The notes under the pieces: generated by a model
The model's database searches: none
The model's input: the letters and a program-made list of their open reading frames with translations, nothing else
What the model was told of the DNA's origin: nothing
Source of the DNA: Eisenbergiella porci
Lineage (GTDB): Bacteria; Bacillota; Clostridia; Lachnospirales; Lachnospiraceae
NCBI RefSeq assembly: GCF_009696275.1
Contig: NZ_VUMI01000003.1
Span: 1 to 64,000 of the forward strand
Reading direction: 5' to 3'
DNA length: 64,000 nucleotides
Position numbers and translations under genes: made by a program
Shown here: piece by piece, positions 1 through 64,000 of the stretch
How the letters are laid out: every line of letters begins with the position of its first letter
Position numbering within the stretch: the stretch's first letter is position 1

Positions 1-109
1 TGTTTTTCTGTCAGGAAAACAATTCGCAGAAACAATTACTTTTAAAATGACTAACCTATCTGTAGAGATCCCAAATCGGCACGAAATAATCTGCCGGATG
101 GAACATCAT

Positions 110-883
110 TTAATTTGCCGGACAACAATAAAGCAGAGCTTCCGCTTTCTGCCAGAAGTCATCGCCGCCTTTGGCTTCGCCCTGGGTGTTGGTCATGATA
201 ACTGTTACAAGGGTCAGAATGTCCGTTTCGCTATGAAGGTAAACGAAGGGGTTATAGTGCATTGAGCAGGAAAAATCAATGGTGTTCAGCACCTTGATTT
301 TATACCCGCCACGAACCAGCGCACGCCCGACTTCCTCTATGACGGTGCCCTTCGGATCTGAGCAAACATAGCTGGCATTCATTTGGAGCAGGTTGGGTTT
401 AATATGGTAGCGGGTCTTTCCCGAACCACTTCCCCCGATGACCAGTACATTCAGGTTGACGTTGCGCTTTTCGGGGGCTGCAATCTTTCCCAGTGTCAAC
501 CGTTCCGAATCAGACAGCAGAATATTCTGCGAAAAGTCCGGGTCGATAAACGGCTCAATATCCTTTTCAGTACCCCAGCGGGCAGTGCCGTATTCAGCGC
601 CACGCCGGTATTTCCTGGCGTTCTTGGCCTTCTGATAAACGATGAACCAGACCAGCACACCACAGGCTGTGCCTACGAGCAGGTCAAAGGGATGGATACT
701 GGGGAGAGGGTTGGCAAACGCTTCTCCGATTTTCAGGAACGCCCCCAGAATCTTATCCAGCACATCCGCACCAGAAGCCATGCGGTAAGCCTGCCCCAGC
801 TTGGTCGCAATCAGGCCGATAAAGATATACGGCAGAGCGGCCTTTAACAGCTTGGCAGTATTGATTTTCGGCAGTTTCTTCAT
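110..883 (-). pseudogene. VirD4/TraG-type conjugal coupling protein, 3' truncated
   Basis: Coupling proteins are membrane ATPases that pass the relaxase-DNA complex to the type IV secretion channel. The visible 257 residues hold two N-terminal membrane segments (about 15-30 and 55-82) and a Walker A motif GGSGSGKT near residue 150. The reading frame follows the family up to the motif KAEALLYC and then ends after four unrelated residues. Family members are usually about 600 residues, so the Walker B and all-alpha domains are missing. The start overlaps the stop of the preceding PcfB-like gene by 4 bp (ATGA), the usual arrangement in these elements. It is very likely non-functional. Confidence 0.8.
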
Positions 884-1362
884 CTGTCCACCTCCTGGTG
901 TTTATTCCGGGAGAGAGATTTCGCCATCTCTTTGACAACCTCCTGCAACTGTGAAAGCTGCTTGCGGATCGAAGGCTTTTCCTTAGACTGATTTTTGACT
1001 ACCTTGCCAGAATACTCACGAAAAGCAGCCGTCAGAGCGTCAGCATCTTTACTCTTGAAAAAGACAAGATACCGGGGCGGCTGGCTGGAAGTATCCCTCT
1101 TGAGAGCGAAATCAATACCGTATTTACGAGCGACACGCTCAAAAGACTTGATGTTGCCATCTGTGATCTCGATGTTGCTGACCCCAGCACCCTGCCGGAC
1201 AAGGTGCTTCACACTTTGCTTGCCCTTGTAGACCTTGGGGTTTTTCTGCTTTTTCTCCATTTCCGCAAGGGCTTTCAAGAGTGCGGCTTTCAGTACGTTG
1301 CCGGTCAGCTTCGTGGCTTTGATGCTCAGTGCCACGGATTTGTTTTCAACTTCTTCCTGCAT
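880..1362 (-). CDS. PcfB family (DUF3801) conjugation accessory protein
   Basis: This 160-residue protein matches the PcfB/DUF3801 family, encoded directly before VirD4-like coupling proteins in Gram-positive conjugative elements and thought to help deliver the relaxosome to the coupling protein. It is charged, has no membrane segment, and has a basic C-terminal tail that may be coiled coil (about 125-155). The ATG start follows an AAAGGAG ribosome site. The stop overlaps the coupling-protein start by 4 bp, suggesting translational coupling. The gene looks intact although its partner is truncated. The assignment rests on sequence pattern and gene order. Confidence 0.75.
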   Translation of the reverse strand: MQEEVENKSVALSIKATKLTGNVLKAALLKALAEMEKKQKNPKVYKGKQSVKHLVRQGAGVSNIEITDGNIKSFERVARKYGIDFALKRDTSSQPPRYLVFFKSKDADALTAAFREYSGKVVKNQSKEKPSIRKQLSQLQEVVKEMAKSLSRNKHQEVDR

Positions 1363-1472
1363 ACCTCATCACACTCCTTTCTCTGGCAGGAATGCTGAAA
1401 AAGGGATTGACTAAGGCGGAATCACCAGTCGATGCAGCAGGAAACGCATCAACCTGTGAATGGAAACCAGCA

Positions 1473-1826
1473 TCAGACATCTACCTCGTTTTCCCCCTGA
1501 GAGCGGATTTTAAGGATACCGTCCAGGGTAGTAGCAGTAATGCCGAGACGCTGTGCCACAGCGATGTCGTTCTTGACCGACTCGTCAACTTCGTCCCCGC
1601 AGACGATCAGAACATGACTACGGCGTAGCAGCTCACGGGCCATATCAATGCCGTCTTTGTGTTCAGCGGGGATACTGTCACGCAGGAAATGTGGAAGATA
1701 GATCACCGGGCAGATGGGGGTAAACCCAGCTTCGTAAACCTTGCGGCAGTAAACCGCAGCCTGGTCGATGACGGTAAATTCGCCGCCTTTCCAGACGGCG
1801 GTAATGTAAGCGAACGGTTTTTTCAT
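1473..1826 (-). CDS. DUF7768/DUF4406-like Rossmann-fold protein of conjugative element
   Basis: A 117-residue cytosolic protein starting with a beta strand and the stretch AYITAVWKGG, followed by DMARELLRRSHVLIVCGD. This pattern resembles the small nucleoside 2-deoxyribosyltransferase-like families (DUF4406/DUF7768) common on conjugative elements. The enzymatic role is unknown and I do not claim a substrate. The ATG start has a good AAAGGAA site. It lies between repA and the pcfB-like gene, in the same direction, and looks intact. Confidence 0.6.
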   Translation of the reverse strand: MKKPFAYITAVWKGGEFTVIDQAAVYCRKVYEAGFTPICPVIYLPHFLRDSIPAEHKDGIDMARELLRRSHVLIVCGDEVDESVKNDIAVAQRLGITATTLDGILKIRSQGENEVDV

Positions 1827-1872
1827 GGGAAGTTCCTTTCTCCGGCTGTGCCGGTGGCAAAAAACGGCCCCA

Positions 1873-1915
1873 TGTCAAGAATAAAATGAACGCACACCGT
1901 GTGCGTTCTTGACAC
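1873..1915. promoter_or_regulatory. Nested palindrome upstream of the DUF7768-like gene
   Basis: A 21-bp palindrome (10-bp arms around one central base, 1888-1908; arm GAACGCACAC) is enclosed by a longer inverted pair TGTCAAGAA (1873-1881) and TTCTTGACA (1907-1915). With one central base the inner palindrome suits a dimeric repressor better than an RNA hairpin. It lies between repA and the next gene of the element remnant. The operator role is inference. Confidence 0.4.
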
Positions 1916-1998
1916 AGTGCCATTCATTTGTATTTGGGTAATCAAGGGGGCTGACCAGAGGACTGGTGCAGCCGCCCAAACGTGATTATAAAAAACAG

Positions 1999-2904
1999 TT
2001 ACCCACCGCCGTAAAGGTCATGGTTGACCAAAGCTGTGTAGTAACTGCTGATCGTTGTGGGGGCATTATACAGAGCAGTTAGAAGGTAAGCCCGGATATT
2101 TCGGACTTTCGTAGTGTTCTCCTTCAGACAGTCAATCACATAGTTGATATGCTCTGAGTTGAGTTTCAGTAAGCGGCTCCTGACCACTTCTCCGTAGAAA
2201 TCCTGACCGCCAATGCGTATCGTGGTCTTGGTGCTGGAAAGCGTGTCTACCATGATGTCAAGTATCTCATCCAGTATGTCGGCATTATAGCCAAGGTTCT
2301 GTTTCAGAATATCGTAGTCAATATTCTCTTTTAAGATTTGACGGTAAGACCGCATCGTATCCATCGCATCAGCCGCCGCAGGCGTTCTATCTTCCAGCAG
2401 CCCTCTGGCCGGATAGATAGATGGTTCAGTATCATTCAAATCAGTTTTATTTATCTCAGTATTATTAGTGGCCGTTTTCCGGAAGTCTTGACTTCCAGTT
2501 TGCGGAACTTTAGACTTCCGTTTTTCGGAAGTCAAGACTTCCGCTTTCCGAACAAAGTTCTTGACGTAGATCTTGGTTGGTTTACCCTGACCCTGTTTCT
2601 TGCGCTCGATCAGTCCGTGTTTATCCAGTTCTCCAAATAGACCCACCGCTTTGGTGTGGCCGCAGCACAGATACTCTAGAGCGTCCTCCAGGGTAAAGTA
2701 GATGAATACCCGATTGCAGTCATCCAGCCAGCCATTCCGAACTGACAGCCCCATGCGGTCAAGCATAAGACCGTACAGGATTTTGGCGTCGGAAGATATG
2801 CGCCGATAGCTGGGGTCAGTGAACAGCACTTTGGGTATCCGGTAAAATGTGTACTGTTCCGCTTCGTCGCCGTAGAAGTAGTCCAGCATGGCGGGTTCTG
2901 GCAT
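1999..2904 (-). CDS. repA: Replication initiator protein A of conjugative element
   Basis: This 301-residue protein matches the RepA N-terminal family of Firmicutes plasmids and conjugative elements, which starts replication of the excised circular form. The hallmark is the N-terminal block FYRIPKVLFTDPSYRRIS followed by a winged-helix segment around residues 30-120. A variable Lys/Ser-rich linker (about 120-200) separates it from a conserved C-terminal helical domain of the DUF6017 type. I chose the ATG at 2904 because an AAAGGTGG ribosome site precedes it; a TTG at 2934 is also in frame but lacks one. The gene appears intact. Confidence 0.8.
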   Translation of the reverse strand: MPEPAMLDYFYGDEAEQYTFYRIPKVLFTDPSYRRISSDAKILYGLMLDRMGLSVRNGWLDDCNRVFIYFTLEDALEYLCCGHTKAVGLFGELDKHGLIERKKQGQGKPTKIYVKNFVRKAEVLTSEKRKSKVPQTGSQDFRKTATNNTEINKTDLNDTEPSIYPARGLLEDRTPAAADAMDTMRSYRQILKENIDYDILKQNLGYNADILDEILDIMVDTLSSTKTTIRIGGQDFYGEVVRSRLLKLNSEHINYVIDCLKENTTKVRNIRAYLLTALYNAPTTISSYYTALVNHDLYGGG

Positions 2905-2952
2905 AGGGTTCCACCACCTTTCCGCAGGCGGCAAAGCTAAAAATGGGCGTGA

Positions 2953-2986
2953 AAAAAGGACACCATTTCAAAATAGTGTCCTTTTT
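2953..2986 (-). terminator. Bidirectional hairpin between alpha-galactosidase and repA
   Basis: An 11-bp perfect inverted repeat (arm AAAAAGGACAC) around a 12-nt loop, with a T run on the minus strand. It would stop minus-strand transcription coming from the alpha-galactosidase before repA. The symmetric A/T runs let it act on either strand. Confidence 0.65.
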
Positions 2987-3115
2987 CGTGTATTTTGCTG
3001 AAAACCCGTGTCTTTAGAGCCGTCTGTTGTTAAGAAATTTAGTAGTTTTGTTGGTTCCCTAACAACACTTGCCTAACCCTTCCGGGTATTCTGCCGCAGG
3101 GACTTATTTTTTTAA

Positions 3116-5308
3116 CTATTCCTCTGCCTTCAGTTCAAACTGTATGGCACGGAATTCTCCGGATACGGAAGGTATGGAAATTCCCGCATTCATGAGGGCG
3201 CTGCCGCTGATTACCCGGCCGTCCTCCAGCCTGTATTTTGCAGACGCATCCAGGCCTTTCAGCTTTACAAATATCGGTTTATTGTTCGCCCTGACATGGG
3301 TGATCACCAGATTAAACAATGCCTGCTTCTTATCCGCGGAAACGAAGGACCAGGCTACGAACTCTTTTCCGTCTCCGGGTGCGTTCAGGCGGTAGTAATC
3401 TCCCTGATGCACCAGCTCATAATATTTCTTATAGTCGGCAACCTGCTTCTTTACCTGCTCCTTTTCTTCTTCAGGAAGCGTGTTCAGATCCAGTTCATAG
3501 CCGAAGCTGCCCGCCATGGCGACCACGCCTCTGGTGGCAAAGGGCGTAATTCTGCCTGTCTGGTGGTTCGGGCATGCGGATACATGGGAGCCCACTGCGC
3601 CGACAGGATACAGGAAGGAGGTGCCATACTGGATATCCAGCCGCTCAATGGCATCCGTATCATCGCTGCACCAGATCTGAGGAGAATAATACAGCATGGC
3701 TGCGTCAAACCTTCCTCCTCCGCCGCTGCAGCCTTCAATCATCAGATCCGGGAACGCTGCCGTCAGCCTTTCCAACAGTTCATATACGCCCAGCATGCAG
3801 CGGTGATAAACCTCACCCTGTTTTTCCTTCGGCAGCGAAGCGCTGTAAATGTCACACATGCTGCGGTTCATATCCCATTTCACATAATCGATGTGCGCAT
3901 GGGAAAGGATGTCCGACATTCTTTCAAACAGATAATCCCGGACCTCCTGTCTTGACATATCCAGCACCAGCTGGAAACGGCTGCGGTTGGGCTTTCTGCC
4001 CGGAATCTGAAGCGCCCAGTCCGGATGCGCCCTGTACAGATCGCTGTCCTCCGAAATCATCTCCGGCTCAAACCAGAGGCCGAATTTCATGCCCATGGCA
4101 TTGACCTTTTCAGAAAGGCTGGAAAGGTTGGCCGGCAGCTTCTCCAGGTTCACATACCAGTCGCCGAGGCCGGAGTTGTCATCGTTTCGCTTTCCAAACC
4201 AGCCGTCATCCAGGACCAGCATCTCTATGCCCAGGTCGGCCGCCTGCGATGCGATCTTCAATATCTTCTCTTCGTCAAAATCGAAATATGTGGCTTCCCA
4301 GTTATTAATCAGGATGGGGCGTCTTGCATATTTATATTTTCCTCTGCAGATATGGTCGCTGATGATTCTGTGGAAATTATGGGACAGCTGCGTAAAACCG
4401 CTGCCTGAATAGCTCATAATCACCTGCGGTGTTTCAAAAGTCTCTTCCGGCTCCAGGCGGAAGCAGAAATTCTCAGGATGAATTCCCATTACCACCCGGG
4501 TCTGTCCCATCTGATCCACCTCTGCGCCTGCCAGGAAATTGCTGCTGTACACAAAAGCCATTCCGTAGCAGTCTCCCGCATCCTCAGTCGTCTGCGGCGT
4601 ACAAAGTATCAGTGAAGGATTATGGTGGTGGCTGGAGGTTCCTCTCCTGCTTCCCACGGAAACGGTGCCATGGCAGAGAGGCGTGCGCTCCATCTGGCGT
4701 TCCATGGCATGTCTGCCGTGGAAATGGATCATCTCCCACTCCCCGAAGCCCATGTCCAGGCATACGGACAGCATTTTTTCCAGAGAAATGGTCCCTTTTG
4801 CAGTATTGCGAAGCTCCGCCGCACGGGTAATCACGTCTTCCTTCTCAAAAACACCATATTTAAGAACCAGCTCCAGACCGGTAGCCGCATCCTTCATCAA
4901 AATGGTCAGCGTGCTGCTCTCGCCGTTCTCATCATACACTGCGGGCATTCCTGTCACCTTATAAGCCCCTGCCGTAATCTCATGGGAAACATAACGGAAA
5001 TCAGCAGCTCTTGTGCCGTCCGGATTCACCACCTCAATACAGGAGGTACGGTAATCGCCCACGCCGGCCGAAGGATATTCCTGCGGCTGGATATCCAATG
5101 AAAAGGTTCTGTCGCTTCCCGCTTCATACGGGTTGCCTGAGAACCCGGAATCCGAACTCCACAGCAGATAATCCATCGTGCTGCCTTCCACCTTCCCGCC
5201 ATAATAAAGGTGCTGTAAAATGTTGTATCTGCCTACCATCATCTGGTAGGTGCTTCCCGCTGTCTGCAGGGTGAAAATTTGGGTGGCTTCATTATAAGTT
5301 ATTGCCAT
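3116..5308 (-). CDS. Alpha-galactosidase, glycoside hydrolase family 36
   Basis: The protein hydrolyses terminal alpha-1,6-linked galactose from raffinose-family sugars and galactomannan, and is probably cytosolic because no signal peptide is seen. At 730 residues it has the usual GH36 length: an N-terminal beta-supersandwich, a central (beta/alpha)8 barrel and a C-terminal beta domain. The nucleophile motif KWDMN places Asp near residue 478, and the acid/base motif SDDTD lies near residue 548, matching characterised family members. The ATG at 5308 has a GGAAGGAG site; an upstream in-frame start at 5401 lies before the promoter. No sugar transporter is adjacent, so substrate uptake is encoded elsewhere. 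Confidence 0.93.
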   Translation of the reverse strand: MAITYNEATQIFTLQTAGSTYQMMVGRYNILQHLYYGGKVEGSTMDYLLWSSDSGFSGNPYEAGSDRTFSLDIQPQEYPSAGVGDYRTSCIEVVNPDGTRAADFRYVSHEITAGAYKVTGMPAVYDENGESSTLTILMKDAATGLELVLKYGVFEKEDVITRAAELRNTAKGTISLEKMLSVCLDMGFGEWEMIHFHGRHAMERQMERTPLCHGTVSVGSRRGTSSHHHNPSLILCTPQTTEDAGDCYGMAFVYSSNFLAGAEVDQMGQTRVVMGIHPENFCFRLEPEETFETPQVIMSYSGSGFTQLSHNFHRIISDHICRGKYKYARRPILINNWEATYFDFDEEKILKIASQAADLGIEMLVLDDGWFGKRNDDNSGLGDWYVNLEKLPANLSSLSEKVNAMGMKFGLWFEPEMISEDSDLYRAHPDWALQIPGRKPNRSRFQLVLDMSRQEVRDYLFERMSDILSHAHIDYVKWDMNRSMCDIYSASLPKEKQGEVYHRCMLGVYELLERLTAAFPDLMIEGCSGGGGRFDAAMLYYSPQIWCSDDTDAIERLDIQYGTSFLYPVGAVGSHVSACPNHQTGRITPFATRGVVAMAGSFGYELDLNTLPEEEKEQVKKQVADYKKYYELVHQGDYYRLNAPGDGKEFVAWSFVSADKKQALFNLVITHVRANNKPIFVKLKGLDASAKYRLEDGRVISGSALMNAGISIPSVSGEFRAIQFELKAEE

Positions 5309-5345
5309 GTTCAAGGTCTCCTTCCCGATATATCCAATTAACTCC

Positions 5346-5374
5346 ATCATATGAAAACAGGCTCCCCCTGTCAA
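5346..5374 (-). promoter_or_regulatory. Sigma-A promoter of the alpha-galactosidase
   Basis: On the minus strand, -35 TTGACA (5369-5374) and -10 TATGAT (5346-5351) are separated by 17 bp. This gives a leader of about 30 nt to the chosen ATG. A second TTGACA lies about 25 bp further upstream. Confidence 0.7.
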
Positions 5375-5418
5375 TCCTTTCCTGTTAGCTCTACCTGTCA
5401 ATTTGTCTTATGTTTTGT

Positions 5419-5892
5419 TCAGGGGCTGTCCTGATTTTCCCCTGTACAGGAAAAGGCAAGCCGATACCGGGCCTCCTGCCCGTTCTTTCCGGCCATAACC
5501 TCCACCTGCAGATTTTCTTCAGCCCGGATTAATTCCCAGGGAATTTCAACGAATACCGAGCCGGATGCTTCATAAACAGCGCCCGTCCGGATTAACAGCT
5601 TACGCATATCCTCATCTCTGACCGACATACCGCCAATCGCCGGCTGCGTTTCCCTTGCCTGCGCCCTGTCCGCCGGCATTTCCCTTCCCAAAAGTGCGGC
5701 GGCCGTCAGTCCTGCCGCGAAGCCCATACAAAGCCCCTTTCTTTTTTCGGCGCGCAGGATGTTCTTTCCCTTATTCTTACAGCGCGGCTCCTTAATGACC
5801 CGGCGCCTTTCCGGTTTCCGGTCCCGGATACGGCGACAGCTGCCTTTGCTGTCTTCTGACAGCTTTTCTTTTATTTCTATGCTTTCCTTCAA
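5419..5892 (-). CDS. Small predicted membrane-anchored protein of unknown function
   Basis: A 157-residue protein I do not recognise. The first 50 residues are very basic and charged, followed by one hydrophobic segment (about 55-72, GLCMGFAAGLTAAALLG), then a soluble tail of about 85 residues. This would place the C-terminal part outside the cell, anchored by one helix. The start is a TTG with an AAGGGAAG site, so the N-terminus is uncertain. A likely promoter with TATAAT at 6067-6072 lies upstream. It stands alone between the alpha-galactosidase and the sulfatase. Confidence 0.5.
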   Translation of the reverse strand: MKESIEIKEKLSEDSKGSCRRIRDRKPERRRVIKEPRCKNKGKNILRAEKRKGLCMGFAAGLTAAALLGREMPADRAQARETQPAIGGMSVRDEDMRKLLIRTGAVYEASGSVFVEIPWELIRAEENLQVEVMAGKNGQEARYRLAFSCTGENQDSP

Positions 5893-6139
5893 TATTACTT
5901 CCCTTCTTTCCGTCCAAACCCGCTTCCTTTTTCCGTAATATGCCGGTTCTATGCCAATCCTGAACAGACATGTCTATTGATACCATGGGAATCCGCCCTT
6001 ACCCGGGCAAAGAATAAAAAGATAAGATAGATATTAGAAAGCAGACCTTACGGCTGCGTATTTGTGATTATACCACAGTCTTTTCCTATTCAAAAGACCG
6101 TTAATCATAAAATTTCTGTTAACTGTAATTAAAAGCTGA
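5893..6139. other. Intergenic region with promoter for the small membrane protein
   Basis: The stretch holds a minus-strand -10 TATAAT (6067-6072) with a weak -35 candidate (TTTTGA at 17 bp, or TTGAAT at 15 bp) and an AT-rich leader. I see no convincing gene in it. Confidence 0.4.
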
Positions 6140-6171
6140 AAGGGGCATCCCTCTATCCAGGAACGCCCCTT
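6140..6171 (-). terminator. Terminator downstream of the sulfatase
   Basis: A 7-bp GC-rich stem (AAGGGGC / GCCCCTT) with an 18-nt loop, followed on the minus strand by a short T-rich stretch. It lies about 90 bp after the sulfatase stop. Confidence 0.5.
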
Positions 6172-6263
6172 CTGCTGCCATATGTGCAGTTTTCCCGCAT
6201 CCGGCTTTTCGCAAAGCCAATAAAAAAACTATTACGGATTGGCCGTATGAAATTTTCCCACCA

Positions 6264-7745
6264 TTATCTGGTTTTCCTGCTCTCCATTATTTTCTGGATA
6301 CGCGCTTCCATATCCGTTACAACGCTTCTGTATTCCCATGCAACATTCTCTCTTTGCCCTATATCGTAGTCCATATTATAAAGCTGGGGATCATGGGACA
6401 GGCCCGTTTCGATCCGCACCTGCTTCATATAAGGAGAACCTTCACTGGGGGAAAGGTAGGTCCAATTGCCGCTGCGTAACATTTTGCCGCACGTAACATC
6501 TTCCACCAACAGCTCTTTTCTTCCGACGGGATCCTTGCCGACAAGCGCTGCATACTGATCCTGACTGTCGATGGCCGCATCATCCGGCAGCTCCATACCC
6601 AACATATCTGCGAAGGATGCAAACAGATCCACCTGGCTTATCAGCGCATGTGTAACGCCTTTATGTTCCAATCCCGGCCAGCTTACGATAAAAGGTATTC
6701 TGCTGCCGCCGTCAAACTTGCTGTACTTACCGCCGCGTAAGGGACCTGTCGGTTTATGCGTGCCGTTTAATTCATAAGCTCCGTCCAGATAGCCGTCATC
6801 CAGTACCGGACCGTTATCACTGGAGAATACGATCATCGTATCTTCCAGAATCCCCAGCCGCTGCAGCTCTTTGTACAATTCGCCGACACACCAGTCCATT
6901 TCCACAATCACATCGCCACGGGGTCCCAGTTCTGTTGCACCGCGGAAACGCCCGGAAGGCACACGCGGAACATGAGGCTGGTGCAGCGCATAATAGAGGA
7001 AGAAAGGCTGTTCTTTTTCCTGGGTGGCATCAATAAATTTAATCACTCTGTTCAAGAAGGTTTCTGCAAGATCTTCATCTCTCCAAAGCGCCTTTTTACC
7101 GCCGCGCATGTAACCAATTCTGCCGATGCCTCCTATAATGCTCATGTCATGGCCATGGGAAGAACGCATATTCAACAGTTCCGGATTCTTATAATATGTG
7201 GGGATATCATCAAACACACATTCTTCATCATATGTTACCTCTATCGGATCCTCCGGTTCAAGATTCACGACTCTGCGTCCTTCTATATAAACGCAGGGTA
7301 CACGATCTGCAGTTGCCGGAAAAATAAAGGATTCATCAAAGCCTAAATCAATCGGGGTCAGGTTGATATCCTGATTCCAGTCGATAGGCGCATTGCCGTC
7401 ACTCAGTCCCAAATGCCATTTGCCTACAATACCGGTGTGATACCCCGCGCGTTTAAACATAGCAGGCAAAGTATCCACGCCCTGCTCAATGATGCACTGT
7501 GCGTCACCGGGCAGGATATGAGCCCTGTCATTTCGGAACGGATAGCGTCCGGTGAGAATGCTGTAGCGGGCCGGCGTGCAGACTGCAGATGTAGAATACG
7601 CATCTGTAAACCTAAGGCCATCGGCACAAAGTCGATCCAGATTCGGCGTCTCAATCTGATGGGTTCCATAACAGCCCAAATCTCCGAAGCCCAGATCATC
7701 CGCATATACGATAATAACATTACGTGGAGCGCGTTTTATACTCAT
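6264..7745 (-). CDS. Type I sulfatase (Cys-type formylglycine motif)
   Basis: Arylsulfatase-family enzyme of 493 residues that removes sulfate esters, probably from host mucin or other sulfated glycans. The N-terminal metal-binding Asp pair is in VYADDLGFGDLG (about 14-23). The maturation motif CTPAR starts at Cys56, which must be converted to formylglycine; in anaerobes this is done by a radical SAM sulfatase-maturing enzyme, not seen in this window. A second conserved block, FSSDNGP, is near residue 308. No signal peptide is present, so it is likely cytosolic, which is unusual among mucin sulfatases but common in clostridia. The ATG follows an AGAGGAC site. Confidence 0.9.
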   Translation of the reverse strand: MSIKRAPRNVIIVYADDLGFGDLGCYGTHQIETPNLDRLCADGLRFTDAYSTSAVCTPARYSILTGRYPFRNDRAHILPGDAQCIIEQGVDTLPAMFKRAGYHTGIVGKWHLGLSDGNAPIDWNQDINLTPIDLGFDESFIFPATADRVPCVYIEGRRVVNLEPEDPIEVTYDEECVFDDIPTYYKNPELLNMRSSHGHDMSIIGGIGRIGYMRGGKKALWRDEDLAETFLNRVIKFIDATQEKEQPFFLYYALHQPHVPRVPSGRFRGATELGPRGDVIVEMDWCVGELYKELQRLGILEDTMIVFSSDNGPVLDDGYLDGAYELNGTHKPTGPLRGGKYSKFDGGSRIPFIVSWPGLEHKGVTHALISQVDLFASFADMLGMELPDDAAIDSQDQYAALVGKDPVGRKELLVEDVTCGKMLRSGNWTYLSPSEGSPYMKQVRIETGLSHDPQLYNMDYDIGQRENVAWEYRSVVTDMEARIQKIMESRKTR

Positions 7746-7763
7746 TTTGTCCTCTTTTCATAT

Positions 7764-7807
7764 CAGGAGACAGAGCGCCTTCTTATCAGCATGTCCTCTG
7801 TCTCCTG
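7764..7807. other. 12-bp perfect hairpin before the sulfatase
   Basis: Inverted arms CAGGAGACAGAG (7764-7775) and CTCTGTCTCCTG (7796-7807) enclose 20 nt just upstream of the sulfatase ribosome site. There is no clean T run, so it may be a leader structure, an mRNA-stability element or a weak terminator of the DUF3048 gene. Confidence 0.45.
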
Positions 7808-7902
7808 CAGCCTTCATTTACTGCTAATTATATATTTACATTTGTAACAGGCCGTCAGAATGGCTCATTGACTGTTCCGGCCTGACAGACACTGTGTCCA
7901 TT

Positions 7903-8964
7903 TTACGAATAAACAACTTTTCTTTCCTTCTGGGCAACCGCTATGTATGTTTTTCCTTCGTTCAGCTGGATTTCATTTCCGGCGTCATCAAAATATCTGG
8001 TGGGGCCGTAATCCGTGGTCTTCTGCCAGGTAATATGGATACATTTTCCCTTGGTAAAGTAATAGCCGTCCTCTGTGGTATCATAATTATAGAATGCAAG
8101 ATATCCCTTCGCATCCAGAGTCATCCACTTGGAATTCTGTACGATGACATTGGCAAATGCCAGCTGCTGCCCGTTTACCGCATCCTTATGTGCCTTTCCA
8201 TGGATGGTCTTATAATACAGGCCGTCTGCCGCATTGTAGGTAAATCCGGTCTTGGTATAAGGGAATACATTGGACAGGTTGATCTTGTTGGCAGTCTGTG
8301 CTGCGGCGCCATACTGTGCAAGCGTATTTACGCCCGCTGCAAAGTTAAAGTGCTTGGGGCTGTAATACTGCGGCCTGAGCGCCAGGGAATAGCCCAGCTG
8401 TGTACAGGCATTGGTAATTCCGCTGCCGCTGATATAAGCGTTATGGGGCGCTTTTCTGTCGTTGCTTCTGAAGAATGCATTCGCTCCGGGTGCATTTCCG
8501 CCAGTGCCATATTCATAGGTCCCGGAAAGGTTGTTGATATCAGGCATGCTGATACGGTCTTTCATATACCATACACCGCCGAAATGAACCAGAATAGGAT
8601 CCCATTCCGTTGCAATCGGAATATAGTAAGCACGGCAGCTTCTGATATTTCCGATTCTGGAAAGTCCCTGCCAATCATCAATGATTGCCAGCTGACGGGA
8701 AATATCCCCTTCTTCCATTACTTCATAAAGCACCTTCGCATGGCTGATACCGTAGGACGGCTGCGCCGCCTGATCTGTGGGCATCATAATGGCGATCGGC
8801 CTGGAAGCGGCCTGTGCGGCAGGAACCCATTCATTGGTATATACGCTTCTCACATAACCTGCCGGCCCTTCCTCCGCATTTACTTCGGCCGCCGGCGCCG
8901 CTGCCGCCACACAGAGCACCGCTGCCAGAAGTGCTGACAGGGTCTTAATTTTTTTCCTAATCAT
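7903..8964 (-). CDS. DUF3048 (YerB-like) secreted protein
   Basis: A 353-residue exported protein of the DUF3048 family, which includes the Bacillus lipoprotein YerB. The function is not established. A signal peptide is clear (basic MIRKKIK, hydrophobic stretch to about residue 28, AxA-type cleavage region), with no lipobox Cys, so the mature form is probably released or wall-associated. The family blocks RPIAIMM (about 56) and SRIGNIRSCR (about 101) are present. The ATG has a strong GGAGG site. A sigma-A promoter lies at 9024-9052, and the gene appears to be transcribed on its own. Confidence 0.8.
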   Translation of the reverse strand: MIRKKIKTLSALLAAVLCVAAAAPAAEVNAEEGPAGYVRSVYTNEWVPAAQAASRPIAIMMPTDQAAQPSYGISHAKVLYEVMEEGDISRQLAIIDDWQGLSRIGNIRSCRAYYIPIATEWDPILVHFGGVWYMKDRISMPDINNLSGTYEYGTGGNAPGANAFFRSNDRKAPHNAYISGSGITNACTQLGYSLALRPQYYSPKHFNFAAGVNTLAQYGAAAQTANKINLSNVFPYTKTGFTYNAADGLYYKTIHGKAHKDAVNGQQLAFANVIVQNSKWMTLDAKGYLAFYNYDTTEDGYYFTKGKCIHITWQKTTDYGPTRYFDDAGNEIQLNEGKTYIAVAQKERKVVYS

Positions 8965-9377
8965 CTTTTACCTCCTTTTTCCCCTTTCAAATTAAAACCT
9001 GTCCCAAAAACAGGTATGATTCTATAGTACTCACTTCTGACAATTCCGTCAACTTCCTGCAGTGAATTCCGAAAAGATTTCGGAAATATTAAGATATTCG
9101 TCAGGAATGTGCATAACATAATCTCTTCGTACCCTATCTATATCTCTTATCCTTTACATACTGATAAGAACAGGGACCCGACACTTCATTATTTTTATTA
9201 AATCCCGCCCTTACAGAACACCCGGTTACAGTGAACCAGCGTCTCTTATATATTGTGTTAAATTATATATTGGCCAGCAACTGCGTAAATCTTGAAATTT
9301 TCCATTTTACTTCATTTTGAATACAGGCTCCAGAAAATCGGCGGTGAAAAATAGTTGAAAAAAAGGAAAAAATACTC
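8965..9377. other. Intergenic region with the DUF3048 promoter
   Basis: A minus-strand promoter is visible: -35 TTGACG (9047-9052), 17-bp spacer, -10 TACTAT (9024-9029). A small ACCTGT/ACAGGT hairpin lies in the leader (about 8997-9015). The rest, to about 9377, is AT-rich and I see no gene in it. Confidence 0.5.
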
Positions 9378-9406
9378 TTGCCAAAACAGGAAATACCATA
9401 TATAAT
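9378..9406 (+). promoter_or_regulatory. Promoter of tRNA-Thr
   Basis: -35 TTGCCA (9378-9383), a 17-bp spacer and -10 TATAAT (9401-9406) place the transcription start a few bases before the tRNA. Confidence 0.7.
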
Positions 9407-9424
9407 AAATGACGTTGGTAATTC

Positions 9425-9497
9425 GCTGGAATAGCGCAGTTGGTAGCGCAACTGATTCGTAATCAGTAGGTCGAGGGTTCGAGTCCCTTTTCCAGCT
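9425..9497 (+). tRNA. tRNA-Thr, anticodon CGT
   Basis: The sequence folds as a complete cloverleaf. The acceptor stem is GCTGGAA/TTCCAGC, the D arm contains AGTTGGTA, the anticodon stem ACTGA/TCAGT has the loop TTCGTAA (anticodon CGT, reading ACG), and the T loop is TTCGAGT. The discriminator is T and CCA is not encoded. It stands alone with its own promoter and terminator. An apparent minus-strand protein across it is an artefact. Confidence 0.95.
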
Positions 9498-9535
9498 TTA
9501 TACAATTGATTAGACGTAGTATTATGCCCCATAAG

Positions 9536-9586
9536 AAATAAGCTTAGTTTATAACAGAAAGCTTCTGTTACAAATTAAGCTTATTT
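9536..9586 (+). terminator. Terminator of tRNA-Thr
   Basis: An 11-bp perfect stem (AAATAAGCTTA / TAAGCTTATTT) encloses a second small hairpin (AACAG...CTGTT) and leads into a T-rich stretch. A further stem (about 9590-9622, TTGGCGCCAT / ATGGCACCAA) could serve the convergent acetyltransferase. Confidence 0.7.
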
Positions 9587-9628
9587 TGTTTGGCGCCATT
9601 CCAATAGGAGATATGGCACCAAACCTTG

Positions 9629-10024
9629 TTATTGTTTTACTTCAGTAACCTGCTGTAATAAACATTCCATATCTCCAACAGTATACGGCGCCCCTTCATA
9701 TTTCCGGTATCCGGTATTAACGAATCCATTACTGATATACCAGTTTCTGAGCCTGATATTATCGTCTATCATACCCAAAATAATTTTCTTTTTCCCGGAT
9801 TGCACCGCCTTCTTCCTGCAAAAATCCAGCAATTCCGTACCATACCCATTATTTCTATATTCCGGAAGGATAATAATATCATTCAGTTTGCAAACATTCC
9901 CTGCCATTTTTATGCCAAGGAAACCGACCAATCGGCTTTCCAAAAAATACCCATACATCAGTACTCCCTCATCAAATTCTTCTTGCAAACGGCTGCAGGG
10001 CAAAGCCGCTCTGCCTCTTTCCAC
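9629..10024 (-). CDS. GNAT-family N-acetyltransferase, possibly N-terminally short
   Basis: The acetyl-CoA binding motif A, IILPEYRNNGYGTELLDF (about 51-68), and the later beta strand with the NWYISNGF block identify a GNAT acetyltransferase. The acceptor substrate cannot be predicted. The protein is 131 residues with only about 24 residues before strand beta2, so the usual beta1-alpha1 region is partly missing. The start is a GTG without a good ribosome site, 8 bp after the mscS stop. It may be a 5'-truncated relic behind mscS or may use an unrecognised start. Confidence 0.6.
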   Translation of the reverse strand: MERGRAALPCSRLQEEFDEGVLMYGYFLESRLVGFLGIKMAGNVCKLNDIIILPEYRNNGYGTELLDFCRKKAVQSGKKKIILGMIDDNIRLRNWYISNGFVNTGYRKYEGAPYTVGDMECLLQQVTEVKQ

Positions 10025-10032
10025 CTGAAAAT

Positions 10033-10908
10033 TCAGGCCTTTTCCTTTTTAACTGCATCCAGATGCACATCCATCTGAGGAAACGGAATCCCTATCCCAT
10101 TTTCATCAAAGGCGTATTTGATTTCCTCCAGCATGGCCCAGCGGACAGGCCAGAAATCCTCCGTACGCGTCCAGAACCGCATTCCCAGCACCACGGAGCT
10201 GTCTCCCAGGTCATCCACGAAAATGCTGTATTCCTTGTCCTTCAGGATCTTCTCATTGGTTTCAATGAGCGAGGTAATCACCGATTTGGCCTTGCGGATA
10301 TCCGACTGATAGGAAATGCCCACCTTCAGCTCCACCCTGCGGTTATCCTCATTGGTCACATTGGTAATACTTGTATCGGCCAGCGCGCCGTTGGGCAGGA
10401 GGATAATTTTATTGTCAATGGTTGCCAGCTTTGTATAAAAAATAGTGATTTCAGAAACCGTACCTTCATTTTTATGATTATCCTCAATGATGTAATCCCC
10501 GACACGGAAGGGATGCAGGAGCATAATCAGAATACCGCCGATACAGTTTTTCAGGCTGCCCTGGAAGGCAAGTCCGATGGTTACTGTGGCAGAACCTATG
10601 ACTGTGGCAATGGTCGTGGCGTCAATGCCCAGCTTTACGGCAATCTGGAAAATGAGGAACGCATACAGCCCCACCTTCAGCGAGGAATCCAGAAACTGCT
10701 TTGCTTCCTTGCTGGCATTGGCACGCTTCAGCGCATTACCTGTCAGCTTTCTGATAAAACTGATGATTCGGGAGCCAATCAGAAATGCGACGATGCAGAA
10801 AACCACGCGGATGAGCAAATCCAGAAGGGACTGGGGCGCAGCCTTTAAAAGCTTCTGCCCCAGCGCCAGCTCCTCCGTCACATCCGCAGTCAGCAGAATC
10901 CAGCTCAT
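10033..10908 (-). CDS. mscS: Small-conductance mechanosensitive channel, MscS family
   Basis: MscS channels open under membrane tension and release solutes during hypo-osmotic shock. This 291-residue protein has three membrane helices (about 30-50, 72-90 and 96-125) and the pore helix TM3 with its Gly/Ala pattern GSATVTIGLAFQGSLKN. The beta domain follows (GDYIIEDNHKNEGTV) and then the alpha/beta vestibule. The length is normal. Its ATG overlaps the glgB stop by 4 bp (ATGA), so it is probably translated by coupling with glgB. Confidence 0.92.
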   Translation of the reverse strand: MSWILLTADVTEELALGQKLLKAAPQSLLDLLIRVVFCIVAFLIGSRIISFIRKLTGNALKRANASKEAKQFLDSSLKVGLYAFLIFQIAVKLGIDATTIATVIGSATVTIGLAFQGSLKNCIGGILIMLLHPFRVGDYIIEDNHKNEGTVSEITIFYTKLATIDNKIILLPNGALADTSITNVTNEDNRRVELKVGISYQSDIRKAKSVITSLIETNEKILKDKEYSIFVDDLGDSSVVLGMRFWTRTEDFWPVRWAMLEEIKYAFDENGIGIPFPQMDVHLDAVKKEKA

Positions 10909-13331
10909 TGCCCGTCCGCCTTCCTGCGGCTTTTAACCACTTTCACGGGCTTTTCCACCTCTCCTTTTTCCGCAATGACCTCATCCACCTCAAACACCTT
11001 TTCGGCCAGTTCCTCCTTCAGTGTTTTGGCTGCCGCTTTCTTTGCTCCCTTTTTTTTCCTGGCGGCTTCTCTTGCCTTCTTTTCCTTTTCCGCTTTTTTC
11101 TTTGCGATTTCCTTCAGCTCCTCTTTCGTATAGGGCTGGTAGGAAAAAATACTGATGCCAAGGGGGGCCTGTGTTATTTTTATAGAATACTCCCTTCCGT
11201 CGAAGGGTTCCTCCAGCGCGGTCTTCACTCTGGGATTCACCCTGCCTTCCCCTCCGAAGGCTTTGGCGTCGGAGTTAAGTATTTCCTTATATTTTCCGTT
11301 AAAGGGGACGCCCACCTGGAAATTCTTCCGCTCCACATTGGCAAAATTCAGTACAATCAGAAGCATCTCCTCCGGCTTGTCCGCCTTTCTTACAAAGGAC
11401 AGGATGCAGTCGTTGGCGTTGATGCAGTTAATCCATTCAAAGCCGTCCCAGCTGGTATCCTTTTTATACAGGGCAGGCTGCTTACAGTACAAATGATTCA
11501 ACGCTTTAACAAACTCGCTCAGGCCCTTATGATCCGCGTTTTCAAGAAGCTCCCATTCCACGCTTCTGTCTTCGTTCCATTCGTCATATTCCCCGATGTC
11601 CTGTCCCATGAAAAGGAGCTTTTTCCCGGGATGGCACATCATAAAGCCATAGCTGGCCTTCAGATTTTCGAACTGCTCCTGCCTGTTTCCGGGCATTTTG
11701 CCGATCATGGAAGCTTTGCCGTGCACCACCTCATCATGTGAAAGCACCAGCATAAAGCGTTCGCTGTACGCATAAACCATGCTGAAGGTAAGCTCATTAT
11801 GACAGCCGGAACGGAAATAGGGATCCTGCCTGATATAGCTGAGGAAATCATTCATCCAGCCCATATTCCACTTCATGTCAAAGCCCAGGCCGTCCTCATC
11901 CAGGCTGCCTGTCACCTTTGGCCAGGCGGTAGATTCCTCCGCTATGGACAGCGCGCCTTTTCCCCGTTTGTGAATCATGCTGTTTACATGCTTCAGGAAT
12001 TCCATCGCTTCCAGGTTCTGGTTCCCTCCGTAAATATTAGCCACCCATTCCCCGTCATTTTTACCATAGTCCAGGTACAGCATGGAGGCCACCGCGTCCA
12101 TACGGATGCCGTCCGCATGATACTGCTCTATCCAGAAAAGCGCATTGGCAATCAGATAATTGCGCACCTGCGGCCTTCCATAATTATAAATCAACGTTCC
12201 CCAGTGGGGATGCGCCCCCTGTCTGGGATCCTGGTGCTCATACAGGCAGGTGCCGTCAAAAGCGGAAAGCCCATAGGTATCTCTTGGGAAATGCGCGGGC
12301 ACCCAGTCAAGGATTACGCCGATCCCCGCCTTATGCATTTCATTCATGAAAAACATGAAGTCCTCCGGCGAGCCATAGCGGGAGGTGGGCGCATAATAGC
12401 CGATGACCTGATAGCCCCATGAGCCGTCGAAGGGATGCTCCATAATGGGCATCAGTTCGATATGGGTATAGCCCATTTCCTTCACATATTCAATGATCCT
12501 GGGAGCCAGTTCTCTGTAATTGCAATAGGTCCTTCCGTCCTCCGGCTTGCAGAAGGAGCCCAGATAAAGCTCATAAACGCTGACAGGTTCTTTGCTGTAA
12601 TCTTTTTTCGCGCGCTTGTCAATCCAGTCCTCGTCCTCCCAGGAAAAGCCTGAAATATCTCTGATAACCGACGCGGTTTCCGGACGAAGCTGCTGGGCAA
12701 AGGCATAGGGATCCGCTTTCAGGTAGGTCAGCCCTCCCTTCACCTTCAGTTCATATTTATAATTCTGTCCTTCCAGATCTCCCGGGATGAAAATCTCAAA
12801 AATACCGGAATCCCAGAGTCTGCGCATCTGATGCACCCGGCCGTCCCAGCGGTTGAAATCGCCTGCCACGCTCACCCTTACGGCATTAGGGGCCCATACT
12901 GCGAAATGTACGCCCTTTACGCCGTCGATACAGCAGCTATGTGCGCCCAGAATTTTATAAGCCTCATAATGAGTGCCCGCCGCAAAAAGATCCGTATCCT
13001 TCTTGGTTATCACGGGGCCGAAGCGGTAGGGATCGATGATTTCCTCCGTCTTTCCTTCCGGATATTCCACGCGGTACACATAATCCGTTACCCCTTTTCC
13101 CGGAATCAGGGCGGCAAAATATCCGGCCTCATCCGCCATTTCCATTTTTACTTCTTTGCCGGTTTCCCCGATTACCGCCGTAACCTGGGATGCCCCCGGC
13201 TGAAAGGTTGCAAGCAGCGTGGAGCTTCCCACGGTGTGCGGCCCCAGAAGCTTATGGGGATTATCCTCCTCCGAATAAATAACCGCCTCGATCTCCGGCC
13301 AGTTCATCAACTTATACAATTTTTCTTTCAT
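10905..13331 (-). CDS. glgB: 1,4-alpha-glucan branching enzyme
   Basis: GlgB makes alpha-1,6 branches in glycogen. The 808-residue protein has an N-terminal CBM48 region (about 20-220), a GH13 catalytic barrel and a C-terminal beta domain. The nucleophile is Asp412 in DGIRMDAV, the acid/base is Glu near residue 465 in IAEEST, and the third Asp is in LSHDEVVHGK. Length exceeds the usual 630-730 because of an unusual tail of about 70 residues, first Lys/Ala-rich and then acidic. No other glycogen synthesis gene is nearby. The stop overlaps mscS, and the start lies 23 bp after the DUF1015 stop, so the genes may be co-transcribed. Confidence 0.95.
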   Translation of the reverse strand: MKEKLYKLMNWPEIEAVIYSEEDNPHKLLGPHTVGSSTLLATFQPGASQVTAVIGETGKEVKMEMADEAGYFAALIPGKGVTDYVYRVEYPEGKTEEIIDPYRFGPVITKKDTDLFAAGTHYEAYKILGAHSCCIDGVKGVHFAVWAPNAVRVSVAGDFNRWDGRVHQMRRLWDSGIFEIFIPGDLEGQNYKYELKVKGGLTYLKADPYAFAQQLRPETASVIRDISGFSWEDEDWIDKRAKKDYSKEPVSVYELYLGSFCKPEDGRTYCNYRELAPRIIEYVKEMGYTHIELMPIMEHPFDGSWGYQVIGYYAPTSRYGSPEDFMFFMNEMHKAGIGVILDWVPAHFPRDTYGLSAFDGTCLYEHQDPRQGAHPHWGTLIYNYGRPQVRNYLIANALFWIEQYHADGIRMDAVASMLYLDYGKNDGEWVANIYGGNQNLEAMEFLKHVNSMIHKRGKGALSIAEESTAWPKVTGSLDEDGLGFDMKWNMGWMNDFLSYIRQDPYFRSGCHNELTFSMVYAYSERFMLVLSHDEVVHGKASMIGKMPGNRQEQFENLKASYGFMMCHPGKKLLFMGQDIGEYDEWNEDRSVEWELLENADHKGLSEFVKALNHLYCKQPALYKKDTSWDGFEWINCINANDCILSFVRKADKPEEMLLIVLNFANVERKNFQVGVPFNGKYKEILNSDAKAFGGEGRVNPRVKTALEEPFDGREYSIKITQAPLGISIFSYQPYTKEELKEIAKKKAEKEKKAREAARKKKGAKKAAAKTLKEELAEKVFEVDEVIAEKGEVEKPVKVVKSRRKADGQ

Positions 13332-13354
13332 CCAGATTCCCTCAACTTTCCGCT

Positions 13355-14602
13355 CTATTTTTCACGCAGGCTGTGAATAAAAAGCCCGCTTCTTAACTTG
13401 GGTTCAAACCATGTGGACTTGGGCGGCATCAATTTTCCCGCGTCAGCTACCGCAAACAGCTCCGAGATGGAGGTGGGATACATGGCAAATGCCACCCTGC
13501 AGTCTTCGTTCACCCTGCGTTCCAGCTCCTTCATCCCCCGGATGCCTCCTACAAAATCAATGCGTTTGTCCGTTTTGGGGTCTTTAAGGCCCAGCACCGG
13601 CCCCAGCAGGTTGTCCTGCAGGATGGATACATCCAGCCCCTTCACCGGATCGGTCGGGCAAATCTCCGGCCTCGCCTTCAGGCGGTACCATTTCCCGTCC
13701 AGGCACATGCCGAAAACAGCCTTGGCCTCCGGCCTGTGGGAAACGCCTTCCCCACATTCCTCTATATCGAAGGATTCCCCGATTTTACCAAGAAATTCCT
13801 CTTCTGTGTAACCATTGAGATCTTTTACCACCCGGTTATAATCCATAATCATCAGCTGATCATCCGGGAAAAGCACGGACAGGAAAAAGTTAAAGGGCTC
13901 TTCCCCCGTATATCCAGGCTTCGCCTGCCTTCTCATCTGGGAAACCTTCACTGCGGATGCACACCTGTGATGTCCGTCCGCAATATAAATCTCATTGATT
14001 TCGGAAAAAGCGGCATGGATGGCATCCACATCCTGCGCCCTCCAGATACACCATACCCGGTGCGTAATTCCATCCTCCGCCGTAAAATCATAGAGCGGTT
14101 CTTCTTTCTTATACGCTGCAACAATTTCATTGATAACGGGCCTGGAACGGTATGCCAGAAAAATGGGTCCGGTCTGTGCGTCGCAAGCTTCCACATGGCG
14201 TATCCTGTCGACCTCCTTATCCGCCCTGGTGTTCTCATGCTTTTTAATCACCTGCCCAAGATAGTCATCCACGCTGGCGCAGGCGGTAATGCCGGTCTGG
14301 GATCGTCCGTCCATGATAAGCTCATATATGTAATAAACCGGGCTTTCCTCCTGTACAAAGTATCCTTCCTCAATCCTTTTCCAAAGCAGTTCCCTCGCTT
14401 TTTCGTAAACACAGTCCGCATATACATCCACACTGTCGTCAAACTGTGTCTCCGCCCTGTCAACAGACAGGAAGGAAAGCGGTTCCTTTTGCACCTCGGC
14501 CTTTGCCTCGGCCCTGTTATATACATCATAAGGTAACGCTGCAATCCGCCCTTCCAGGCCCTTCCTCGGCCTGTATGCGCAAAACGGTCTGATTTCTGCC
14601 AT
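13355..14602 (-). CDS. DUF1015 family protein
   Basis: This 415-residue cytosolic protein belongs to DUF1015 (ParB-like superfamily, Pfam PF08348-type), which in many clostridia sits beside serA and serC. Family blocks AEIRPFCAYRP at the start, IADGHHR (about 214) and MMPPKSTWFEPK-type C-terminal motif (here KLMPPKSTWFEPK) are intact. The reaction is not established; the conserved linkage suggests a role around serine metabolism. It has its own promoter and follows a terminator after serA, so it is only loosely coupled to serA-serC. The C-terminal blocks are typical. Confidence 0.8.
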   Translation of the reverse strand: MAEIRPFCAYRPRKGLEGRIAALPYDVYNRAEAKAEVQKEPLSFLSVDRAETQFDDSVDVYADCVYEKARELLWKRIEEGYFVQEESPVYYIYELIMDGRSQTGITACASVDDYLGQVIKKHENTRADKEVDRIRHVEACDAQTGPIFLAYRSRPVINEIVAAYKKEEPLYDFTAEDGITHRVWCIWRAQDVDAIHAAFSEINEIYIADGHHRCASAVKVSQMRRQAKPGYTGEEPFNFFLSVLFPDDQLMIMDYNRVVKDLNGYTEEEFLGKIGESFDIEECGEGVSHRPEAKAVFGMCLDGKWYRLKARPEICPTDPVKGLDVSILQDNLLGPVLGLKDPKTDKRIDFVGGIRGMKELERRVNEDCRVAFAMYPTSISELFAVADAGKLMPPKSTWFEPKLRSGLFIHSLREK

Positions 14603-14637
14603 CCTCTACCTCCGGTATCCGTTTTCTTTTTATTTTA

Positions 14638-14666
14638 AGTATAACTGATTCTTTCCATGGATACAA
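14638..14666 (-). promoter_or_regulatory. Promoter of the DUF1015-glgB-mscS group
   Basis: -35 TTGTAT (14661-14666), 17-bp spacer, -10 TATACT (14638-14643) on the minus strand, about 35 bp before the DUF1015 ATG. Confidence 0.6.
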
Positions 14667-14734
14667 GTGCTTCCCCTGCCGCGGGCACAAAAACACGAAG
14701 CCTATATGCCGTAAAAAAGTCTGCCCGCACAGAG

Positions 14735-14777
14735 AAAAAACGTTCGGCAAGCCCCATTAGAAGCTGTCCCGGACGTT
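14735..14777 (-). terminator. Terminator after serA
   Basis: On the minus strand AACGTCCGG pairs with CCGAACGTT (one mismatch), with a smaller inner stem, and is followed by six T residues. It ends the serC-serA transcript. Confidence 0.7.
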
Positions 14778-14794
14778 TTATCCATTGACATTAT

Positions 14795-15958
14795 TTATTT
14801 TACAACCCTGACACGGATAACTCCCGGTATGGAGCGGAGGGTGTCAATGATCTCCTCGCTGGGGCGTTCCTCCACATCCAGCATCGTGTAGGCTATATCT
14901 CCCTTGGATTTGTTGGTCATGTCGGAAATGTTGATGCCGTTATCACCGAACAGCGCTGTAAACTTGGTAATCATATTGGCCACATTTAAATGGAAAATAG
15001 CAATACGGCCGGCCTGATCGCAGATTCCCATGTCACAGTTGGGGTAATTCACACTGTTGTTAATATTTCCGTTTTCCAGGAAGTTCTTCAGCTCCTTAAC
15101 CGCCATAACCGCGCAGTTGTCTTCCGATTCCTCCGTGGAAGCTCCCAGATGGGGAATAACGATGCAACCGGGCTTTCCTGCGGTAGTGGTATTTGGGAAA
15201 TCGGACACATACTTGCGTACTCTGCCTTTTTCAATACCGGCAAGCACCGCTTCTTCGTCCACAAGCAAATCACGGGCAAAGTTCAGCAGGATAACGCCGT
15301 CCTTCATTTTACTGATGGCATCTTCATTGATCATTTCCCTGGTGGAATCAAGCAGCGGGACATGGATGGTAATCACATCGCAGTTTTCATAAATTTCATC
15401 CACATTAATCACATGCTTGACATCCCGGCTTAAGTTCCATGCGGCATCTACGGAAACATAAGGGTCATAGCCGTAAACCTCCATACCCATATACTTCGCC
15501 ACGTTGGCAACCTTGACGCCGATTGCCCCCAGGCCGATGATTCCCAGCTTTTTATCCTGTATTTCCGTTCCTGCAAAGTTCTTTTTCACCTTTTCAGCAG
15601 CCTTGGCGATGTCCGGATTGCCTTTATTTTCTTCCACCCAGTTAATTCCGCCGACGATGTCGCGGGAGGCCAGGAGCATGGCGGCAATGACGATTTCCTT
15701 CACACCGTTTGCATTGGCGCCCGGCGTGTTGAATACAACAATACCTTTTCCGGCGCATTTATCCAGAGGGATGTTGTTCACACCGGCTCCTGCCCTTGCC
15801 ACCGCAAGAAGATTGGCCGGCAGCGGCATATCGTGCATGTTGGCGCTTCTTACGAGGATGCCGTCGGCTTCCTCAATATTATCCGTTTTTACATAGTCCT
15901 CGGTAAAACCCTCCAGCCCCACCTGTGCGATGGGATTCAGGCAATGATATTTAAACAT
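14795..15958 (-). CDS. serA: D-3-phosphoglycerate dehydrogenase
   Basis: SerA oxidises 3-phosphoglycerate to 3-phosphohydroxypyruvate with NAD, the first step of serine synthesis. The 387-residue protein has the substrate domain, the NAD-binding domain with GLGAIG (about 140-150), the RxGAGVNNI loop near residue 75, and a C-terminal ACT domain (about 310-387) that may sense serine. The catalytic His lies in VIPHLGAST. This is the short type without the intervening domain. It follows serC by about 75 bp in the same direction and is probably co-transcribed. The ATG has an AAGGAG site. Confidence 0.95.
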   Translation of the reverse strand: MFKYHCLNPIAQVGLEGFTEDYVKTDNIEEADGILVRSANMHDMPLPANLLAVARAGAGVNNIPLDKCAGKGIVVFNTPGANANGVKEIVIAAMLLASRDIVGGINWVEENKGNPDIAKAAEKVKKNFAGTEIQDKKLGIIGLGAIGVKVANVAKYMGMEVYGYDPYVSVDAAWNLSRDVKHVINVDEIYENCDVITIHVPLLDSTREMINEDAISKMKDGVILLNFARDLLVDEEAVLAGIEKGRVRKYVSDFPNTTTAGKPGCIVIPHLGASTEESEDNCAVMAVKELKNFLENGNINNSVNYPNCDMGICDQAGRIAIFHLNVANMITKFTALFGDNGINISDMTNKSKGDIAYTMLDVEERPSEEIIDTLRSIPGVIRVRVVK

Positions 15959-16034
15959 AGCGGTACTCCTTTTCTTTTTACTTGAAACATTTCAGATAAC
16001 CAAACCGTTACTTTTGCTTTAATTCTTCCGATTT

Positions 16035-17117
16035 TCAGGCATTCTCCGCTTCAAATTTCTTCATGAATTCCACCAGCTTCTCAACGCCCTCCACAGGCAT
16101 TGCATTGTAGATGCTGGCGCGCATGCCGCCCACGCTTCTGTGGCCCTTCAGGCTTTCCAGGCCGGCTTCTTTGGCTTCCTTTACGAATTTGGCATCCAGC
16201 TCTTCACTTCCTGTGATGAAAGGCACGTTCATCAGGGAACGGTCTTCCTTGCGGACAGTGCCTTTAAAGAGGCTGCTCTGATCCAGGAAATCATACAGAA
16301 TAGCTGCTTTTTTCTCATTCAGCTCCTTAATGGCGGACAGGCCGCCCATTTTCTTCAGCCATTTGAATACCTTGCCGCAGATATAGATGCCATAGGCCGG
16401 AGGGGTGTTGTAAAGGGACCCCGCATCCGCATGGGTTTTGTACTGGAGCATGGTAGGTGTGCCGGGGAGTACATCCCCGGTGATAAGGTCTTCCCGGATG
16501 ATGGCGATAACAACGCCCGCAGGTCCTATATTCTTCTGCACGCCGCCATACATAACGCCGTATTTTGTAATATCCACCGGTTCGGAAAGGAAGCAGGAGG
16601 ACACATCGGCAACCAGCGTCTTTCCTTTGGTGTTGGGAAGTGTTTTAAATTTAGTACCGTAAATGGTATTGTTTTCACAGATATAGACATAGTCCGCATC
16701 CTCTGAAATGGGGAGATCGGAGCAGTCAGGTATGTATGAGAAGGTTTTGTCTTCAGAAGAGGCGATCTTGTTCGCTTTTCCATACTTGCCGGCTTCCTGC
16801 CATGCTTTCTTTGCCCATTGGCCGGTAACGATATAGTCGGCCACCTTGTTTTTCATCAGATTCATGGGAATCATGGCGAACTGCTGGCTTGCGCCGCCCT
16901 GCAGGAAAAGCACCTTATAATTATCAGGAATCCCTATCAGATCCCGTAAATCCGCTTCCGCTTCATCAATAATCGTCTGGTAGGTTTTGGAACGGTGGCT
17001 CATCTCCATAACGGACATGCCGCATCCTCTGTAATCCATCATTTCCTCTGCAGCTTCTTTCAGGACTTCCTCAGGCAGAACTGCCGGTCCCGCTGAAAAA
17101 TTATAAACTCTTGCCAC
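16035..17117 (-). CDS. serC: Phosphoserine aminotransferase
   Basis: SerC transfers the amino group of glutamate to 3-phosphohydroxypyruvate, the second step of serine synthesis, and also serves pyridoxal phosphate synthesis. The 360-residue PLP enzyme starts ARVYNFSAGPAVLPEEV, as in the family, and its catalytic Lys is in GGVQKNIGPAG (about 191-201). The start is GTG at 17117, preceded by GGAGGAATTAGAA. A clear promoter lies about 95 bp upstream. The final enzyme, phosphoserine phosphatase (serB), is not in the window. Confidence 0.95.
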   Translation of the reverse strand: MARVYNFSAGPAVLPEEVLKEAAEEMMDYRGCGMSVMEMSHRSKTYQTIIDEAEADLRDLIGIPDNYKVLFLQGGASQQFAMIPMNLMKNKVADYIVTGQWAKKAWQEAGKYGKANKIASSEDKTFSYIPDCSDLPISEDADYVYICENNTIYGTKFKTLPNTKGKTLVADVSSCFLSEPVDITKYGVMYGGVQKNIGPAGVVIAIIREDLITGDVLPGTPTMLQYKTHADAGSLYNTPPAYGIYICGKVFKWLKKMGGLSAIKELNEKKAAILYDFLDQSSLFKGTVRKEDRSLMNVPFITGSEELDAKFVKEAKEAGLESLKGHRSVGGMRASIYNAMPVEGVEKLVEFMKKFEAENA

Positions 17118-17211
17118 TTCTAATTCCTCCTCATGTTAAGTCCGGGCCTGTCGGGCTGTCCCGGTCCGGTAGCTTTTATTGTAACTGCGCGGTGAATTGC
17201 AGTTAACGTTT

Positions 17212-17240
17212 ATTTTACATAGTTCACTCACTTTAGTCAA
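17212..17240 (-). promoter_or_regulatory. Sigma-A promoter of serC-serA
   Basis: -35 TTGACT (17235-17240), 17-bp spacer, -10 TAAAAT (17212-17217), minus strand. The leader is about 90 nt and shows no T-box or riboswitch pattern. The long palindrome begins only 50 bp upstream. Confidence 0.7.
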
Positions 17241-17289
17241 CTACTACGTTAAACAATTTATGTGCTTTTTCTGCAAATATATGCTTTGA

Positions 17290-17525
17290 GTCCCGCCGAA
17301 TCCCTGGCCGGCTCCCTGTGGCTCCCCCTGTATGGCGTCCCCCCGGCGGGCTATGCTTTCTGTGCGGGCACGCTTTCGCTCGGTTAAAAACGCAGCGGTA
17401 CTAACGACGCAAAGTACGCGTCGTAAGGACCGGCGTTTTTAGACGACCCGCACAGAAAGCATAGCCCGCCGGGGGGACGCCATACAGGGGGAGCCACAGG
17501 GAGCCGGCCAGGGATTCGGCGGGAC
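17290..17525. repeat. Palindromic element 1: perfect 79-bp inverted repeat
   Basis: The left arm (17290-17368) and right arm (17447-17525) are exact reverse complements over 79 bp, with mismatches immediately outside and inside. The 78-bp loop is itself structured: TAAAAACGC (17385-17393) pairs with GCGTTTTTA (17433-17441), and inside that ACGACGC (17404-17410) pairs with GCGTCGT (17418-17424). The arms are GC-rich and non-coding. No target duplication flanks it. It lies downstream of ilvB and upstream of the serC promoter, both minus strand. The function is unknown. Confidence 0.95.
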
Positions 17526-17590
17526 GCGAAGGTTTTTGCAGGAAAAGGACATAACGGGTAGGATGGGGCTGCTTTTACTTTTAATAAGTA

Positions 17591-17637
17591 TGCCGGATAC
17601 TTTGGAAGTGTACCCGGCAAGTGTTTTTTTATTTTTT
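17591..17637 (+). terminator. Plus-strand intrinsic terminator beside element 1
   Basis: A 10-bp stem (TGCCGGATAC / GTACCCGGCA, one G-T pair) with a 9-nt loop is followed by AGTG and a long T tract on the plus strand. No plus-strand gene precedes it, so it would end a transcript running through element 1, or block antisense transcription into ilvB. Confidence 0.6.
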
Positions 17638-17695
17638 GGGGGCTGGGCGGCTTTTTTTGGGGTGGAAATTCAGATGGCCTGCCTCGCAGCTGTAA

Positions 17696-19381
17696 TTAAG
17701 AGTTTGGTGTCGGCGGCAGGTCATCTGCGTCGAAGACTTCGCTGATGGCGGCGCCGGGGGATACCATGGGGAATACTTTGTCGTCTTCGGGGATGATGCA
17801 TTCGATTAGGACGGGGGAGCCGGAGGCGATTGCTTTGTTTATTGCGGGGGCTACTTCTTCTTTTTTGGTTACACGGATGGCCATACAGCCGAGGCCTTCC
17901 GCTACTTTGCAGAAGTCCACTTTATCTGCCAGGATGGTCTGGGAGTATCTGTGGTCGTAAAAGAGGGTCTGCCATTGTCTTACCATTCCCAGTACGTGGT
18001 TGTTGATTACGATCTGGATGATGGGGATGTTGTAGCGGCTGGCGGTGGCCAGTTCGTTCATGTTCATGCGGAAGCAGCCGTCTCCTGCAATGTTGACGCA
18101 TATTTTATCCGGGCGTCCCATTTTGGCTCCTATGCAGGCTCCCAGGCCGTAGCCCATGGTGCCCAGGCCGCCGGAGGAAATAAAGGTACGGGGCCTGGTG
18201 TAATGGTAGTATTGCGCCGCCCACATCTGGTGCTGGCCTACATCGGTGGTGATGATCGCATCGCCGCCGGTAATGCGGTCCAGTTCTTCGATTACGTAGG
18301 GGCAGCTCAGCTGGCTTTCGTCGTATTTGAGGGGGTATTTTTCCATCAAATCACGGATATGGGCCGTCCATTCGCTGTGGTCGCACTGGGGAAGGCTTTC
18401 GTTGAGGGTGTCCAAGATTTCTTTCAGGTCTCCTACGAGCGCTGCGTCGGCCCGCATATTTTTGTTGATTTCGGCCGCGTCAATATCTATATGCAGAATT
18501 CTGGCATTGGATGCGAATTTTTTGGCGTTTCCCACGACACGGTCGGAAAAACGGGCGCCCAGGGCAATCAGCAGGTCGCATTCGCTCACGCCAAGGTTGG
18601 AGGCTTTGGTGCCGTGCATTCCGATCATGCCGGTATAGAGGGGGCTGTGTCCGTCAAAGGCGCCTTTTCCCATCAGGGAATCACAGACGGGAGAATCCAG
18701 CTTCGCAGCAAACTCCCTGACCTGTTGGGCCGCTCCGGAAAGGACTGCGCCTCCGCCCACATAAATATAGGGTTTTTTTGACGTTGTAAGAAGCCTGAGG
18801 GCGGCTTCCACTTCCTCCGGGGTAAAACGGCTGCCATGCTCCGGCGGCTCCGGCTTCTTCGGCGTGTATTCGCAGAGGGCTGCAGTCACGTCCTTGGTTA
18901 CGTCCACGAGAACCGGGCCGGGGCGTCCGGAAGCCGCGATATGGAAGGCTTTGCGAAGGGTATCCGCCAGGATGCTCACGTCTTTTACGATATAGCCATG
19001 CTTTGTGATGGGCATGGTCACGCCTGCGATGTCCACTTCCTGGAAGGAGTCCTTTCCCAGCATGGGCAGTGTTACGTTGGCGGTAATCGCCACCATGGGA
19101 ATGGAATCCATGTAGGCTGTGGCAATGCCCGTCACCAGATTGGTGGCGCCGGGGCCGCTGGTGGCCAGGCAGACTCCCACCTTTCCTGTGGCTCTTGCGT
19201 AGCCGTCAGCTGCATGTGCCGCCCCCTGTTCATGAGAGGTGAGCACATGAAAAATTTCATCCTGATGTTTATACAGGGCATCATATACATTGAGGATCGT
19301 TCCCCCGGGATAGCCGAATACTGTATCCACGCCCTGTTCCTTCAGACATTCTACGATGATTTCCGCTCCTGTCAGCTGCAT
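17696..19381 (-). CDS. ilvB: Acetolactate synthase, large (catalytic) subunit
   Basis: IlvB condenses pyruvate with pyruvate or 2-oxobutyrate, the first common step of valine, leucine and isoleucine synthesis, using thiamine diphosphate, FAD and Mg. The 561-residue length is normal. Residues 1-170 form the TPP-binding domain with the catalytic Glu in TSHEQGAAH (about 47-55), the middle is the FAD-binding domain, and the C-terminal TPP-binding motif is GDGCFRMN...NN (about 431-460). It is last in a leuB-ilvD-ilvB transcription unit. No small regulatory subunit (ilvN/ilvH) is adjacent. Confidence 0.95.
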   Translation of the reverse strand: MQLTGAEIIVECLKEQGVDTVFGYPGGTILNVYDALYKHQDEIFHVLTSHEQGAAHAADGYARATGKVGVCLATSGPGATNLVTGIATAYMDSIPMVAITANVTLPMLGKDSFQEVDIAGVTMPITKHGYIVKDVSILADTLRKAFHIAASGRPGPVLVDVTKDVTAALCEYTPKKPEPPEHGSRFTPEEVEAALRLLTTSKKPYIYVGGGAVLSGAAQQVREFAAKLDSPVCDSLMGKGAFDGHSPLYTGMIGMHGTKASNLGVSECDLLIALGARFSDRVVGNAKKFASNARILHIDIDAAEINKNMRADAALVGDLKEILDTLNESLPQCDHSEWTAHIRDLMEKYPLKYDESQLSCPYVIEELDRITGGDAIITTDVGQHQMWAAQYYHYTRPRTFISSGGLGTMGYGLGACIGAKMGRPDKICVNIAGDGCFRMNMNELATASRYNIPIIQIVINNHVLGMVRQWQTLFYDHRYSQTILADKVDFCKVAEGLGCMAIRVTKKEEVAPAINKAIASGSPVLIECIIPEDDKVFPMVSPGAAISEVFDADDLPPTPNS

Positions 19382-19488
19382 ACATTCCTCCGTTCCGCCG
19401 TTGTTTCACGGCACTGCATTTATCACTTGCGCCGGGCGGCAGTGAGGAACATGCGATTTTCCCCCGACTGCCGCCTTTGGCATTCTTT

Positions 19489-21153
19489 TTATTTGATTTC
19501 CAGGATGGCTCCTCGGTTGGCGCTGGTAACCATCTTGCGGTATCTGTCCAGATAACCGGAGGTTACCTGGGGCTGTCTGGGCTGCCATTTGGCGCGCCTT
19601 TTCTGCATTTCTTCATCGGAAACCTTCACATCCAGACGGTTTTCGGGGATGTTGATGCTGATGATATCTCCCTCTTCCACCAGTGCGATAGGGCCGCCCA
19701 CCGCTGCCTCCGGGCACACATGGCCGATGGAAGCGCCTCTGGATGCGCCGCTGAAGCGGCCGTCCGTGATCAGGGCGACTGTGGAACCCATTCCCATGCC
19801 GGCAATGGCAGAGGTGGGATTGAGCATTTCACGCATGCCGGGGCCGCCCTTGGGGCCTTCGTAGCGGATTACCACCACATCCCCGGGTACGATTTTGCCT
19901 CCCTTGATGGCGGCAATGGCATCGTCCTCGCAGTCAAATACTCTGGCCGGGCCTTCATGGACCATCATTTCCGGGGCTACGGCGGAACGCTTCACAACAG
20001 CTGTCTCCGGAGCCAGATTTCCCTTCAGCACGGCGATTCCGCCGGTTTCAGAGTAGGGATTTTCTATCGGGCGGATTACATCAGGGTTCTTGTTGACGCA
20101 GCCGGCAATATTTTCAGCTACCGTCTTTCCGGTAACGGTAATGAGATCCGTGTATAACAGATTCTTCTTGTTCAGTTCGTTCATAACCGCATAGACGCCG
20201 CCCGCTTCGTTCAGGTCTTCGATGTAGGTGGGGCCTGCCGGGGCCAGGTGGCACAGGTTCGGTGTTTTAGCGGAAAGCTCGTTGGCGATTTCCATGTTCA
20301 GCTCCACGCCTGCTTCATGGGCGATGGCAGGAAGATGGAGCATGGAGTTGGTGGAGCAGCCAAGGGCCATATCCATGGTCAGGGCGTTTAAGAATGCCTT
20401 TTCCGTCATGATGTCTTTCGGCTTGATATCCTTTTCCACCAGCTGCATGATCTGCATGCCGGCATGCTTTGCCAGACGGATTCTTTCGGAGTAAACCGCA
20501 GGGATGGTGCCGTTTCCTCTAAGGCCCATGCCCAGCGCCTCCGTCAGGCAGTTCATGGAATTGGCCGTATACATGCCGGAGCAGGAGCCGCAGGTAGGGC
20601 ATGCTTTTTCTTCAAATTCCTGCAGTTCCTCCATGGACATGGTTCCTGCGGCAACGCTTCCCACCGCTTCAAACATGGAGGAAAGGCTTGTTTTATGTCC
20701 GCACACATGTCCCGCCAGCATGGGGCCGCCGGAAACAAAAATAGTGGGGATATTGATTCTTGCGGCAGCCATCAGAAGGCCAGGAACGTTCTTGTCGCAG
20801 TTGGGGATCATTACCAGGCCGTCAAAACCATGGGCCATGGCCATACATTCCGTGCTGTCACAAATCAGATCTCTTGTTACCAGGGAATATTTCATGCCGA
20901 CGTGTCCCATGGCGATGCCGTCGCATACGGCGATGGCGGGGAATACAATAGGGGTGCCGCCGGCCATGGCAACGCCCATTTTTACCGCTTCCACAATTTT
21001 ATCCAGGTTCATATGCCCCGGAACGATTTCATTATAGGAGCTGACAATACCGATGAGGGGACGTTGTCTTTCCTCTTCCGTTATTCCCAGCGCATTAAAC
21101 AGACTTCTGTGGGGTGCCTGCTGCACTCCTGTTTTTACCGAATCACTTCTCAT
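19489..21153 (-). CDS. ilvD: Dihydroxy-acid dehydratase
   Basis: IlvD dehydrates 2,3-dihydroxy-3-methylvalerate and 2,3-dihydroxyisovalerate to the 2-oxo acids. The 554-residue length is normal. The iron-sulfur cysteines are visible in NCDKNVPG (about 117-124) and [17 protein letters not shown] (about 188-204); a further conserved block is GRFSGASRG near residue 470. The ATG follows AAGGAGAG. It is the middle gene of the unit, 60 bp from leuB and about 110 bp before ilvB. The cluster is oxygen-sensitive in this family, which suits an anaerobe. Confidence 0.95.
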
Positions 21154-21213
21154 AGCTTAGTCTCTCCTTTCGGTTTTACAGCTGTCATTCAGCCTTCGCC
21201 AAACTGCAGCGAT

Positions 21214-22296
21214 CTATATTCTTTCTGCAAGCAGGGCGCCCATTTCACGGCAGCCTACTTTTTTGCAGCCTTCGGACATGATATCCGATGTTCTGTAGCC
21301 GTCCTTAAGCACCTGTTTTACGGCGTTGTCCACCGCATCCGCTTCCGCAGACAGGTCAAAGCTGTAGCGCAGCATCATGGATGCGCTTAAAATGGTGGCT
21401 ATGGGGTTGGCAATGTCCTTGCCAGCGATATCCGGCGCGCTGCCATGGCTTGGCTCATAAAGGCCGAAGCTGGTATCATTTAAACTGGCGCTTGCAAGCA
21501 TTCCGATAGAACCGGTTACCATACTCGCTTCATCGGAAAGGATGTCGCCGAACATGTTCTCTGTAAGAATAACGTCAAACTGCGCCGGATCCTTCACAAG
21601 CTGCATTGCACAGTTGTCAACCAGCATATGGGAAAGCTCCACCTGGGGGTAATCCTTTGCCACTTCATTTACCACGTCACGCCAGAGCCTGGAGGAATCC
21701 AGTACGTTGGCCTTATCCACGCTCGTCACCTTTTTCCGGCGCTTCATGGCGATATCAAAGGCTTTTATGGCGATCCGCCTGATTTCATTTTCATTATAAG
21801 TAAGGGTATCCACCGCCGTACGGATGCCGTTTTCCACAGTGGTTTTCCTTTCGCCGAAATACAGTCCGCCGGTAAGCTCCCTCATGATCATCATGTCAAA
21901 TCCGGCTTTGCTGATTTCTTCCTTCAGCGGGCAGGCTCCCGCCAGTTCGTCATACAGTACTGCCGGACGCAGATTGGCGAACAGGCCCAGCGCCTTTCTG
22001 ATGGCGAGCAGTCCTGCTTCCGGACGTTTCTGCGGCGGCAGCTTATACCAGGGGGAGGTGTTGGCATCTCCGCCGATGGAGCCCATCAGCACCGCATCGC
22101 TGCTTTTTGCAGCCTCTATTGCTTCCTCCGTCAGGGGAACGCCGTGCGCATCAATGGATGCGCCTCCCAGAAGGATTTCCGTATACTGTATGGTATGGCC
22201 GAATTTCTCCGCCACCCTGTCCAATACTTTTCTTGCTTCTCCTACGATTTCCGGTCCGATTCCATCTCCCGGAATACATCCGATATGTAATTCCAT
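21214..22296 (-). CDS. leuB: 3-isopropylmalate dehydrogenase
   Basis: LeuB oxidatively decarboxylates 3-isopropylmalate with NAD in leucine synthesis. The 360-residue protein carries the family start [14 protein letters not shown], the arginine-rich substrate segment, [11 protein letters not shown] (about 192-202), and the metal/NAD motif [18 protein letters not shown] (about 277-294). It is the first gene of the minus-strand leuB-ilvD-ilvB unit. leuA, leuC and leuD are not in the window. Confidence 0.95.
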
Positions 22297-22381
22297 AACT
22301 GCCTCAATCCCTTCTTCCTATCAGTCTTCCTCTCCGCGTCAAACGGCCTGAAACCCTGTCCGGGAGAGGATTATCCCTTTT

Positions 22382-22410
22382 ATCATAGACCAAAATATGC
22401 AGAATTTCAA
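22382..22410 (-). promoter_or_regulatory. Sigma-A promoter of leuB-ilvD-ilvB
   Basis: -35 TTGAAA (22405-22410), 17-bp spacer, -10 TATGAT (22382-22387), minus strand. The leader is only about 80 nt and lacks a recognisable T-box or leader peptide, so any control is probably at initiation. Confidence 0.7.
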
Positions 22411-22431
22411 CAAAAAGAACCTTCGGAAAAG

Positions 22432-22462
22432 AAAAACAGCCATACCCTTTCGATATGGCTGT
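22432..22462 (-). terminator. Terminator of yajC
   Basis: The stem ACAGCCATA / TATGGCTGT with a 9-nt loop is followed by a T-rich tail on the minus strand. It separates yajC from the leuB promoter. Confidence 0.8.
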
Positions 22463-22590
22463 AATAACCTGCAGTAATAGAAATGTATTCTGTTATAGCT
22501 TCAGTATATGGCAGTAAAACAAAAACCTGCCTTTACCGCTTCCCCGCAGCAGTTCAACTTGCAAAACCTCTGCGCTTCTTTTCCTGCATC

Positions 22591-22914
22591 TTATTCGTCA
22601 GCGTTTGCCTTCTCTACCTGTGCAATGGCTGACTTCTGCATGGGGATACGGCAGTTTTTATTATTACCGAATTCTACGATTACAGTGTCATCCGTAATAT
22701 CGATCACGATTCCATAAAATCCGCTGCTGGTCAGAATGCTGTCTCCAATTTCAAGAGATGAAAGCATGGCGTTCATCTTCTTCTGTTCTTTCTTCTGGGG
22801 ACGGTACATTACGAAGTAAAAGAAAGCTCCGAAAATAACGACGTACATTAAAATTACGCCAATCATACTTCCTGGACCTGCTGCGGCTGCAGCTTCACTC
22901 GCTAAAATTCCCAT
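22591..22914 (-). CDS. yajC: Preprotein translocase subunit YajC
   Basis: YajC is a small inner-membrane partner of SecDF in protein export. This 107-residue protein has one membrane helix (about 19-40) and then the YRPQKKEQKKMNAMLSSL block and a compact C-terminal domain (GDSILTSSGFYGIV). The ATG is preceded by AGGAGGAATTAAGAAAAA. It lies downstream of tgt in the same direction, the usual tgt-yajC order, but here a 79-bp palindrome separates them and yajC has its own promoter. No secDF follows. Confidence 0.92.
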   Translation of the reverse strand: MGILASEAAAAAGPGSMIGVILMYVVIFGAFFYFVMYRPQKKEQKKMNAMLSSLEIGDSILTSSGFYGIVIDITDDTVIVEFGNNKNCRIPMQKSAIAQVEKANADE

Positions 22915-22965
22915 TTTTTCTTAATTCCTCCTACGTCAGGCTGAAACGCCCTGAAAATTTGAACC

Positions 22966-23028
22966 GTATGCGGGGTGACCGCATACATATCTAACAAACA
23001 TCATACACAAAAATGTGGCAAGGGGCAA
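22966..23028 (-). promoter_or_regulatory. yajC promoter with leader hairpin
   Basis: -35 TTGCCC (23023-23028), 17-bp spacer, -10 TATGAT (23000-23005). Shortly after the start the leader has a perfect 8-bp stem GTATGCGG / CCGCATAC (22966-22986) with a 5-nt loop. The promoter lies between palindromic element 2 and yajC. Confidence 0.6.
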
Positions 23029-23072
23029 GTCCTTTTGTCCAGTTTAATGAAATTTTAGATTTGGGAGGGGGA

Positions 23073-23316
23073 GCTGAAAAGCGTATCCGGCTGGGGCGGG
23101 TGCTGGGAAGGGATTGGGGGCCGGGATGGGAAAGGGGTTTTTGCAGGTGCAGATTATACCGGGCATTGCGAGGAGCCCAGGACAAAAATGTCAGGTGGGG
23201 CTTCCATTTTTTTTGGTCTCCTCTTCATGGTATAAAATGCACCTGCAAAAACCCCTTTCCCATCCCGGCCCCCAATCCCTTCCCAGCACCCGCCCCAGCC
23301 GGATACGCTTTTCAGC
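23073..23316. repeat. Palindromic element 2: perfect 79-bp inverted repeat
   Basis: Left arm 23073-23151 and right arm 23238-23316 are exact reverse complements over 79 bp, with mismatches at both ends of the match. The 86-bp loop pairs partly further (TATACC with GGTATA; GAGGAG with CTCCTC). On the plus strand the left arm contains many GGG runs and is a candidate for quadruplex formation. Its sequence is unrelated to element 1 apart from TTTTTGCAGG. It lies between tgt and yajC, 40 bp after the tgt stop. No target duplication or transposase is seen. Confidence 0.95.
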
Positions 23317-23356
23317 ACGGCCAGCCACTACGTAAGTGTGGAATGGGGAGATAGTG

Positions 23357-24490
23357 TTAGTCTTCGGGGTGGCTCATGTTGTCGAGCTTGTTTTTTTTAT
23401 AGGCGGCGAAATTGCCGGCGTCTAGGGCGGCGCGGATTTCTTCCATCATGGTGTTGTAGAAGTAAAGGTTGTGGAGGACGCAGAGGCGCATGCCCAGCAT
23501 TTCCTTGGCCTTTAGGAGGTGGCGGATGTAGGCGCGGGTGTATCTGCGGCAGGCCGGGCAGTCACAGCCTTCTTCTATGGGGCGGTCGTCCAGTTCGTAT
23601 TTGGCGTTGAACAGGTTGATTTTGCCGTGGTTGGTGTAGAGGTGTCCGTGGCGGCCGTTTCTGGAAGGGTAGACGCAGTCGAAGAAATCGATTCCCCGTT
23701 CAACGCCTTCCAGAATGTTGGCGGGAGTTCCCACGCCCATGAGATAGGTGGGTTTGTTCACGGGGAGGTAGGGCACGGTTTCGTCGAGTACGTGGTACAT
23801 TTCTTCGTGGCTTTCTCCAACGGCCAGGCCGCCTATTGCGTAGCCGTCCAGGTTCAGTTCAGAAATCCTTTTGGCGTGTTCGATTCGGATATCCGTGTAA
23901 ATCGCTCCCTGGTTGATGCCGAAAAGGAGCTGGTTTTTGTTGATGGTGTCTTCCTGGGAATTGAGTCTGGCCATTTCGGCTTTGCAGCGTTCCAGCCAGC
24001 GGGTGGTGCGGGCCACGGAATTTTCCACATAGGCCCGTTCCGCCTTGGCAGGGGCGCATTCGTCAAAGGCCATGGCAATGGTGGAGGCCAGGTTGGACTG
24101 GATCTGCATGCTTTCCTCCGGACCCATGAATATTTTTCTTCCATCGATGTGGGAGTTGAAGTAGACTCCTTCTTCCTTGATTTTCCGCAGGGTTGCCAGG
24201 GAAAATACCTGGAAGCCGCCGGAATCGGTGAGTATGGGTTTGTTCCAGGACATGAATTTATGGAGGCCTCCCAGCTGTTTGATGATTTTGTCGCCGGGGC
24301 GTACGTGCAGGTGGTAGGTGTTGGACAGCTCCACCTGGGTTTTGATCTGTTCCAAATCCTGTGTGGATACGGCTCCCTTGATGGCAGCCACGGTTCCCAC
24401 ATTCATGAACACGGGGGTTTGTATGGTTCCGTGTACGGTTTCAAATTCTCCCCTTTTTGCTCTTCCTTCCTGTTTCAGCAGACGGTACAT
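23357..24490 (-). CDS. tgt: Queuine tRNA-guanine transglycosylase
   Basis: Tgt swaps the wobble guanine of Asp, Asn, His and Tyr tRNAs for a queuosine precursor. The 377-residue protein has the substrate motif TDSGGFQVFSL (about 89-99), the nucleophile Asp in the DCVYPSRNGRHG block (about 263-275), and the zinc site CDCPACRRYTRAYIRHL (about 300-316). The ATG has a GGAGAG site. It is followed, after the palindrome, by yajC. queA and ruvB are not in view upstream. Confidence 0.95.
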   Translation of the reverse strand: MYRLLKQEGRAKRGEFETVHGTIQTPVFMNVGTVAAIKGAVSTQDLEQIKTQVELSNTYHLHVRPGDKIIKQLGGLHKFMSWNKPILTDSGGFQVFSLATLRKIKEEGVYFNSHIDGRKIFMGPEESMQIQSNLASTIAMAFDECAPAKAERAYVENSVARTTRWLERCKAEMARLNSQEDTINKNQLLFGINQGAIYTDIRIEHAKRISELNLDGYAIGGLAVGESHEEMYHVLDETVPYLPVNKPTYLMGVGTPANILEGVERGIDFFDCVYPSRNGRHGHLYTNHGKINLFNAKYELDDRPIEEGCDCPACRRYTRAYIRHLLKAKEMLGMRLCVLHNLYFYNTMMEEIRAALDAGNFAAYKKNKLDNMSHPED

Positions 24491-24674
24491 AGTTTCTCTC
24501 CTTTATTTTTCCATGGCCGGCGTTTTCCGCCCGACCAGCCGCAGTCCGGCGCCGGGCCGAACTGCAGCGGCATCCGCCTGTTGTCATCAGAATACGGCGA
24601 AGGGCGGATGCTTTGGCTTATTTTACTTAGCGATACATAGCGTTTGAGCAGGTAATTCAATGATAATTCAGAGT
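24491..24674. other. tgt upstream region with hairpins
   Basis: It contains an inverted pair GCATCCGCC / GGCGGATGC and a GC-rich hairpin close to the tgt start. No strong promoter is evident. These could be leader or weak terminator structures after the acyltransferase. Confidence 0.35.
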
Positions 24675-25838
24675 TTACATCTCATTTTGACGAAAAAGCT
24701 TTTCATCCAGAGCGGCGCAGGCCCGTTCTGAGAATCCTGGCCGGGAGGCTGTGTTTTTCTTCCGAAGGCGGGCTGGCAGGGAGGCAATCATTTTGCGCAG
24801 CCACTCTGTCAATGCGCAGACAGCAAAGACAGCGGCGGCAAGCAGCAGTACGCCGGGCACCAGGTACCAGGCTCCGGCCAGGCGGGAGGGATTCAGCGTT
24901 TTCCAGACAAAGCCTCTTACGTTGGGATTATCGTGAAGCAGGTAAACGCCGAAGCTTAAGGGGGCTGCTGCCAGAATCATGCGCTGCAGGCGGCCGGGCT
25001 TTATCTGCAGATTCAGGAACGCTATAAAAAGCAGTATGGCAGCCGCAAAAACCAGCACGGAATTATATTCATAAAAAATACTGTAGCCCCACATCAGATC
25101 CTGAAGGAAGCCTATTTTTCCCAGAGGCGTGGAAAGCAGCAGTTCTATCAGGAAGCGGCTGGCGGGAATGAGCAGGGCCGCTCCGAAAAAGTGCAGCAAA
25201 TGCCTGCCGAATTGCCCATCGGGCCTGTAAAAGCGCTTCAGATAAGCGCCGGACAAATATACGGTGGTAAACCATACCACTCCGCTTCCGCCGCCGAAAT
25301 TCAGGGCCGGGGAAAAGAAAAAGACATTGGGCCACAGGGAAAACAGGACAAACAGGATGCCAAGCAGCAGCCGGAACTGTCTTTGGGTGAGTCCTGTCAG
25401 AAGCTTATTCAGAAACGGGGACAGCACAATCATTCCCACATACATGGTCACAAACCAGTATTCACAGGACAGCACCGGAAAAACGGCCGCTATCAGCGAC
25501 GACATATCAAAGGGCTGGCGCAGCAGCAGGAGTGATGCCAGGTAAAGAGCCACAGAATAGAACCAGACCTGTCCCTCCAGCTTCAGGATGCGCCGGAAGG
25601 AAAAGGATGTCTCGCAGAGGAAATAGCCGCTGATGAGGATATAGGTGCTGATGGACACGAAGGATATGCCAAACAGGATCCAGACCAGATAATAGGAAAT
25701 ACTTCCCCTGGCTGTGGTTTCCAGTATTTTTCCGTGATTGAGCAGATGCATCATGACGATCATCAGCATGGAAAAGATGCGCAGCAGCTCCAGATTGGCC
25801 TGTCTTTCTTTTCCCGCTTCTTTCTTCTGTGTTTCCAT
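24675..25838 (-). CDS. Membrane acyltransferase, Acyltransferase_3 family
   Basis: A 387-residue integral membrane protein with about ten predicted helices. It matches the Acyltransferase_3 family, which O-acetylates exported polysaccharides or peptidoglycan. The family signature near the start, NLELLRIFSMLMIVMMHL, includes the conserved Arg and His. A short basic tail follows the last helix. I chose the ATG at 25838 because GGAAAGGACAG precedes it; the frame opens about 23 codons earlier without a ribosome site. It lies 65 bp after a C39/BtrH-like gene. The true acceptor is unknown. Confidence 0.8.
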   Translation of the reverse strand: METQKKEAGKERQANLELLRIFSMLMIVMMHLLNHGKILETTARGSISYYLVWILFGISFVSISTYILISGYFLCETSFSFRRILKLEGQVWFYSVALYLASLLLLRQPFDMSSLIAAVFPVLSCEYWFVTMYVGMIVLSPFLNKLLTGLTQRQFRLLLGILFVLFSLWPNVFFFSPALNFGGGSGVVWFTTVYLSGAYLKRFYRPDGQFGRHLLHFFGAALLIPASRFLIELLLSTPLGKIGFLQDLMWGYSIFYEYNSVLVFAAAILLFIAFLNLQIKPGRLQRMILAAAPLSFGVYLLHDNPNVRGFVWKTLNPSRLAGAWYLVPGVLLLAAAVFAVCALTEWLRKMIASLPARLRKKNTASRPGFSERACAALDEKLFRQNEM

Positions 25839-25903
25839 AATCTGTCCTTTCCCAATGGGCTTAAACGCATTGTTTTTTATCATATCATATTGCCCGGCGC
25901 ACT

Positions 25904-26677
25904 TCAAGCGGGGAGAAAGCCTTTCTTCAGGTGCTCCAGAATCATCTCGTCATGGCGTTTTACGATTAAAAAACAGTCGGCTATGACGCTGCGGATTGTC
26001 TTATTCTTCAGCCCGCCGGCCCATTCTATGGGCGCTCCGGCCATGTATTCCCCAATCGCCTTCCAGGCAACCCACAGCACGTCATGGGCGGTCCAGCACA
26101 AACCTCTTACCGCATTCAGGGCTCTTTTGCCCAGAACAAAGGCATGGGCCAGCTTGTCAGACCAATCGGGCAGCACAAAAAGCTCACCCTCATAACCGGA
26201 AGGCTCTGCGGGCGAGGCTCCCCAATACCCCTGAGAGCCATCCAGGCCGTAAAGGGTTCCCTCATCATCATAGCCGGTGACAAGCACCCACTGGCATTCC
26301 TTTTTCAGCTGCATCAGGACGGGAATCTTTCTGTCAATGGACGCTTTTATTTTTTCAAACGCCGATTCCTGTCCGCCTTCAAGCTTGTCGAATTCATAAC
26401 CGGCGAAATCTATAACAACCTCTATATAATAATCAAACTCCTGAAGCAGCTTCTGGGAGGTCAGTTCCCAGCTGCAGGCCATGTGTCCGTCATTGGACAG
26501 ATCGATCTGCAAAAAAGAATAGCCGGCCGCCAGATTATACCGCTGGTACAGCTGCTCATGTTTTCTCTCTCCCGTTTCTTTCCGGACGCACATGAGCATG
26601 GACACGAGACAGGCCGTAAACCGTACCGTTTCACAGCCGTTTGGAAAAGAAACCACATCTTCAATTATTTTTTTCAT
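25904..26677 (-). CDS. Papain-fold (C39/BtrH-like) protein of unknown function
   Basis: This 257-residue cytosolic protein resembles the BtrH N-terminal/C39 papain-like families. An early Cys lies in FPNGCETV (Cys15), a central block ends in LVTGYDDEGTLYGLDGSQG (about 153-171, the strand-turn-strand seen before the Asn/Asp in C39 domains), and the C-terminal half is helical. In active C39 enzymes a His precedes this strand; here the position reads CQWVLV, so activity is doubtful. Such proteins sometimes accompany peptide or aminoglycoside-type biosynthesis, but none is nearby. The assignment is tentative. Confidence 0.4.
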   Translation of the reverse strand: MKKIIEDVVSFPNGCETVRFTACLVSMLMCVRKETGERKHEQLYQRYNLAAGYSFLQIDLSNDGHMACSWELTSQKLLQEFDYYIEVVIDFAGYEFDKLEGGQESAFEKIKASIDRKIPVLMQLKKECQWVLVTGYDDEGTLYGLDGSQGYWGASPAEPSGYEGELFVLPDWSDKLAHAFVLGKRALNAVRGLCWTAHDVLWVAWKAIGEYMAGAPIEWAGGLKNKTIRSVIADCFLIVKRHDEMILEHLKKGFLPA

Positions 26678-26767
26678 CCCATCCTCCCTCTGCCGGAACG
26701 CAATAATGCGGTCGCCGGCGCCGCCTCCTTCATGACGGACTTCTTCGCAGCTACAACAGTTACTTTT

Positions 26768-26795
26768 ATTTTACATCAATTACGGAAAAACTCAA
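26768..26795 (-). promoter_or_regulatory. Promoter of the C39-like/acyltransferase pair
   Basis: -35 TTGAGT (26790-26795), 16-bp spacer, -10 TAAAAT (26768-26773), minus strand, about 90 bp before the C39-like start. Confidence 0.55.
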
Positions 26796-26811
26796 CATTT
26801 CCGAAGAAAGC

Positions 26812-26840
26812 TTGCCTGCTTCCGGATTATGGGCTATAAT
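26812..26840 (+). promoter_or_regulatory. Sigma-A promoter of aroC
   Basis: -35 TTGCCT (26812-26817), 17-bp spacer, -10 TATAAT (26835-26840). It is divergent from the minus-strand promoter at 26768-26795. Confidence 0.7.
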
Positions 26841-26892
26841 TTATGCGGTATCTGCGTAGCTTTGATGATTTTAAACAGTGAGGATTTTAAAT

Positions 26893-27993
26893 ATGGCAGG
26901 AAATACATTCGGAACCTATTTCAGGATCACCACCTGGGGCGAATCCCACGGGAAAGCTTTGGGGGTGGTAATTGACGGCTGCCCCGCAGGGCTTTCTCTG
27001 TGCGAAGCCGATATCCAGGCCTTTCTGGACAGAAGGAAGCCGGGGCAGACCCGGTATGCCACGCCCCGGAAGGAGGCAGATGAGGTAAGTATTCTTTCCG
27101 GAGTCTTTGAAGGAAGGACCACGGGAACCCCTATCTGTCTGATGGTTCCCAATACTTCCCAGCGTTCCGGGGATTACAGTGAAATTGCTTCCTATTACCG
27201 TCCGGGACACGCGGACTACACCTTTGATGCGAAATATGGTTTCCGGGATTACAGGGGAGGCGGCCGTTCCTCCGGCAGGGAAACCATCGGCCGTGTTGCC
27301 GCCGGAGCCGTTGCTTCTCTTATATTGAAGGAACTGGGCATAAGCATCTGTGCCTATACGAAAAGCATAGGGCCTGTTTCCATATCCATGGACCGCTTCC
27401 AGCCGGAGCTTTTAGGCCAGACGCCCACAGGCATGCCCGATGCGGAAAGCTCCGCACAGGCGGAAGCCTATCTGGAGGAATGCATGCAGAACCACAATTC
27501 TGCAGGAGGCGTGGTGGAATGCGTGGTAGACGGCGTTCCTGCCGGGATCGGTGAACCTGTTTTTGACAAGCTGGACGCCTGTCTGGCAAAAGCCATCATG
27601 TCCGTGGGCGCCGTAAAAGCCGTGGAAATCGGGGACGGCTGCAGCGTATCCACCGCTGCCGGAACGGAAAATAACGATGCCTTTTATATGGAAAACGGGC
27701 AGATTGCAAAAAAAACAAACCATGCCGGAGGCATCCTGGGCGGCATCAGCGATGGCTCCCGTATTGTGCTTCGGGCACACATCAAACCCACACCCTCCGT
27801 TTTTTCCGAACAGGAAACTGTAAATAAGAATGGGGAGGATATTCTGATCCATATCAAAGGCCGCCATGATCCGGTAATTGTGCCCAGGGCCGTGGTTGTT
27901 GTGGAGTCCATGACTGCCCTCACGCTTGTGGATCTGCTTTTTGCCGGAATGCCTTCCAGGATGGATGGAATTAAGAAATTTTACGGGAAATAG
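26893..27993 (+). CDS. aroC: Chorismate synthase
   Basis: AroC converts EPSP to chorismate, the last shared step to aromatic amino acids and folate, using reduced FMN. The 366-residue protein has the family signatures [18 protein letters not shown] (about 14-31), [14 protein letters not shown] near residue 104, and the [13 protein letters not shown] loop (about 121-133), and ends with the usual SRMDG motif. The ATG at 26893 follows GTGAGG; a GTG at 26878 is in frame but is itself part of the ribosome site. The gene is monocistronic with its own promoter and terminator. Confidence 0.96.
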
Positions 27994-28004
27994 GAAATAC
28001 AAAG

Positions 28005-28045
28005 AAGCCTGCACAGCCGTTTTTCTTCCGGCCATGCAGGCTTTT
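28005..28045 (+). terminator. Terminator of aroC
   Basis: AAGCCTGC pairs with GCAGGCTT around an inner GCC/GGC stem and is followed by a short T run on the plus strand. It may also serve the convergent GH3 gene. Confidence 0.75.
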
Positions 28046-28112
28046 CGTTTTTCCTTCTTCCTTTTATCGGCTAAGTTCCATTTCTCTGAATCTTACCGCT
28101 TAAAATATCGGA

Positions 28113-30479
28113 TTAATCCAGCTTCATAATGGTTTCCAGGATTCTCGCCGCGCAGGTTTCGATTTCCGCTCTGGTAACCTTGCCTTCCTTCAGCGCTGCA
28201 AGAACCTCATCCGGATCTCCGGAACCCATCTTCAGATCGTTTCCGGCCTTTATTTCCTTATACTGGTAAGCCTTATTCCACCAGTCTGTGGTAACCATCC
28301 CTTCAAAGCCCCACTCCTCACGCAGGATGCCTGCCAGAAGATCCTCTCTTTCGGAGGCATATCTTCCGTTAATAAGATTATAGCAGGTCATCAGCGTCCA
28401 GGGCTGTGCTTCCTTAACTGCGATTTCAAAGCCCTTCAGATAGATTTCACGCAGCGCTCTTTCCGATACCCGGGAGTCGCTTGCCTTTCTGTTGGTTTCC
28501 TTATTATTGCAGGCAAAATGCTTTACGCTGGCGCCGATATGCTCCGACTGGATGCCGTTTACCTTGGCCGCCGCCATCTTTCCTGCAATCAGCGGATCTT
28601 CGGAATAATACTCAAAGTTCCTTCCGCACAGAGGGCTTCTGTGGATATTCATAGCAGGGGTCAGCCATACGCCCAGATTATTTTCCTTCATTTCCCTGGC
28701 TCCGGCCGCGCCTACTTCATAGACGATATCCGGATTCCAAGAGCATGCCAGCAGCGTTGCACAGGGCCATGCTGTGGTACATACACCCATGGAAGGCCGG
28801 ATTCGCACGCCTGCCGGTCCGTCTGCCGTCATCAGGTTAGGGACTCCGTACTCCGGAAGATTTCCCATGCCGAACGTATTGGCAACACCCGTATTGGGCT
28901 GGCCGCAAAGCAGATCGATCAGCTGTCCGTTGGTCAGCTGCGCCAGGAACTGCTCCATTGTCACCTTACCGTTTACCACGTCTATCAGCATGGCTTTTTC
29001 CGCCGGCGTGCCCTCTCCCACAGCCTGGGCAACGGCGTCGTCCGCCCAGTTTCCTTTGTAAGGAGGCTTGCCCTCCATGAAATCAGGGCTCATATCAATT
29101 CCGTAGTCAGGCTGTACCGGAAGCGCCTCATAGCTGCCGTCGGAAAGCATTCTCTCTTTCAGCAGAACAGGCGCCACACGCTCCTGAAGCTGCATTGTCA
29201 CACGATCCTCTTTTTCCACATACCGGTAAGAAAGCTCCACGGTATTCCTTACGGAATTGCCCAAATGGAAAGCATACTCTCCTGCTTCCATTACATATGC
29301 GGATTTGGCAACTTTTCCGGTATCATCATAGCTTGCCATGCTGTCAACCGTAAGATTAAGAGTCACCTTCTGGGTTTCTCCCGGCTGCAGACAACGGGTT
29401 TTCGCAAATGCGCCCAGCACCTTGGCAGGCTTGCCCAGCTTACCCTGAGGCGCGCTGTAATAAAGCTGCACCACTTCTTTTCCAGCAATGCTGCCTGTGT
29501 TCGTCACACTGGCCTGCGCTGCAATCTGCGCCACTCCATTCATCTCCTGAAGCCGTGCGCTGACACCCTCAATCGCAAAGGAAGTATAGGAAAGCCCGTA
29601 TCCAAAAGGATAATTCACCTTTTCCGCCGCCCCGGGAATCGTCTCAAAATACCGGTAGCCCACATAAATATCTTCCGTATACTCCACATAATCCTCGGAT
29701 TCGTTAAAGTTTGCGGAGGACGGATAATCATCAAAGGAACCGGCAAAGGTATCCACCAGCTTGCCGGAAGGATTCACATCCCCACACAGAATATCAGCCA
29801 CGGCAAGGCCGCCTTCAATTCCCGCCTGCCATGCCAGCAGCACACTCTGGATCCTGTCATTGTCCTTAAACCAGGCAGAATCCACCATACCGCCCACATC
29901 CAGCACAACCGCTACCCTGGGGAAAGCAGCCGTAACAGCGTCAACCATCGCCTGCTCCTGAGGAGAAAGGTAAAAATCACCATCGCCGGGAATTCCCTTC
30001 CTGTCCCAGCCTTCACCAGAAAAACGGCAGATAGTAATCACCGCAGTGTCCGTAAAACGTCTGGCTGCCTGCAGCAGCTCCTCAGGAACAGCAGGCTCCA
30101 CGGTTTTTCCGTTTTCCTTTCCCCGCGCATACTGCTGCTTTACATTTTCCTCATAAAAATGGGAAAGTGCATCAAATATCTGAAGCTTTCCTTCCGCTTC
30201 CTTTATCTTGAGCCCTTCATAAATATTACGCGTATAAGAGGTTGTAACTTCGCCGCTTCCGCCGCCTCCCCTCACGTAATCAATCTGTCCTTTTCCGAAA
30301 ACCGCGGCCTTGCTTCCTCTTTTCAGTGGCAGCACCCCGCCTTCATTTTTCAGAAGAACCATCCCTTCTGTCGCCGCCGTTCTTGACAGCCGGATATGCT
30401 CTTCACATGCTGTTACCAGCCTTCCGTCCTTCCCCATGGGCAGGCATGGCTGATGCGCGATTCTTGTCCATTTTTCCAT
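28113..30479 (-). CDS. Glycoside hydrolase family 3 beta-glucosidase with permuted domains
   Basis: A 788-residue cytosolic GH3 enzyme that removes beta-linked glucose (or xylose) from oligosaccharides. The domain order is reversed compared with classic GH3: the C-domain comes first (EGMVLLKNEGGVLPLK near residue 35), then a fibronectin-III-like domain (about 300-440), then the (beta/alpha)8 catalytic domain at the C-terminus (LMTADGPAGVR near 560; nucleophile Asp732 in VTTDWW). This order is known from Ruminococcus albus and Butyrivibrio fibrisolvens enzymes. The ATG at 30479 has GGGAGGAACAAGG; 38 further upstream codons lack a ribosome site. It follows the beta-propeller gene by 114 bp in the same direction. 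Confidence 0.92.
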   Translation of the reverse strand: MEKWTRIAHQPCLPMGKDGRLVTACEEHIRLSRTAATEGMVLLKNEGGVLPLKRGSKAAVFGKGQIDYVRGGGGSGEVTTSYTRNIYEGLKIKEAEGKLQIFDALSHFYEENVKQQYARGKENGKTVEPAVPEELLQAARRFTDTAVITICRFSGEGWDRKGIPGDGDFYLSPQEQAMVDAVTAAFPRVAVVLDVGGMVDSAWFKDNDRIQSVLLAWQAGIEGGLAVADILCGDVNPSGKLVDTFAGSFDDYPSSANFNESEDYVEYTEDIYVGYRYFETIPGAAEKVNYPFGYGLSYTSFAIEGVSARLQEMNGVAQIAAQASVTNTGSIAGKEVVQLYYSAPQGKLGKPAKVLGAFAKTRCLQPGETQKVTLNLTVDSMASYDDTGKVAKSAYVMEAGEYAFHLGNSVRNTVELSYRYVEKEDRVTMQLQERVAPVLLKERMLSDGSYEALPVQPDYGIDMSPDFMEGKPPYKGNWADDAVAQAVGEGTPAEKAMLIDVVNGKVTMEQFLAQLTNGQLIDLLCGQPNTGVANTFGMGNLPEYGVPNLMTADGPAGVRIRPSMGVCTTAWPCATLLACSWNPDIVYEVGAAGAREMKENNLGVWLTPAMNIHRSPLCGRNFEYYSEDPLIAGKMAAAKVNGIQSEHIGASVKHFACNNKETNRKASDSRVSERALREIYLKGFEIAVKEAQPWTLMTCYNLINGRYASEREDLLAGILREEWGFEGMVTTDWWNKAYQYKEIKAGNDLKMGSGDPDEVLAALKEGKVTRAEIETCAARILETIMKLD

Positions 30480-30593
30480 GAACCTTGTTCCTCCCTGTTG
30501 TCTTGGATAATAAATTGTAACCGCCGGAACAGACGCTTTTTTCAAATCCCATACCAGGCCGTTACGAAAAATATGAAAAGTCTGCCTGCTCAC

Positions 30594-31655
30594 TCAGCCG
30601 GAAATTTTATGGAAAATTACGCAGTTTGGCTGCGGAACCTTCAATTCCCGTCCGTTCATAACAAGCAGCCCTTTTTCCAGATTAGTTGTAAAAAAGGTGA
30701 GCGTCCCCGAATCCTGATTGAGCGACACCAGATGGCGGTTGTCCGGGAATAACGCCACATCCTTGGGATATTCGCCGCTCACCGGCAGGCACAGCAGCTT
30801 GGTAAGAAGCCCCGTTTTCCCATCGATTTTATAAATCGTCGCGCTGTTGTCCCCGGCATTGGAGCTGCACAGGTAATTATAATCATCGGACAGATTCAGC
30901 GCGCTCGCAGTGGAACCGCCCGCATGATAATGGTTCAGCGTGCTTATGGACTGTATTTTTTCAAAGAAAGGATTGTCCCTTTCTTCCTTATACGTATAGA
31001 CATCAATACAGTTTTTCAATTCATGCACAATATACAAAAAAGTGCCGTCCTTGCTGAATTTCAGATGCCTGGGCGCGCTTTCCAGCTCGCTGCGGATAAC
31101 GTCCACCAGCTTCAGCTTGCCCGACGTATGATCCAGCCTGTATACATTGGTATGATCCATTCCCAGATCCGCCACGCACAGATAATGGTTATCCCTCGTC
31201 ATCTTGGCACAGCTGATATGCGGCCGGAAATTCCTCTCCGCCACAATTCCCAGGCCTTTATAATAAATCTCTTCCGTAATCTCTCCCACGCTGCCGTCGT
31301 CATTAATCCGCAGCACCGTAAGCTTCCCGTCATGATAACCCGCCACGAAAATATACTTATCCTCATAATCCGTGGACACATAACAGCCTCTCATCCCGTT
31401 GATGGACCCCATATTAATGGTTTCCAGCCCGCCATCCTCCTTAATCCTGTAGGATTCCACACCGAAATCCGTAATAGAATACAGATATTTCTTATTATGG
31501 GAAATCGTCACATAAGAAGAATTTGTAATTTTAATCTTTTCCTTTTCGTAAAATCTTCCGTTCTCCATGTCCACATCAAAAACCGTGATGCCATGCTCCC
31601 TCTGATCCCCGATTGTATAGGTAGAAACATATGCCACATATTTGTCCTGTCCCAT
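30594..31655 (-). CDS. Lactonase-family seven-bladed beta-propeller (6-phosphogluconolactonase-like)
   Basis: A 353-residue cytosolic protein of the YbhE/Pgl-type lactonase family, whose characterised members hydrolyse 6-phosphogluconolactone. The repeated strand pattern (for example KYLYSITDFGVESY, KYIFVAGYHDG, HYLCVADLGMD, TFLYIVHELKN, NYLCSSNAGDN) shows the propeller blades. The neighbouring beta-glucosidase suggests a role in sugar use, but the exact lactone is not certain. The ATG has an AGGAGG site. A weak promoter with TATGAT is visible about 60 bp upstream. Confidence 0.8.
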   Translation of the reverse strand: MGQDKYVAYVSTYTIGDQREHGITVFDVDMENGRFYEKEKIKITNSSYVTISHNKKYLYSITDFGVESYRIKEDGGLETINMGSINGMRGCYVSTDYEDKYIFVAGYHDGKLTVLRINDDGSVGEITEEIYYKGLGIVAERNFRPHISCAKMTRDNHYLCVADLGMDHTNVYRLDHTSGKLKLVDVIRSELESAPRHLKFSKDGTFLYIVHELKNCIDVYTYKEERDNPFFEKIQSISTLNHYHAGGSTASALNLSDDYNYLCSSNAGDNSATIYKIDGKTGLLTKLLCLPVSGEYPKDVALFPDNRHLVSLNQDSGTLTFFTTNLEKGLLVMNGRELKVPQPNCVIFHKISG

Positions 31656-31978
31656 TTTTTCAGCCTCCTGTCCGCGATTTGCCCTCTTGACGGCATCCTT
31701 TTGCAGGTTAAACTAATCTTATCATAACGTCCCGCTTTTGTTAATCACTTTCGTAAATTTTTCCTGGGGTGAGGGGGCGGTCAGAGGGATGGTTTGGGGT
31801 GGGGGAAGAGGGGCCGGGGGAGGAGGGCTGGGGGTGGTGTCGGCTTGTTCGGACGGGAAAATGGGAAATTTCTAACCTTCCCGTTTTTCCCTGTCGATGT
31901 CAAATGACGCAAAACTCCTCACTGACGTTCGTCAGACAGCGTCAACCTTTCATTTAACTTCCGCCTGCCAATTACGTA
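31656..31978. other. G-rich tract and small cruciforms between divergent genes
   Basis: Between the lactonase start and element 3 the plus strand has a G-run tract (about 31766-31833) with more than eight runs of three or more G, a plausible quadruplex former. An ACGGGAA / TTCCCGT pair follows (about 31853-31883), then a cruciform at 31907-31942 (GACGC...GCGTC enclosing TGACGTTCGTCA). I see no gene. Confidence 0.5.
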
Positions 31979-32466
31979 GTCCCCCGTCCCTCCCGACTTC
32001 TCCGCCGGGGCCGGCAGGAGGCGTTGGCGAGGGGCTTGGGAGGGGTGTTTGGTCCCCGGTTTTGCCCTCCCTTCTCCTGGTACGGCCGCCGGCTGTTTGC
32101 CTCCTTTACAGGTGCGGCGGGGTGTTTTGGGCTCCATTGGAAAAAACGGTGATATTTCTTACAGCCCCGGAAAGCCAGGATTACGCCGCCCTTAGCAGCC
32201 TGTCTGACGAGCGGCAGCCGACTGAAAGTCGCTGCGCGAGGAGTTTTGGCTGCGTTGGCGGAATTCTGGTTTTCCGGGACTGTTAGAAATACCCCGTTTT
32301 TGAGACTGGAGCCCCAACCCCCCCCGCCGCACCTGCAAAGGAGAGAAACAGCCGGCGGCCATACCGGGAAAAGGGAGGGCAAAACCGGGGACCAAACACC
32401 TCTCCCAAGCCCCTCACCAACGCCCCCTGCCAGGCCCTGGCAGAGAAGTCGGGAGGGACGGGGGAC
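31979..32466. repeat. Palindromic element 3: imperfect 488-bp foldback
   Basis: The left arm (about 31979-32205) and right arm (about 32240-32466) align as reverse complements along almost their whole length with scattered substitutions and small indels; the outer 24 bp are perfect. The centre (about 32206-32240) carries GCGAGGAG and a small GCAGCGACTTTCAGTCG-type stem. Apparent reading frames inside it are by-products of the repeat. It ends 40 bp before the promoter of the XRE-potABCD unit. No target duplication is visible. Confidence 0.9.
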
Positions 32467-32505
32467 GCCCTCATTTCCCACCAGAAAATTTTACAAATTA
32501 ATGGA

Positions 32506-32533
32506 TTGACATTTACCAGGAATAAAGTATAAT
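32506..32533 (+). promoter_or_regulatory. Sigma-A promoter of the XRE-potABCD unit
   Basis: -35 TTGACA (32506-32511), 16-bp spacer, -10 TATAAT (32528-32533). Confidence 0.75.
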
Positions 32534-32548
32534 TGGTATCAGCGTCTT

Positions 32549-32589
32549 GTTTAGTGTTGGTAAACTTTTAGTTTATTATATGTTGTTTA
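32549..32589 (+). promoter_or_regulatory. Candidate operator with GTTTA repeats
   Basis: An inverted pair GTTTA-N7-TAAAC (32549-32565) is followed by two further GTTTA copies (32571, 32585), all between the promoter and the XRE-cupin start. This could be the site of autoregulation by the XRE-cupin protein. This is inferred from position and symmetry. Confidence 0.4.
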
Positions 32590-32607
32590 GGAAGGCGGCA
32601 GCCGATT

Positions 32608-33147
32608 ATGAAAATAGGAAACAAGTTGAAGGAACTGCGGATTCAGAAGGGGCTGACCCAGGAGGAGCTTGCTGACAGGGCGGAGCTGTCCAAGGGGTTT
32701 ATCTCCCAGCTGGAACGGGATCTGACTTCTCCGTCAATCGCCACGCTTGTGGATATCCTGCAGGTGCTGGGGACGGACCTGAATGAATTTTTCAGTGAGA
32801 AGACGGAAGAACAGATTGTGTTCAGTGCAGCGGATTATTTCGAGAAGACGGATGAATCCTGTAAAAATAAAACGGAATGGATCATTCCCAATGCCCAGAA
32901 GAATATTATGGAGCCAATCAGGCTCACTTTGGAGCCCGGCGGCTCCACGTATCCCGATAATCCCCATGAGGGGGAGGAATTCGGGTATGTTTTAAGCGGC
33001 AGCGTGACCATCCATATCGGGAAGCGCGCCATCCGGGCGAAAAAAGGCGAATCCTTTTACTTTACGCCCAATTCCACACATTATCTGACGGCCAGTGAAA
33101 AAACCGGAGCGTCTCTCATTTGGGTGAGCAGCCCGCCCAGTTTTTAA
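32608..33147 (+). CDS. XRE-family regulator with C-terminal cupin
   Basis: A 179-residue PuuR-like regulator. Residues 1-60 form a helix-turn-helix (TQEELADRAELSKGFISQLER), and residues about 100-179 form a cupin (YPDNPHEGEEFGYVLSGSV, then SFYFTPNSTHYL). Proteins of this type sense polyamines or related small ligands. It is the first gene of the potABCD unit and 63 bp upstream of potA, so it most likely controls polyamine uptake. The ATG has an AGGAAGG site. Confidence 0.9.
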   Translation: MKIGNKLKELRIQKGLTQEELADRAELSKGFISQLERDLTSPSIATLVDILQVLGTDLNEFFSEKTEEQIVFSAADYFEKTDESCKNKTEWIIPNAQKNIMEPIRLTLEPGGSTYPDNPHEGEEFGYVLSGSVTIHIGKRAIRAKKGESFYFTPNSTHYLTASEKTGASLIWVSSPPSF

Positions 33148-33210
33148 GGTACAAGGTTCCCATGGGAACCGGATTATTTTAACCGCACAGCGGAGAAACG
33201 GAGCATACAC

Positions 33211-34284
33211 ATGAGCAACAGACTGATTGATTTGCAGCATATTACAAAATCTTTTGGTTCCTCCACCATCCTGGACGACATGAGTCTTTATATCCGGGAA
33301 AATGAGTTTCTGACTCTGCTGGGTCCCAGCGGATGCGGTAAGACTACCACTCTGCGTATCATAGGCGGCTTTGAAACGCCGGATAAGGGGCAGGTTCTGT
33401 TTGACGGCAAGGATATTACCAATCTTCCACCGAACAAAAGGCAGCTGAATACTGTTTTTCAGAAGTATGCTCTCTTCACTCATATGAACATTGCGGAAAA
33501 TATTGCTTTCGGCCTGAAAATCAAGGGGAAAAGCAAATCTTATATTAACGATAAGATCAAGTATGCGCTGAAGCTGGTGAATCTGTACGGTTATGAGAAC
33601 CGTATGCCGGATTCTTTAAGCGGCGGCCAGCAGCAGCGTGTGGCGATTGCCCGGGCGATTGTAAACGAACCCAAGGTGCTTTTGCTTGATGAGCCTTTGG
33701 GGGCGCTGGATCTGAAGCTGCGCCAGGATATGCAGTACGAGCTGATCCGCCTGAAAAATGAACTGGGCATCACTTTTATTTATGTAACCCACGATCAGGA
33801 GGAGGCCCTTACCATGTCCGATACCATTGTGGTCATGAACCAGGGCTATATCCAACAGATCGGTACGCCCGAGGACATCTACAATGAGCCGGAAAACGCT
33901 TTTGTTGCGGACTTCGTCGGGGACAGCAATATTTTTGACGCCGTTATGGTGCAGGATAAGCTGGTGCAGATTCTGGGGGCAAAATTTGCCTGCGTGGATA
34001 CGGGCTTCGGTACCAATAAGCCGGTTGACGCTGTTATCCGTCCGGAGGATGTGGAGCTGGTTGCCCCGGAAAACGGCACGATCCAGGGTGTGGTTACCCA
34101 TCTGATTTTCAAGGGTGTCCATTATGAAATGGAGGTTACTGCCAATGGCTTTGAATGGCTGGTTCATTCCACCGGCATGTTCCCGGTGGGAACTGCTGTG
34201 GGAATCCGTGTGGATCCATTCAATATCCAGATCATGCATAAGCCGGAGTCTGAGGATGAGGAGGCCGTAACTGTCGATGAATAA
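33211..34284 (+). CDS. potA: Spermidine/putrescine ABC transporter, ATP-binding protein
   Basis: PotA powers polyamine import. The 357-residue protein has Walker [10 protein letters not shown] (about 39-47), the signature LSGGQQQR (about 137-144), Walker [13 protein letters not shown] (about 156-167) and the switch His in THD. A C-terminal TOBE regulatory domain follows (about 270-345). Its end overlaps potB by 8 bp, indicating translational coupling. Confidence 0.95.
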
Positions 34285-35101
34285 AAAATTACATCAATTA
34301 CTGTATTCGGGTCCTTACCTGTTCTGGTCCGCTGCCTTTATCATCATCCCTTTATGCATGGTGTTTTTTTACGGGCTTACGGATAAAACGGGGGCCTTCA
34401 CCCTGGCCAACGTTATGGCCATCGCCAGCGCCGAGCATTCCAAGGCCCTGTGGCTTTCCATCGGCCTGTCCTTAATCAGCACGCTGATCTGTTTTCTGCT
34501 TGCTTACCCGCTGGCCATGATCCTGGCGCATATGAACGTGAACCAGCACAGCTTCATCGTACTGATTTTCATCCTTCCCATGTGGATGAATTTCCTGCTG
34601 CGTACGCTTGCCTGGCAGACCCTGCTGGAAAAAACGGGTGTGATTAACTCCATCCTCTCCTTTTTCCATCTGCCGTCTTTAAATATCATTAACACGCCGT
34701 CGGCCATCGTGCTGGGCATGGTTTATAATTTTCTGCCCTTCATGGTGCTGCCGATTTACAATGTGCTGGTGAAAATCGATCCCAACGTGCTCAACGCCGC
34801 CAGGGATTTGGGCGCCAGTGAGCTGCAGACCTTTCTGCGCGTAACCTTTCCGCTGAGCCTGCCCGGCGTTATCAGCGGCGTTACCATGGTTTTCGTTCCC
34901 GCCCTGACCACATTTGTCATCAGTAACCTGCTGGGCGGAAGCAAAATCCTTTTAATCGGCAACGTCATTGAGCAGGAGTTTACCCAGGCCGGCAACTGGC
35001 ATCTGGGCAGCGGTCTTTCCATCGTGCTGATGATTTTCATCATCATCAATATGGTGGCAACCTCCATATTTGATAAGGAAGGAGAAGGCCAGACATTATG
35101 A
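34277..35101 (+). CDS. potB: Spermidine/putrescine ABC transporter permease PotB
   Basis: The first membrane subunit of the polyamine importer, 274 residues with six helices. The ATPase-coupling EAA loop is seen in [25 protein letters not shown] (about 174-198). The ribosome site GAGGAGG lies within the potA end, and the stop overlaps potC by 4 bp. Confidence 0.95.
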
Positions 35102-35877
35102 AAAAAACGATTGCGCAGAGAATATATATCGCTCTTATTTTTATTTTCCTGTATGCCCCTATCGTCACGCTGATGGTCCTTTCCTTCAATGCCAGCAAAA
35201 CAAGGGCCAAATGGGGCGGTTTTACTTTGAAATGGTATTATGAGCTGTTCCAGAACAGCATTATATTGGAAGCGCTGTACAATACGCTGCTGATAGCCTT
35301 TCTTTCCGCGGCCATTTCCACCTGTATCGGAACCGTCGCCTGCATCGCCATCAACGGAATGAAAAAAAGGAACCGCGCCATTATGATGGGAATCACCAAC
35401 ATACCCATGCTGAATGCGGAGATCGTGACCGGTATCTCCCTGATGCTCCTTTTTATCAGTATGGGGGTAAGGTTCGGCTTCGGCACCATATTGCTTTCGC
35501 ATATTACCTTTAACATTCCTTATGTTATTTTAAGCGTCATGCCCCGTATGAAGCAGCTCAATCCCAGCACCTTTGAAGCGGCCATGGACTTGGGTGCTTC
35601 CAGGACAAAAGCCTTTTTCAAGGTGGTTTTCCCGGATTTGCTGCCCGGAATCCTCTCCGGCTTCCTTATGGCTTTTACCATGTCGCTGGATGATTTTATC
35701 ATAACGCATTTTACCAAAGGACCGGGAATCGATACCCTGTCAACCAAGATTTACACGGAGGTTAAAAAAGGGATTAAGCCGGAGATGTACGCGCTTTCCA
35801 CCCTTATTTTTGTGGCTGTGCTGCTATTGCTTCTGTTGGTGAACAAAGCGCCTTCCAAACGGGAAAAGGCGGCATAG
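35098..35877 (+). CDS. potC: Spermidine/putrescine ABC transporter permease PotC
   Basis: The second membrane subunit, 259 residues with six helices and an EAA loop in EAAMDLGASRTKAFFKVVFP (about 160-179). It starts in a 4-bp overlap with potB and is followed by potD after 58 bp. Length and spacing are typical of complete potABCD operons. Confidence 0.95.
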   Translation: MKKTIAQRIYIALIFIFLYAPIVTLMVLSFNASKTRAKWGGFTLKWYYELFQNSIILEALYNTLLIAFLSAAISTCIGTVACIAINGMKKRNRAIMMGITNIPMLNAEIVTGISLMLLFISMGVRFGFGTILLSHITFNIPYVILSVMPRMKQLNPSTFEAAMDLGASRTKAFFKVVFPDLLPGILSGFLMAFTMSLDDFIITHFTKGPGIDTLSTKIYTEVKKGIKPEMYALSTLIFVAVLLLLLLVNKAPSKREKAA

Positions 35878-35935
35878 CGCTTTGAAAACACGTAGACTGT
35901 GATCCAACATCTTTACTTTTGAGGAGGAAACTAAA

Positions 35936-37000
35936 ATGAAAAAAACCGTTGCCCTGCTGCTCACCCTGTCCCTGGCTGTCCTTCCCCTTACGGCCTGCGG
36001 CTCTGCTTCTTCTTCCGGCTCCAACGGGGAAGTCGTTGTTTACAACTGGGGAGAATACATAGATCCCGATACCATCTCCATGTTTGAGGAGGAGACGGGA
36101 ATCAAGGTAATTTATGATGAATTCGAAACCAATGAAATCATGTTTCCCAAAATTGAGGCCGGCGCATCCAAATATGATGTTGTCTGCCCCTCCGATTACA
36201 TGATTAAGAAGATGATCGAAAACGATCTTCTGGCAGAGATCAATTATGACAATGTTCCTAATGCCAAAGCAAATATCGGCCAGCAGTACTGGGATATGTC
36301 AAAGGAATTTGATCCGGAAAACAAATATTCCGTTCCTTACTGCTGGGGCACCGTGGGTATTCTTTATAACAAGACCATGGTGGACGGGCCTGTAGACAGC
36401 TGGTCCATCCTGTGGAATGAAAAATACGCAGACAATATATTAATGCAGGATTCTGTCCGGGATGCCTTTATGGTAGCCTTAAAGCTGAACGGCTATTCCA
36501 TGAATTCCGTCAATCCGGAGGAGCTGAATGCGGCCAAGGAGTCCCTGATTGCCCAGAAGCCTCTCGTTCAGGCCTATGTGATCGATCAGGTGCGTGACAA
36601 AATGATCGGAAACGAAGCCGCCATCGGTGTTATCTATTCCGGCGAGGCTATTTTTACCCAGCGTGAAAATCCTGATTTGGAGTATGTCATCCCCAAAGAA
36701 GGCACTAATGTATGGATCGATTCCTGGGTTATCACAAAAAATGCGCCGAACAAGGAAAACGCGGAAAAATTCATTGACTTCATGTGCCGGCCCGACATTG
36801 CGCTGAAGAATTTTGAATACATCACCTATTCCACTCCCAATGATGCCGCAAGGGAACTTATTGAGGACGAGGATATCCGCAATTCCAAAATTGCTTTTCC
36901 CACGCTGAGCGATTACAGTAATCTGGAAACCTTTACTTATCTTGGCGAGGATGCAGACGCTCTTTACAATGAGCTCTGGAAGGAAGTAAAATCCAGCTGA
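35936..37000 (+). CDS. potD: Spermidine/putrescine-binding lipoprotein PotD
   Basis: The extracellular substrate-binding subunit. The 354-residue protein starts with a lipoprotein signal whose lipobox is LTAC (Cys about residue 21), then a Ser-rich linker and a periplasmic-binding fold of type 2. The motifs VYNWGEYIDPD (about 34-44) and DVVCPSDYMI (about 81-90) are those of polyamine binders. The start has GAGGAGG. It is the last gene of the unit and is followed by a terminator. Confidence 0.95.
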   Translation: MKKTVALLLTLSLAVLPLTACGSASSSGSNGEVVVYNWGEYIDPDTISMFEEETGIKVIYDEFETNEIMFPKIEAGASKYDVVCPSDYMIKKMIENDLLAEINYDNVPNAKANIGQQYWDMSKEFDPENKYSVPYCWGTVGILYNKTMVDGPVDSWSILWNEKYADNILMQDSVRDAFMVALKLNGYSMNSVNPEELNAAKESLIAQKPLVQAYVIDQVRDKMIGNEAAIGVIYSGEAIFTQRENPDLEYVIPKEGTNVWIDSWVITKNAPNKENAEKFIDFMCRPDIALKNFEYITYSTPNDAARELIEDEDIRNSKIAFPTLSDYSNLETFTYLGEDADALYNELWKEVKSS

Positions 37001-37006
37001 AACATA

Positions 37007-37052
37007 AAGCCTGAAGCCATCCGGAATTTTCCGGACAGCTTCAGGCTTTTTT
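37007..37052 (+). terminator. Terminator of potABCD
   Basis: An 11-bp stem AAGCCTGAAGC / GCTTCAGGCTT with an inner TCCGG/CCGGA hairpin is followed by six T residues. Confidence 0.85.
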
Positions 37053-37102
37053 GTGGAAATGAAAGAGGAACCGGGGCTGATACCGTCTACCTCTTTACCG
37101 CT

Positions 37103-37825
37103 TTACATCACCAGGCCGAAAAGCTGGAGCACCTGAGCATTGATGGTGCCATCCACCACCAGGCCGTATTTGGTCTGGAACTGAATCAGCGCCGCCTGGG
37201 TCTGCACATCGTATATGCCTGTGGGAGCGCAGCTGCAGCCATAAAGTGTCAGAAGATTCTGCACCTTTACAATAAGCTCCGTTGTCAGGGCAGGAACGAC
37301 TGTCTGGGGCGTGCCTGCCTGCAGATATGGATACTGCGGATTGAGAAGCATCTGCTGGTTTGCCGCCTGTTGGTTCATCAGGACTGCCTGCTGGTTCAGC
37401 TGAGCCGCCTGTTGGTTTAATATCGCTGCCTGCTGGCTGTAAAGCGCAGCCTGCTGGGCCGCGGCATACGCCTGCTGAGCGGCAGTCAGCGCTGCCTGAG
37501 CCTGGGCGACAGCCTGTCCTGCGGCCTGCAGTTGGGCCTCCATATTCTGTCTTTCCGCCTGCAGCGCCTGCTGCCGGGCCACTGCCTGGGTCAGCTGCTG
37601 ATTTGCCAGGGCCACAATCTGTTCCCAGCTTCCGGCCGGCAGTCCGGCCGCCGTATTCAGGCCGCCTGCGTTTGCCGCAGTGTTATATGGATACGCGCCG
37701 CTTAACAGCAGCTGGTAATAATACTCCTCCGTTGTCTGTTTTTCCGAAGCTTTCACGGTTCCGGCGGGAAGCATGGCCAAAAGGATGCCTGCTGCCAGGC
37801 CGGCCAGATATATCTTCTTTTTCAT
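37103..37825 (-). CDS. Secreted Gln/Ala-rich protein with peptidoglycan-binding domain
   Basis: A 240-residue exported protein. A signal peptide covers residues 1-26 (MKKKIYLAGL...VKA). Residues about 75-160 are a long Ala/Gln-rich, probably coiled-coil stalk with NQQAA-type near-repeats. Residues about 180-240 form a peptidoglycan_binding_1 domain (LTLYGCSCAPTGIYDVQTQAALIQFQ). It could tether the cell wall or spore cortex; the function is unknown. The ATG at 37825 has AGGAGGAATGAG. A -10 TATAAT and -35 TTTACT (37906-37934, 17-bp spacer) lie upstream. Confidence 0.8.
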   Translation of the reverse strand: MKKKIYLAGLAAGILLAMLPAGTVKASEKQTTEEYYYQLLLSGAYPYNTAANAGGLNTAAGLPAGSWEQIVALANQQLTQAVARQQALQAERQNMEAQLQAAGQAVAQAQAALTAAQQAYAAAQQAALYSQQAAILNQQAAQLNQQAVLMNQQAANQQMLLNPQYPYLQAGTPQTVVPALTTELIVKVQNLLTLYGCSCAPTGIYDVQTQAALIQFQTKYGLVVDGTINAQVLQLFGLVM

Positions 37826-37863
37826 ATGCTCATTCCTCCTTGTTTTGCCAAGCAAAATGCGAG

Positions 37864-37934
37864 TTCCTCTGGCGTGCAGAGGAATTTTCTTCTCTATCTG
37901 ATCCTATTATAGTCGATATGGCCGGACAAGTAAA
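37864..37934 (-). promoter_or_regulatory. Promoter and leader hairpin of the peptidoglycan-binding gene
   Basis: -35 TTTACT (37929-37934), 17-bp spacer, -10 TATAAT (37906-37911) on the minus strand. The leader contains a perfect 8-bp hairpin TTCCTCTG / CAGAGGAA (37864-37884). Confidence 0.55.
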
Positions 37935-38081
37935 CGACACTTTATGTCACAGTTCAGACAGGACTGCATATTTACTGTGCCGTCCGTGAGAAAACATAGC
38001 GGCGGCTGGCATCCAGCCCAGCGCCCTGCATTTCATTGGCCGGATGCGATAACGGTTCATCCACGTCTAAATGTTACAACC

Positions 38082-38834
38082 TTACACATCCGCCTCGCTC
38101 AGTTCTCCGTCTATGATATTGACAATCCTCCCCGCTGATTTCGCCACGTTCAGGTCATGGGTAATCATGACTATGGTATGGCCCATGCCATTAAGCTTTC
38201 CAAACAGCTTCAGAACCTCCTGACCGCTGGAGCGGTCCAGCGCGCCTGTTGGTTCATCCGCCAGAAGTATGGCAGGCTCTCCCACCAGCGCCCTGGCTAT
38301 GGACACTCTCTGCTTCTGCCCGCCAGACAGCTCGGAAGGTTTATGGCGCAGTCTGTGGTCAATTCCCAGAAGCCGGATAGTATCCATGCATTTTTCCTCG
38401 GCTTCTTTGGAGGTCATGCCCCTTACCACCAGCGGCATAATAATATTCTGAAGTATGTTATAGGTGGGAATCAGCTGATAATTCTGGAATATGAAGCCGA
38501 TTTCCTTATTCCGTACATCATTCAGTTCCTTTTCCGTCATTTCGTGAATAGCATTGCCGTCCAGGAAATATTCACCGGAATCGGCAATATCCATACAGCC
38601 GATTATATTCATCAGCGTGGTTTTGCCGGAACCGGAAGGCCCCAATATTGCCACAAATTCTCCTTTTTCCACACGAAAGCATACATCACGCAGAACCGGG
38701 ACCTTTTCTTCACCCAGCGTATATCCTTTATTGATGCTGTTCATGCAGATCATAACTTCTTTTTCGTCCTGTTTTCTGTTTTCTTCTCTGTTTTCTTTGC
38801 AGCCTGCCTTGTTTTCTTCTTTCCTGCCGCCCAT
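38082..38834 (-). CDS. ABC transporter ATP-binding protein, MacB/LolD type
   Basis: A 250-residue ATPase of the macrolide/lipoprotein exporter class. Walker A is GPSGSGKTT (about 69-77), the signature is LSGGQKQR, and Walker B is ILLADEPTGALD, with THD as the switch. The first 28 residues are Lys/Glu-rich, so the true start may be the ATG near residue 28 or 31. It is encoded after two membrane-fusion genes, but no FtsX-like permease gene is present on either side, so this transporter looks incomplete. Confidence 0.9.
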   Translation of the reverse strand: MGGRKEENKAGCKENREENRKQDEKEVMICMNSINKGYTLGEEKVPVLRDVCFRVEKGEFVAILGPSGSGKTTLMNIIGCMDIADSGEYFLDGNAIHEMTEKELNDVRNKEIGFIFQNYQLIPTYNILQNIIMPLVVRGMTSKEAEEKCMDTIRLLGIDHRLRHKPSELSGGQKQRVSIARALVGEPAILLADEPTGALDRSSGQEVLKLFGKLNGMGHTIVMITHDLNVAKSAGRIVNIIDGELSEADV

Positions 38835-38930
38835 CTTCCTGCCCTTTCCACCCGTTTCGAGGCAGCTTCTGCCCCGTCTGGTTTGCTGATGCCTTTCTGT
38901 TTTCCAATACTCTTCTGCCGTGTCCGCCTG

Positions 38931-40263
38931 TTATGATACCACCCATATTTTCAGAATATTATCGGTTCCCTCCTCCAAAAGCAGTGCGATGATGTTCCCT
39001 ACGGACAGACGGGAAAAGGTGGTTTCCACGCCAAGCTTCGTTATTACCTGCGTGCCCGCCGGAATTTCAAAACTCTTTGCTTCACCGGTTTCCGTATAGG
39101 CGGCTGCGCTTCCGGCGCTGTTTCTGCTGCCGTTTACACCACTGTTCATGCCGCTGTTTCCGCTACCCGGAAAGCCGTCCGGCATATCTCCCGACATTCC
39201 CTCCGGCATGCCTCCTGCAATTTTTTCCGATGATTTTTCGGATACTCCGCCGGTTTTATTTTCCGCCGCTTTCTGTGTATTCCTCCACCGTATCCTGGAG
39301 GGCATCCACCGTATATCCGTAAATATCGCCGGCCAGGCTGCCATTCAGCACGGCGCTGTCATAGAACTGCTGCGCAGACAGCTGTTCCCGGGAAAGATCC
39401 GCCTGGGATTGATTGATCTGCTCCAGCTTATCAAGTATCTGCTCCTGATTGTCCTCAATGCTGTCCCTGTAGCCCTGCAGTCTGTCATCCAGCTCTTCAA
39501 AGGCTGTCTTTGCATTCTGGAAGCTGCTGTAATTGGCCGTATAGGCAGCCACGCTGGCGGCATCCGTTTCCTCCAGCTTCTCCTGTGCCTTTTCATAGGC
39601 GTATTTCAGGTCGCTGTAGTCCTCCAGCGTATCTTCATCCGTCAGCTTCTCATTATAATCATTTATTTCCGCCTCCAGCACCTGAATATCGCCATAGAGC
39701 AGCTCTATTTCCTGCTGCAGCCGGTTTACCGCCGTATTAAGGGTCCGGGCGGCCGTGTCCGTTTCCGCTTTGGATTCGCTGTAGGTACTCTTCGCACTCC
39801 TGGCCTGTGTATTATAATCGCTTCTGGCTTCCGCAAGCTCCAGCTGCGCTTCAGACTTTGCCTTCTGAAGCTTCCGCCTGACGGCGTCGATACTGTCCCG
39901 GGAAATTTTAAAAAGTGGATCGCCCTCCTGCATCCGCTGCCCCTGCACGGCATAGACCTCTTCTATCTGCAGATAACGGCTCGCTTCCCCATCCTCCTCA
40001 TCATCGTCGTCCTCATCCTTCGAATAATTAATATCAAGCTCATAATTAATATGGCTCTCCTGCAGGGCAATGCTTCCGCTCTACATGATTCCCTGGATCA
40101 TATTGCCCGACTGCACCTGGCTTTCCTTATAAATTACGGTATCCCCATTCAGATTCGGGCGGATGAAAACCGTATATACGCATACGCTGGCCAGCATGAG
40201 GAATGCCGAAATTGCCATCAGAAGCCTGATAACAAATTTTTTACTCCTGTGTTTCTGTTTCAT
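38931..40263 (-). pseudogene. Membrane-fusion (HlyD-like) protein broken by a stop codon and a frameshift
   Basis: The gene starts at 40263 with an AGAGGAGG site and encodes a membrane anchor (about 10-32). It then meets an in-frame TAG at 40081-40083. The same frame continues beyond the stop with an acidic patch and a long coiled coil (KLQKAKSEAQLELAEA...) to 39256, where it ends. The C-terminal beta domain (KSFEIPAGTQVITKLG, ending at 38931) is in another frame, so a one-base shift occurred near 39265-39290. Two independent lesions indicate decay, unless the base calls are wrong. It overlaps the upstream adaptor gene by 23 bp. Confidence 0.75.
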
Positions 40264-41794
40264 TGACAGCCTCCTCTTCTGATTCCTGCATACCAAAATA
40301 TACGGTTGCCGACAGATTCTGGGTAAGTTTGCTGATATCCCCGTCCAGTTCTATTGTCACAGAATAATAAATGCTTGATTTACTGTTGGACTGGGAGATC
40401 GGATTGATTTTGCTCACGGTTCCCCGGAAGGTGCCCTGATCCGAAATCTCCACAACAGCGCTTTCCCCTATTTTTATGGATGCGATATCCGACTGTCCCA
40501 CAGAAGCTGTTACCGTTACGGAAGCGGGATTGCTGTAGGCAAGCACCATGCCCTCTCCTGAAAGCTCCGATCCTGCCCTGACTGCCACCATCATGACCGT
40601 GCCGGCGCTTTGGGTATACAGGCAGCCGTCTCCGATGGTATCCTCAAACGCCTGCAGGTTTTCCTCCGCTTCTTCCTTTTCATTCAGTGCAACGCTTAAT
40701 TCCTCTTCGATTCTGTTCAGCTCGGACTCATAGGCTTCCTGCGCCCCGCTGCTTTCCGCCGCAGTATTTTCCATATCGCTGCGGCTGCTCACCTGCTGTC
40801 TGTCGTATGCGATTTGCGCTTCCTCCAGCTGGGTATTCAGCAGCTTCAGATTACTCTGCGCCTGTACGAGAGAGCTTTCCGCTTTTTTCCTGGCAGCCTC
40901 ATAATCCTCTGCCGCCTGATCATACAGCTTCTCATTCTCCTGAACCTCTTCATCCTGCATATTGTAGACGGTCAGCTTGGTGTAATTGTTTTCGGAGGTA
41001 AGGCTGGCGCTCCCGCCCTGTCCGCCGCCTGAGGGCTGCCCCATGCCGCCTGCCTGGCCTCCGCCTGAGGGCTGCCCCATGTCACCCGCCTGGCTGTCGG
41101 CCGAGGACTGCCCTGAACCGGAATCGGAGGAGGCAGCCTGCGCGGCGCCGGAAGAGGAGACGTTTCCTGCGCTTCCTGTTGTTGTACGGTAATGATCCTC
41201 AAGTCCCGGGATATCCCACTCCTCATACAGCTGCATCAGGGAGGAAAAGCTTTTTTCAAATTCCTCCTTCTTTTCAGCCACTTCATAATAAGTATAATAA
41301 TAATCGCTCTCTATGGATGCCGTATATTCATCCACCAGCTCCTGGGCTTCTTTTATCTGTTCCTTGCACTCGCTTATTTTATCCGCATATTCCTGAAGCG
41401 ATTCCTCATAAGTGCAGGATGCATAAGCTCCCCGGGCCAGGCTGGCATCAAGCGTCTGCTTTGCCGTTATTTTTTCCTCCTCACTGTCAAGAAGCTGCTG
41501 CCTGTAATCCAGTGCCGCCTGTTTGGCCTTCCGTTCCAGCTCCCTGCGGGCCGCTTGTATGCTCTCCTCCGTCAGCTTAAGTATAGCAGTTCCTTCCGCC
41601 GCCTCATCTTGGCTGGACAGAAAAACCTCTTCTATCTCCAGCTTTGTTTCTATGTAATCCAAATCAAAGCTTTCTTCCTGCATTCCCACCGATGTGCTTC
41701 CGCTGGCAGAAATCACATTTTCACCAAGACCGGGCAGCCTGCCCGGCCCTTCCGGCTTCCCTGCTTCTTCCTTCCCCGTACTTTTTACAAGCAA
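40241..41794 (-). CDS. HlyD/MacA-like membrane-fusion (adaptor) protein, start unclear
   Basis: A 517-residue adaptor that would link the ATPase system to the outside. It has a barrel region, long coiled coils (about 75-185 and 280-360), a Gly/Gln-rich low-complexity insert with two near-identical GQAGGMGQPSGGG-like units (about 225-260), and a beta domain GTVMMVAVRAGSELSG onward. The first in-frame start is a TTG at 41794 inside a hydrophobic stretch whose codons continue upstream (to about 41885) without any ATG or GTG. The N-terminal anchor has therefore probably lost its start codon or is shifted. Part of the decaying efflux cassette. Confidence 0.7.
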   Translation of the reverse strand: MLVKSTGKEEAGKPEGPGRLPGLGENVISASGSTSVGMQEESFDLDYIETKLEIEEVFLSSQDEAAEGTAILKLTEESIQAARRELERKAKQAALDYRQQLLDSEEEKITAKQTLDASLARGAYASCTYEESLQEYADKISECKEQIKEAQELVDEYTASIESDYYYTYYEVAEKKEEFEKSFSSLMQLYEEWDIPGLEDHYRTTTGSAGNVSSSGAAQAASSDSGSGQSSADSQAGDMGQPSGGGQAGGMGQPSGGGQGGSASLTSENNYTKLTVYNMQDEEVQENEKLYDQAAEDYEAARKKAESSLVQAQSNLKLLNTQLEEAQIAYDRQQVSSRSDMENTAAESSGAQEAYESELNRIEEELSVALNEKEEAEENLQAFEDTIGDGCLYTQSAGTVMMVAVRAGSELSGEGMVLAYSNPASVTVTASVGQSDIASIKIGESAVVEISDQGTFRGTVSKINPISQSNSKSSIYYSVTIELDGDISKLTQNLSATVYFGMQESEEEAVNETETQE

Positions 41795-41932
41795 AAAAAT
41801 AACACCGCCAAATATCGCCAGTGCAAAAATAAGCCAAAAATGACTGATGCCAAATGCAGCGGAATCATATATACTGTGAATGAGGATTTTTCCTCATCGA
41901 AAATTATTATCATTCAGACAGGTGCTTAGAAT

Positions 41933-42820
41933 ATGAAAAGAACAATAATTTACCATATTAATGCGGAGGAAGACGGGCTCACCATCGGTCAATTCTTAAA
42001 GCGGAAAAAATATACGGGTCAGAACCTCACGCAGCTGAAAAAACGGGAGCAGGGTATCCTGCTGAACAGTAAACCGGCCTATGTTATCCATAAATTAGAG
42101 GAAGGCGATACGCTTACAATCAACATCCTGGAGGAAGAAATCTCTGAAAAAATCCCTCCGGTCCCTCTTCCCCTGCACATCGTTTATGAGGATGAGGATC
42201 TGATGGTGCTGGACAAGCCTGCCGATATGCCCATCCATCCTTCTATGAAAAATTATGAAAATTCCCTTGCCAACGGGCTGGCCTGGTACTTTGCCTCGCA
42301 GAATATTCCTTTTGTATTCCGCTGCATCAACCGGCTGGATCGGGATACTACCGGTCTTACCATCATCGCAAAGCATATGGTAAGCGGCGGCATTCTTTCC
42401 GTCATGGCCGCCCGCAGGGAAATCAGCAGAGAATACCTGGCTATTGTAAGCGGTACCGGAATGCCTCCTGAGGGCACTGTGGATGCGCCTTTAGGCAGGA
42501 AGCCGGGCTCCGCCATTGAGCGTATGGTTGATTTTGAGCATGGGGAGCGCGCTGTCACACACTACCGGGTGCTGCAGGAAAAAAACGGGTGCTCCCTTAT
42601 CTCCCTTCACCTGGAGACAGGGCGCACCCACCAAATCCGCGTGCATATGAAATATCTGGGATATCCCTTAATCGGGGACTTTCTCTATTATCCTGACAAA
42701 ACCCTCATCAGCCGGCAGGCGCTCCATTCCTGCCGCCTGGAATTCAACCATCCCATCACAGGACAGCCCATGGTTTTCACCTCGCCGCTTCCGGAGGATA
42801 TGCAGCAGGTGCTCCGTTAA
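41933..42820 (+). CDS. RluD/RluA-family pseudouridine synthase
   Basis: A 295-residue enzyme that isomerises uridine in ribosomal or transfer RNA. It has an S4-like N-terminal region (residues 1-70, ending in LEEGDTL) and the catalytic domain with YEDEDLMVLDKPADMPIHPS (about 85-104). The active-site Asp lies in INRLDRDTTGL (about 126-136), and GRTHQIRVHMKYLG near residue 230 completes the signature. The target uridines cannot be predicted. It is transcribed away from the adaptor gene; the ribosome site is weak (AGGTG). Confidence 0.92.
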   Translation: MKRTIIYHINAEEDGLTIGQFLKRKKYTGQNLTQLKKREQGILLNSKPAYVIHKLEEGDTLTINILEEEISEKIPPVPLPLHIVYEDEDLMVLDKPADMPIHPSMKNYENSLANGLAWYFASQNIPFVFRCINRLDRDTTGLTIIAKHMVSGGILSVMAARREISREYLAIVSGTGMPPEGTVDAPLGRKPGSAIERMVDFEHGERAVTHYRVLQEKNGCSLISLHLETGRTHQIRVHMKYLGYPLIGDFLYYPDKTLISRQALHSCRLEFNHPITGQPMVFTSPLPEDMQQVLR

Positions 42821-42904
42821 GCCGGATGCCGCAAAAGGCTTCCAAATTTCGTCCTGTGACAGTTAAGGCTGCTGCTAAATGTGCAGCCCGAACCGATTTC
42901 TGCA

Positions 42905-42942
42905 CAGCAAAAGCCCGGCAGCGGACTGCCGGGGCTTCTTGT
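42905..42942 (+). terminator. Terminator after the pseudouridine synthase
   Basis: The stem AGCCCGGCAG / CTGCCGGGGCT with a short loop is followed by a modest T-rich tail (CTTCTTGTTG). It lies between convergent genes. Confidence 0.6.
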
Positions 42943-43005
42943 TGAACCTATATAACTGTTCAATAACTCTCACAGTTACAAACCTATTCTGTTTTTCAGT
43001 CTCAA

Positions 43006-43344
43006 TCAATCGTCACAGCCACAGCTATTCCCCTCGGAAAAAGTAGGGAAAGGTCTGGGAAGCGGCTCCGTTCTCGGTCTGGGCTCCGGCCTGGGAAGCG
43101 GCGGCTCCGGTCTCACATCCGCACAAGGACAGACAGGCCTGACCTCCGCGCAGGGAGCTACATTTCTCATATTGCCTCTTTCGCAGCCGCAGCCATCCTG
43201 AGATCCGCCGCGCTGGCAGCCGCTCCTGCAGCTGTTGTTATTCCGGCAGCCGCAGCCGCCATGACATCCGTCGTTGTTCTGACCGCCGCCGTTTCCGTTA
43301 TTGCAGCAGCAGCATAAGAGTAGTAATAAGCATAAACAGTTCAT
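43006..43344 (-). CDS. Small Cys-rich protein with Pro/Arg tail
   Basis: A 112-residue protein I do not recognise. It contains 18 cysteines, including a CCCC cluster at residues 11-14 after a short run of leucines, then Gly/Asn-rich CxC and CxxC motifs. A Pro/Arg/Glu-rich stretch (about 78-98) precedes a final CGC. The pattern suggests disulphide cross-linking or metal binding, as in spore coat or exosporium components, but that is inference. The ribosome site AAAGGAGATGA before the ATG is strong, so it is likely translated. Confidence 0.7.
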   Translation of the reverse strand: MNCLCLLLLLCCCCNNGNGGGQNNDGCHGGCGCRNNNSCRSGCQRGGSQDGCGCERGNMRNVAPCAEVRPVCPCADVRPEPPLPRPEPRPRTEPLPRPFPTFSEGNSCGCDD

Positions 43345-43400
43345 ATTCTCATCTCCTTTACACTACTATATGTAAAAGGAGAGATTTGGTTCCACTACTT

Positions 43401-43976
43401 TTACTTCCTTCTGCCCAGAAGCTCTTTTCTTACATAGGCAAAGGTCTTCTTTTCTCCCTGCTGCGCCAGCATGGTCAGAAGCTTCAGCAGCAGCTTACGC
43501 GTATTTTCATGCATGATGGGAATCTCTTTCGCGGACTGAAAATACAGCAGGGGATCCTCATCCCGGTATTTATCACCCCGGTATACCTTGGAGGCGGCAA
43601 TCCTGTCCATGAGCATTTCCGCCACATATTTTACAGGCATCTCCACCGGCGCAATGCCGCCGGGCACATCCCTTGTGCTGTAGTCAATCCAGTATTCGTA
43701 ATGGTGCCTGTTCCTCCCTTTATGATGAAGCCAGGCGCTGGAATAGCCCTTCTCCTCACGCTCCGCGTTGTTGGGGCTTCTGTCCCCCTGGAAATACCTG
43801 GCCCCGATAAGGAATTCCGAAGGCTCATACTTGGAAAGGTCATGCGTCAGGCCCTGCCTGTACAGCCCCACGGCAAAACAGCCCTTCATCACCAGATATT
43901 TATGGCGCGTAATCGTCTTAAAATGCTTCCATGCCCTGACTATAATATTGCCTGCTGCCTTCTTACCTTCTGTCAC
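43401..43976 (-). CDS. DUF5662 family protein
   Basis: A 191-residue cytosolic protein matching DUF5662, an uncharacterised Firmicutes family. His/Asp-rich blocks GLTHDLSKYEPSEF (about 42-55) and HHKGRNRHHYEYWID (about 84-98) resemble metal-binding HD-type sites. The function is unknown. The start overlaps the stop of the upstream GH13-like gene by 4 bp, so the two are probably translated together. Confidence 0.75.
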   Translation of the reverse strand: MTEGKKAAGNIIVRAWKHFKTITRHKYLVMKGCFAVGLYRQGLTHDLSKYEPSEFLIGARYFQGDRSPNNAEREEKGYSSAWLHHKGRNRHHYEYWIDYSTRDVPGGIAPVEMPVKYVAEMLMDRIAASKVYRGDKYRDEDPLLYFQSAKEIPIMHENTRKLLLKLLTMLAQQGEKKTFAYVRKELLGRRK

Positions 43977-45880
43977 TTCTTTTTTCGTCCTGCCTTCTGT
44001 TTTTCTTTCTCCGTTTTCTCTCTGCTTTCCAGAATCTGTACGGAGCGCCCTTTGACAGCCGCTGTTTTACCGTTTTCATCCTGTACGCCGTTCTCTTTCG
44101 CAGCCGTGTCCAGGACCCTGGTCCATTTCAGGCCTGCCGGAAGAGAGGGCAGAGCAAAATCGTGTTCTTCCCAATGCATATTATATGCAATATAAATGAA
44201 ATTGTCATCGTTTTTCCTGTCCGTTTTGGCGTAGCAGCCACAGTACATCAGCCCGGCCTGCCGGCTCAAATTGTCCGCCTTCAGCTTCCATGCTTCTTCG
44301 CCGTGATAGGACAGATCCGGATAACCGCAGGCAATATAATCCATCATGGCAAGCTCGTCCGGCCGGTGCAGCACAGGATGCTTTTTCCGGTAGGCAATTG
44401 CCTGCTTAACAAAACTGAAAAATTCCTGATTTGTCTCCTGCAGGCGCCAGTTCAGCCAGCTGACCCCATTGTCCTGGCAGTAGGGGTTATTATTGCCTCC
44501 ATGGCTGAAACCGAACTCATCTCCGCTGACTATCATGGGAGTTCCCTGGGAGGTGAGCAAAAGCAGCATGGCATTTTTCATCTGCCTCCCTCTCAGCTCC
44601 TGTACGGATTTCTTTCTGGTCCTGCCCTCAAAACCACAATTCCAGCTCACGTTATAATTTTCCCCGTCCCTGTTTTCCTCGCCGTTGTCTTCGTTATGCT
44701 TTCTGTCATAGGAAACCAGATCCGCCAGGGTGAAGCCGGAATAGCTGGTCACATAATTAATCACGCCTGTCTGCCTGGGATTCTTACGCAGGCTGCCCAG
44801 GGCTGGCAGCAGGGAACCCTCGTCGCTTTTCAGGAAATGGCGGACCGCATACATAAAATCGTCATTATAAACCGCCAGATTCTTATAGGCGGGAATATCG
44901 CTGTTATCATAAATTTCATCACAGGAAAAATCGGTATAAAAAAGCTTGGTATTGCCCAGCATCGGCTCCGTGGCCAGAAGCGCCGTGGGGATATGGACTC
45001 CCAGCAGATGGAAGCCATCCACATGGCAGCTGAACACCCAGTATTTGATAACCTCAAGAATATATGCCCTCTTTACATCCACAGGAAAATAGAACTGCAT
45101 GATTACCTCAATCCCGTTCTGATGCAGCTTCTTCACCATGTCCTTAAATTCCTCCGCCGGGCAGTCGGAGCTGGAATAGGACATTTTGGGTGCAAAATAG
45201 TATCCCTTTTTATACCCCCAGTAATTGATCCGGGGCGCTTCCTCTTCCCCTGCGGGTAAATCCCTGTAGTGGTTCACCGCATCCTCCATGCTCATTTCCC
45301 TGCATTCCGGCTTTTCCAGCTCCAAAAACTCATAGGAGGGCATCAGTTCTACGGCAGTGATTCCAAGCTCCTTCAGATAAGGGATTTTCTCCACGATACC
45401 GGCAAAGGTTCCCTTATGCTCCACTCCTGAGGAGGCATGCCTGGTAAAACCCCGGGGATGCACAAGATAAAGAATGGTTTCCGACAGCGGGGTCATAAGC
45501 GGCGCATCGTTCTCCCAGTCATAGGTATGCCTGCTGAAGCCTCCGCGGAGCTTTGGATCCGTCTGACGGCCCCAGCGCTCGTTCCCGTATATGACGTCCG
45601 CATAGGGATCGGTTATAATCTCCTCTCCCGCATAAAAATTATACTGGAATTTCGTATCCGCCAGGCCCTCCGCCTGCATACAGTAAATGTTGCCTATTCT
45701 GTTTTTTTCTGTGAAGGGAATACGCACAGGCTTTCCCGCCGCATGCAGATAAAGAAGGACACCGCATTCCTCCCTGGTATGAAGTGCGGCCGCAAAATTA
45801 ACCTTTCCGTCATTCGTCAGGGACACCCCCATGGGATAAGGCGTTCCGGGGAGAATTTTGAGTTCATGTCTTGATGTCAT
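43973..45880 (-). CDS. GH13 debranching-like protein with lost catalytic residues
   Basis: A 635-residue protein of the GlgX/isoamylase type: an N-terminal CBM48-like domain (about 1-120), a GH13 barrel and a C-terminal beta domain. By comparison with the family motifs, the catalytic positions are changed. DGFRFD reads DGFHLL (nucleophile is Leu293), the KLIAEP segment reads KLFYTD (acid/base is Thr316), and AHDGF reads SYSGF (Asp is Ser381). The surrounding blocks (LADLVSYDRKHNEDNGEENRDG) remain strongly conserved, so it is probably maintained as a non-catalytic glucan-binding protein. The ATG at 45880 has AGGAGAT. Alternative: a changed mechanism. Confidence 0.75.
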   Translation of the reverse strand: MTSRHELKILPGTPYPMGVSLTNDGKVNFAAALHTREECGVLLYLHAAGKPVRIPFTEKNRIGNIYCMQAEGLADTKFQYNFYAGEEIITDPYADVIYGNERWGRQTDPKLRGGFSRHTYDWENDAPLMTPLSETILYLVHPRGFTRHASSGVEHKGTFAGIVEKIPYLKELGITAVELMPSYEFLELEKPECREMSMEDAVNHYRDLPAGEEEAPRINYWGYKKGYYFAPKMSYSSSDCPAEEFKDMVKKLHQNGIEVIMQFYFPVDVKRAYILEVIKYWVFSCHVDGFHLLGVHIPTALLATEPMLGNTKLFYTDFSCDEIYDNSDIPAYKNLAVYNDDFMYAVRHFLKSDEGSLLPALGSLRKNPRQTGVINYVTSYSGFTLADLVSYDRKHNEDNGEENRDGENYNVSWNCGFEGRTRKKSVQELRGRQMKNAMLLLLTSQGTPMIVSGDEFGFSHGGNNNPYCQDNGVSWLNWRLQETNQEFFSFVKQAIAYRKKHPVLHRPDELAMMDYIACGYPDLSYHGEEAWKLKADNLSRQAGLMYCGCYAKTDRKNDDNFIYIAYNMHWEEHDFALPSLPAGLKWTRVLDTAAKENGVQDENGKTAAVKGRSVQILESREKTEKEKQKAGRKKK

Positions 45881-46009
45881 ATGGTTTATCTCCTGTCTTA
45901 ATCTTGTGAAGGCCGGCAACAGTGCGTCGGCCAAGCCTAAAAAAGACTGGCTTTGATAATGGGAAGGGCAGAGTCCTGCAAAATATTCCCGGCTCTGCCT
46001 TTGTCGTTT

Positions 46010-46015
46010 ATTATA
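46010..46015 (-). promoter_or_regulatory. Possible -10 of the GH13-like gene
   Basis: A TATAAT on the minus strand, about 130 bp before the ATG, with only a weak -35. The leader can form a GGCAGAG / CTCTGCC hairpin. Confidence 0.35.
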
Positions 46016-46045
46016 CCACACCTTCCCCTCTCTTACCAGTTTATC

Positions 46046-46074
46046 TTGCATCCGCACATAACATCGGTTAGAAT
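46046..46074 (+). promoter_or_regulatory. Promoter of the DUF1292 gene
   Basis: -35 TTGCAT (46046-46051), 17-bp spacer, -10 TAGAAT (46069-46074), plus strand. Confidence 0.6.
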
Positions 46075-46123
46075 AGGAATAGCAACACAGGATCCTGTGA
46101 AAAGGAATAATGGAGGATGATTC

Positions 46124-46462
46124 ATGAGCGAAGATAATGCAAAGATGCCTGCGGGTGAGCCTGAAGAGGAAATGAGCGTGGAACTGGAGCTGGAGGACGG
46201 CACTCTTGTGAATTGTGCGGTAATTACAATTCTGGATGTGGCGGAAAAGAGCTACATTGTGCTGCTTCCGCTGGATGAAAGCGGACAGAATGAGGACGGA
46301 GAGGTTTGGTTCTACGGATATTCGGAAAACGAAGAGAATCCTGACGAAGAACCGGAGCTGCGTTATATTGAGGACGATGATGAGTATGAAATGGTAGCGG
46401 ATGCTTTTGATGAGTATCTGGATAACTGTGAATTTGATGAGCTTATCGATCCGGAAAAATAA
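46124..46462 (+). CDS. DUF1292 (YrzB-like) protein
   Basis: A very acidic 112-residue cytosolic protein of DUF1292, widespread in Firmicutes and of unknown function. The family segment SVELELEDGTLVNCAVITIL, with YIVLLPLDE and the later WFYGYSE, is clear. The ATG follows GGAGGATG. It is transcribed alone, divergently from the GH13-like gene. Confidence 0.85.
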   Translation: MSEDNAKMPAGEPEEEMSVELELEDGTLVNCAVITILDVAEKSYIVLLPLDESGQNEDGEVWFYGYSENEENPDEEPELRYIEDDDEYEMVADAFDEYLDNCEFDELIDPEK

Positions 46463-46531
46463 ACATCGGCTCATCGCGCATCGTATTTTGATGGCCGGAT
46501 GTGCATAACGGTCCGCTTGTGTGAACCGTTA

Positions 46532-48382
46532 CTAAAGGACAGGCTGTCTGACAAGATCTGTGAGGAACCGGGAGAGGAATCCCGGTTCCTCTTTTGTTCC
46601 GTCAACATAAGTTAATGTCAGCCTTTTCCTGGCACGGGTCATGGCCACATAGAGCATGCGGCGCTCCTCTTCCACCGCCTCGTCCTTCATGCTCTTCCTG
46701 TGGGGAATTATGCCTTCATTACAGTCAGGGATATAAACGGTATCAAATTCCAGTCCCTTGGAGGCGTGCATGGTAAGCAGGGATACGCCCTCCCTGTTGT
46801 CGGGATCACGGCCGGCTTTTTCCAGTTCTTTTTCATAAAGGGCGATATGCTCCTTTAACTGTTCCAGACTGCGAAACTGTCTGACCTGCTTCTGGAACCA
46901 CTCCGCTTCCTTCAACAGTTCATTTTTATCCGTTCCCTTCTCCGCCGCAGTTCTTACCAGATATTCGTCATACCCCATTCCCCTGCGTATGTAGTTGACT
47001 GCCGCGTATAAATCCATCCTTTTAAGACGCTCCAGATCCATCTGGAATTTCCGGAGGATTTCCCTCATATACGGTTTTTCTGCATAAAAATCAAACAATT
47101 CTTTAAAATCCACCGTTTCGCCGTACACTGCGCTGCGGCTGATATACCGCGACGGACGGTTCATGATGCGATAAAAATCCTTCCGCTTCCTGCCTTCCAG
47201 GGCAAAGGAAAGGTATGAAAGGACATCCTGCGCCGCCATTTGTCTGTAAGGGCTTTTCAGCTTTTCCTTCATACGGAAGGGAATTCCTTTTTCCGTCAGT
47301 TTCTCCGCCATGGCCGCGGCATCCTGGTTGGTACGGTAAATTACCGCCGTTTCGTTAAAGCCTTCCGGAAAACAGGCGATTTCGGTTGCAATGCTCTCAT
47401 TTTCCTCATCTCTTGTGGAATAGCCCCGGTAAAGCACCGGCTCCCCGGAAGGGCTTACCGCCTGCGCCTTTTTTATAAAACGGCTTTTATTTGCGGCAAT
47501 AAGCCGTCCTGCAGCCGTTACAATTTCCGGCGTGCTGCGGTAATTTTGTGTGAGTTCCACGATACCTGCCTGCGGATAATCCTGCCTGAAGCCCAGCATG
47601 ATTTCCGGCCTCGCGCCGCGGAAGGCATAAATCGACTGGTCGTCGTCTCCTACGATAAACAGGTTGTTTTCAGGCTGCGCAAGCAGGCGCAGCACCTCAT
47701 ACTGCATGGGATTGATATCCTGGAATTCATCCACCAGAATGTAGCGGAATTTCTGCTGCCAGGCCTTCCGTACGTCCGGCCGGGATACAAGCAGATCACG
47801 GCATCTTAAAACCATGTCATCAAAGTCCAGCTTTTCCTCCCGACGCAGAGCCTCATCATAGGATCGGTAAAGCCGGGCAAATTCCTCCCGGCTGATCAGG
47901 CCGCATTCCGGATCCCTGTTTTCCGGCGGGCAGCCGTCGTTTTTAAACCGGCTGATTTCACCCAGCAGGCTGTCTATTGTCTCCTCCTCGTCCGTACAGG
48001 TAAAGCCCGGTCTTTGCAGGATAGTTTTCAATAATTCTCTTTTTTCGTAATCGGATATAATATTACCGGATCGGTAATGACAGGATGTTTTCAGAATATG
48101 GTAATAGACTGCGTGGAAGGTTCCGAAATTCACCGGCCAGGCCCTGCCTGCCGTCTTCTGCCGGAACCGCTGCTTCATTTCCCTTGCGGCAGCTTTGGTA
48201 AAGGTAATCACAAGAATGGACGCCGGGTCCACATTACTTTTTTCTATCAGATGAAGAATACGATGGATAATTGTATAAGTTTTTCCGGAACCGGGCCCTG
48301 CCAGTACAAGCAGGGCTCCGTTCTCATGTTTTATGGCCGTCATCTGGCCTAAGTTGACTAAATTTTTACCGGAATCAGGCAT
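46532..48382 (-). CDS. UvrD/PcrA-like superfamily 1 helicase
   Basis: A 616-residue ATP-dependent 3'-5' DNA helicase. Walker A is LAGPGSGKT, motif II is DEFQDIN, motif III is [13 protein letters not shown], motif IV is LTQNYRS, motif V is [11 protein letters not shown], and motif VI is [11 protein letters not shown]. It is shorter than PcrA (about 720), as in the clostridial short form. The start at 48382 overlaps the gltX stop by 8 bp; an earlier in-frame codon lies inside gltX. It is the last gene of the hydrogenase-gltX-helicase unit. Confidence 0.92.
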
Positions 48383-49829
48383 CTTTAAGCTTCTCAATGC
48401 CCACACGGATACGGGCAATAGACTCTTCCTTTCCGAGGACTTCCATGATTTCCGTTGCGCCCGCAGGCGTCATCTGCTTTCCGGAAACCGCGGTGCGTAC
48501 CGGCCACATAACATAGCCGTTTTTACAGCCTTTTTTCTCCACATAGGCTACCAGCGTCTGGTACAGCGCATCATTGCTGTAGTCCTCCTGTGCTTCCAGG
48601 ATGGGAAGCAGCTCCGTCAGGACCTCCAGGGAGCTTTCCGTATTTGTCTTCATCTTTTTGTGCGTATACATGGCTGCGTCGTATTCCGGCAGCGTTTCAA
48701 AGAAATCCACCATCTCTTCGATTTCCGGGAAGGTTTCAATTCTCGTTTTTACCATTTCGGCAATTTTCTTCAGATTTACATCCCTGGTCAGCGCTTTTTT
48801 CAGATAAGGCTCGGCCAGGCCGTAAAAACGGTCGAAATCCATGGCCTTAATGTACTCCCCGTTCATCCATTTGAGCTTGGTATAGTCGAATACGGCAGGG
48901 GACTTGGACATATGGCGGTAGTCAAATTCCTTCGTCAGCTCCTCCAAGGAGAAAATTTCCTCATTATTTTCAGGGCTCCAGCCAAGAAGGGCCACAAAGT
49001 TTACGATAGCTTCCGTTAAAAAGCCCTGCTCCACCAGATCCTCATAGGAGGAATGGCCGCAGCGTTTGGACAGCTTATGGTGCTCTTCATCCGTAATCAG
49101 CGGACAGTGTACATAAACAGGCACCTCCCAGCCAAAGGCTTCATAAAGGCGGTTATATTTCGGGGAAGAGGAAAGGTATTCATTACCTCTCACCACGTGG
49201 GTGATTCCCATGAGATGGTCGTCTACCACGTTGGCAAAATTATAAGTAGGATAACCGTCGGATTTAATCAGAATCATATCGTCAAGCTCTGCATTATCAA
49301 CCGTAATGTCCCCGTAAATCTCATCATGGAAGGTCGTGGTGCCTTCCGTGGGATTGTTCTGGCGGATAACATAGGGAACACCCGCCGCAAGCTTTGCTTC
49401 CACCTCTTCCCTGGAAAGCTGCAGGCAGTGCTTGTCATATACATTGATTTCCTTGCCCGCCACAGTACGGGTCAGCGTGGCCAGCCTGTCCTTATCGCAG
49501 AAGCAGTAATAGGCCTCGCCCTTCTCAACCAGCTGTTTCGCATACTCCAGATAAATGCCCTGCGCCTGGCGCTCACTCTGTACATAGGGACCGACTCCGC
49601 CGTCCTTGTCCGGTCCTTCATCATGCTTCAGGCCGGTTTTCTCCAGGGTCCTGTAGATAATATCCACAGCGCCCTCCACATAACGTTCCTGATCCGTATC
49701 CTCGATGCGGAGGATGAAATCCCCTCCTTCATGTTTGGCAATCAGATAGGCGTACAGCGCGGTACGCAGGTTCCCCACATGCATACGTCCTGTGGGGCTT
49801 GGTGCAAAACGGGTTCTTATTTTTGTCAC
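48375..49829 (-). CDS. gltX: Glutamyl-tRNA synthetase
   Basis: Charges tRNA-Glu (and possibly tRNA-Gln for the transamidation route). The 484-residue class I enzyme has the HIGH-type motif [12 protein letters not shown] near residue 10 and the KMSKS-type motif KLSKRCG near residue 250. The length is normal. The start is GTG at 49829, only 4 bp after the hydrogenase stop, with an AAGGATAA ribosome site. It is translationally packed between the hydrogenase and the helicase. Confidence 0.96.
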
Positions 49830-49833
49830 TTTT

Positions 49834-51336
49834 TTATCCTTCGCTTTCTTTCTTATTTGTAACTTCCGGAATTTTCTTTTCCGCCGCCATTTTAAAGGCG
49901 TTGACCTCCTTCATGGCCTGTGGTATCGCAATGTTGGTTCCGGCCCCGGCAATACAGCCTCCGGGACAGGCCATCCCCTCGATCAGGCAGCCGTTCTTCT
50001 TGCCCGCCTTGGCGAGCATCAGCATCTTCCGGCATTCCGCCAGGCTCTCCGCATGCTCGATATTCACCTCCACGTCGGGATAATATTCCCGGATGCAGGC
50101 CTCAATCGCGCTGGCAACACCGCCAGCCACGCCGTAGCCGCGGCCCGCGCCGGTGGCATCCGCCATGGTATCCTCCGGTTCCACGCCTTTTAATTCAATG
50201 CCCTTTGCATCGAACATACCTGCCAGCTCTTCAAAGGTGATGACGAAATCCACGTCGGAACGCACACTCTTTCTTGAAGCCTCCAGCTTTTTGGAAGCGC
50301 AGGGACCTATAAATACTACGGAAGCATCCGGATGGTCTTCTTTGATTTTGCGCGCTGTTGCCACCATGGGCGTGAGCGCATTGGAAATATTGTCAATGGT
50401 TTCCGGGAAAAATTTCTTTGCCAGCACGGACCAGGAAGGGCAGCAGGAGGTGAGCAGAAATGGCAGCTCTCCGGTGGCAACCGCATGCACGTAGTGCTCG
50501 GCTTCCGCGGCCGCACCCATATCAGCGCCGATGGCCGTCTCATATACGTCAGCAAAACCCAGCTGCTTCAGCGCCGTCTTAATCATGTCAGGCGTTACGC
50601 CGGGGCCGAACTGGCCTACAAAAGCGGGCGCTACCTGGGCAATGATTTTCCTTCCGGAACGGATGGCCTTAATCAGCTGAAAAATCTGGGATTTATCAGC
50701 AATCGCGCCGAAGGGGCAGTTCACCATGCACTGACCGCAGGAAACGCATTTCTGCTCGTTGATTACCGCTCTTTTCTGGGAATCGCTTTCAATCGCATTC
50801 ACGCCGCAGGCTGCCGCACAGGGTCGCACCTGATGACTGATTGCATCATAGGGGCAGATAGCCTTGCATTTACCGCATCGGATACATTTTTCCGGATCGA
50901 TATGGGACTTGCCGTCCACCATGGAGACAGCCTCCTTGGGACAGACCTCCCTGCAGGGATGCGCCATGCAGCCCATGCATTTATCAGTGACCACATAGCG
51001 GTTTTCCGGACAGGCATTGCATGCGGAGGGAATGACCTGTACAAGCGGCGGTTCATAGTACTTCTGATCAATATTGCTTTCATCCAGCCCCTGCGTCAGA
51101 TGCACCGGCACGTTTTCCGGCCGCAGGGAAAGCCCCATGGCCATACGGATCCGTTCCGTCACTACCGCTCTCTCCCGGTAAATACTGTCCCTGTAGGCCG
51201 GCGCGTCGGCGCCCACAATACTGTACGGCAGCGCCTCCACATCATCCTTCAGGTTCTCCGATGTATATGCCAGATTGGCAACTTCCTTAAACACACGCCT
51301 GCGGATTTGTCTTACCTGAGTGTCAATTCCTCTCAC
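49834..51336 (-). CDS. Monomeric [FeFe] hydrogenase
   Basis: A 500-residue cytosolic hydrogenase that interconverts protons and H2, probably with ferredoxin. The N-terminal half has several 4Fe-4S motifs ([24 protein letters not shown] and others). The H-cluster motifs are TSCCPSW (about 300-306), [10 protein letters not shown] (about 346-355) and [14 protein letters not shown] (about 456-469). The arrangement fits the group B monomeric clostridial type. I prefer the GTG at 51336, six bases after GGAGG, over a TTG at 51342 that touches it. The maturases HydEFG are not in the window. First gene of an operon with gltX. Confidence 0.92.
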
Positions 51337-51683
51337 CTGCAACCTCCATTCCTGTCAGCCTGTTTTTCCCGTCACCTGAATTTCACAGGTGTTACTCACA
51401 GGCACCGTTGTTTTACATCATTTCCATCTTTTCCTATTCTTACACAAAAAGCCTGCTAAATCAAGAGATTTTTCCCTCGTGATTCACTGACCGGATAATT
51501 TTGTGTGAATTGTTAATTGACTTTTTAACAGATATAAAGTATCATCATAATAGTTTATTTTTTTGTGCATTCGCACATTCTGGCAGTTTCTGCCGCAAAA
51601 TCCCATTTTTATAAAACGGCAGGAACACCAGGCGTCATCTTTTTCTTTCAAGCTCCGCGTTCCTGCCCTCAAAAGGAGGTACA
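51337..51683. other. Divergent intergenic region (hydrogenase / PD-(D/E)XK gene)
   Basis: On the plus strand -35 TTGACT (51517-51522), 17-bp spacer and -10 TATCAT (51540-51545) drive the PD-(D/E)XK gene. On the minus strand a weaker candidate (TTGATT, 17-bp spacer, AAGAAT, about 51435-51465) could drive the hydrogenase. A small CACCTG/CAGGTG hairpin lies in the hydrogenase leader. No gene is seen. Confidence 0.5.
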
Positions 51684-52679
51684 ATGAAAAAAAGGACGCT
51701 GATCGCCGAAGAACTTGACGCAGCCGGCATCAAAGTACAGTACGACGAACATGTAAAAAGAATCCTGAGCAGCAGGCAGGTTCTGGCCCGTATCCTGCAG
51801 GGCGCCGTTAGCGAATATGCAGGCTGCTGTGCGGAAGAAATCACGGAATGGATTGAGCCGGGAATTGAAGTCTCCAGGGTGCCGGTAAAGCCTGGAGGGA
51901 AGAGAGAAAATGAGCTTTTAATCACAGGTGACAACACGGAAAGCAAGATCCCCGGAGAGGGAAGCCTCACCTATGATATCCGGTTCCGCGCCCTGCTTCC
52001 CGGGCAAAGTAAGCCTGCCGCGGTAAAGCTGCTGCTTAATGTGGAAGCGCAGAAGAAATTTTATCAGAAATACCACATTGTTACCAGAGGAATCTTCTAT
52101 GGTGCAAGGATGCTGTCGGAGCAGCTGGACAGAGAATTTACGGCTTCCGATTATGACGAACTGAAGAAGGTATACAGTATCTGGATATGCATGAACGCCC
52201 CGAAGCATATAGGAAATGCCATGTCGGAATACCGGATTGCCAAACAGGATCTTATCGGCGCAATCCCGGAACAGCAGGCAAACTATGACAAGCTGTCGGT
52301 TGTCATTATCTGCCTGAATGAAGAGGCGCCGGAAGGTAATTGCGCAAAGCTGCATGGATTTCTGAATACACTGCTATCTCCTGCTATGGATGCAGCGGAA
52401 AAAGAAAGGTTACTGGCAGAAAATTATGGCCTGGTTATGGAACAGGAATTGGGAAAGGAGCTGAGGCAGATGTGTAATTTGAGCGAAGCAATAGAAGAAA
52501 GAGGAATTAAAAAAGGCTTAAAAAGAGGGCTGAAGCAGGGAAAAGCCCAGGGGAGGGCCCAGGGAATCCAGCTGGCAAAGGCTGTAATCCGCCTGGCCGG
52601 CGAGGGAAAGAATGAGGAAGAAATCTCCGCCGCCTGCCATATTACGGTAAACAGCGTTCGTGAAATCCTGTCGGATTAA
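51684..52679 (+). CDS. Rpn/PD-(D/E)XK nuclease family protein
   Basis: A 331-residue protein of the PDDEXK_2/Rpn type, often labelled transposase-associated nuclease. The catalytic core is visible as YDIRF (Asp98) and LLNVEAQK (Glu121, with Gln123 in the third position). The C-terminus has a repetitive basic KKGLKRGLKQGKAQGRAQG segment (about 275-295) and a final helix-turn-helix-like tail. Its biological target is unknown; relatives are found as solitary genes and expand in some gut genomes. The ribosome site AAAGGAGG is strong and the promoter is clear, so it looks expressed. Confidence 0.85.
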   Translation: MKKRTLIAEELDAAGIKVQYDEHVKRILSSRQVLARILQGAVSEYAGCCAEEITEWIEPGIEVSRVPVKPGGKRENELLITGDNTESKIPGEGSLTYDIRFRALLPGQSKPAAVKLLLNVEAQKKFYQKYHIVTRGIFYGARMLSEQLDREFTASDYDELKKVYSIWICMNAPKHIGNAMSEYRIAKQDLIGAIPEQQANYDKLSVVIICLNEEAPEGNCAKLHGFLNTLLSPAMDAAEKERLLAENYGLVMEQELGKELRQMCNLSEAIEERGIKKGLKRGLKQGKAQGRAQGIQLAKAVIRLAGEGKNEEEISAACHITVNSVREILSD

Positions 52680-52729
52680 CTGTATGGCTTCCTTTGCAGG
52701 CTGGACAATCCGCAATTTCAATAAATACA

Positions 52730-52762
52730 GGGCAAAGCGAGGAAAAATGCTTTGCCCTGTAT
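52730..52762. terminator. Hairpin between convergent PD-(D/E)XK and feoB genes
   Basis: A 13-bp perfect stem TACAGGGCAAAGC / GCTTTGCCCTGTA with a loop of about 9 nt and no strong T run. It could slow transcription from both sides. Confidence 0.5.
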
Positions 52763-52797
52763 CCATTGGCGGATACATTAATACCCCGCCATCCTTC

Positions 52798-54798
52798 CTA
52801 TATGAAAAAACTGCCGATCTGGAATACAAGAACGCTTACCAGCCAGGCCAGGCCAATCTGGAAAAGCATGATACTGCCTGTGAACTTCCAGGAACCGCTT
52901 TCTTTTTTAATGGTTGCCATTGTCGCTACGCAGGGGACGTAAAGCAGGCAGAAAAGCATGAGGCAGAAGGCGTTCAGCCCTCCGAAGGCCGGGTCAAAAT
53001 GCTGGATATTCTGCACGATGGAGGCCATACCTGCTGCCGAATTCACATTGGAGACGCCAAACAGGACGGAGAAGGAGGAAACCACCACTTCTTTTGCGGA
53101 AATACCTGAAATCAGTGCAACCGCTATCTGCCACAGCCCCAGGCCGGCAGGCCGCAGGACAGGCACCAAAATCCTTCCCAGCGCCGCGCCGAAGCTTTCC
53201 GCAGGCTCGGATACCATGCCGTGAATGCCGAAATTCAGGATAAACCAGATAATGATCGAGGCCACAAAAATCGTAGTTCCTGCCTTGGTCAGGTAATCCT
53301 TCAGCTTATTCCACACATAGGTTCTTATCGTCCTTGCATTGGGGCGCTTATATTCTGGAAGCTCTATCATCAGAGACTGGTTGATCTTGCCTTTTTCCAG
53401 CTTGTGCTGCACCATGGCCACCAGAATGCCCATTACCATTCCGATAACATACATGGAAAAGGCCACCACCATGGCACACTGCGGGAAAAACATTTCCGAA
53501 AACAGAACATATATGGGCAGTCTTGCCGAGCAGGACATAAAAGGCGTTATGATCATTGTCCTTCTTCTGTCGTGTTCTGTTTCCAGCGCCCTGGTGGCCA
53601 TAATTGCAGGAACCGTACAGCCAAAGCCCAGTACCATAGGAAGGAAGGCCCTTCCGGAAAGCCCCACCTTTCCCATAATGCCGTCCATAACATAGGCTAC
53701 CCTTGCCATATAGCCGCTGTCCTCCAGAATGGCAAGCGCCAGGAACAGGATAAAAATATTAGGGACAAAGGTAAGGATACCTCCCACACCCGCTATGATT
53801 CCGTCAACAATCAGGGAAATCATCCAGTCAGCCACATGCAGTCCGGTCATTCCCGCTCTCACCAGCTCCGATATGATTCCCAGCGCATATTCCAATCCAC
53901 CCTTCAGGAAATCGCCAACAAAAAAGGTAAGAAAAAATACCAGCGCCATAATGCACAGGAATACCGGCACGCCCCAAACGGGATGGGTCAGCACCTTATC
54001 TATCCGGTCCGTGCTCGCCGCTTTCCTGTCCTTGTAAAAAAGCACTTCCTGGATGACTTTTTCTATATATTCGTATTTCTTTTCCGTGATATCCTTTTCA
54101 TAGTTGCGATCTACAATGCTTTCCACTTCCAGAGGATGATCCTTTTTTACCTCCTCATCGTTTTCCAGCAGCTTTATGGCATGCCAGCGGACGGAGGAAT
54201 GATTGGGGTATTTCGACTGCATCCTCTCTTCCAGAAGAGCAAGCTTCTCTTCCACCGCCGGGCCGTAATCCAGAATGTCGTTTTTAGGGCCTTCTTCATA
54301 GTGATGGACCACCGCATGCATCAGGATATCCAGGCCGGTCCGCTTGGCCGCGGAAACGGGAACCACCGGGATGTCACCCAGCATTTCCGGAAGGCGGTGC
54401 ATGTCAATTTCCATTCCCCGTTCCTTTACGATATCCATCATGTTAAGGGCAAGGATGACCGGCTTGCCCAATTCCAGCAGCTGAAGCGTCAGGTAAAGGT
54501 TACGTTCCAGACAGGATGCATCCACTACATTTACAATGACTTCGATATCATCATCCAGGACACATTTCCTTGTTACTTTTTCCTCTATGGTATAAGAGGT
54601 CAGGGAGTAAATGCCGGGGGTATCCACCAGCTTCAATCCATAGCCTTCATACTCCAGCGTGCCTTCGTATTTTTCCACGGTGACGCCGGGCCAGTTGGCC
54701 ACCTTAAGCTTGGAACCCGTTATCGCATTAAACAGCGTTGTCTTTCCGCAGTTGGGATTTCCCACAAACGCCACATGTACATGGTTATCTCTCTGCAT
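52798..54798 (-). CDS. feoB: Ferrous iron transporter FeoB
   Basis: FeoB imports Fe(II), the soluble iron form in anoxic habitats. The 666-residue protein has an N-terminal GTPase domain (G1 GNPNCGKTT at about 11-19, G3 DTPG near 59, G4 NMMD near 119), a linker, and a membrane part with Gate motifs and about eight helices (about 280-660). Its start overlaps feoA by 14 bp. The length is close to the usual 650-770. No FeoC is seen. Regulated by iron through the upstream Fur box. Confidence 0.95.
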   Translation of the reverse strand: MQRDNHVHVAFVGNPNCGKTTLFNAITGSKLKVANWPGVTVEKYEGTLEYEGYGLKLVDTPGIYSLTSYTIEEKVTRKCVLDDDIEVIVNVVDASCLERNLYLTLQLLELGKPVILALNMMDIVKERGMEIDMHRLPEMLGDIPVVPVSAAKRTGLDILMHAVVHHYEEGPKNDILDYGPAVEEKLALLEERMQSKYPNHSSVRWHAIKLLENDEEVKKDHPLEVESIVDRNYEKDITEKKYEYIEKVIQEVLFYKDRKAASTDRIDKVLTHPVWGVPVFLCIMALVFFLTFFVGDFLKGGLEYALGIISELVRAGMTGLHVADWMISLIVDGIIAGVGGILTFVPNIFILFLALAILEDSGYMARVAYVMDGIMGKVGLSGRAFLPMVLGFGCTVPAIMATRALETEHDRRRTMIITPFMSCSARLPIYVLFSEMFFPQCAMVVAFSMYVIGMVMGILVAMVQHKLEKGKINQSLMIELPEYKRPNARTIRTYVWNKLKDYLTKAGTTIFVASIIIWFILNFGIHGMVSEPAESFGAALGRILVPVLRPAGLGLWQIAVALISGISAKEVVVSSFSVLFGVSNVNSAAGMASIVQNIQHFDPAFGGLNAFCLMLFCLLYVPCVATMATIKKESGSWKFTGSIMLFQIGLAWLVSVLVFQIGSFFI

Positions 54799-55024
54799 CC
54801 TCTTCCACCTCCTCTACTTCGATTCCGGAGGTAATATGTTTTCCCAGGGCCAGCCTGGTTCCCCTCACATAAATTATTAAGGAACCGTTTCTTTTACGGT
54901 TCAGAAGCTTTAATCTCGTTCCCTCGATTAAACCCAATGCCTGCAGTCTTCTGGAGATATCTTCTTCTATCTTCATATCTGCCACAAGATACCGGCCGCC
55001 TGTCTGCCCTTCATAGAGTGTCAT
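54785..55024 (-). CDS. feoA: Ferrous iron transport protein FeoA
   Basis: A 79-residue cytosolic SH3-like partner of FeoB. The family pattern LQALGLIEGTRLKLLNRKRNGSLIIYVRGTRLALGKH is clear. It is the first gene of the feoAB unit, and its stop overlaps the feoB start. The ATG at 55024 has a GGAAGGACGAAG ribosome site. Confidence 0.92.
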   Translation of the reverse strand: MTLYEGQTGGRYLVADMKIEEDISRRLQALGLIEGTRLKLLNRKRNGSLIIYVRGTRLALGKHITSGIEVEEVEEDAER

Positions 55025-55050
55025 GACTGCTTCGTCCTTCCTCTTTCAGT

Positions 55051-55100
55051 TGATAACCATTCTCAATTAGGATTATATTCTTATACTCACGGGTTGTCAA
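55051..55100 (-). promoter_or_regulatory. feoAB promoter with Fur box
   Basis: On the minus strand, -35 TTGACA (55095-55100), 17-bp spacer and -10 TATAAT (55072-55077). A Fur-type palindrome TGATAACCATTCTCA (55051-55065) begins a few bases downstream of the -10 and matches the 15-base 7-1-7 consensus at all but two positions. This implies repression by Fur in iron-rich conditions. Confidence 0.8.
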
Positions 55101-55214
55101 CTGTAAAAAAAATGGAGGGTTTTAATACCTCCCCGGCTGCAGGTTCTATGGGGAAGTGATTGGCCTTCGGCCTGTCCGGGAATTTTTTAAGCTGGGATTT
55201 TGGAGGCCGGAGTG

Positions 55215-55243
55215 TTGGCGTTTGGGGGTGGGCGTGGTATACT
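55215..55243 (+). promoter_or_regulatory. Candidate promoter of the 82-residue gene
   Basis: -35 TTGGCG (55215-55220), 17-bp spacer, -10 TATACT (55238-55243). Confidence 0.5.
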
Positions 55244-55282
55244 TGGTAATTGGATGCGGATGATGAAAGGATGGTGTGGTTT

Positions 55283-55531
55283 ATGATTTGTAAGGAAGAA
55301 ATTTCTTTTAATTTTATCCAGAAGGAGCCTTTGACGGGCAGTTATCAGGGGATGCGGTATTATCTGGTAAAAAGCGGGGATTGTATCAGGGCGGTTGTGT
55401 ATCCGGATAAGTTCTGTTTTGTGAAGACGCCTGAGGAGCAGAAGGTGATGAAGGAGTTTCCGAATGTGCCGGATTCTATGGACGAGCTTGTGAGGTGGCT
55501 GAATGAACAACATGAAAGCGGGCGATATTAA
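55283..55531 (+). CDS. Conserved-looking small protein, unknown function
   Basis: An 82-residue cytosolic protein I do not recognise by name. It is compact and mixed alpha/beta, beginning MICKEEISFNFIQKEP and containing YRYYL-like RYYLVKSGDCIRAVVYPDKF, then a helical C-terminus. The ATG at 55283 is preceded by AAAGGATGG; two earlier in-frame starts lack sites. It is followed by the cotJ operon after 66 bp, with separate control likely. Confidence 0.6.
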   Translation: MICKEEISFNFIQKEPLTGSYQGMRYYLVKSGDCIRAVVYPDKFCFVKTPEEQKVMKEFPNVPDSMDELVRWLNEQHESGRY

Positions 55532-55552
55532 GTAGCAAATATCTTTTCCCCT

Positions 55553-55560
55553 CATACTAT
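55553..55560 (+). promoter_or_regulatory. Possible sigma-E -10 element for cotJ
   Basis: CATACTAT resembles the sigma-E -10, as expected for mother-cell cotJ genes. The matching -35 is not well placed (nearest ATAT only 10 bp away), so this is weak. Confidence 0.3.
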
Positions 55561-55597
55561 AGTATTAAAAAAGTATGTAGTATATGAGAGGAGTTTT

Positions 55598-55771
55598 ATG
55601 CAGGAATTTAATAATAACTATGTCGAGAATATCGATGATTTTCCCATAGCTATGGCCTATGTCCCGTGGCAGCGTGAGCCTGTTATCTGCGAGGATCTGG
55701 AAGAAGGCTTCCGGTGCGGTACTATCTTTCCTGAATTGATCAAACCCTTTACAGGAAGGAGATGTATATAA
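55598..55771 (+). CDS. cotJA: Spore coat-associated protein CotJA
   Basis: A 57-residue protein matching CotJA, with the block PIAMAYVPWQ (about 16-25) and the ending GTIFPELIKPF (about 41-51). It is needed with CotJC for coat assembly in Bacillus. It starts with GAGAGGAG and its stop overlaps the CotJB start by one base. First gene of the cotJABC operon. Confidence 0.9.
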   Translation: MQEFNNNYVENIDDFPIAMAYVPWQREPVICEDLEEGFRCGTIFPELIKPFTGRRCI

Positions 55772-56052
55772 TGAACAATCAGAATTGTACTCCCTGTCAG
55801 AATGCGGAACAGGAACGCAGCCTGATGAATATCGGTATCGCAAGCTTCGTAGTGGTTGAACTTACCGAGTATCTGGATACCCATCCTCACGACAGGGAAG
55901 CTTTGAATTATTTTAATTATTATAACCGGATGCTGAATAAAATGTCCGCCGAATTCGCGGCTAAGTTTTATCCGTTGAACCTGGCAACCGCTGATTCTTT
56001 TAACAAGGAATGGAAATGGGGCATGGCGCCTCTTCCATGGGAAGGGGTGTGA
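55771..56052 (+). CDS. cotJB: Spore coat protein CotJB
   Basis: A 93-residue coat component with the family pattern LTEYLDTHPHDREALNYFNYYNRM (central) and a C-terminal EWKWGMAPLPWEG. The ATG at 55771 follows GGAAGGAGATG. It is transcribed with cotJA and cotJC. Confidence 0.92.
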   Translation: MNNQNCTPCQNAEQERSLMNIGIASFVVVELTEYLDTHPHDREALNYFNYYNRMLNKMSAEFAAKFYPLNLATADSFNKEWKWGMAPLPWEGV

Positions 56053-56059
56053 AGCATAG

Positions 56060-56665
56060 ATGTGGAATTATGAAAAACGACTTCAGTTTCCTATAAAAAT
56101 TACGGAGCCTAACGCCAAGCTGGCACAGTTCATTATTTCTCAGTATGGCGGGCCCGACGGCGAGCTGAGCGCATCCATGCGTTATCTTTCTCAGCGTTAT
56201 ACCATGCCTTATCGTGAAGTGGCCGGGCTGCTTACGGATATCGGCACCGAGGAGCTTGCGCATTTTGAAATGATAGGCGCTATCGTTTATCAGCTGACCA
56301 AGAATCTCTCCATGGAAGAAATTGAGAACTCTGGTTTTGGTCCTTATTATATCGATCATACCACCGCTCTGTGGCCGCAGGCTGCCGGAGGAATCCCTTT
56401 CAATGCCTGCGAATTCCAGTCCAAGGGTGATATTATTTCCGACCTGACTGAGGATCTGGCTGCCGAACAGAAGGCGCGTACCACTTATGACAACATACTG
56501 AGGACTGTCAGGGATCCTGAAGTAGCCGCCCCTATCCGCTTCCTGAGACAGCGTGAGGTTGTTCATTTCCAGAGATTCGGTGAAGCACTCCGTATCGTCC
56601 AGGAAAAACTCGACAGCAAAAACTTCTACGCATTCAATCCTGAATTCGATAGATGTAAAAAATAA
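56060..56665 (+). CDS. cotJC: Spore coat protein CotJC, manganese-catalase family
   Basis: CotJC is a coat protein with a Mn-catalase-like four-helix bundle and may protect the spore from peroxide. The 201-residue protein keeps candidate metal ligands in LLTDIGTEELAHFEMIG (about 57-73) and in DLTEDLAAEQKARTTYDN and REVVHFQRF (about 127-175). It is the last gene of the cotJ operon and is followed by a bidirectional terminator. Confidence 0.92.
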   Translation: MWNYEKRLQFPIKITEPNAKLAQFIISQYGGPDGELSASMRYLSQRYTMPYREVAGLLTDIGTEELAHFEMIGAIVYQLTKNLSMEEIENSGFGPYYIDHTTALWPQAAGGIPFNACEFQSKGDIISDLTEDLAAEQKARTTYDNILRTVRDPEVAAPIRFLRQREVVHFQRFGEALRIVQEKLDSKNFYAFNPEFDRCKK

Positions 56666-56726
56666 CCTTGCATATACAGATAGATGCAGCCAGTGACTCT
56701 GAACCTAATATTTTCCTCCTTCCAAA

Positions 56727-56752
56727 AAGACCCGGCTTCCCGCCGGGTCTTA
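56727..56752. terminator. Bidirectional terminator between cotJC and degV
   Basis: The stem AAGACCCGGC / GCCGGGTCTT with a 4-base loop has five T residues on the minus side and a T-rich stretch on the plus side, so it can end both convergent transcripts. Confidence 0.75.
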
Positions 56753-56830
56753 ATCGTTATTGCTGTCTTTTTCACAGTACTGCTCTTATTTTGCCTGCGG
56801 ATATGTCCGCCAGGGCACAGCAGCCGGTTT

Positions 56831-57700
56831 CTATCTGTAGTCTCCCAGGAAAAACAGCGCTATGGTTCCGGGGCCGGAATGGGCGCCGATGGTAGGGCCT
56901 ACATAATTAATAATGCAGCTTTCAATTCCAAACCGTTCCCTGACCAGGTCACGTACGTATTCCGCATCCTCCTGGGAATCGCCGTGGCTGATGAAAAAGC
57001 AGTCATTTTTGTCCCTGTAGCTGCCAATTCTCTGTTCCATCATATCCACCAGGCTGTGCAGGGATTTCTTCCTGCCGCGAACCTTGCCCACCGCTATGAG
57101 GTGGCCTTCGTTGTCCACATGGAGAAGGGGTTTGATGCTTGCCAGCGTGCCTACAATGGCTGTGGCCTTGCTTACTCTTCCGCCCCGGTGAAGGTTGAAT
57201 AAATCATCCACGGTAAATACGTGTACCAGATTAAGCTTGTGGCTTTCCACCCATTCTGCGGTTTCTTCCAGGCTCTTCCCCTGTTTCCTAAGCTCCACGG
57301 CCTTGTAAACCAGAAGCCCCTCTCCCAGGGAAGCGCACAGGGTATCCACTACGATAATTTTGCAGTCGTCCCTTTCCGCCATGATTTCCTGCGCCGCCAC
57401 ACAGGCGCTGTTATAGGTACCGCTCAGGCCGGAGGAAAAGGACATCACCAGGATTTCCCTGCTTTCCTCCAGGTAGCCTTCCAGATATTCTCTGGCGGAT
57501 TCCGGATTCACCTGGGAAGTAGTTGGCATCATGCCTCCCCGCATCTTATTATAAAAATCTTTGACATCCATTTCCTTGTCAATACCGTAAGATACGCCTT
57601 CCACAATATAAGGCAGCACCATTACGCCCAGCTGATTCTGTTCTATGTAGTCCTTCGGCAAATCTGCCGTACTGTCTGTAACAATTTTAAAACCGGCCAT
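56831..57700 (-). CDS. DegV family fatty acid-binding protein
   Basis: A 289-residue cytosolic protein of the DegV/FakB class, which binds fatty acids and hands them to a fatty acid kinase. The opening FKIVTDSTADLP and the block TSQVNPESAREYLE (about 66-80) are diagnostic, and SFSSGLSGTYNSA (about 91-103) lines the ligand site. The ATG at 57700 follows AGGAGGAAGAAG, which itself contains an earlier in-frame ATG. The partner kinase is not in the window. Confidence 0.92.
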   Translation of the reverse strand: MAGFKIVTDSTADLPKDYIEQNQLGVMVLPYIVEGVSYGIDKEMDVKDFYNKMRGGMMPTTSQVNPESAREYLEGYLEESREILVMSFSSGLSGTYNSACVAAQEIMAERDDCKIIVVDTLCASLGEGLLVYKAVELRKQGKSLEETAEWVESHKLNLVHVFTVDDLFNLHRGGRVSKATAIVGTLASIKPLLHVDNEGHLIAVGKVRGRKKSLHSLVDMMEQRIGSYRDKNDCFFISHGDSQEDAEYVRDLVRERFGIESCIINYVGPTIGAHSGPGTIALFFLGDYR

Positions 57701-57744
57701 CTTCTTCCTCCTCATATCCGATTGCGGATTAATACGCTCGTTTT

Positions 57745-57773
57745 ATTTTAGCACGGTTAGTCGCCGGAAACAA
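57745..57773 (-). promoter_or_regulatory. Promoter of the degV gene
   Basis: -35 TTGTTT (57768-57773), 17-bp spacer, -10 TAAAAT (57745-57750), minus strand. Confidence 0.6.
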
Positions 57774-57866
57774 GAAAATATATATGAATGTATTTATCTT
57801 TTTAGTAAATTCTGAACTTTTTTTTACGTAAGAACAAAAAAATACCTTTTTACGAACAGGAAAAAA

Positions 57867-57898
57867 GCAGGCCTCCAGATGTTCTCTTTCCGGCCTGC
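57867..57898 (-). terminator. Terminator of the spoVAF-like gene
   Basis: A 7-bp GC stem GCAGGCC / GGCCTGC is followed by a run of six T residues on the minus strand. Confidence 0.8.
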
Positions 57899-57913
57899 CC
57901 CATATCCGTATTT

Positions 57914-59353
57914 TTATTTTTTTTCTTTCCTCACCGGATCCAGAGCGCCCGGAAGGCGCAGGCGGAAAAGGCGTTTTGCCAGCTGCTTTGCATTAAAGGG
58001 AAAAAGCGGGTAGACATAGCTCTGATTGGACACTGTGCGGTTGGTAAACATAAAAAGGATGCAGAGTATAATTCCTCCCACATATCCCCAGATCCCGAAA
58101 ACAGCGGTGAGAATCAGGTTCAGGATACGCATGAATTTCAGCGCATAGCCCAGTTCATAGCTGGACTGCGTATAATTCGCTATCGCCACAAAGGCCATAT
58201 AAAGCATAACCTCAGAGTTGAACCAGCCGCTGTTGACGGAAAATTCACCCAGCACCAGGGCCGCCATGACACTCAGCGGGGTGCTGAGCATGTTGGGCGT
58301 ATTCACCGCGGCCAGCCGCAGGCCGTCAATCGCCAGCTCCAGTATCAAAAACTGCCAGATGAGGGGAATATTCACCGTATCCCTTACCATAATGAATTCA
58401 AAGCCCCTTGGTATCAAATACGGATTTTTCATCAGCAGCAGAAATGTGGGCGTCATCAGGTAGGTAAGCACTGCGATAATAAACCTGGATAATCTCAGAT
58501 AGGTTCCTGTGATAGGGGGAAAATAGTAGTCATCCGCTTCCTCCACCACGTCAAAAATAGATGTGGGCATGATCAGTACGGAGGGGGAATTGTCCACCAG
58601 GATGATAATATTTCCTTCCAGCACCTGGGCCGATGCGGTGTCGGGGCGCTCGGTGAATTTGAATTTCGGAAAGGGATTGTACCATTTCCTGTCATACAAG
58701 CACTCCGCAAGGCTTTCCTGGTTCATGGTCAGGGCGTCCACCTGAATGTGTTTAATCCGGTCACGTATTTTTTCCAGGAAGGCATGATCCACCCGGTTGT
58801 CCATGTAGCACAGGACAATATCTGTCTTGGAGCTTTTGCCGGCGTGCATCATTTCCATCACCAGCTCCGTGGAACGGATGCGGCGCCGGATAAGCGCGGT
58901 GTTGAAAACAATGGTTTCCACAAAGCCGTCCTTGGAGCCTCTGAGCACCTTATCCTTTTCCGGCTCCTCCACTCCCCTGGAGGGATAGGTCCTGGAGTCA
59001 ATGAGGATGCATTTGTCAAAGCCGTCCACAAACAGGGCGAACACGCCGGACATCAGGCTGTAGAGGATTTCCTCCCAGGAGTCCTTCAGATCCACCTCCA
59101 CATACGGTACAAAGCTTTTAGACATTTCATGGGCGTCCTTCGGCATATCTTCCGCAGTAATCCCCATAAACTGCTGCAGCAGCTTCTGCATCAGTTCATC
59201 CTTGCAGAAGCCGTCGATGAAGTAAATGCAGGCATTTTTTCCGCCCACATGGATTACCCTGTAAACCACGTCGAAATTCTGGTCAGCCTTCAGCTTTTTA
59301 TTCAGCCATGTCATATTTGACTCAAGGCCTGTCGCCATTTTTTCCTCAGACAT
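57914..59353 (-). CDS. GerA-family spore germination protein, SpoVAF-like
   Basis: A 479-residue protein of the GerA/SpoVAF family, part of the spore inner membrane germination machinery. It has a large N-terminal cytosolic region (about 1-290) and about four to five membrane helices toward the C-terminus, followed by a basic tail. The block VEEADDYYFPPITGTYLRLSRF and the later NTPNMLSTPLSVMAAL are typical. The ATG at 59353 has an AAGGAG that lies inside the dut terminator. No spoVA or gerB/gerC genes are adjacent, so it is a solitary copy; SpoVAF versus a GerXA paralogue is not resolved. Confidence 0.88.
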   Translation of the reverse strand: MSEEKMATGLESNMTWLNKKLKADQNFDVVYRVIHVGGKNACIYFIDGFCKDELMQKLLQQFMGITAEDMPKDAHEMSKSFVPYVEVDLKDSWEEILYSLMSGVFALFVDGFDKCILIDSRTYPSRGVEEPEKDKVLRGSKDGFVETIVFNTALIRRRIRSTELVMEMMHAGKSSKTDIVLCYMDNRVDHAFLEKIRDRIKHIQVDALTMNQESLAECLYDRKWYNPFPKFKFTERPDTASAQVLEGNIIILVDNSPSVLIMPTSIFDVVEEADDYYFPPITGTYLRLSRFIIAVLTYLMTPTFLLLMKNPYLIPRGFEFIMVRDTVNIPLIWQFLILELAIDGLRLAAVNTPNMLSTPLSVMAALVLGEFSVNSGWFNSEVMLYMAFVAIANYTQSSYELGYALKFMRILNLILTAVFGIWGYVGGIILCILFMFTNRTVSNQSYVYPLFPFNAKQLAKRLFRLRLPGALDPVRKEKK

Positions 59354-59361
59354 AAGCAAAA

Positions 59362-59406
59362 AACTCCTTTCCGGACATATAGATATAGTTTGTCCGGAAA
59401 GGAGTT
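59362..59406 (-). terminator. dut terminator carrying the spoVAF-like ribosome site
   Basis: A perfect 16-bp stem AACTCCTTTCCGGACA / TGTCCGGAAAGGAGTT with a 13-nt loop is followed by a T run on the minus strand. The 3' arm contains GGAAAGGAG, the ribosome site of the gene starting at 59353. Read-through mRNA would bury that site in the stem. Confidence 0.85.
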
Positions 59407-59409
59407 CCC

Positions 59410-59928
59410 TTATGCATTCTTAGTCGTGCTGCCAAAGCCGCCGTTTCTCACACCGTCCGCCTCGTCATCCTCAGTAATTCCGTATTCCAGGAAAATACCC
59501 TGCATAAAGCCCTCGCCTGCCTGAAGCTTCAGCGTCTTTCCCTCATTGGAATCATTGGTGATCTTAGCAAAAATATGGCCTTCGTTGTCGCTGTTAAAAT
59601 AATCGCTGTCAATAATGCCTACCGTATTATTCAGCTGCAGCCTGTATTTGAAGCCCAGCCCGCTTCTGGGATAAAGGTGCAGCACCCATTCCGGCTGCAT
59701 GGTTACCCGGATTCCCGTAGGAATCTTCACGGTTTCCCCAGGCTTCAGTTCTATCTGTATAGGCGTAAAAAAATCATATCCCGCGCTGCCTCCGGTCGCT
59801 CTTGCCGGAAGCTTCAGCGCATCATAAATCTGTGCAATCTGTTCCTGCCCGCATGCCGGAAAGGCATCCTTAAAATCAGCGGTGAACTGCTCCCTGCTCA
59901 CCTTCATAAATCTGGCTATTCTCCGCAT
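59410..59928 (-). CDS. dut: dUTP diphosphatase
   Basis: Splits dUTP to dUMP, keeping uracil out of DNA and feeding thymidylate synthesis. The 172-residue trimer-type protein has the conserved motifs ATGGSAGYDFF (about 45-55), PRSGLG (about 87-92), NNTVGIIDSDYF (about 99-110) and the C-terminal GGFGST (about 163-168). The roughly 40-residue N-terminal extension is longer than in classic Dut. The start ATG has GGAGTGACAGG and overlaps the nrdG stop by 13 bp. It belongs to the nrdD-nrdG-dut unit. Confidence 0.92.
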   Translation of the reverse strand: MRRIARFMKVSREQFTADFKDAFPACGQEQIAQIYDALKLPARATGGSAGYDFFTPIQIELKPGETVKIPTGIRVTMQPEWVLHLYPRSGLGFKYRLQLNNTVGIIDSDYFNSDNEGHIFAKITNDSNEGKTLKLQAGEGFMQGIFLEYGITEDDEADGVRNGGFGSTTKNA

Positions 59929-60470
59929 CCTGTCACTCCTTTCTGAAATACCCCGTCTTCCGGTGCATAATCCGGGCAGTGAAGAACGGGAACCGCCGGA
60001 TTTTCCTGTTTCAGGGAGGCCTGTACATCAATCACTCTCTGATTGGAGCTTCCCTTCCACATCAGCCGCACATCCTTTTTGGCAATTTCAAATTCCCCGT
60101 CCACGCAGACATCCACATATTTCATAATGGAATCCCTGTACAGATTCTCCCATACATCCCCGGTATAGAGCCATATGGTTTTATCGGGATATTTTTCCCT
60201 GATTTCCTTCATCAGCTGCCGCACATCTCCCTTATTGGCGGGATGCATGGGATCGCCGCCTGAAAAAGTAATTCCTGATATGTAGGATTTATCCAGCTGG
60301 CCAAAAATTTCTTCCTTTGCCGCTTTGTCAAATGCAAGCCCGCCCTCCGGATCCCAGGTGACAGGATTCTGGCATTCCGGGCAGCAGTGCTCGCAGCCTG
60401 CTACCCAGAGGACGACCCGCAGGCCGTCCCCGTTGAGCATATCCTCATGAGTAATGTTATGGTAACGCAT
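59916..60470 (-). CDS. nrdG: Anaerobic ribonucleotide reductase-activating protein
   Basis: The radical SAM activase that installs the glycyl radical on NrdD. The 184-residue protein has the CxxxCxxC cluster motif CEHCCPEC (about 26-33) and the SAM-binding FSGGDP block (about 70-75). I chose the ATG at 60470, one base after the nrdD stop, with its ribosome site inside the nrdD end; earlier in-frame codons lie within nrdD. It overlaps dut at its 3' end. Confidence 0.94.
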   Translation of the reverse strand: MRYHNITHEDMLNGDGLRVVLWVAGCEHCCPECQNPVTWDPEGGLAFDKAAKEEIFGQLDKSYISGITFSGGDPMHPANKGDVRQLMKEIREKYPDKTIWLYTGDVWENLYRDSIMKYVDVCVDGEFEIAKKDVRLMWKGSSNQRVIDVQASLKQENPAVPVLHCPDYAPEDGVFQKGVTGCGE

Positions 60471-60471
60471 G

Positions 60472-62664
60472 CTACATTGATTTCCTTTCCGCAATTTCAG
60501 CCATCTTGGCGTCATTCAGCCTGGTATCGCCGTGGACCCTGGAATAAGACAGATAGCCGTTCATCCGGTCGATTTTGGTTAGGTTCCGGCTGCCGCACTT
60601 GGGACAGATATCCATCTCCAGCTCCTGATGCCCGCAGTCGTCGCAGTAGGCAAGGGAAAGGTTCACGCCTTCATAGAAGCCCTTGTCCATTGCCCTGCGG
60701 ATGAGGGTTTTTACCGCCTCGATATTGTAATCGATGGGGTATTTTACATACTGGATCTTTCCGCCGTTGCACAGGTTCCAGAAACGGCCTTCCTTATCCT
60801 GCTTTTCAATGGGAGTGATATCCTCTGTTACATGGCAGTGGAAACTGTTGCTCACGTATTCCCTGTCAGATACCCCTTCGATAATGCCGTATTTATTGCG
60901 GAACTGCTTCACCTGCAGGCCGCACAGGTTTTCTGCCGGCGTACCGTAGATTGCATAGAGGTTGCCGTCCTCTTCTTTATACTCATTGATTTTGCTGTTG
61001 ATGTGCTCCATAACCTCCAGCGCGAACTGGCCGTCCTCCACAAGGGATTTGCCGTTATAGAGCATCTGCAGCTCATTCAGCGCCGTAATGCCGAAGGATG
61101 CCGTAGCCGACTTTAACAGCGGCTTGATCTTATCCGAAAGCTTCAGATTTCCGCCCAGGAAACCGCCCTCGCAGTAGGCGAGGGGATTGGTGGACGCACG
61201 CATTTCTCCCAGATAGGCATAGGTACGGATATGCAGCTGCCTGATCAGGTTCAGATAGTAATCCAGCACCTCATAAAAATCCTTGCTTTCCTGTCTTGCC
61301 TTGGCAAGGATCATGGGCAGATGGAGGGAAACCGCGCCGATATTGAAACGGCCCACAAACACAGGTTCGTCCTTTTCATCCGCAGGATGCATGCCGCCCC
61401 TGACATACCAGGGGGAAAGGAAGGCGCGGCAGCCCATGGGGGATACGATTTTGCCGTATTTTTTATACATGCTGGCCACATAGCCTTCTCCGGTCAGGCT
61501 GAGCCAGTCGGGATACATGGTTTTTGCGGAGCACCTTACCCCTTCCTCAAACACATCCTCCAGCGGTTTTCCGGGGCCATGCAGGTTTTCATCATAGAGG
61601 AAAACAATCTTGGGGAAGAGTACCGGCTTCCTGAAGCCATCCTTTCCCTGTCCCTCCCGGCGCACCTTCAGCATGGAAACGGTGGCAAGCTTCGCAAAAC
61701 GTCCGGTTCCCGTGCCTGCAGTCACTGTGATGAACGGATAATCCCCGCGGCTGCTGGCCACGGTGTTGAATTTATATTCCCAGCCCTGGAAACCCTGCTC
61801 CATTTCCTTGACCACATCTGCATAAGCCACTTCTTCCGCTTTTTCTTCCGGAACACCCAGCGCCAGATATTTTTTCATATCCCGGTCAAAGGATTTCTGC
61901 GCATAAGGCTCCAGTATCAGATCCACGCTGGGCACCGTGAAGCCGCCGTACTGCTGGCTGGCGGCGCTCAGGACAATATCGCCGATAACGTCAAAAGCCA
62001 CATCCAGGGTTTTCGGTTCGTTGTACCAGATATTTCCCATTTCAAAGCCGCCGGACAGGACGTTTTGTACATCGAACAGGCAGCAGTTCATGGTATCCCT
62101 TCTTGCGCTCATATCATGCACATAAATATAACCGTCCCTGCAGGCCTGGATTTCTTCCGTTGTCATAAAAAACTTCTGGTACAGCTCCTTGTTGAGCTGG
62201 TTGAAAATAAGGCTTCTCTTCGTGGAAACCAGGGCGGAATCCGTATTGGCGTTTTCCTTGTCGCCGATATACATGATGGACTGGCTCTTCTTGTACACAT
62301 CGTCCAGCATACGGACAAAATCCTGCTTATAATTCCGGTAGTCCCTGTAGCTTTTGGCCACGATGGGCTTAACCTCCTCCAGGGCGCTCTCCACAATATT
62401 GTGCATCACAGGAATGGGAATCTCACTGCATTCCAGCTCATCCACCTTTTCAATGACATAGCTGCAGATTCTTCTCTTTTCTTCATCCGTAAATTTGGTA
62501 AGGGCGCGGTAAGCGCTTTTTCCCACCGCATTTATCACCTTCTGCACATTGAAGGACTCCCTTGTCCCGTCCTTCTTTACCACCTTTACATCCAGCTTTG
62601 TCTGGTATTCTTTTCCGTAATCCTGCTCTTCATTCTCCATAAGCCCTTGTACCGTATTCTCCAT
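60472..62664 (-). CDS. nrdD: Anaerobic (class III) ribonucleoside-triphosphate reductase
   Basis: NrdD makes deoxynucleotides without oxygen using a glycyl radical. The 730-residue protein has an N-terminal ATP-cone (about 25-110, VVKKDGTRESFNVQKVINAV) for allosteric control, the large barrel, a zinc ribbon CDDCG...CPKCG (about 682-702), and the radical glycine in the NGYL motif near residue 710. The ATG has AGGAGAAGAA. It begins the nrdD-nrdG-dut unit behind two NrdR boxes. Confidence 0.95.
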   Translation of the reverse strand: MENTVQGLMENEEQDYGKEYQTKLDVKVVKKDGTRESFNVQKVINAVGKSAYRALTKFTDEEKRRICSYVIEKVDELECSEIPIPVMHNIVESALEEVKPIVAKSYRDYRNYKQDFVRMLDDVYKKSQSIMYIGDKENANTDSALVSTKRSLIFNQLNKELYQKFFMTTEEIQACRDGYIYVHDMSARRDTMNCCLFDVQNVLSGGFEMGNIWYNEPKTLDVAFDVIGDIVLSAASQQYGGFTVPSVDLILEPYAQKSFDRDMKKYLALGVPEEKAEEVAYADVVKEMEQGFQGWEYKFNTVASSRGDYPFITVTAGTGTGRFAKLATVSMLKVRREGQGKDGFRKPVLFPKIVFLYDENLHGPGKPLEDVFEEGVRCSAKTMYPDWLSLTGEGYVASMYKKYGKIVSPMGCRAFLSPWYVRGGMHPADEKDEPVFVGRFNIGAVSLHLPMILAKARQESKDFYEVLDYYLNLIRQLHIRTYAYLGEMRASTNPLAYCEGGFLGGNLKLSDKIKPLLKSATASFGITALNELQMLYNGKSLVEDGQFALEVMEHINSKINEYKEEDGNLYAIYGTPAENLCGLQVKQFRNKYGIIEGVSDREYVSNSFHCHVTEDITPIEKQDKEGRFWNLCNGGKIQYVKYPIDYNIEAVKTLIRRAMDKGFYEGVNLSLAYCDDCGHQELEMDICPKCGSRNLTKIDRMNGYLSYSRVHGDTRLNDAKMAEIAERKSM

Positions 62665-62882
62665 TTCTTCTCCTATCTGCTCCGTTGGGGCGCGTCTTTC
62701 CCGTTACTGTCAGCGCAAAAGCGGGAAAAAAATCCGGTTGCTGGAATGCGGTACGTGACGAGCACCGTACACGTTCTGCCTTTTCCCTCATCCGGTTTGC
62801 GGTATGCGTTGTCAGTTATGTAGTATAAAAGAATAGTTATGCAGCTGCTGTATTCCTTCAAACACCTTCAAATACTGCAAAA
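62665..62882. other. nrdD leader region
   Basis: Between the NrdR boxes and nrdD. It holds a small inverted pair (CGGTAC / GTACCG, about 62748-62770) and no gene that I can see. The promoter is expected near the NrdR boxes. Confidence 0.4.
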
Positions 62883-62929
62883 ATACTATATCCTGCCAAA
62901 TATACATTTCTTACCACTATATCTAGTGG
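62883..62929 (-). promoter_or_regulatory. Pair of NrdR boxes before nrdD
   Basis: The proximal 16-mer ATACTATATCCTGCCA (62883-62898) and the distal palindrome CCACTATATCTAGTGG (62914-62929) both contain the ACTATAT core of NrdR sites. The cores are 31 bp apart, three helical turns, as in known NrdR-regulated promoters. This implies control of nrdD-nrdG-dut by NrdR in response to nucleotide levels. Confidence 0.8.
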
Positions 62930-63070
62930 CAGATATCAGTATAAAGGAATCCGGCCTCTCTGTCAATGCCTGTCGGAGGATTTTCCGCTTTTCATTTTTC
63001 TTCCTGCAACAGCCCGGATAGCCAAACTGCTGCTTCTCCTTTCCCTGTCCCGATATCTGCCTTTCTCCTG

Positions 63071-64000
63071 TTATCTGGAAAGGATTCCGCTCCTTCTGAC
63101 TGCTTCCACAGCCTCCCTGATCGTCTCCACAGGCAGGGTGAGGGCGAAACGTACATGTCCTTTTCCCAGCTCGCCGAAGCTGCTTCCCGGCGTACACAGC
63201 ACGCCTGTTTTCTCCATAAGCTCCATGACGAATGCGGTATCGTCTTCAAAACCTTCTGGTACAGGCGCCCAGGCAAACATGGTGCCTTCGCTGTCCGGCA
63301 CATTCCAGCCGATGGAACGGAAGCCGCCGCACAGGGCATCCCTTCTTTTCCTGTATTCCTCACACTGGAGAAGCACAGGCTCGTCCGGCCCGGTCAGCGC
63401 TGCAATGGCTCCGTACTGCACAGGCAGGAATGTTCCGTAGTCAATCTGGGAACGCAGCTTTTTGAAGTTCTGCACCAGCTCCCTGTTTCCGGTAAGGAAG
63501 CCCATCCTGGCCCCCGTATAGTTATAGGATTTGGAAAGGGAATAGAATTCCACGCAAACTTCCTTTGCCCCCGGAATGGAAAGAATGGAAATCCCCTGCC
63601 TTCCGTCATAAATGATATCCGAATAGGCGTTATCATGGATGATGACCAGTTCATGTGCCTTCGCCCAGGGAATCAGTTCCTCGTAAAAAGAATGGGGGGC
63701 GCATTTACATATGGGGTTCATCGGATAGGAAACTATCATAAACTTTGCTTTATCCGCCGTTTCCCCCAACGCCTCCAGATCGGGTAGCCAGTAGTTTTCC
63801 TCCGTTAAGGGATAGGTTACCAGCTTCGCTCCCGCCAGAGACGGCCCGATGGCAAAAATCGGATAGCCCGGATCCGGCACGAGGACAATATCGCCTTCAT
63901 CGCAGAGGGAAAGGCCTACATGGGCGATCCCTTCCTGAGAACCATAGACGGACATGATTTCCTCCGGCTCCAGCTGCACGCCGTAGCGTCTCTGATAGCG
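63071..64000 (-). CDS. Class I/II aminotransferase (DapL-like), 5' part outside window
   Basis: A PLP-dependent aminotransferase whose first part lies beyond the window edge; about 309 residues are visible. The catalytic Lys is in YSLSKSYNYTGARMG, preceded by the Asn/Tyr pocket VSYPMNPICKCA and HDNAYSDIIYDG. The similarity to LL-diaminopimelate aminotransferase-like enzymes is clear, though substrate cannot be fixed. The stop is at 63071, after which the NrdR boxes start about 140 bp away. Confidence 0.88.
   Translation of the reverse strand, partial: RYQRRYGVQLEPEEIMSVYGSQEGIAHVGLSLCDEGDIVLVPDPGYPIFAIGPSLAGAKLVTYPLTEENYWLPDLEALGETADKAKFMIVSYPMNPICKCAPHSFYEELIPWAKAHELVIIHDNAYSDIIYDGRQGISILSIPGAKEVCVEFYSLSKSYNYTGARMGFLTGNRELVQNFKKLRSQIDYGTFLPVQYGAIAALTGPDEPVLLQCEEYRKRRDALCGGFRSIGWNVPDSEGTMFAWAPVPEGFEDDTAFVMELMEKTGVLCTPGSSFGELGKGHVRFALTLPVETIREAVEAVRRSGILSR

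Follow-up and report, generated by a model that had tools for sequence, protein, structure and literature searches.

Bacterial MITEs are short, noncoding, intergenic sequences that occur in many copies and fold into stem-loops (PMC10969869; this and the other published accounts are used here in extract), and the same can be said of the hairpin family described below, whose members in one genome also have common ends and target duplications. They can also be targets of insertion sequences: IS1111 inserts into QMITE2 (PMC10969869), and a DDE_Tnp_1 element lies inside copies of our core, termed A, in a mouse-gut genome (G310). The likeness has limits. MITEs are typically AT-rich (PMC10969869), whereas our hairpin arms are G+C-rich and near-perfect. 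Moreover, unlike the MITEs of that account, the hairpins have a core in common while their arms are near-unrelated among copies outside one genome, Lachnospiraceae bacterium CE91-St56 (G005; AP025576.1, a single contig), and a parent insertion sequence was not found.

A second set of precedents concerns imperfect palindromes. Template switching has been described for E. coli quasipalindromes (PMC7202029) and proposed for RNA stems (PMC8794818); in both, as we propose for the hairpins, imperfect repeats become perfect through multi-base, double-sided changes. The cases in those extracts are reporter hotspots or short RNA stems, in contrast to arms of 60-150 bp here (PMC7202029, PMC8794818). Unlike the quasipalindrome cases, our arms outside G005 are similar between copies at about chance level and are still paired (PMC7202029, PMC8794818).

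Palindromes dispersed through genomes offer a third comparison. The hallmarks of REP sequences are a GTAG/CGTC tag and a RAYT. REP sequences and REPINs, like the present family, are multi-copy palindromes dispersed outside genes (PMC2817692, PMC3116915, PMC3733652). REPs measure 20-40 bp (PMC3733652), whereas the hairpin, at about 260 bp with variable arms, is far longer. Many long perfect inverted repeats per genome, as seen here, are also known from the long coding palindromes of Nematomorpha mitochondria (PMC6649704); those are mitochondrial and within genes, and the extract mentions no conserved core, in contrast to the intergenic hairpins with core A. In the extracts of the literature on Lachnospiraceae palindromic MITEs, Eisenbergiella repeats and bacterial perfect inverted repeats, we found no description of the family.

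Here we analyse a hairpin in a 64,000-nucleotide stretch of the Eisenbergiella porci genome (NZ_VUMI01000003.1, positions 1 to 64,000), referred to as the window. We consider it probable that the repeat is a MITE-like, non-autonomous mobile hairpin which inserted between tgt and yajC in an Eisenbergiella-type member of the Lachnospiraceae, and that its arms are rewritten by template switching.

Results

A long hairpin lies between tgt and yajC and is absent there in nine of 12 relatives

The initial annotation described a perfect 79-bp inverted repeat, and this proved exact: the arms occupy 23073-23151 and 23238-23316, enclose an 86-nt spacer and pair with each other at 79 of 79 nt. When mismatches are tolerated, the repeat extends over 23062-23327 with 99-nt arms, 93% of which are paired. 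The RNA fold of this interval reaches -219.7 kcal/mol, while 200 dinucleotide shuffles average -99.5 (sd 5.15); the resulting z of -23 rules out a chance origin for the palindrome. The features of the window considered here are as follows.

23062..23327, minus strand: whole hairpin element of core family A, about 266 bp; the outermost 11 bp on each side are only partly paired
23073..23151, no strand assigned: left perfect arm, 79 nt, G-rich (arm alignment and own-genome search)
23238..23316, no strand assigned: right perfect arm, 79 nt (arm alignment)
23140..23253, minus strand: conserved structured core A (covariance-model match of 112.2 bits, covariation, and column conservation over 94 copies)
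23357..24490, minus strand: tgt, upstream neighbour, its stop codon 40 bp off the perfect arm
22591..22914, minus strand: yajC, downstream neighbour (open reading frame)
17284..17531, no strand assigned: sister element of core family C, 79/79 perfect arms (17290-17525), core unrelated to A
31970..32475, no strand assigned: third hairpin, core family B, with imperfect 125-nt arms and a long structured spacer

The flanking genes we take to be tgt and yajC, following the naming in the initial annotation and recognition of their translations. By eye, the interval between the hairpin and yajC holds a promoter-like sequence common to relatives, and no T-run follows the stem on either strand, so the hairpin does not have the form of an intrinsic terminator.

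The repeat does separate the two genes, as had been proposed. The gap between them is 442 nt in the window and 88-242 nt in the nine of 12 relatives in which it was measurable. In all nine the hairpin insertion is absent: the gap contains no inverted repeat (arms of at least 20 nt, 85%), nor the degenerate version that might have spoken against the initial description, and relatives thus provide the empty site by which a MITE is recognised. In the other three of the 12, where the end of tgt was not located, the region upstream of yajC has small and unrelated-looking repeats with 20-29-nt arms. YajC is most similar in G005 and Eisenbergiella tayi DSM 26961 (G012); the window gap exceeds that of these two relatives by 275-277 nt, close to the 266 of the element.

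The source assembly is a draft of 149 contigs, in which assembly or amplification might have produced a fold-back palindrome. Such an artefact is scarcely credible here: the same family and architecture recur in E. tayi DSM 26961 and in the single-contig genome AP025576.1, where copies have target duplications.

Core A is a conserved structure dispersed in Lachnospiraceae

When the window's own genome (G000) was searched with the element, the matches centred on its inner part and reached at most about 30 nt beyond the core, and the arms in whole matched only each other. Core A is the inner ~115 bp of the element and includes the innermost portions of the arms. It folds into an imperfect stem with a GNA/GNA internal loop, a 3-nt bulge and a terminal hairpin, and this structure is conserved, with covariation. 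Across 94 aligned copies the GNA/GNA loop shows no variation at its four G and A positions, despite the near-perfect arms that flank it.

The window's genome contains 11 distinct core-A places, the window copy included (16 rows of matches, five of them opposite-strand echoes). A covariance model built from eight inner parts detected core A in five of 13 genomes of the genus, the window's own among them, with 68 matches in G009, 44 in G005, 10 in G012 and 2 in G006; the other eight gave no match among up to 150 candidates scored per genome. Short (~266 bp), noncoding and dispersed in many copies (11 places here, 44 and 68 in two relatives), the hairpin is built and distributed as a MITE would be. 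Across a sample of the family, 13 of 299 genomes had matches, including the window's own and G009 (up to 12 candidates scored per genome), and the mouse-gut genome G310 has 135, many of them paired in inverted orientation.

A scan of genome contigs with a core pattern returned at least 118 stretches; carriers among the pattern matches listed were Lachnospiraceae, Hungatella, Eisenbergiella and one Coprococcus comes, as well as the mouse-gut genome, which is recorded under Clostridiaceae, and one MAG with the name Spirochaetales. Viral contigs gave no exact match to one core pattern, leaving a viral carrier unsupported, and a plasmid search with 22900-23500 found no match. Against Rfam 15 the window yielded tRNA only, and 20 loci yielded 17 matches, every one below gathering and 13 of them to miRNA precursor families. 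With no match at gathering score, a known RNA family was rejected as the identity of core A.

A conserved spacer between inverted repeats is also what an invertible switch would present, its repeats lying around a promoter or regulatory spacer. We regard this as a very remote prospect, since the arms vary among copies and genomes, which makes a single recombinase site unlikely, and since the spacer is the structured core.

The arms are long, near-perfect and poorly conserved between copies

Long, near-perfect arms of their own were present in 28 of 30 fetched copies; one of the two failures, L041, adjoins a contig end. By a lenient rule an arm was found for 138 of 140 core matches, with lengths of 8 to 154 nt. 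Median arm length was 80 to 108 nt in the four best-sampled genomes, over a range of 23 to 154 nt (one 10-nt fit set aside), and the remaining genomes had shorter arms, with a median of 27.5 nt. In G009 the median was 101 nt, and perfect arms occurred in 17 of 46 copies, the longest at 134 of 134 positions.

Identity between copies was taken by a measure that permits gaps and therefore has a high floor. On this scale, arms, shuffled arms and cores gave, respectively, 0.75, 0.75 and 0.86 in G009; 0.78, 0.74 and 0.86 in G000; 0.76, 0.74 and 0.78 in G012; and 0.80, 0.75 and 0.90 in G005. Compared copy with copy, the arms come close to chance similarity in three genomes; those of G005 are visibly kin, and 25 copies there have a recognisable arm in common. 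Arms below 55 nt were excluded from the identity, composition and stop-codon counts and kept in the mismatch counts; the single G006 copy in set A4 stands outside every group of arm statistics.

In composition, the arms of the window's genome have a G+C of 0.68 against 0.49 for their flanks. The GGG-rich arm that drew attention in the initial annotation is real but limited to this genome: C exceeds G in the 3' arm of 10/10 copies here, against a mixed 9/28, 19/46 and 4/7 in three relatives (arms of at least 55 nt). Because arm G-richness is not conserved, a quadruplex is unsupported as the reason for the structure.

Two further properties of the arms were considered. Of inward-pointing frames, 46 of 108 end within 30 nt outside an arm, a raw count without background. 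Outward growth of arms to stop codons, suggested by eye, gained no support, the distance from arm to stop being no smaller in copies lacking the family's ends than in copies having them (p = 0.23); no enrichment between convergent genes is claimed, orientation assignments being rough and 19 of 91 copies unclassed. Loss of SbcCD was rejected as the cause of hairpin stability in the genus: SbcD scored above the cut-off in eight of eight genus genomes tested, so that loss of the nuclease does not explain stability there. Among seven other carriers tested, SbcD was above the cut-off in three and below it in three, and one (G209) gave no match.

Ends and target duplications in G005 kin point to mobility

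In G005, 25 of 28 aligned copies have ends in common; the other three, L024, L229 and L239, lack the family's ends and were excluded from the G005 counts. A 5-bp target duplication (at least four of five bases) flanks 20 of the 25, perfectly in 14 of them, whereas 2,000 control re-pairings averaged 2.05 and never exceeded 7. Inspection by eye recognised no clear terminal repeat or target duplication at the window copy, and no common termini at the arm ends of 30 copies in G009.

Core A occurs with ends of more than one type. One type, ACTCAAAC, has a 5-bp duplication; another, TAGGCAATTGCGAAAC, has 11-bp duplications at L216 and L217 (by eye); and in G310 the ends CTAACCCGG stand without duplication around two inverted cores (by eye). 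That core A has differing ends between genomes suggests either several kinds of mobile carrier or very fast evolution of the ends. Altogether, the tgt-yajC hairpin behaves like a non-autonomous mobile element.

A parent transposon with the same ends was not found: the end-pattern search in G005 gave 95 sites, and the two regions inspected, both from arm-only matches, were core-deleted copies without a transposase, so that a parent may have escaped notice. Nor was any autonomous element or transposase found for the core A family. Some G005 end-pattern spacings are very short (105319-105348, 239909-239938 and 6175569-6175650), with possibly little beyond the two ends. The DDE_Tnp_1 insertion sequence by core copies in G310 was rejected as the parent, since its insertion lies within core A, making it a visitor.

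The arrangements in G310 are varied. A DDE_Tnp_1 insertion sequence lies inside or beside core A at L203 (G310:C29) and L174 (G310:C74), and several contigs of this genome end near core A, perhaps owing to insertion of the same element. Elsewhere, for example at L099:470-1150 and L123:3380-4050, two opposed core hairpins lie within one bigger element whose inverted repeats are nested, and L181 and L191 resemble collapsed forms of this arrangement.

Changes in one arm are matched in the other among G005 copies

Counts of concerted change derive from G005 alone. Its 10 closest independent copy pairs show double-sided change at 35 paired positions and single-sided change at 23; under independent mutation 1.2 double-sided changes are expected, with a maximum of 6 in 5,000 simulations. 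Besides the commonest pair, the G005 family (25 rows by 80 paired columns) had 71 double-sided variants; 38 are of transition type and 33 of transversion type. A double change was present in 235 arm cells, and 68 were not Watson-Crick. It is established statistically that, in G005 kin, the arms within a copy change in concert, from one Watson-Crick pair to another and with transversions included. Such an excess of double-sided changes that preserve perfect pairing is one feature expected of a quasipalindrome corrected by template switching.

Covariation of the arms could also be driven by pairing if the stem were selected as RNA, be it in a dsRNA-forming transcript, a terminator or a 3' stabiliser. 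The conserved structure of core A would fit such selection, as would the many copies directly downstream of stop codons (the 46 of 108 frames above, again without background). Mismatches in the core stem lean the same way, in that G.U is no rarer than A.C with one pair set aside: 37 G.U against 40 A.C in Eisenbergiella, 24 of the latter at that one pair, and 27 against 15 in other genomes. The arms tell otherwise. Among 8,688 arm pairs in four genomes we counted 80 G.U, 115 A.C and 73 mismatches of transversion type; reading the other strand turns the first two figures into 115 against 80, which is still small. A tolerance of G.U well above A.C is therefore not seen in the arms, and the core pairs are mixed. 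Furthermore, the 33 transversion-type doubles among the 71 cannot have passed via G.U, pairing is perfect over up to 134 nt, and the T-run is missing from both strands at the window hairpin. We judge selection of the stem as RNA to be improbable, and the arms, without an RNA-type excess of G.U, would speak against a processed RNA from the hairpin. An RNA-selected stem should favour G.U and transitions; that neither is clearly seen fits template switching.

The copy at L239 is informative in another way: it has kept the family's inner arms, and its outer sequence is new in both arms. On one side this sequence is the end of an orthologous gene, through its stop codon, common to G012 and G000; on the other it is an inverted copy. 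This is the one case of flank copying, involving ~16 nt of coding sequence. Such wholesale replacement of an arm might also arise if the arms were made anew at each transposition, with one arm always copied from the other on a single-stranded or fold-back intermediate. Double changes between near-identical copies would agree with that (L042 and L046 differ by three double and no single changes), but the target duplications and common ends in G005 indicate ordinary transposon ends, and the 23 single-sided mismatches in the same G005 pairs imply that arms also mutate between events. We think it unlikely that the arms are renewed in this manner.

From the between-copy patterns, chiefly those of G005, we infer that template-switch correction is probably the best explanation of the double-sided changes. 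A hairpin extruded during replication would allow one arm to template the other, as in template switching of the quasipalindrome type. Such copying would erase mismatches in the arms, and through it new sequence, once flanking host DNA, could enter both arms. The arms would then drift fast and in lockstep, and the mismatched core would be retained by selection. Since the arms are G+C-rich relative to their flanks, simple copying of the flanks would be insufficient and something more would be needed, such as biased repair. The correction should also erase mismatches in the core, and the GNA/GNA loop is invariant nonetheless; hence we take the folded core A to be kept by selection, either as RNA or as single-stranded DNA.

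Sister hairpins have other cores

The initial annotation noted that another perfect repeat in the window, the core family C element listed above, has exactly the same arm length and an unrelated sequence. Both do have 79/79 arms, but since arms span 23 to 154 nt in four genomes, the equality is likely a coincidence. Their sequences do differ; each, however, is a member of a multi-copy family in which the core is conserved and the arms vary. Core C gave match rows in four of four genomes searched (41 in G012, 30 in G005, 14 in G000 with the query included, and 4 in G009). Ten loci, including that of the window, were examined for arms, leaving out L304 (the same site) and L311; near-perfect arms of 29-117 nt were present at nine, and a contig end truncates the tenth, L308. 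The third hairpin of the window, of core family B, has kin recognised by eye at two other places, L008:1885-2168 and the E. tayi locus L289.

At one intergenic site, G005 has a core-A hairpin (L239) and E. tayi a core-B hairpin (L289 and L290 compared). The corresponding site in the window's genome has an apparent decayed trace of core A (L289/L290 against L239).

Discussion

It is tempting to speculate that these families are parts of a modular class of mobile DNA hairpins in Lachnospiraceae, in which one arm design is combined with three or more unrelated cores (A, B and C among them). The arms would be continually rewritten by fold-back copying. Inheritance would rest with the core, which would be recognised when folded as a single strand and would have been acquired by mobile elements with different ends; outside the core, sequence would be free to vary and only self-complementarity would be inherited. 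We offer this wider view tentatively, as a rather doubtful extension.

The hairpins constitute a repeat family of gut Lachnospiraceae, with up to 135 matches per genome and no Rfam match, that is itself a target of insertion sequences and appears to break draft assemblies. If our reading is true, it would be a natural, many-copy record of bacterial template-switch correction in which the corrected arms measure 60-150 bp. Selection on RNA would then not be needed to produce long perfect stems with their seemingly 'compensatory' changes, which would bear on the common inference that covariation proves a functional RNA helix.
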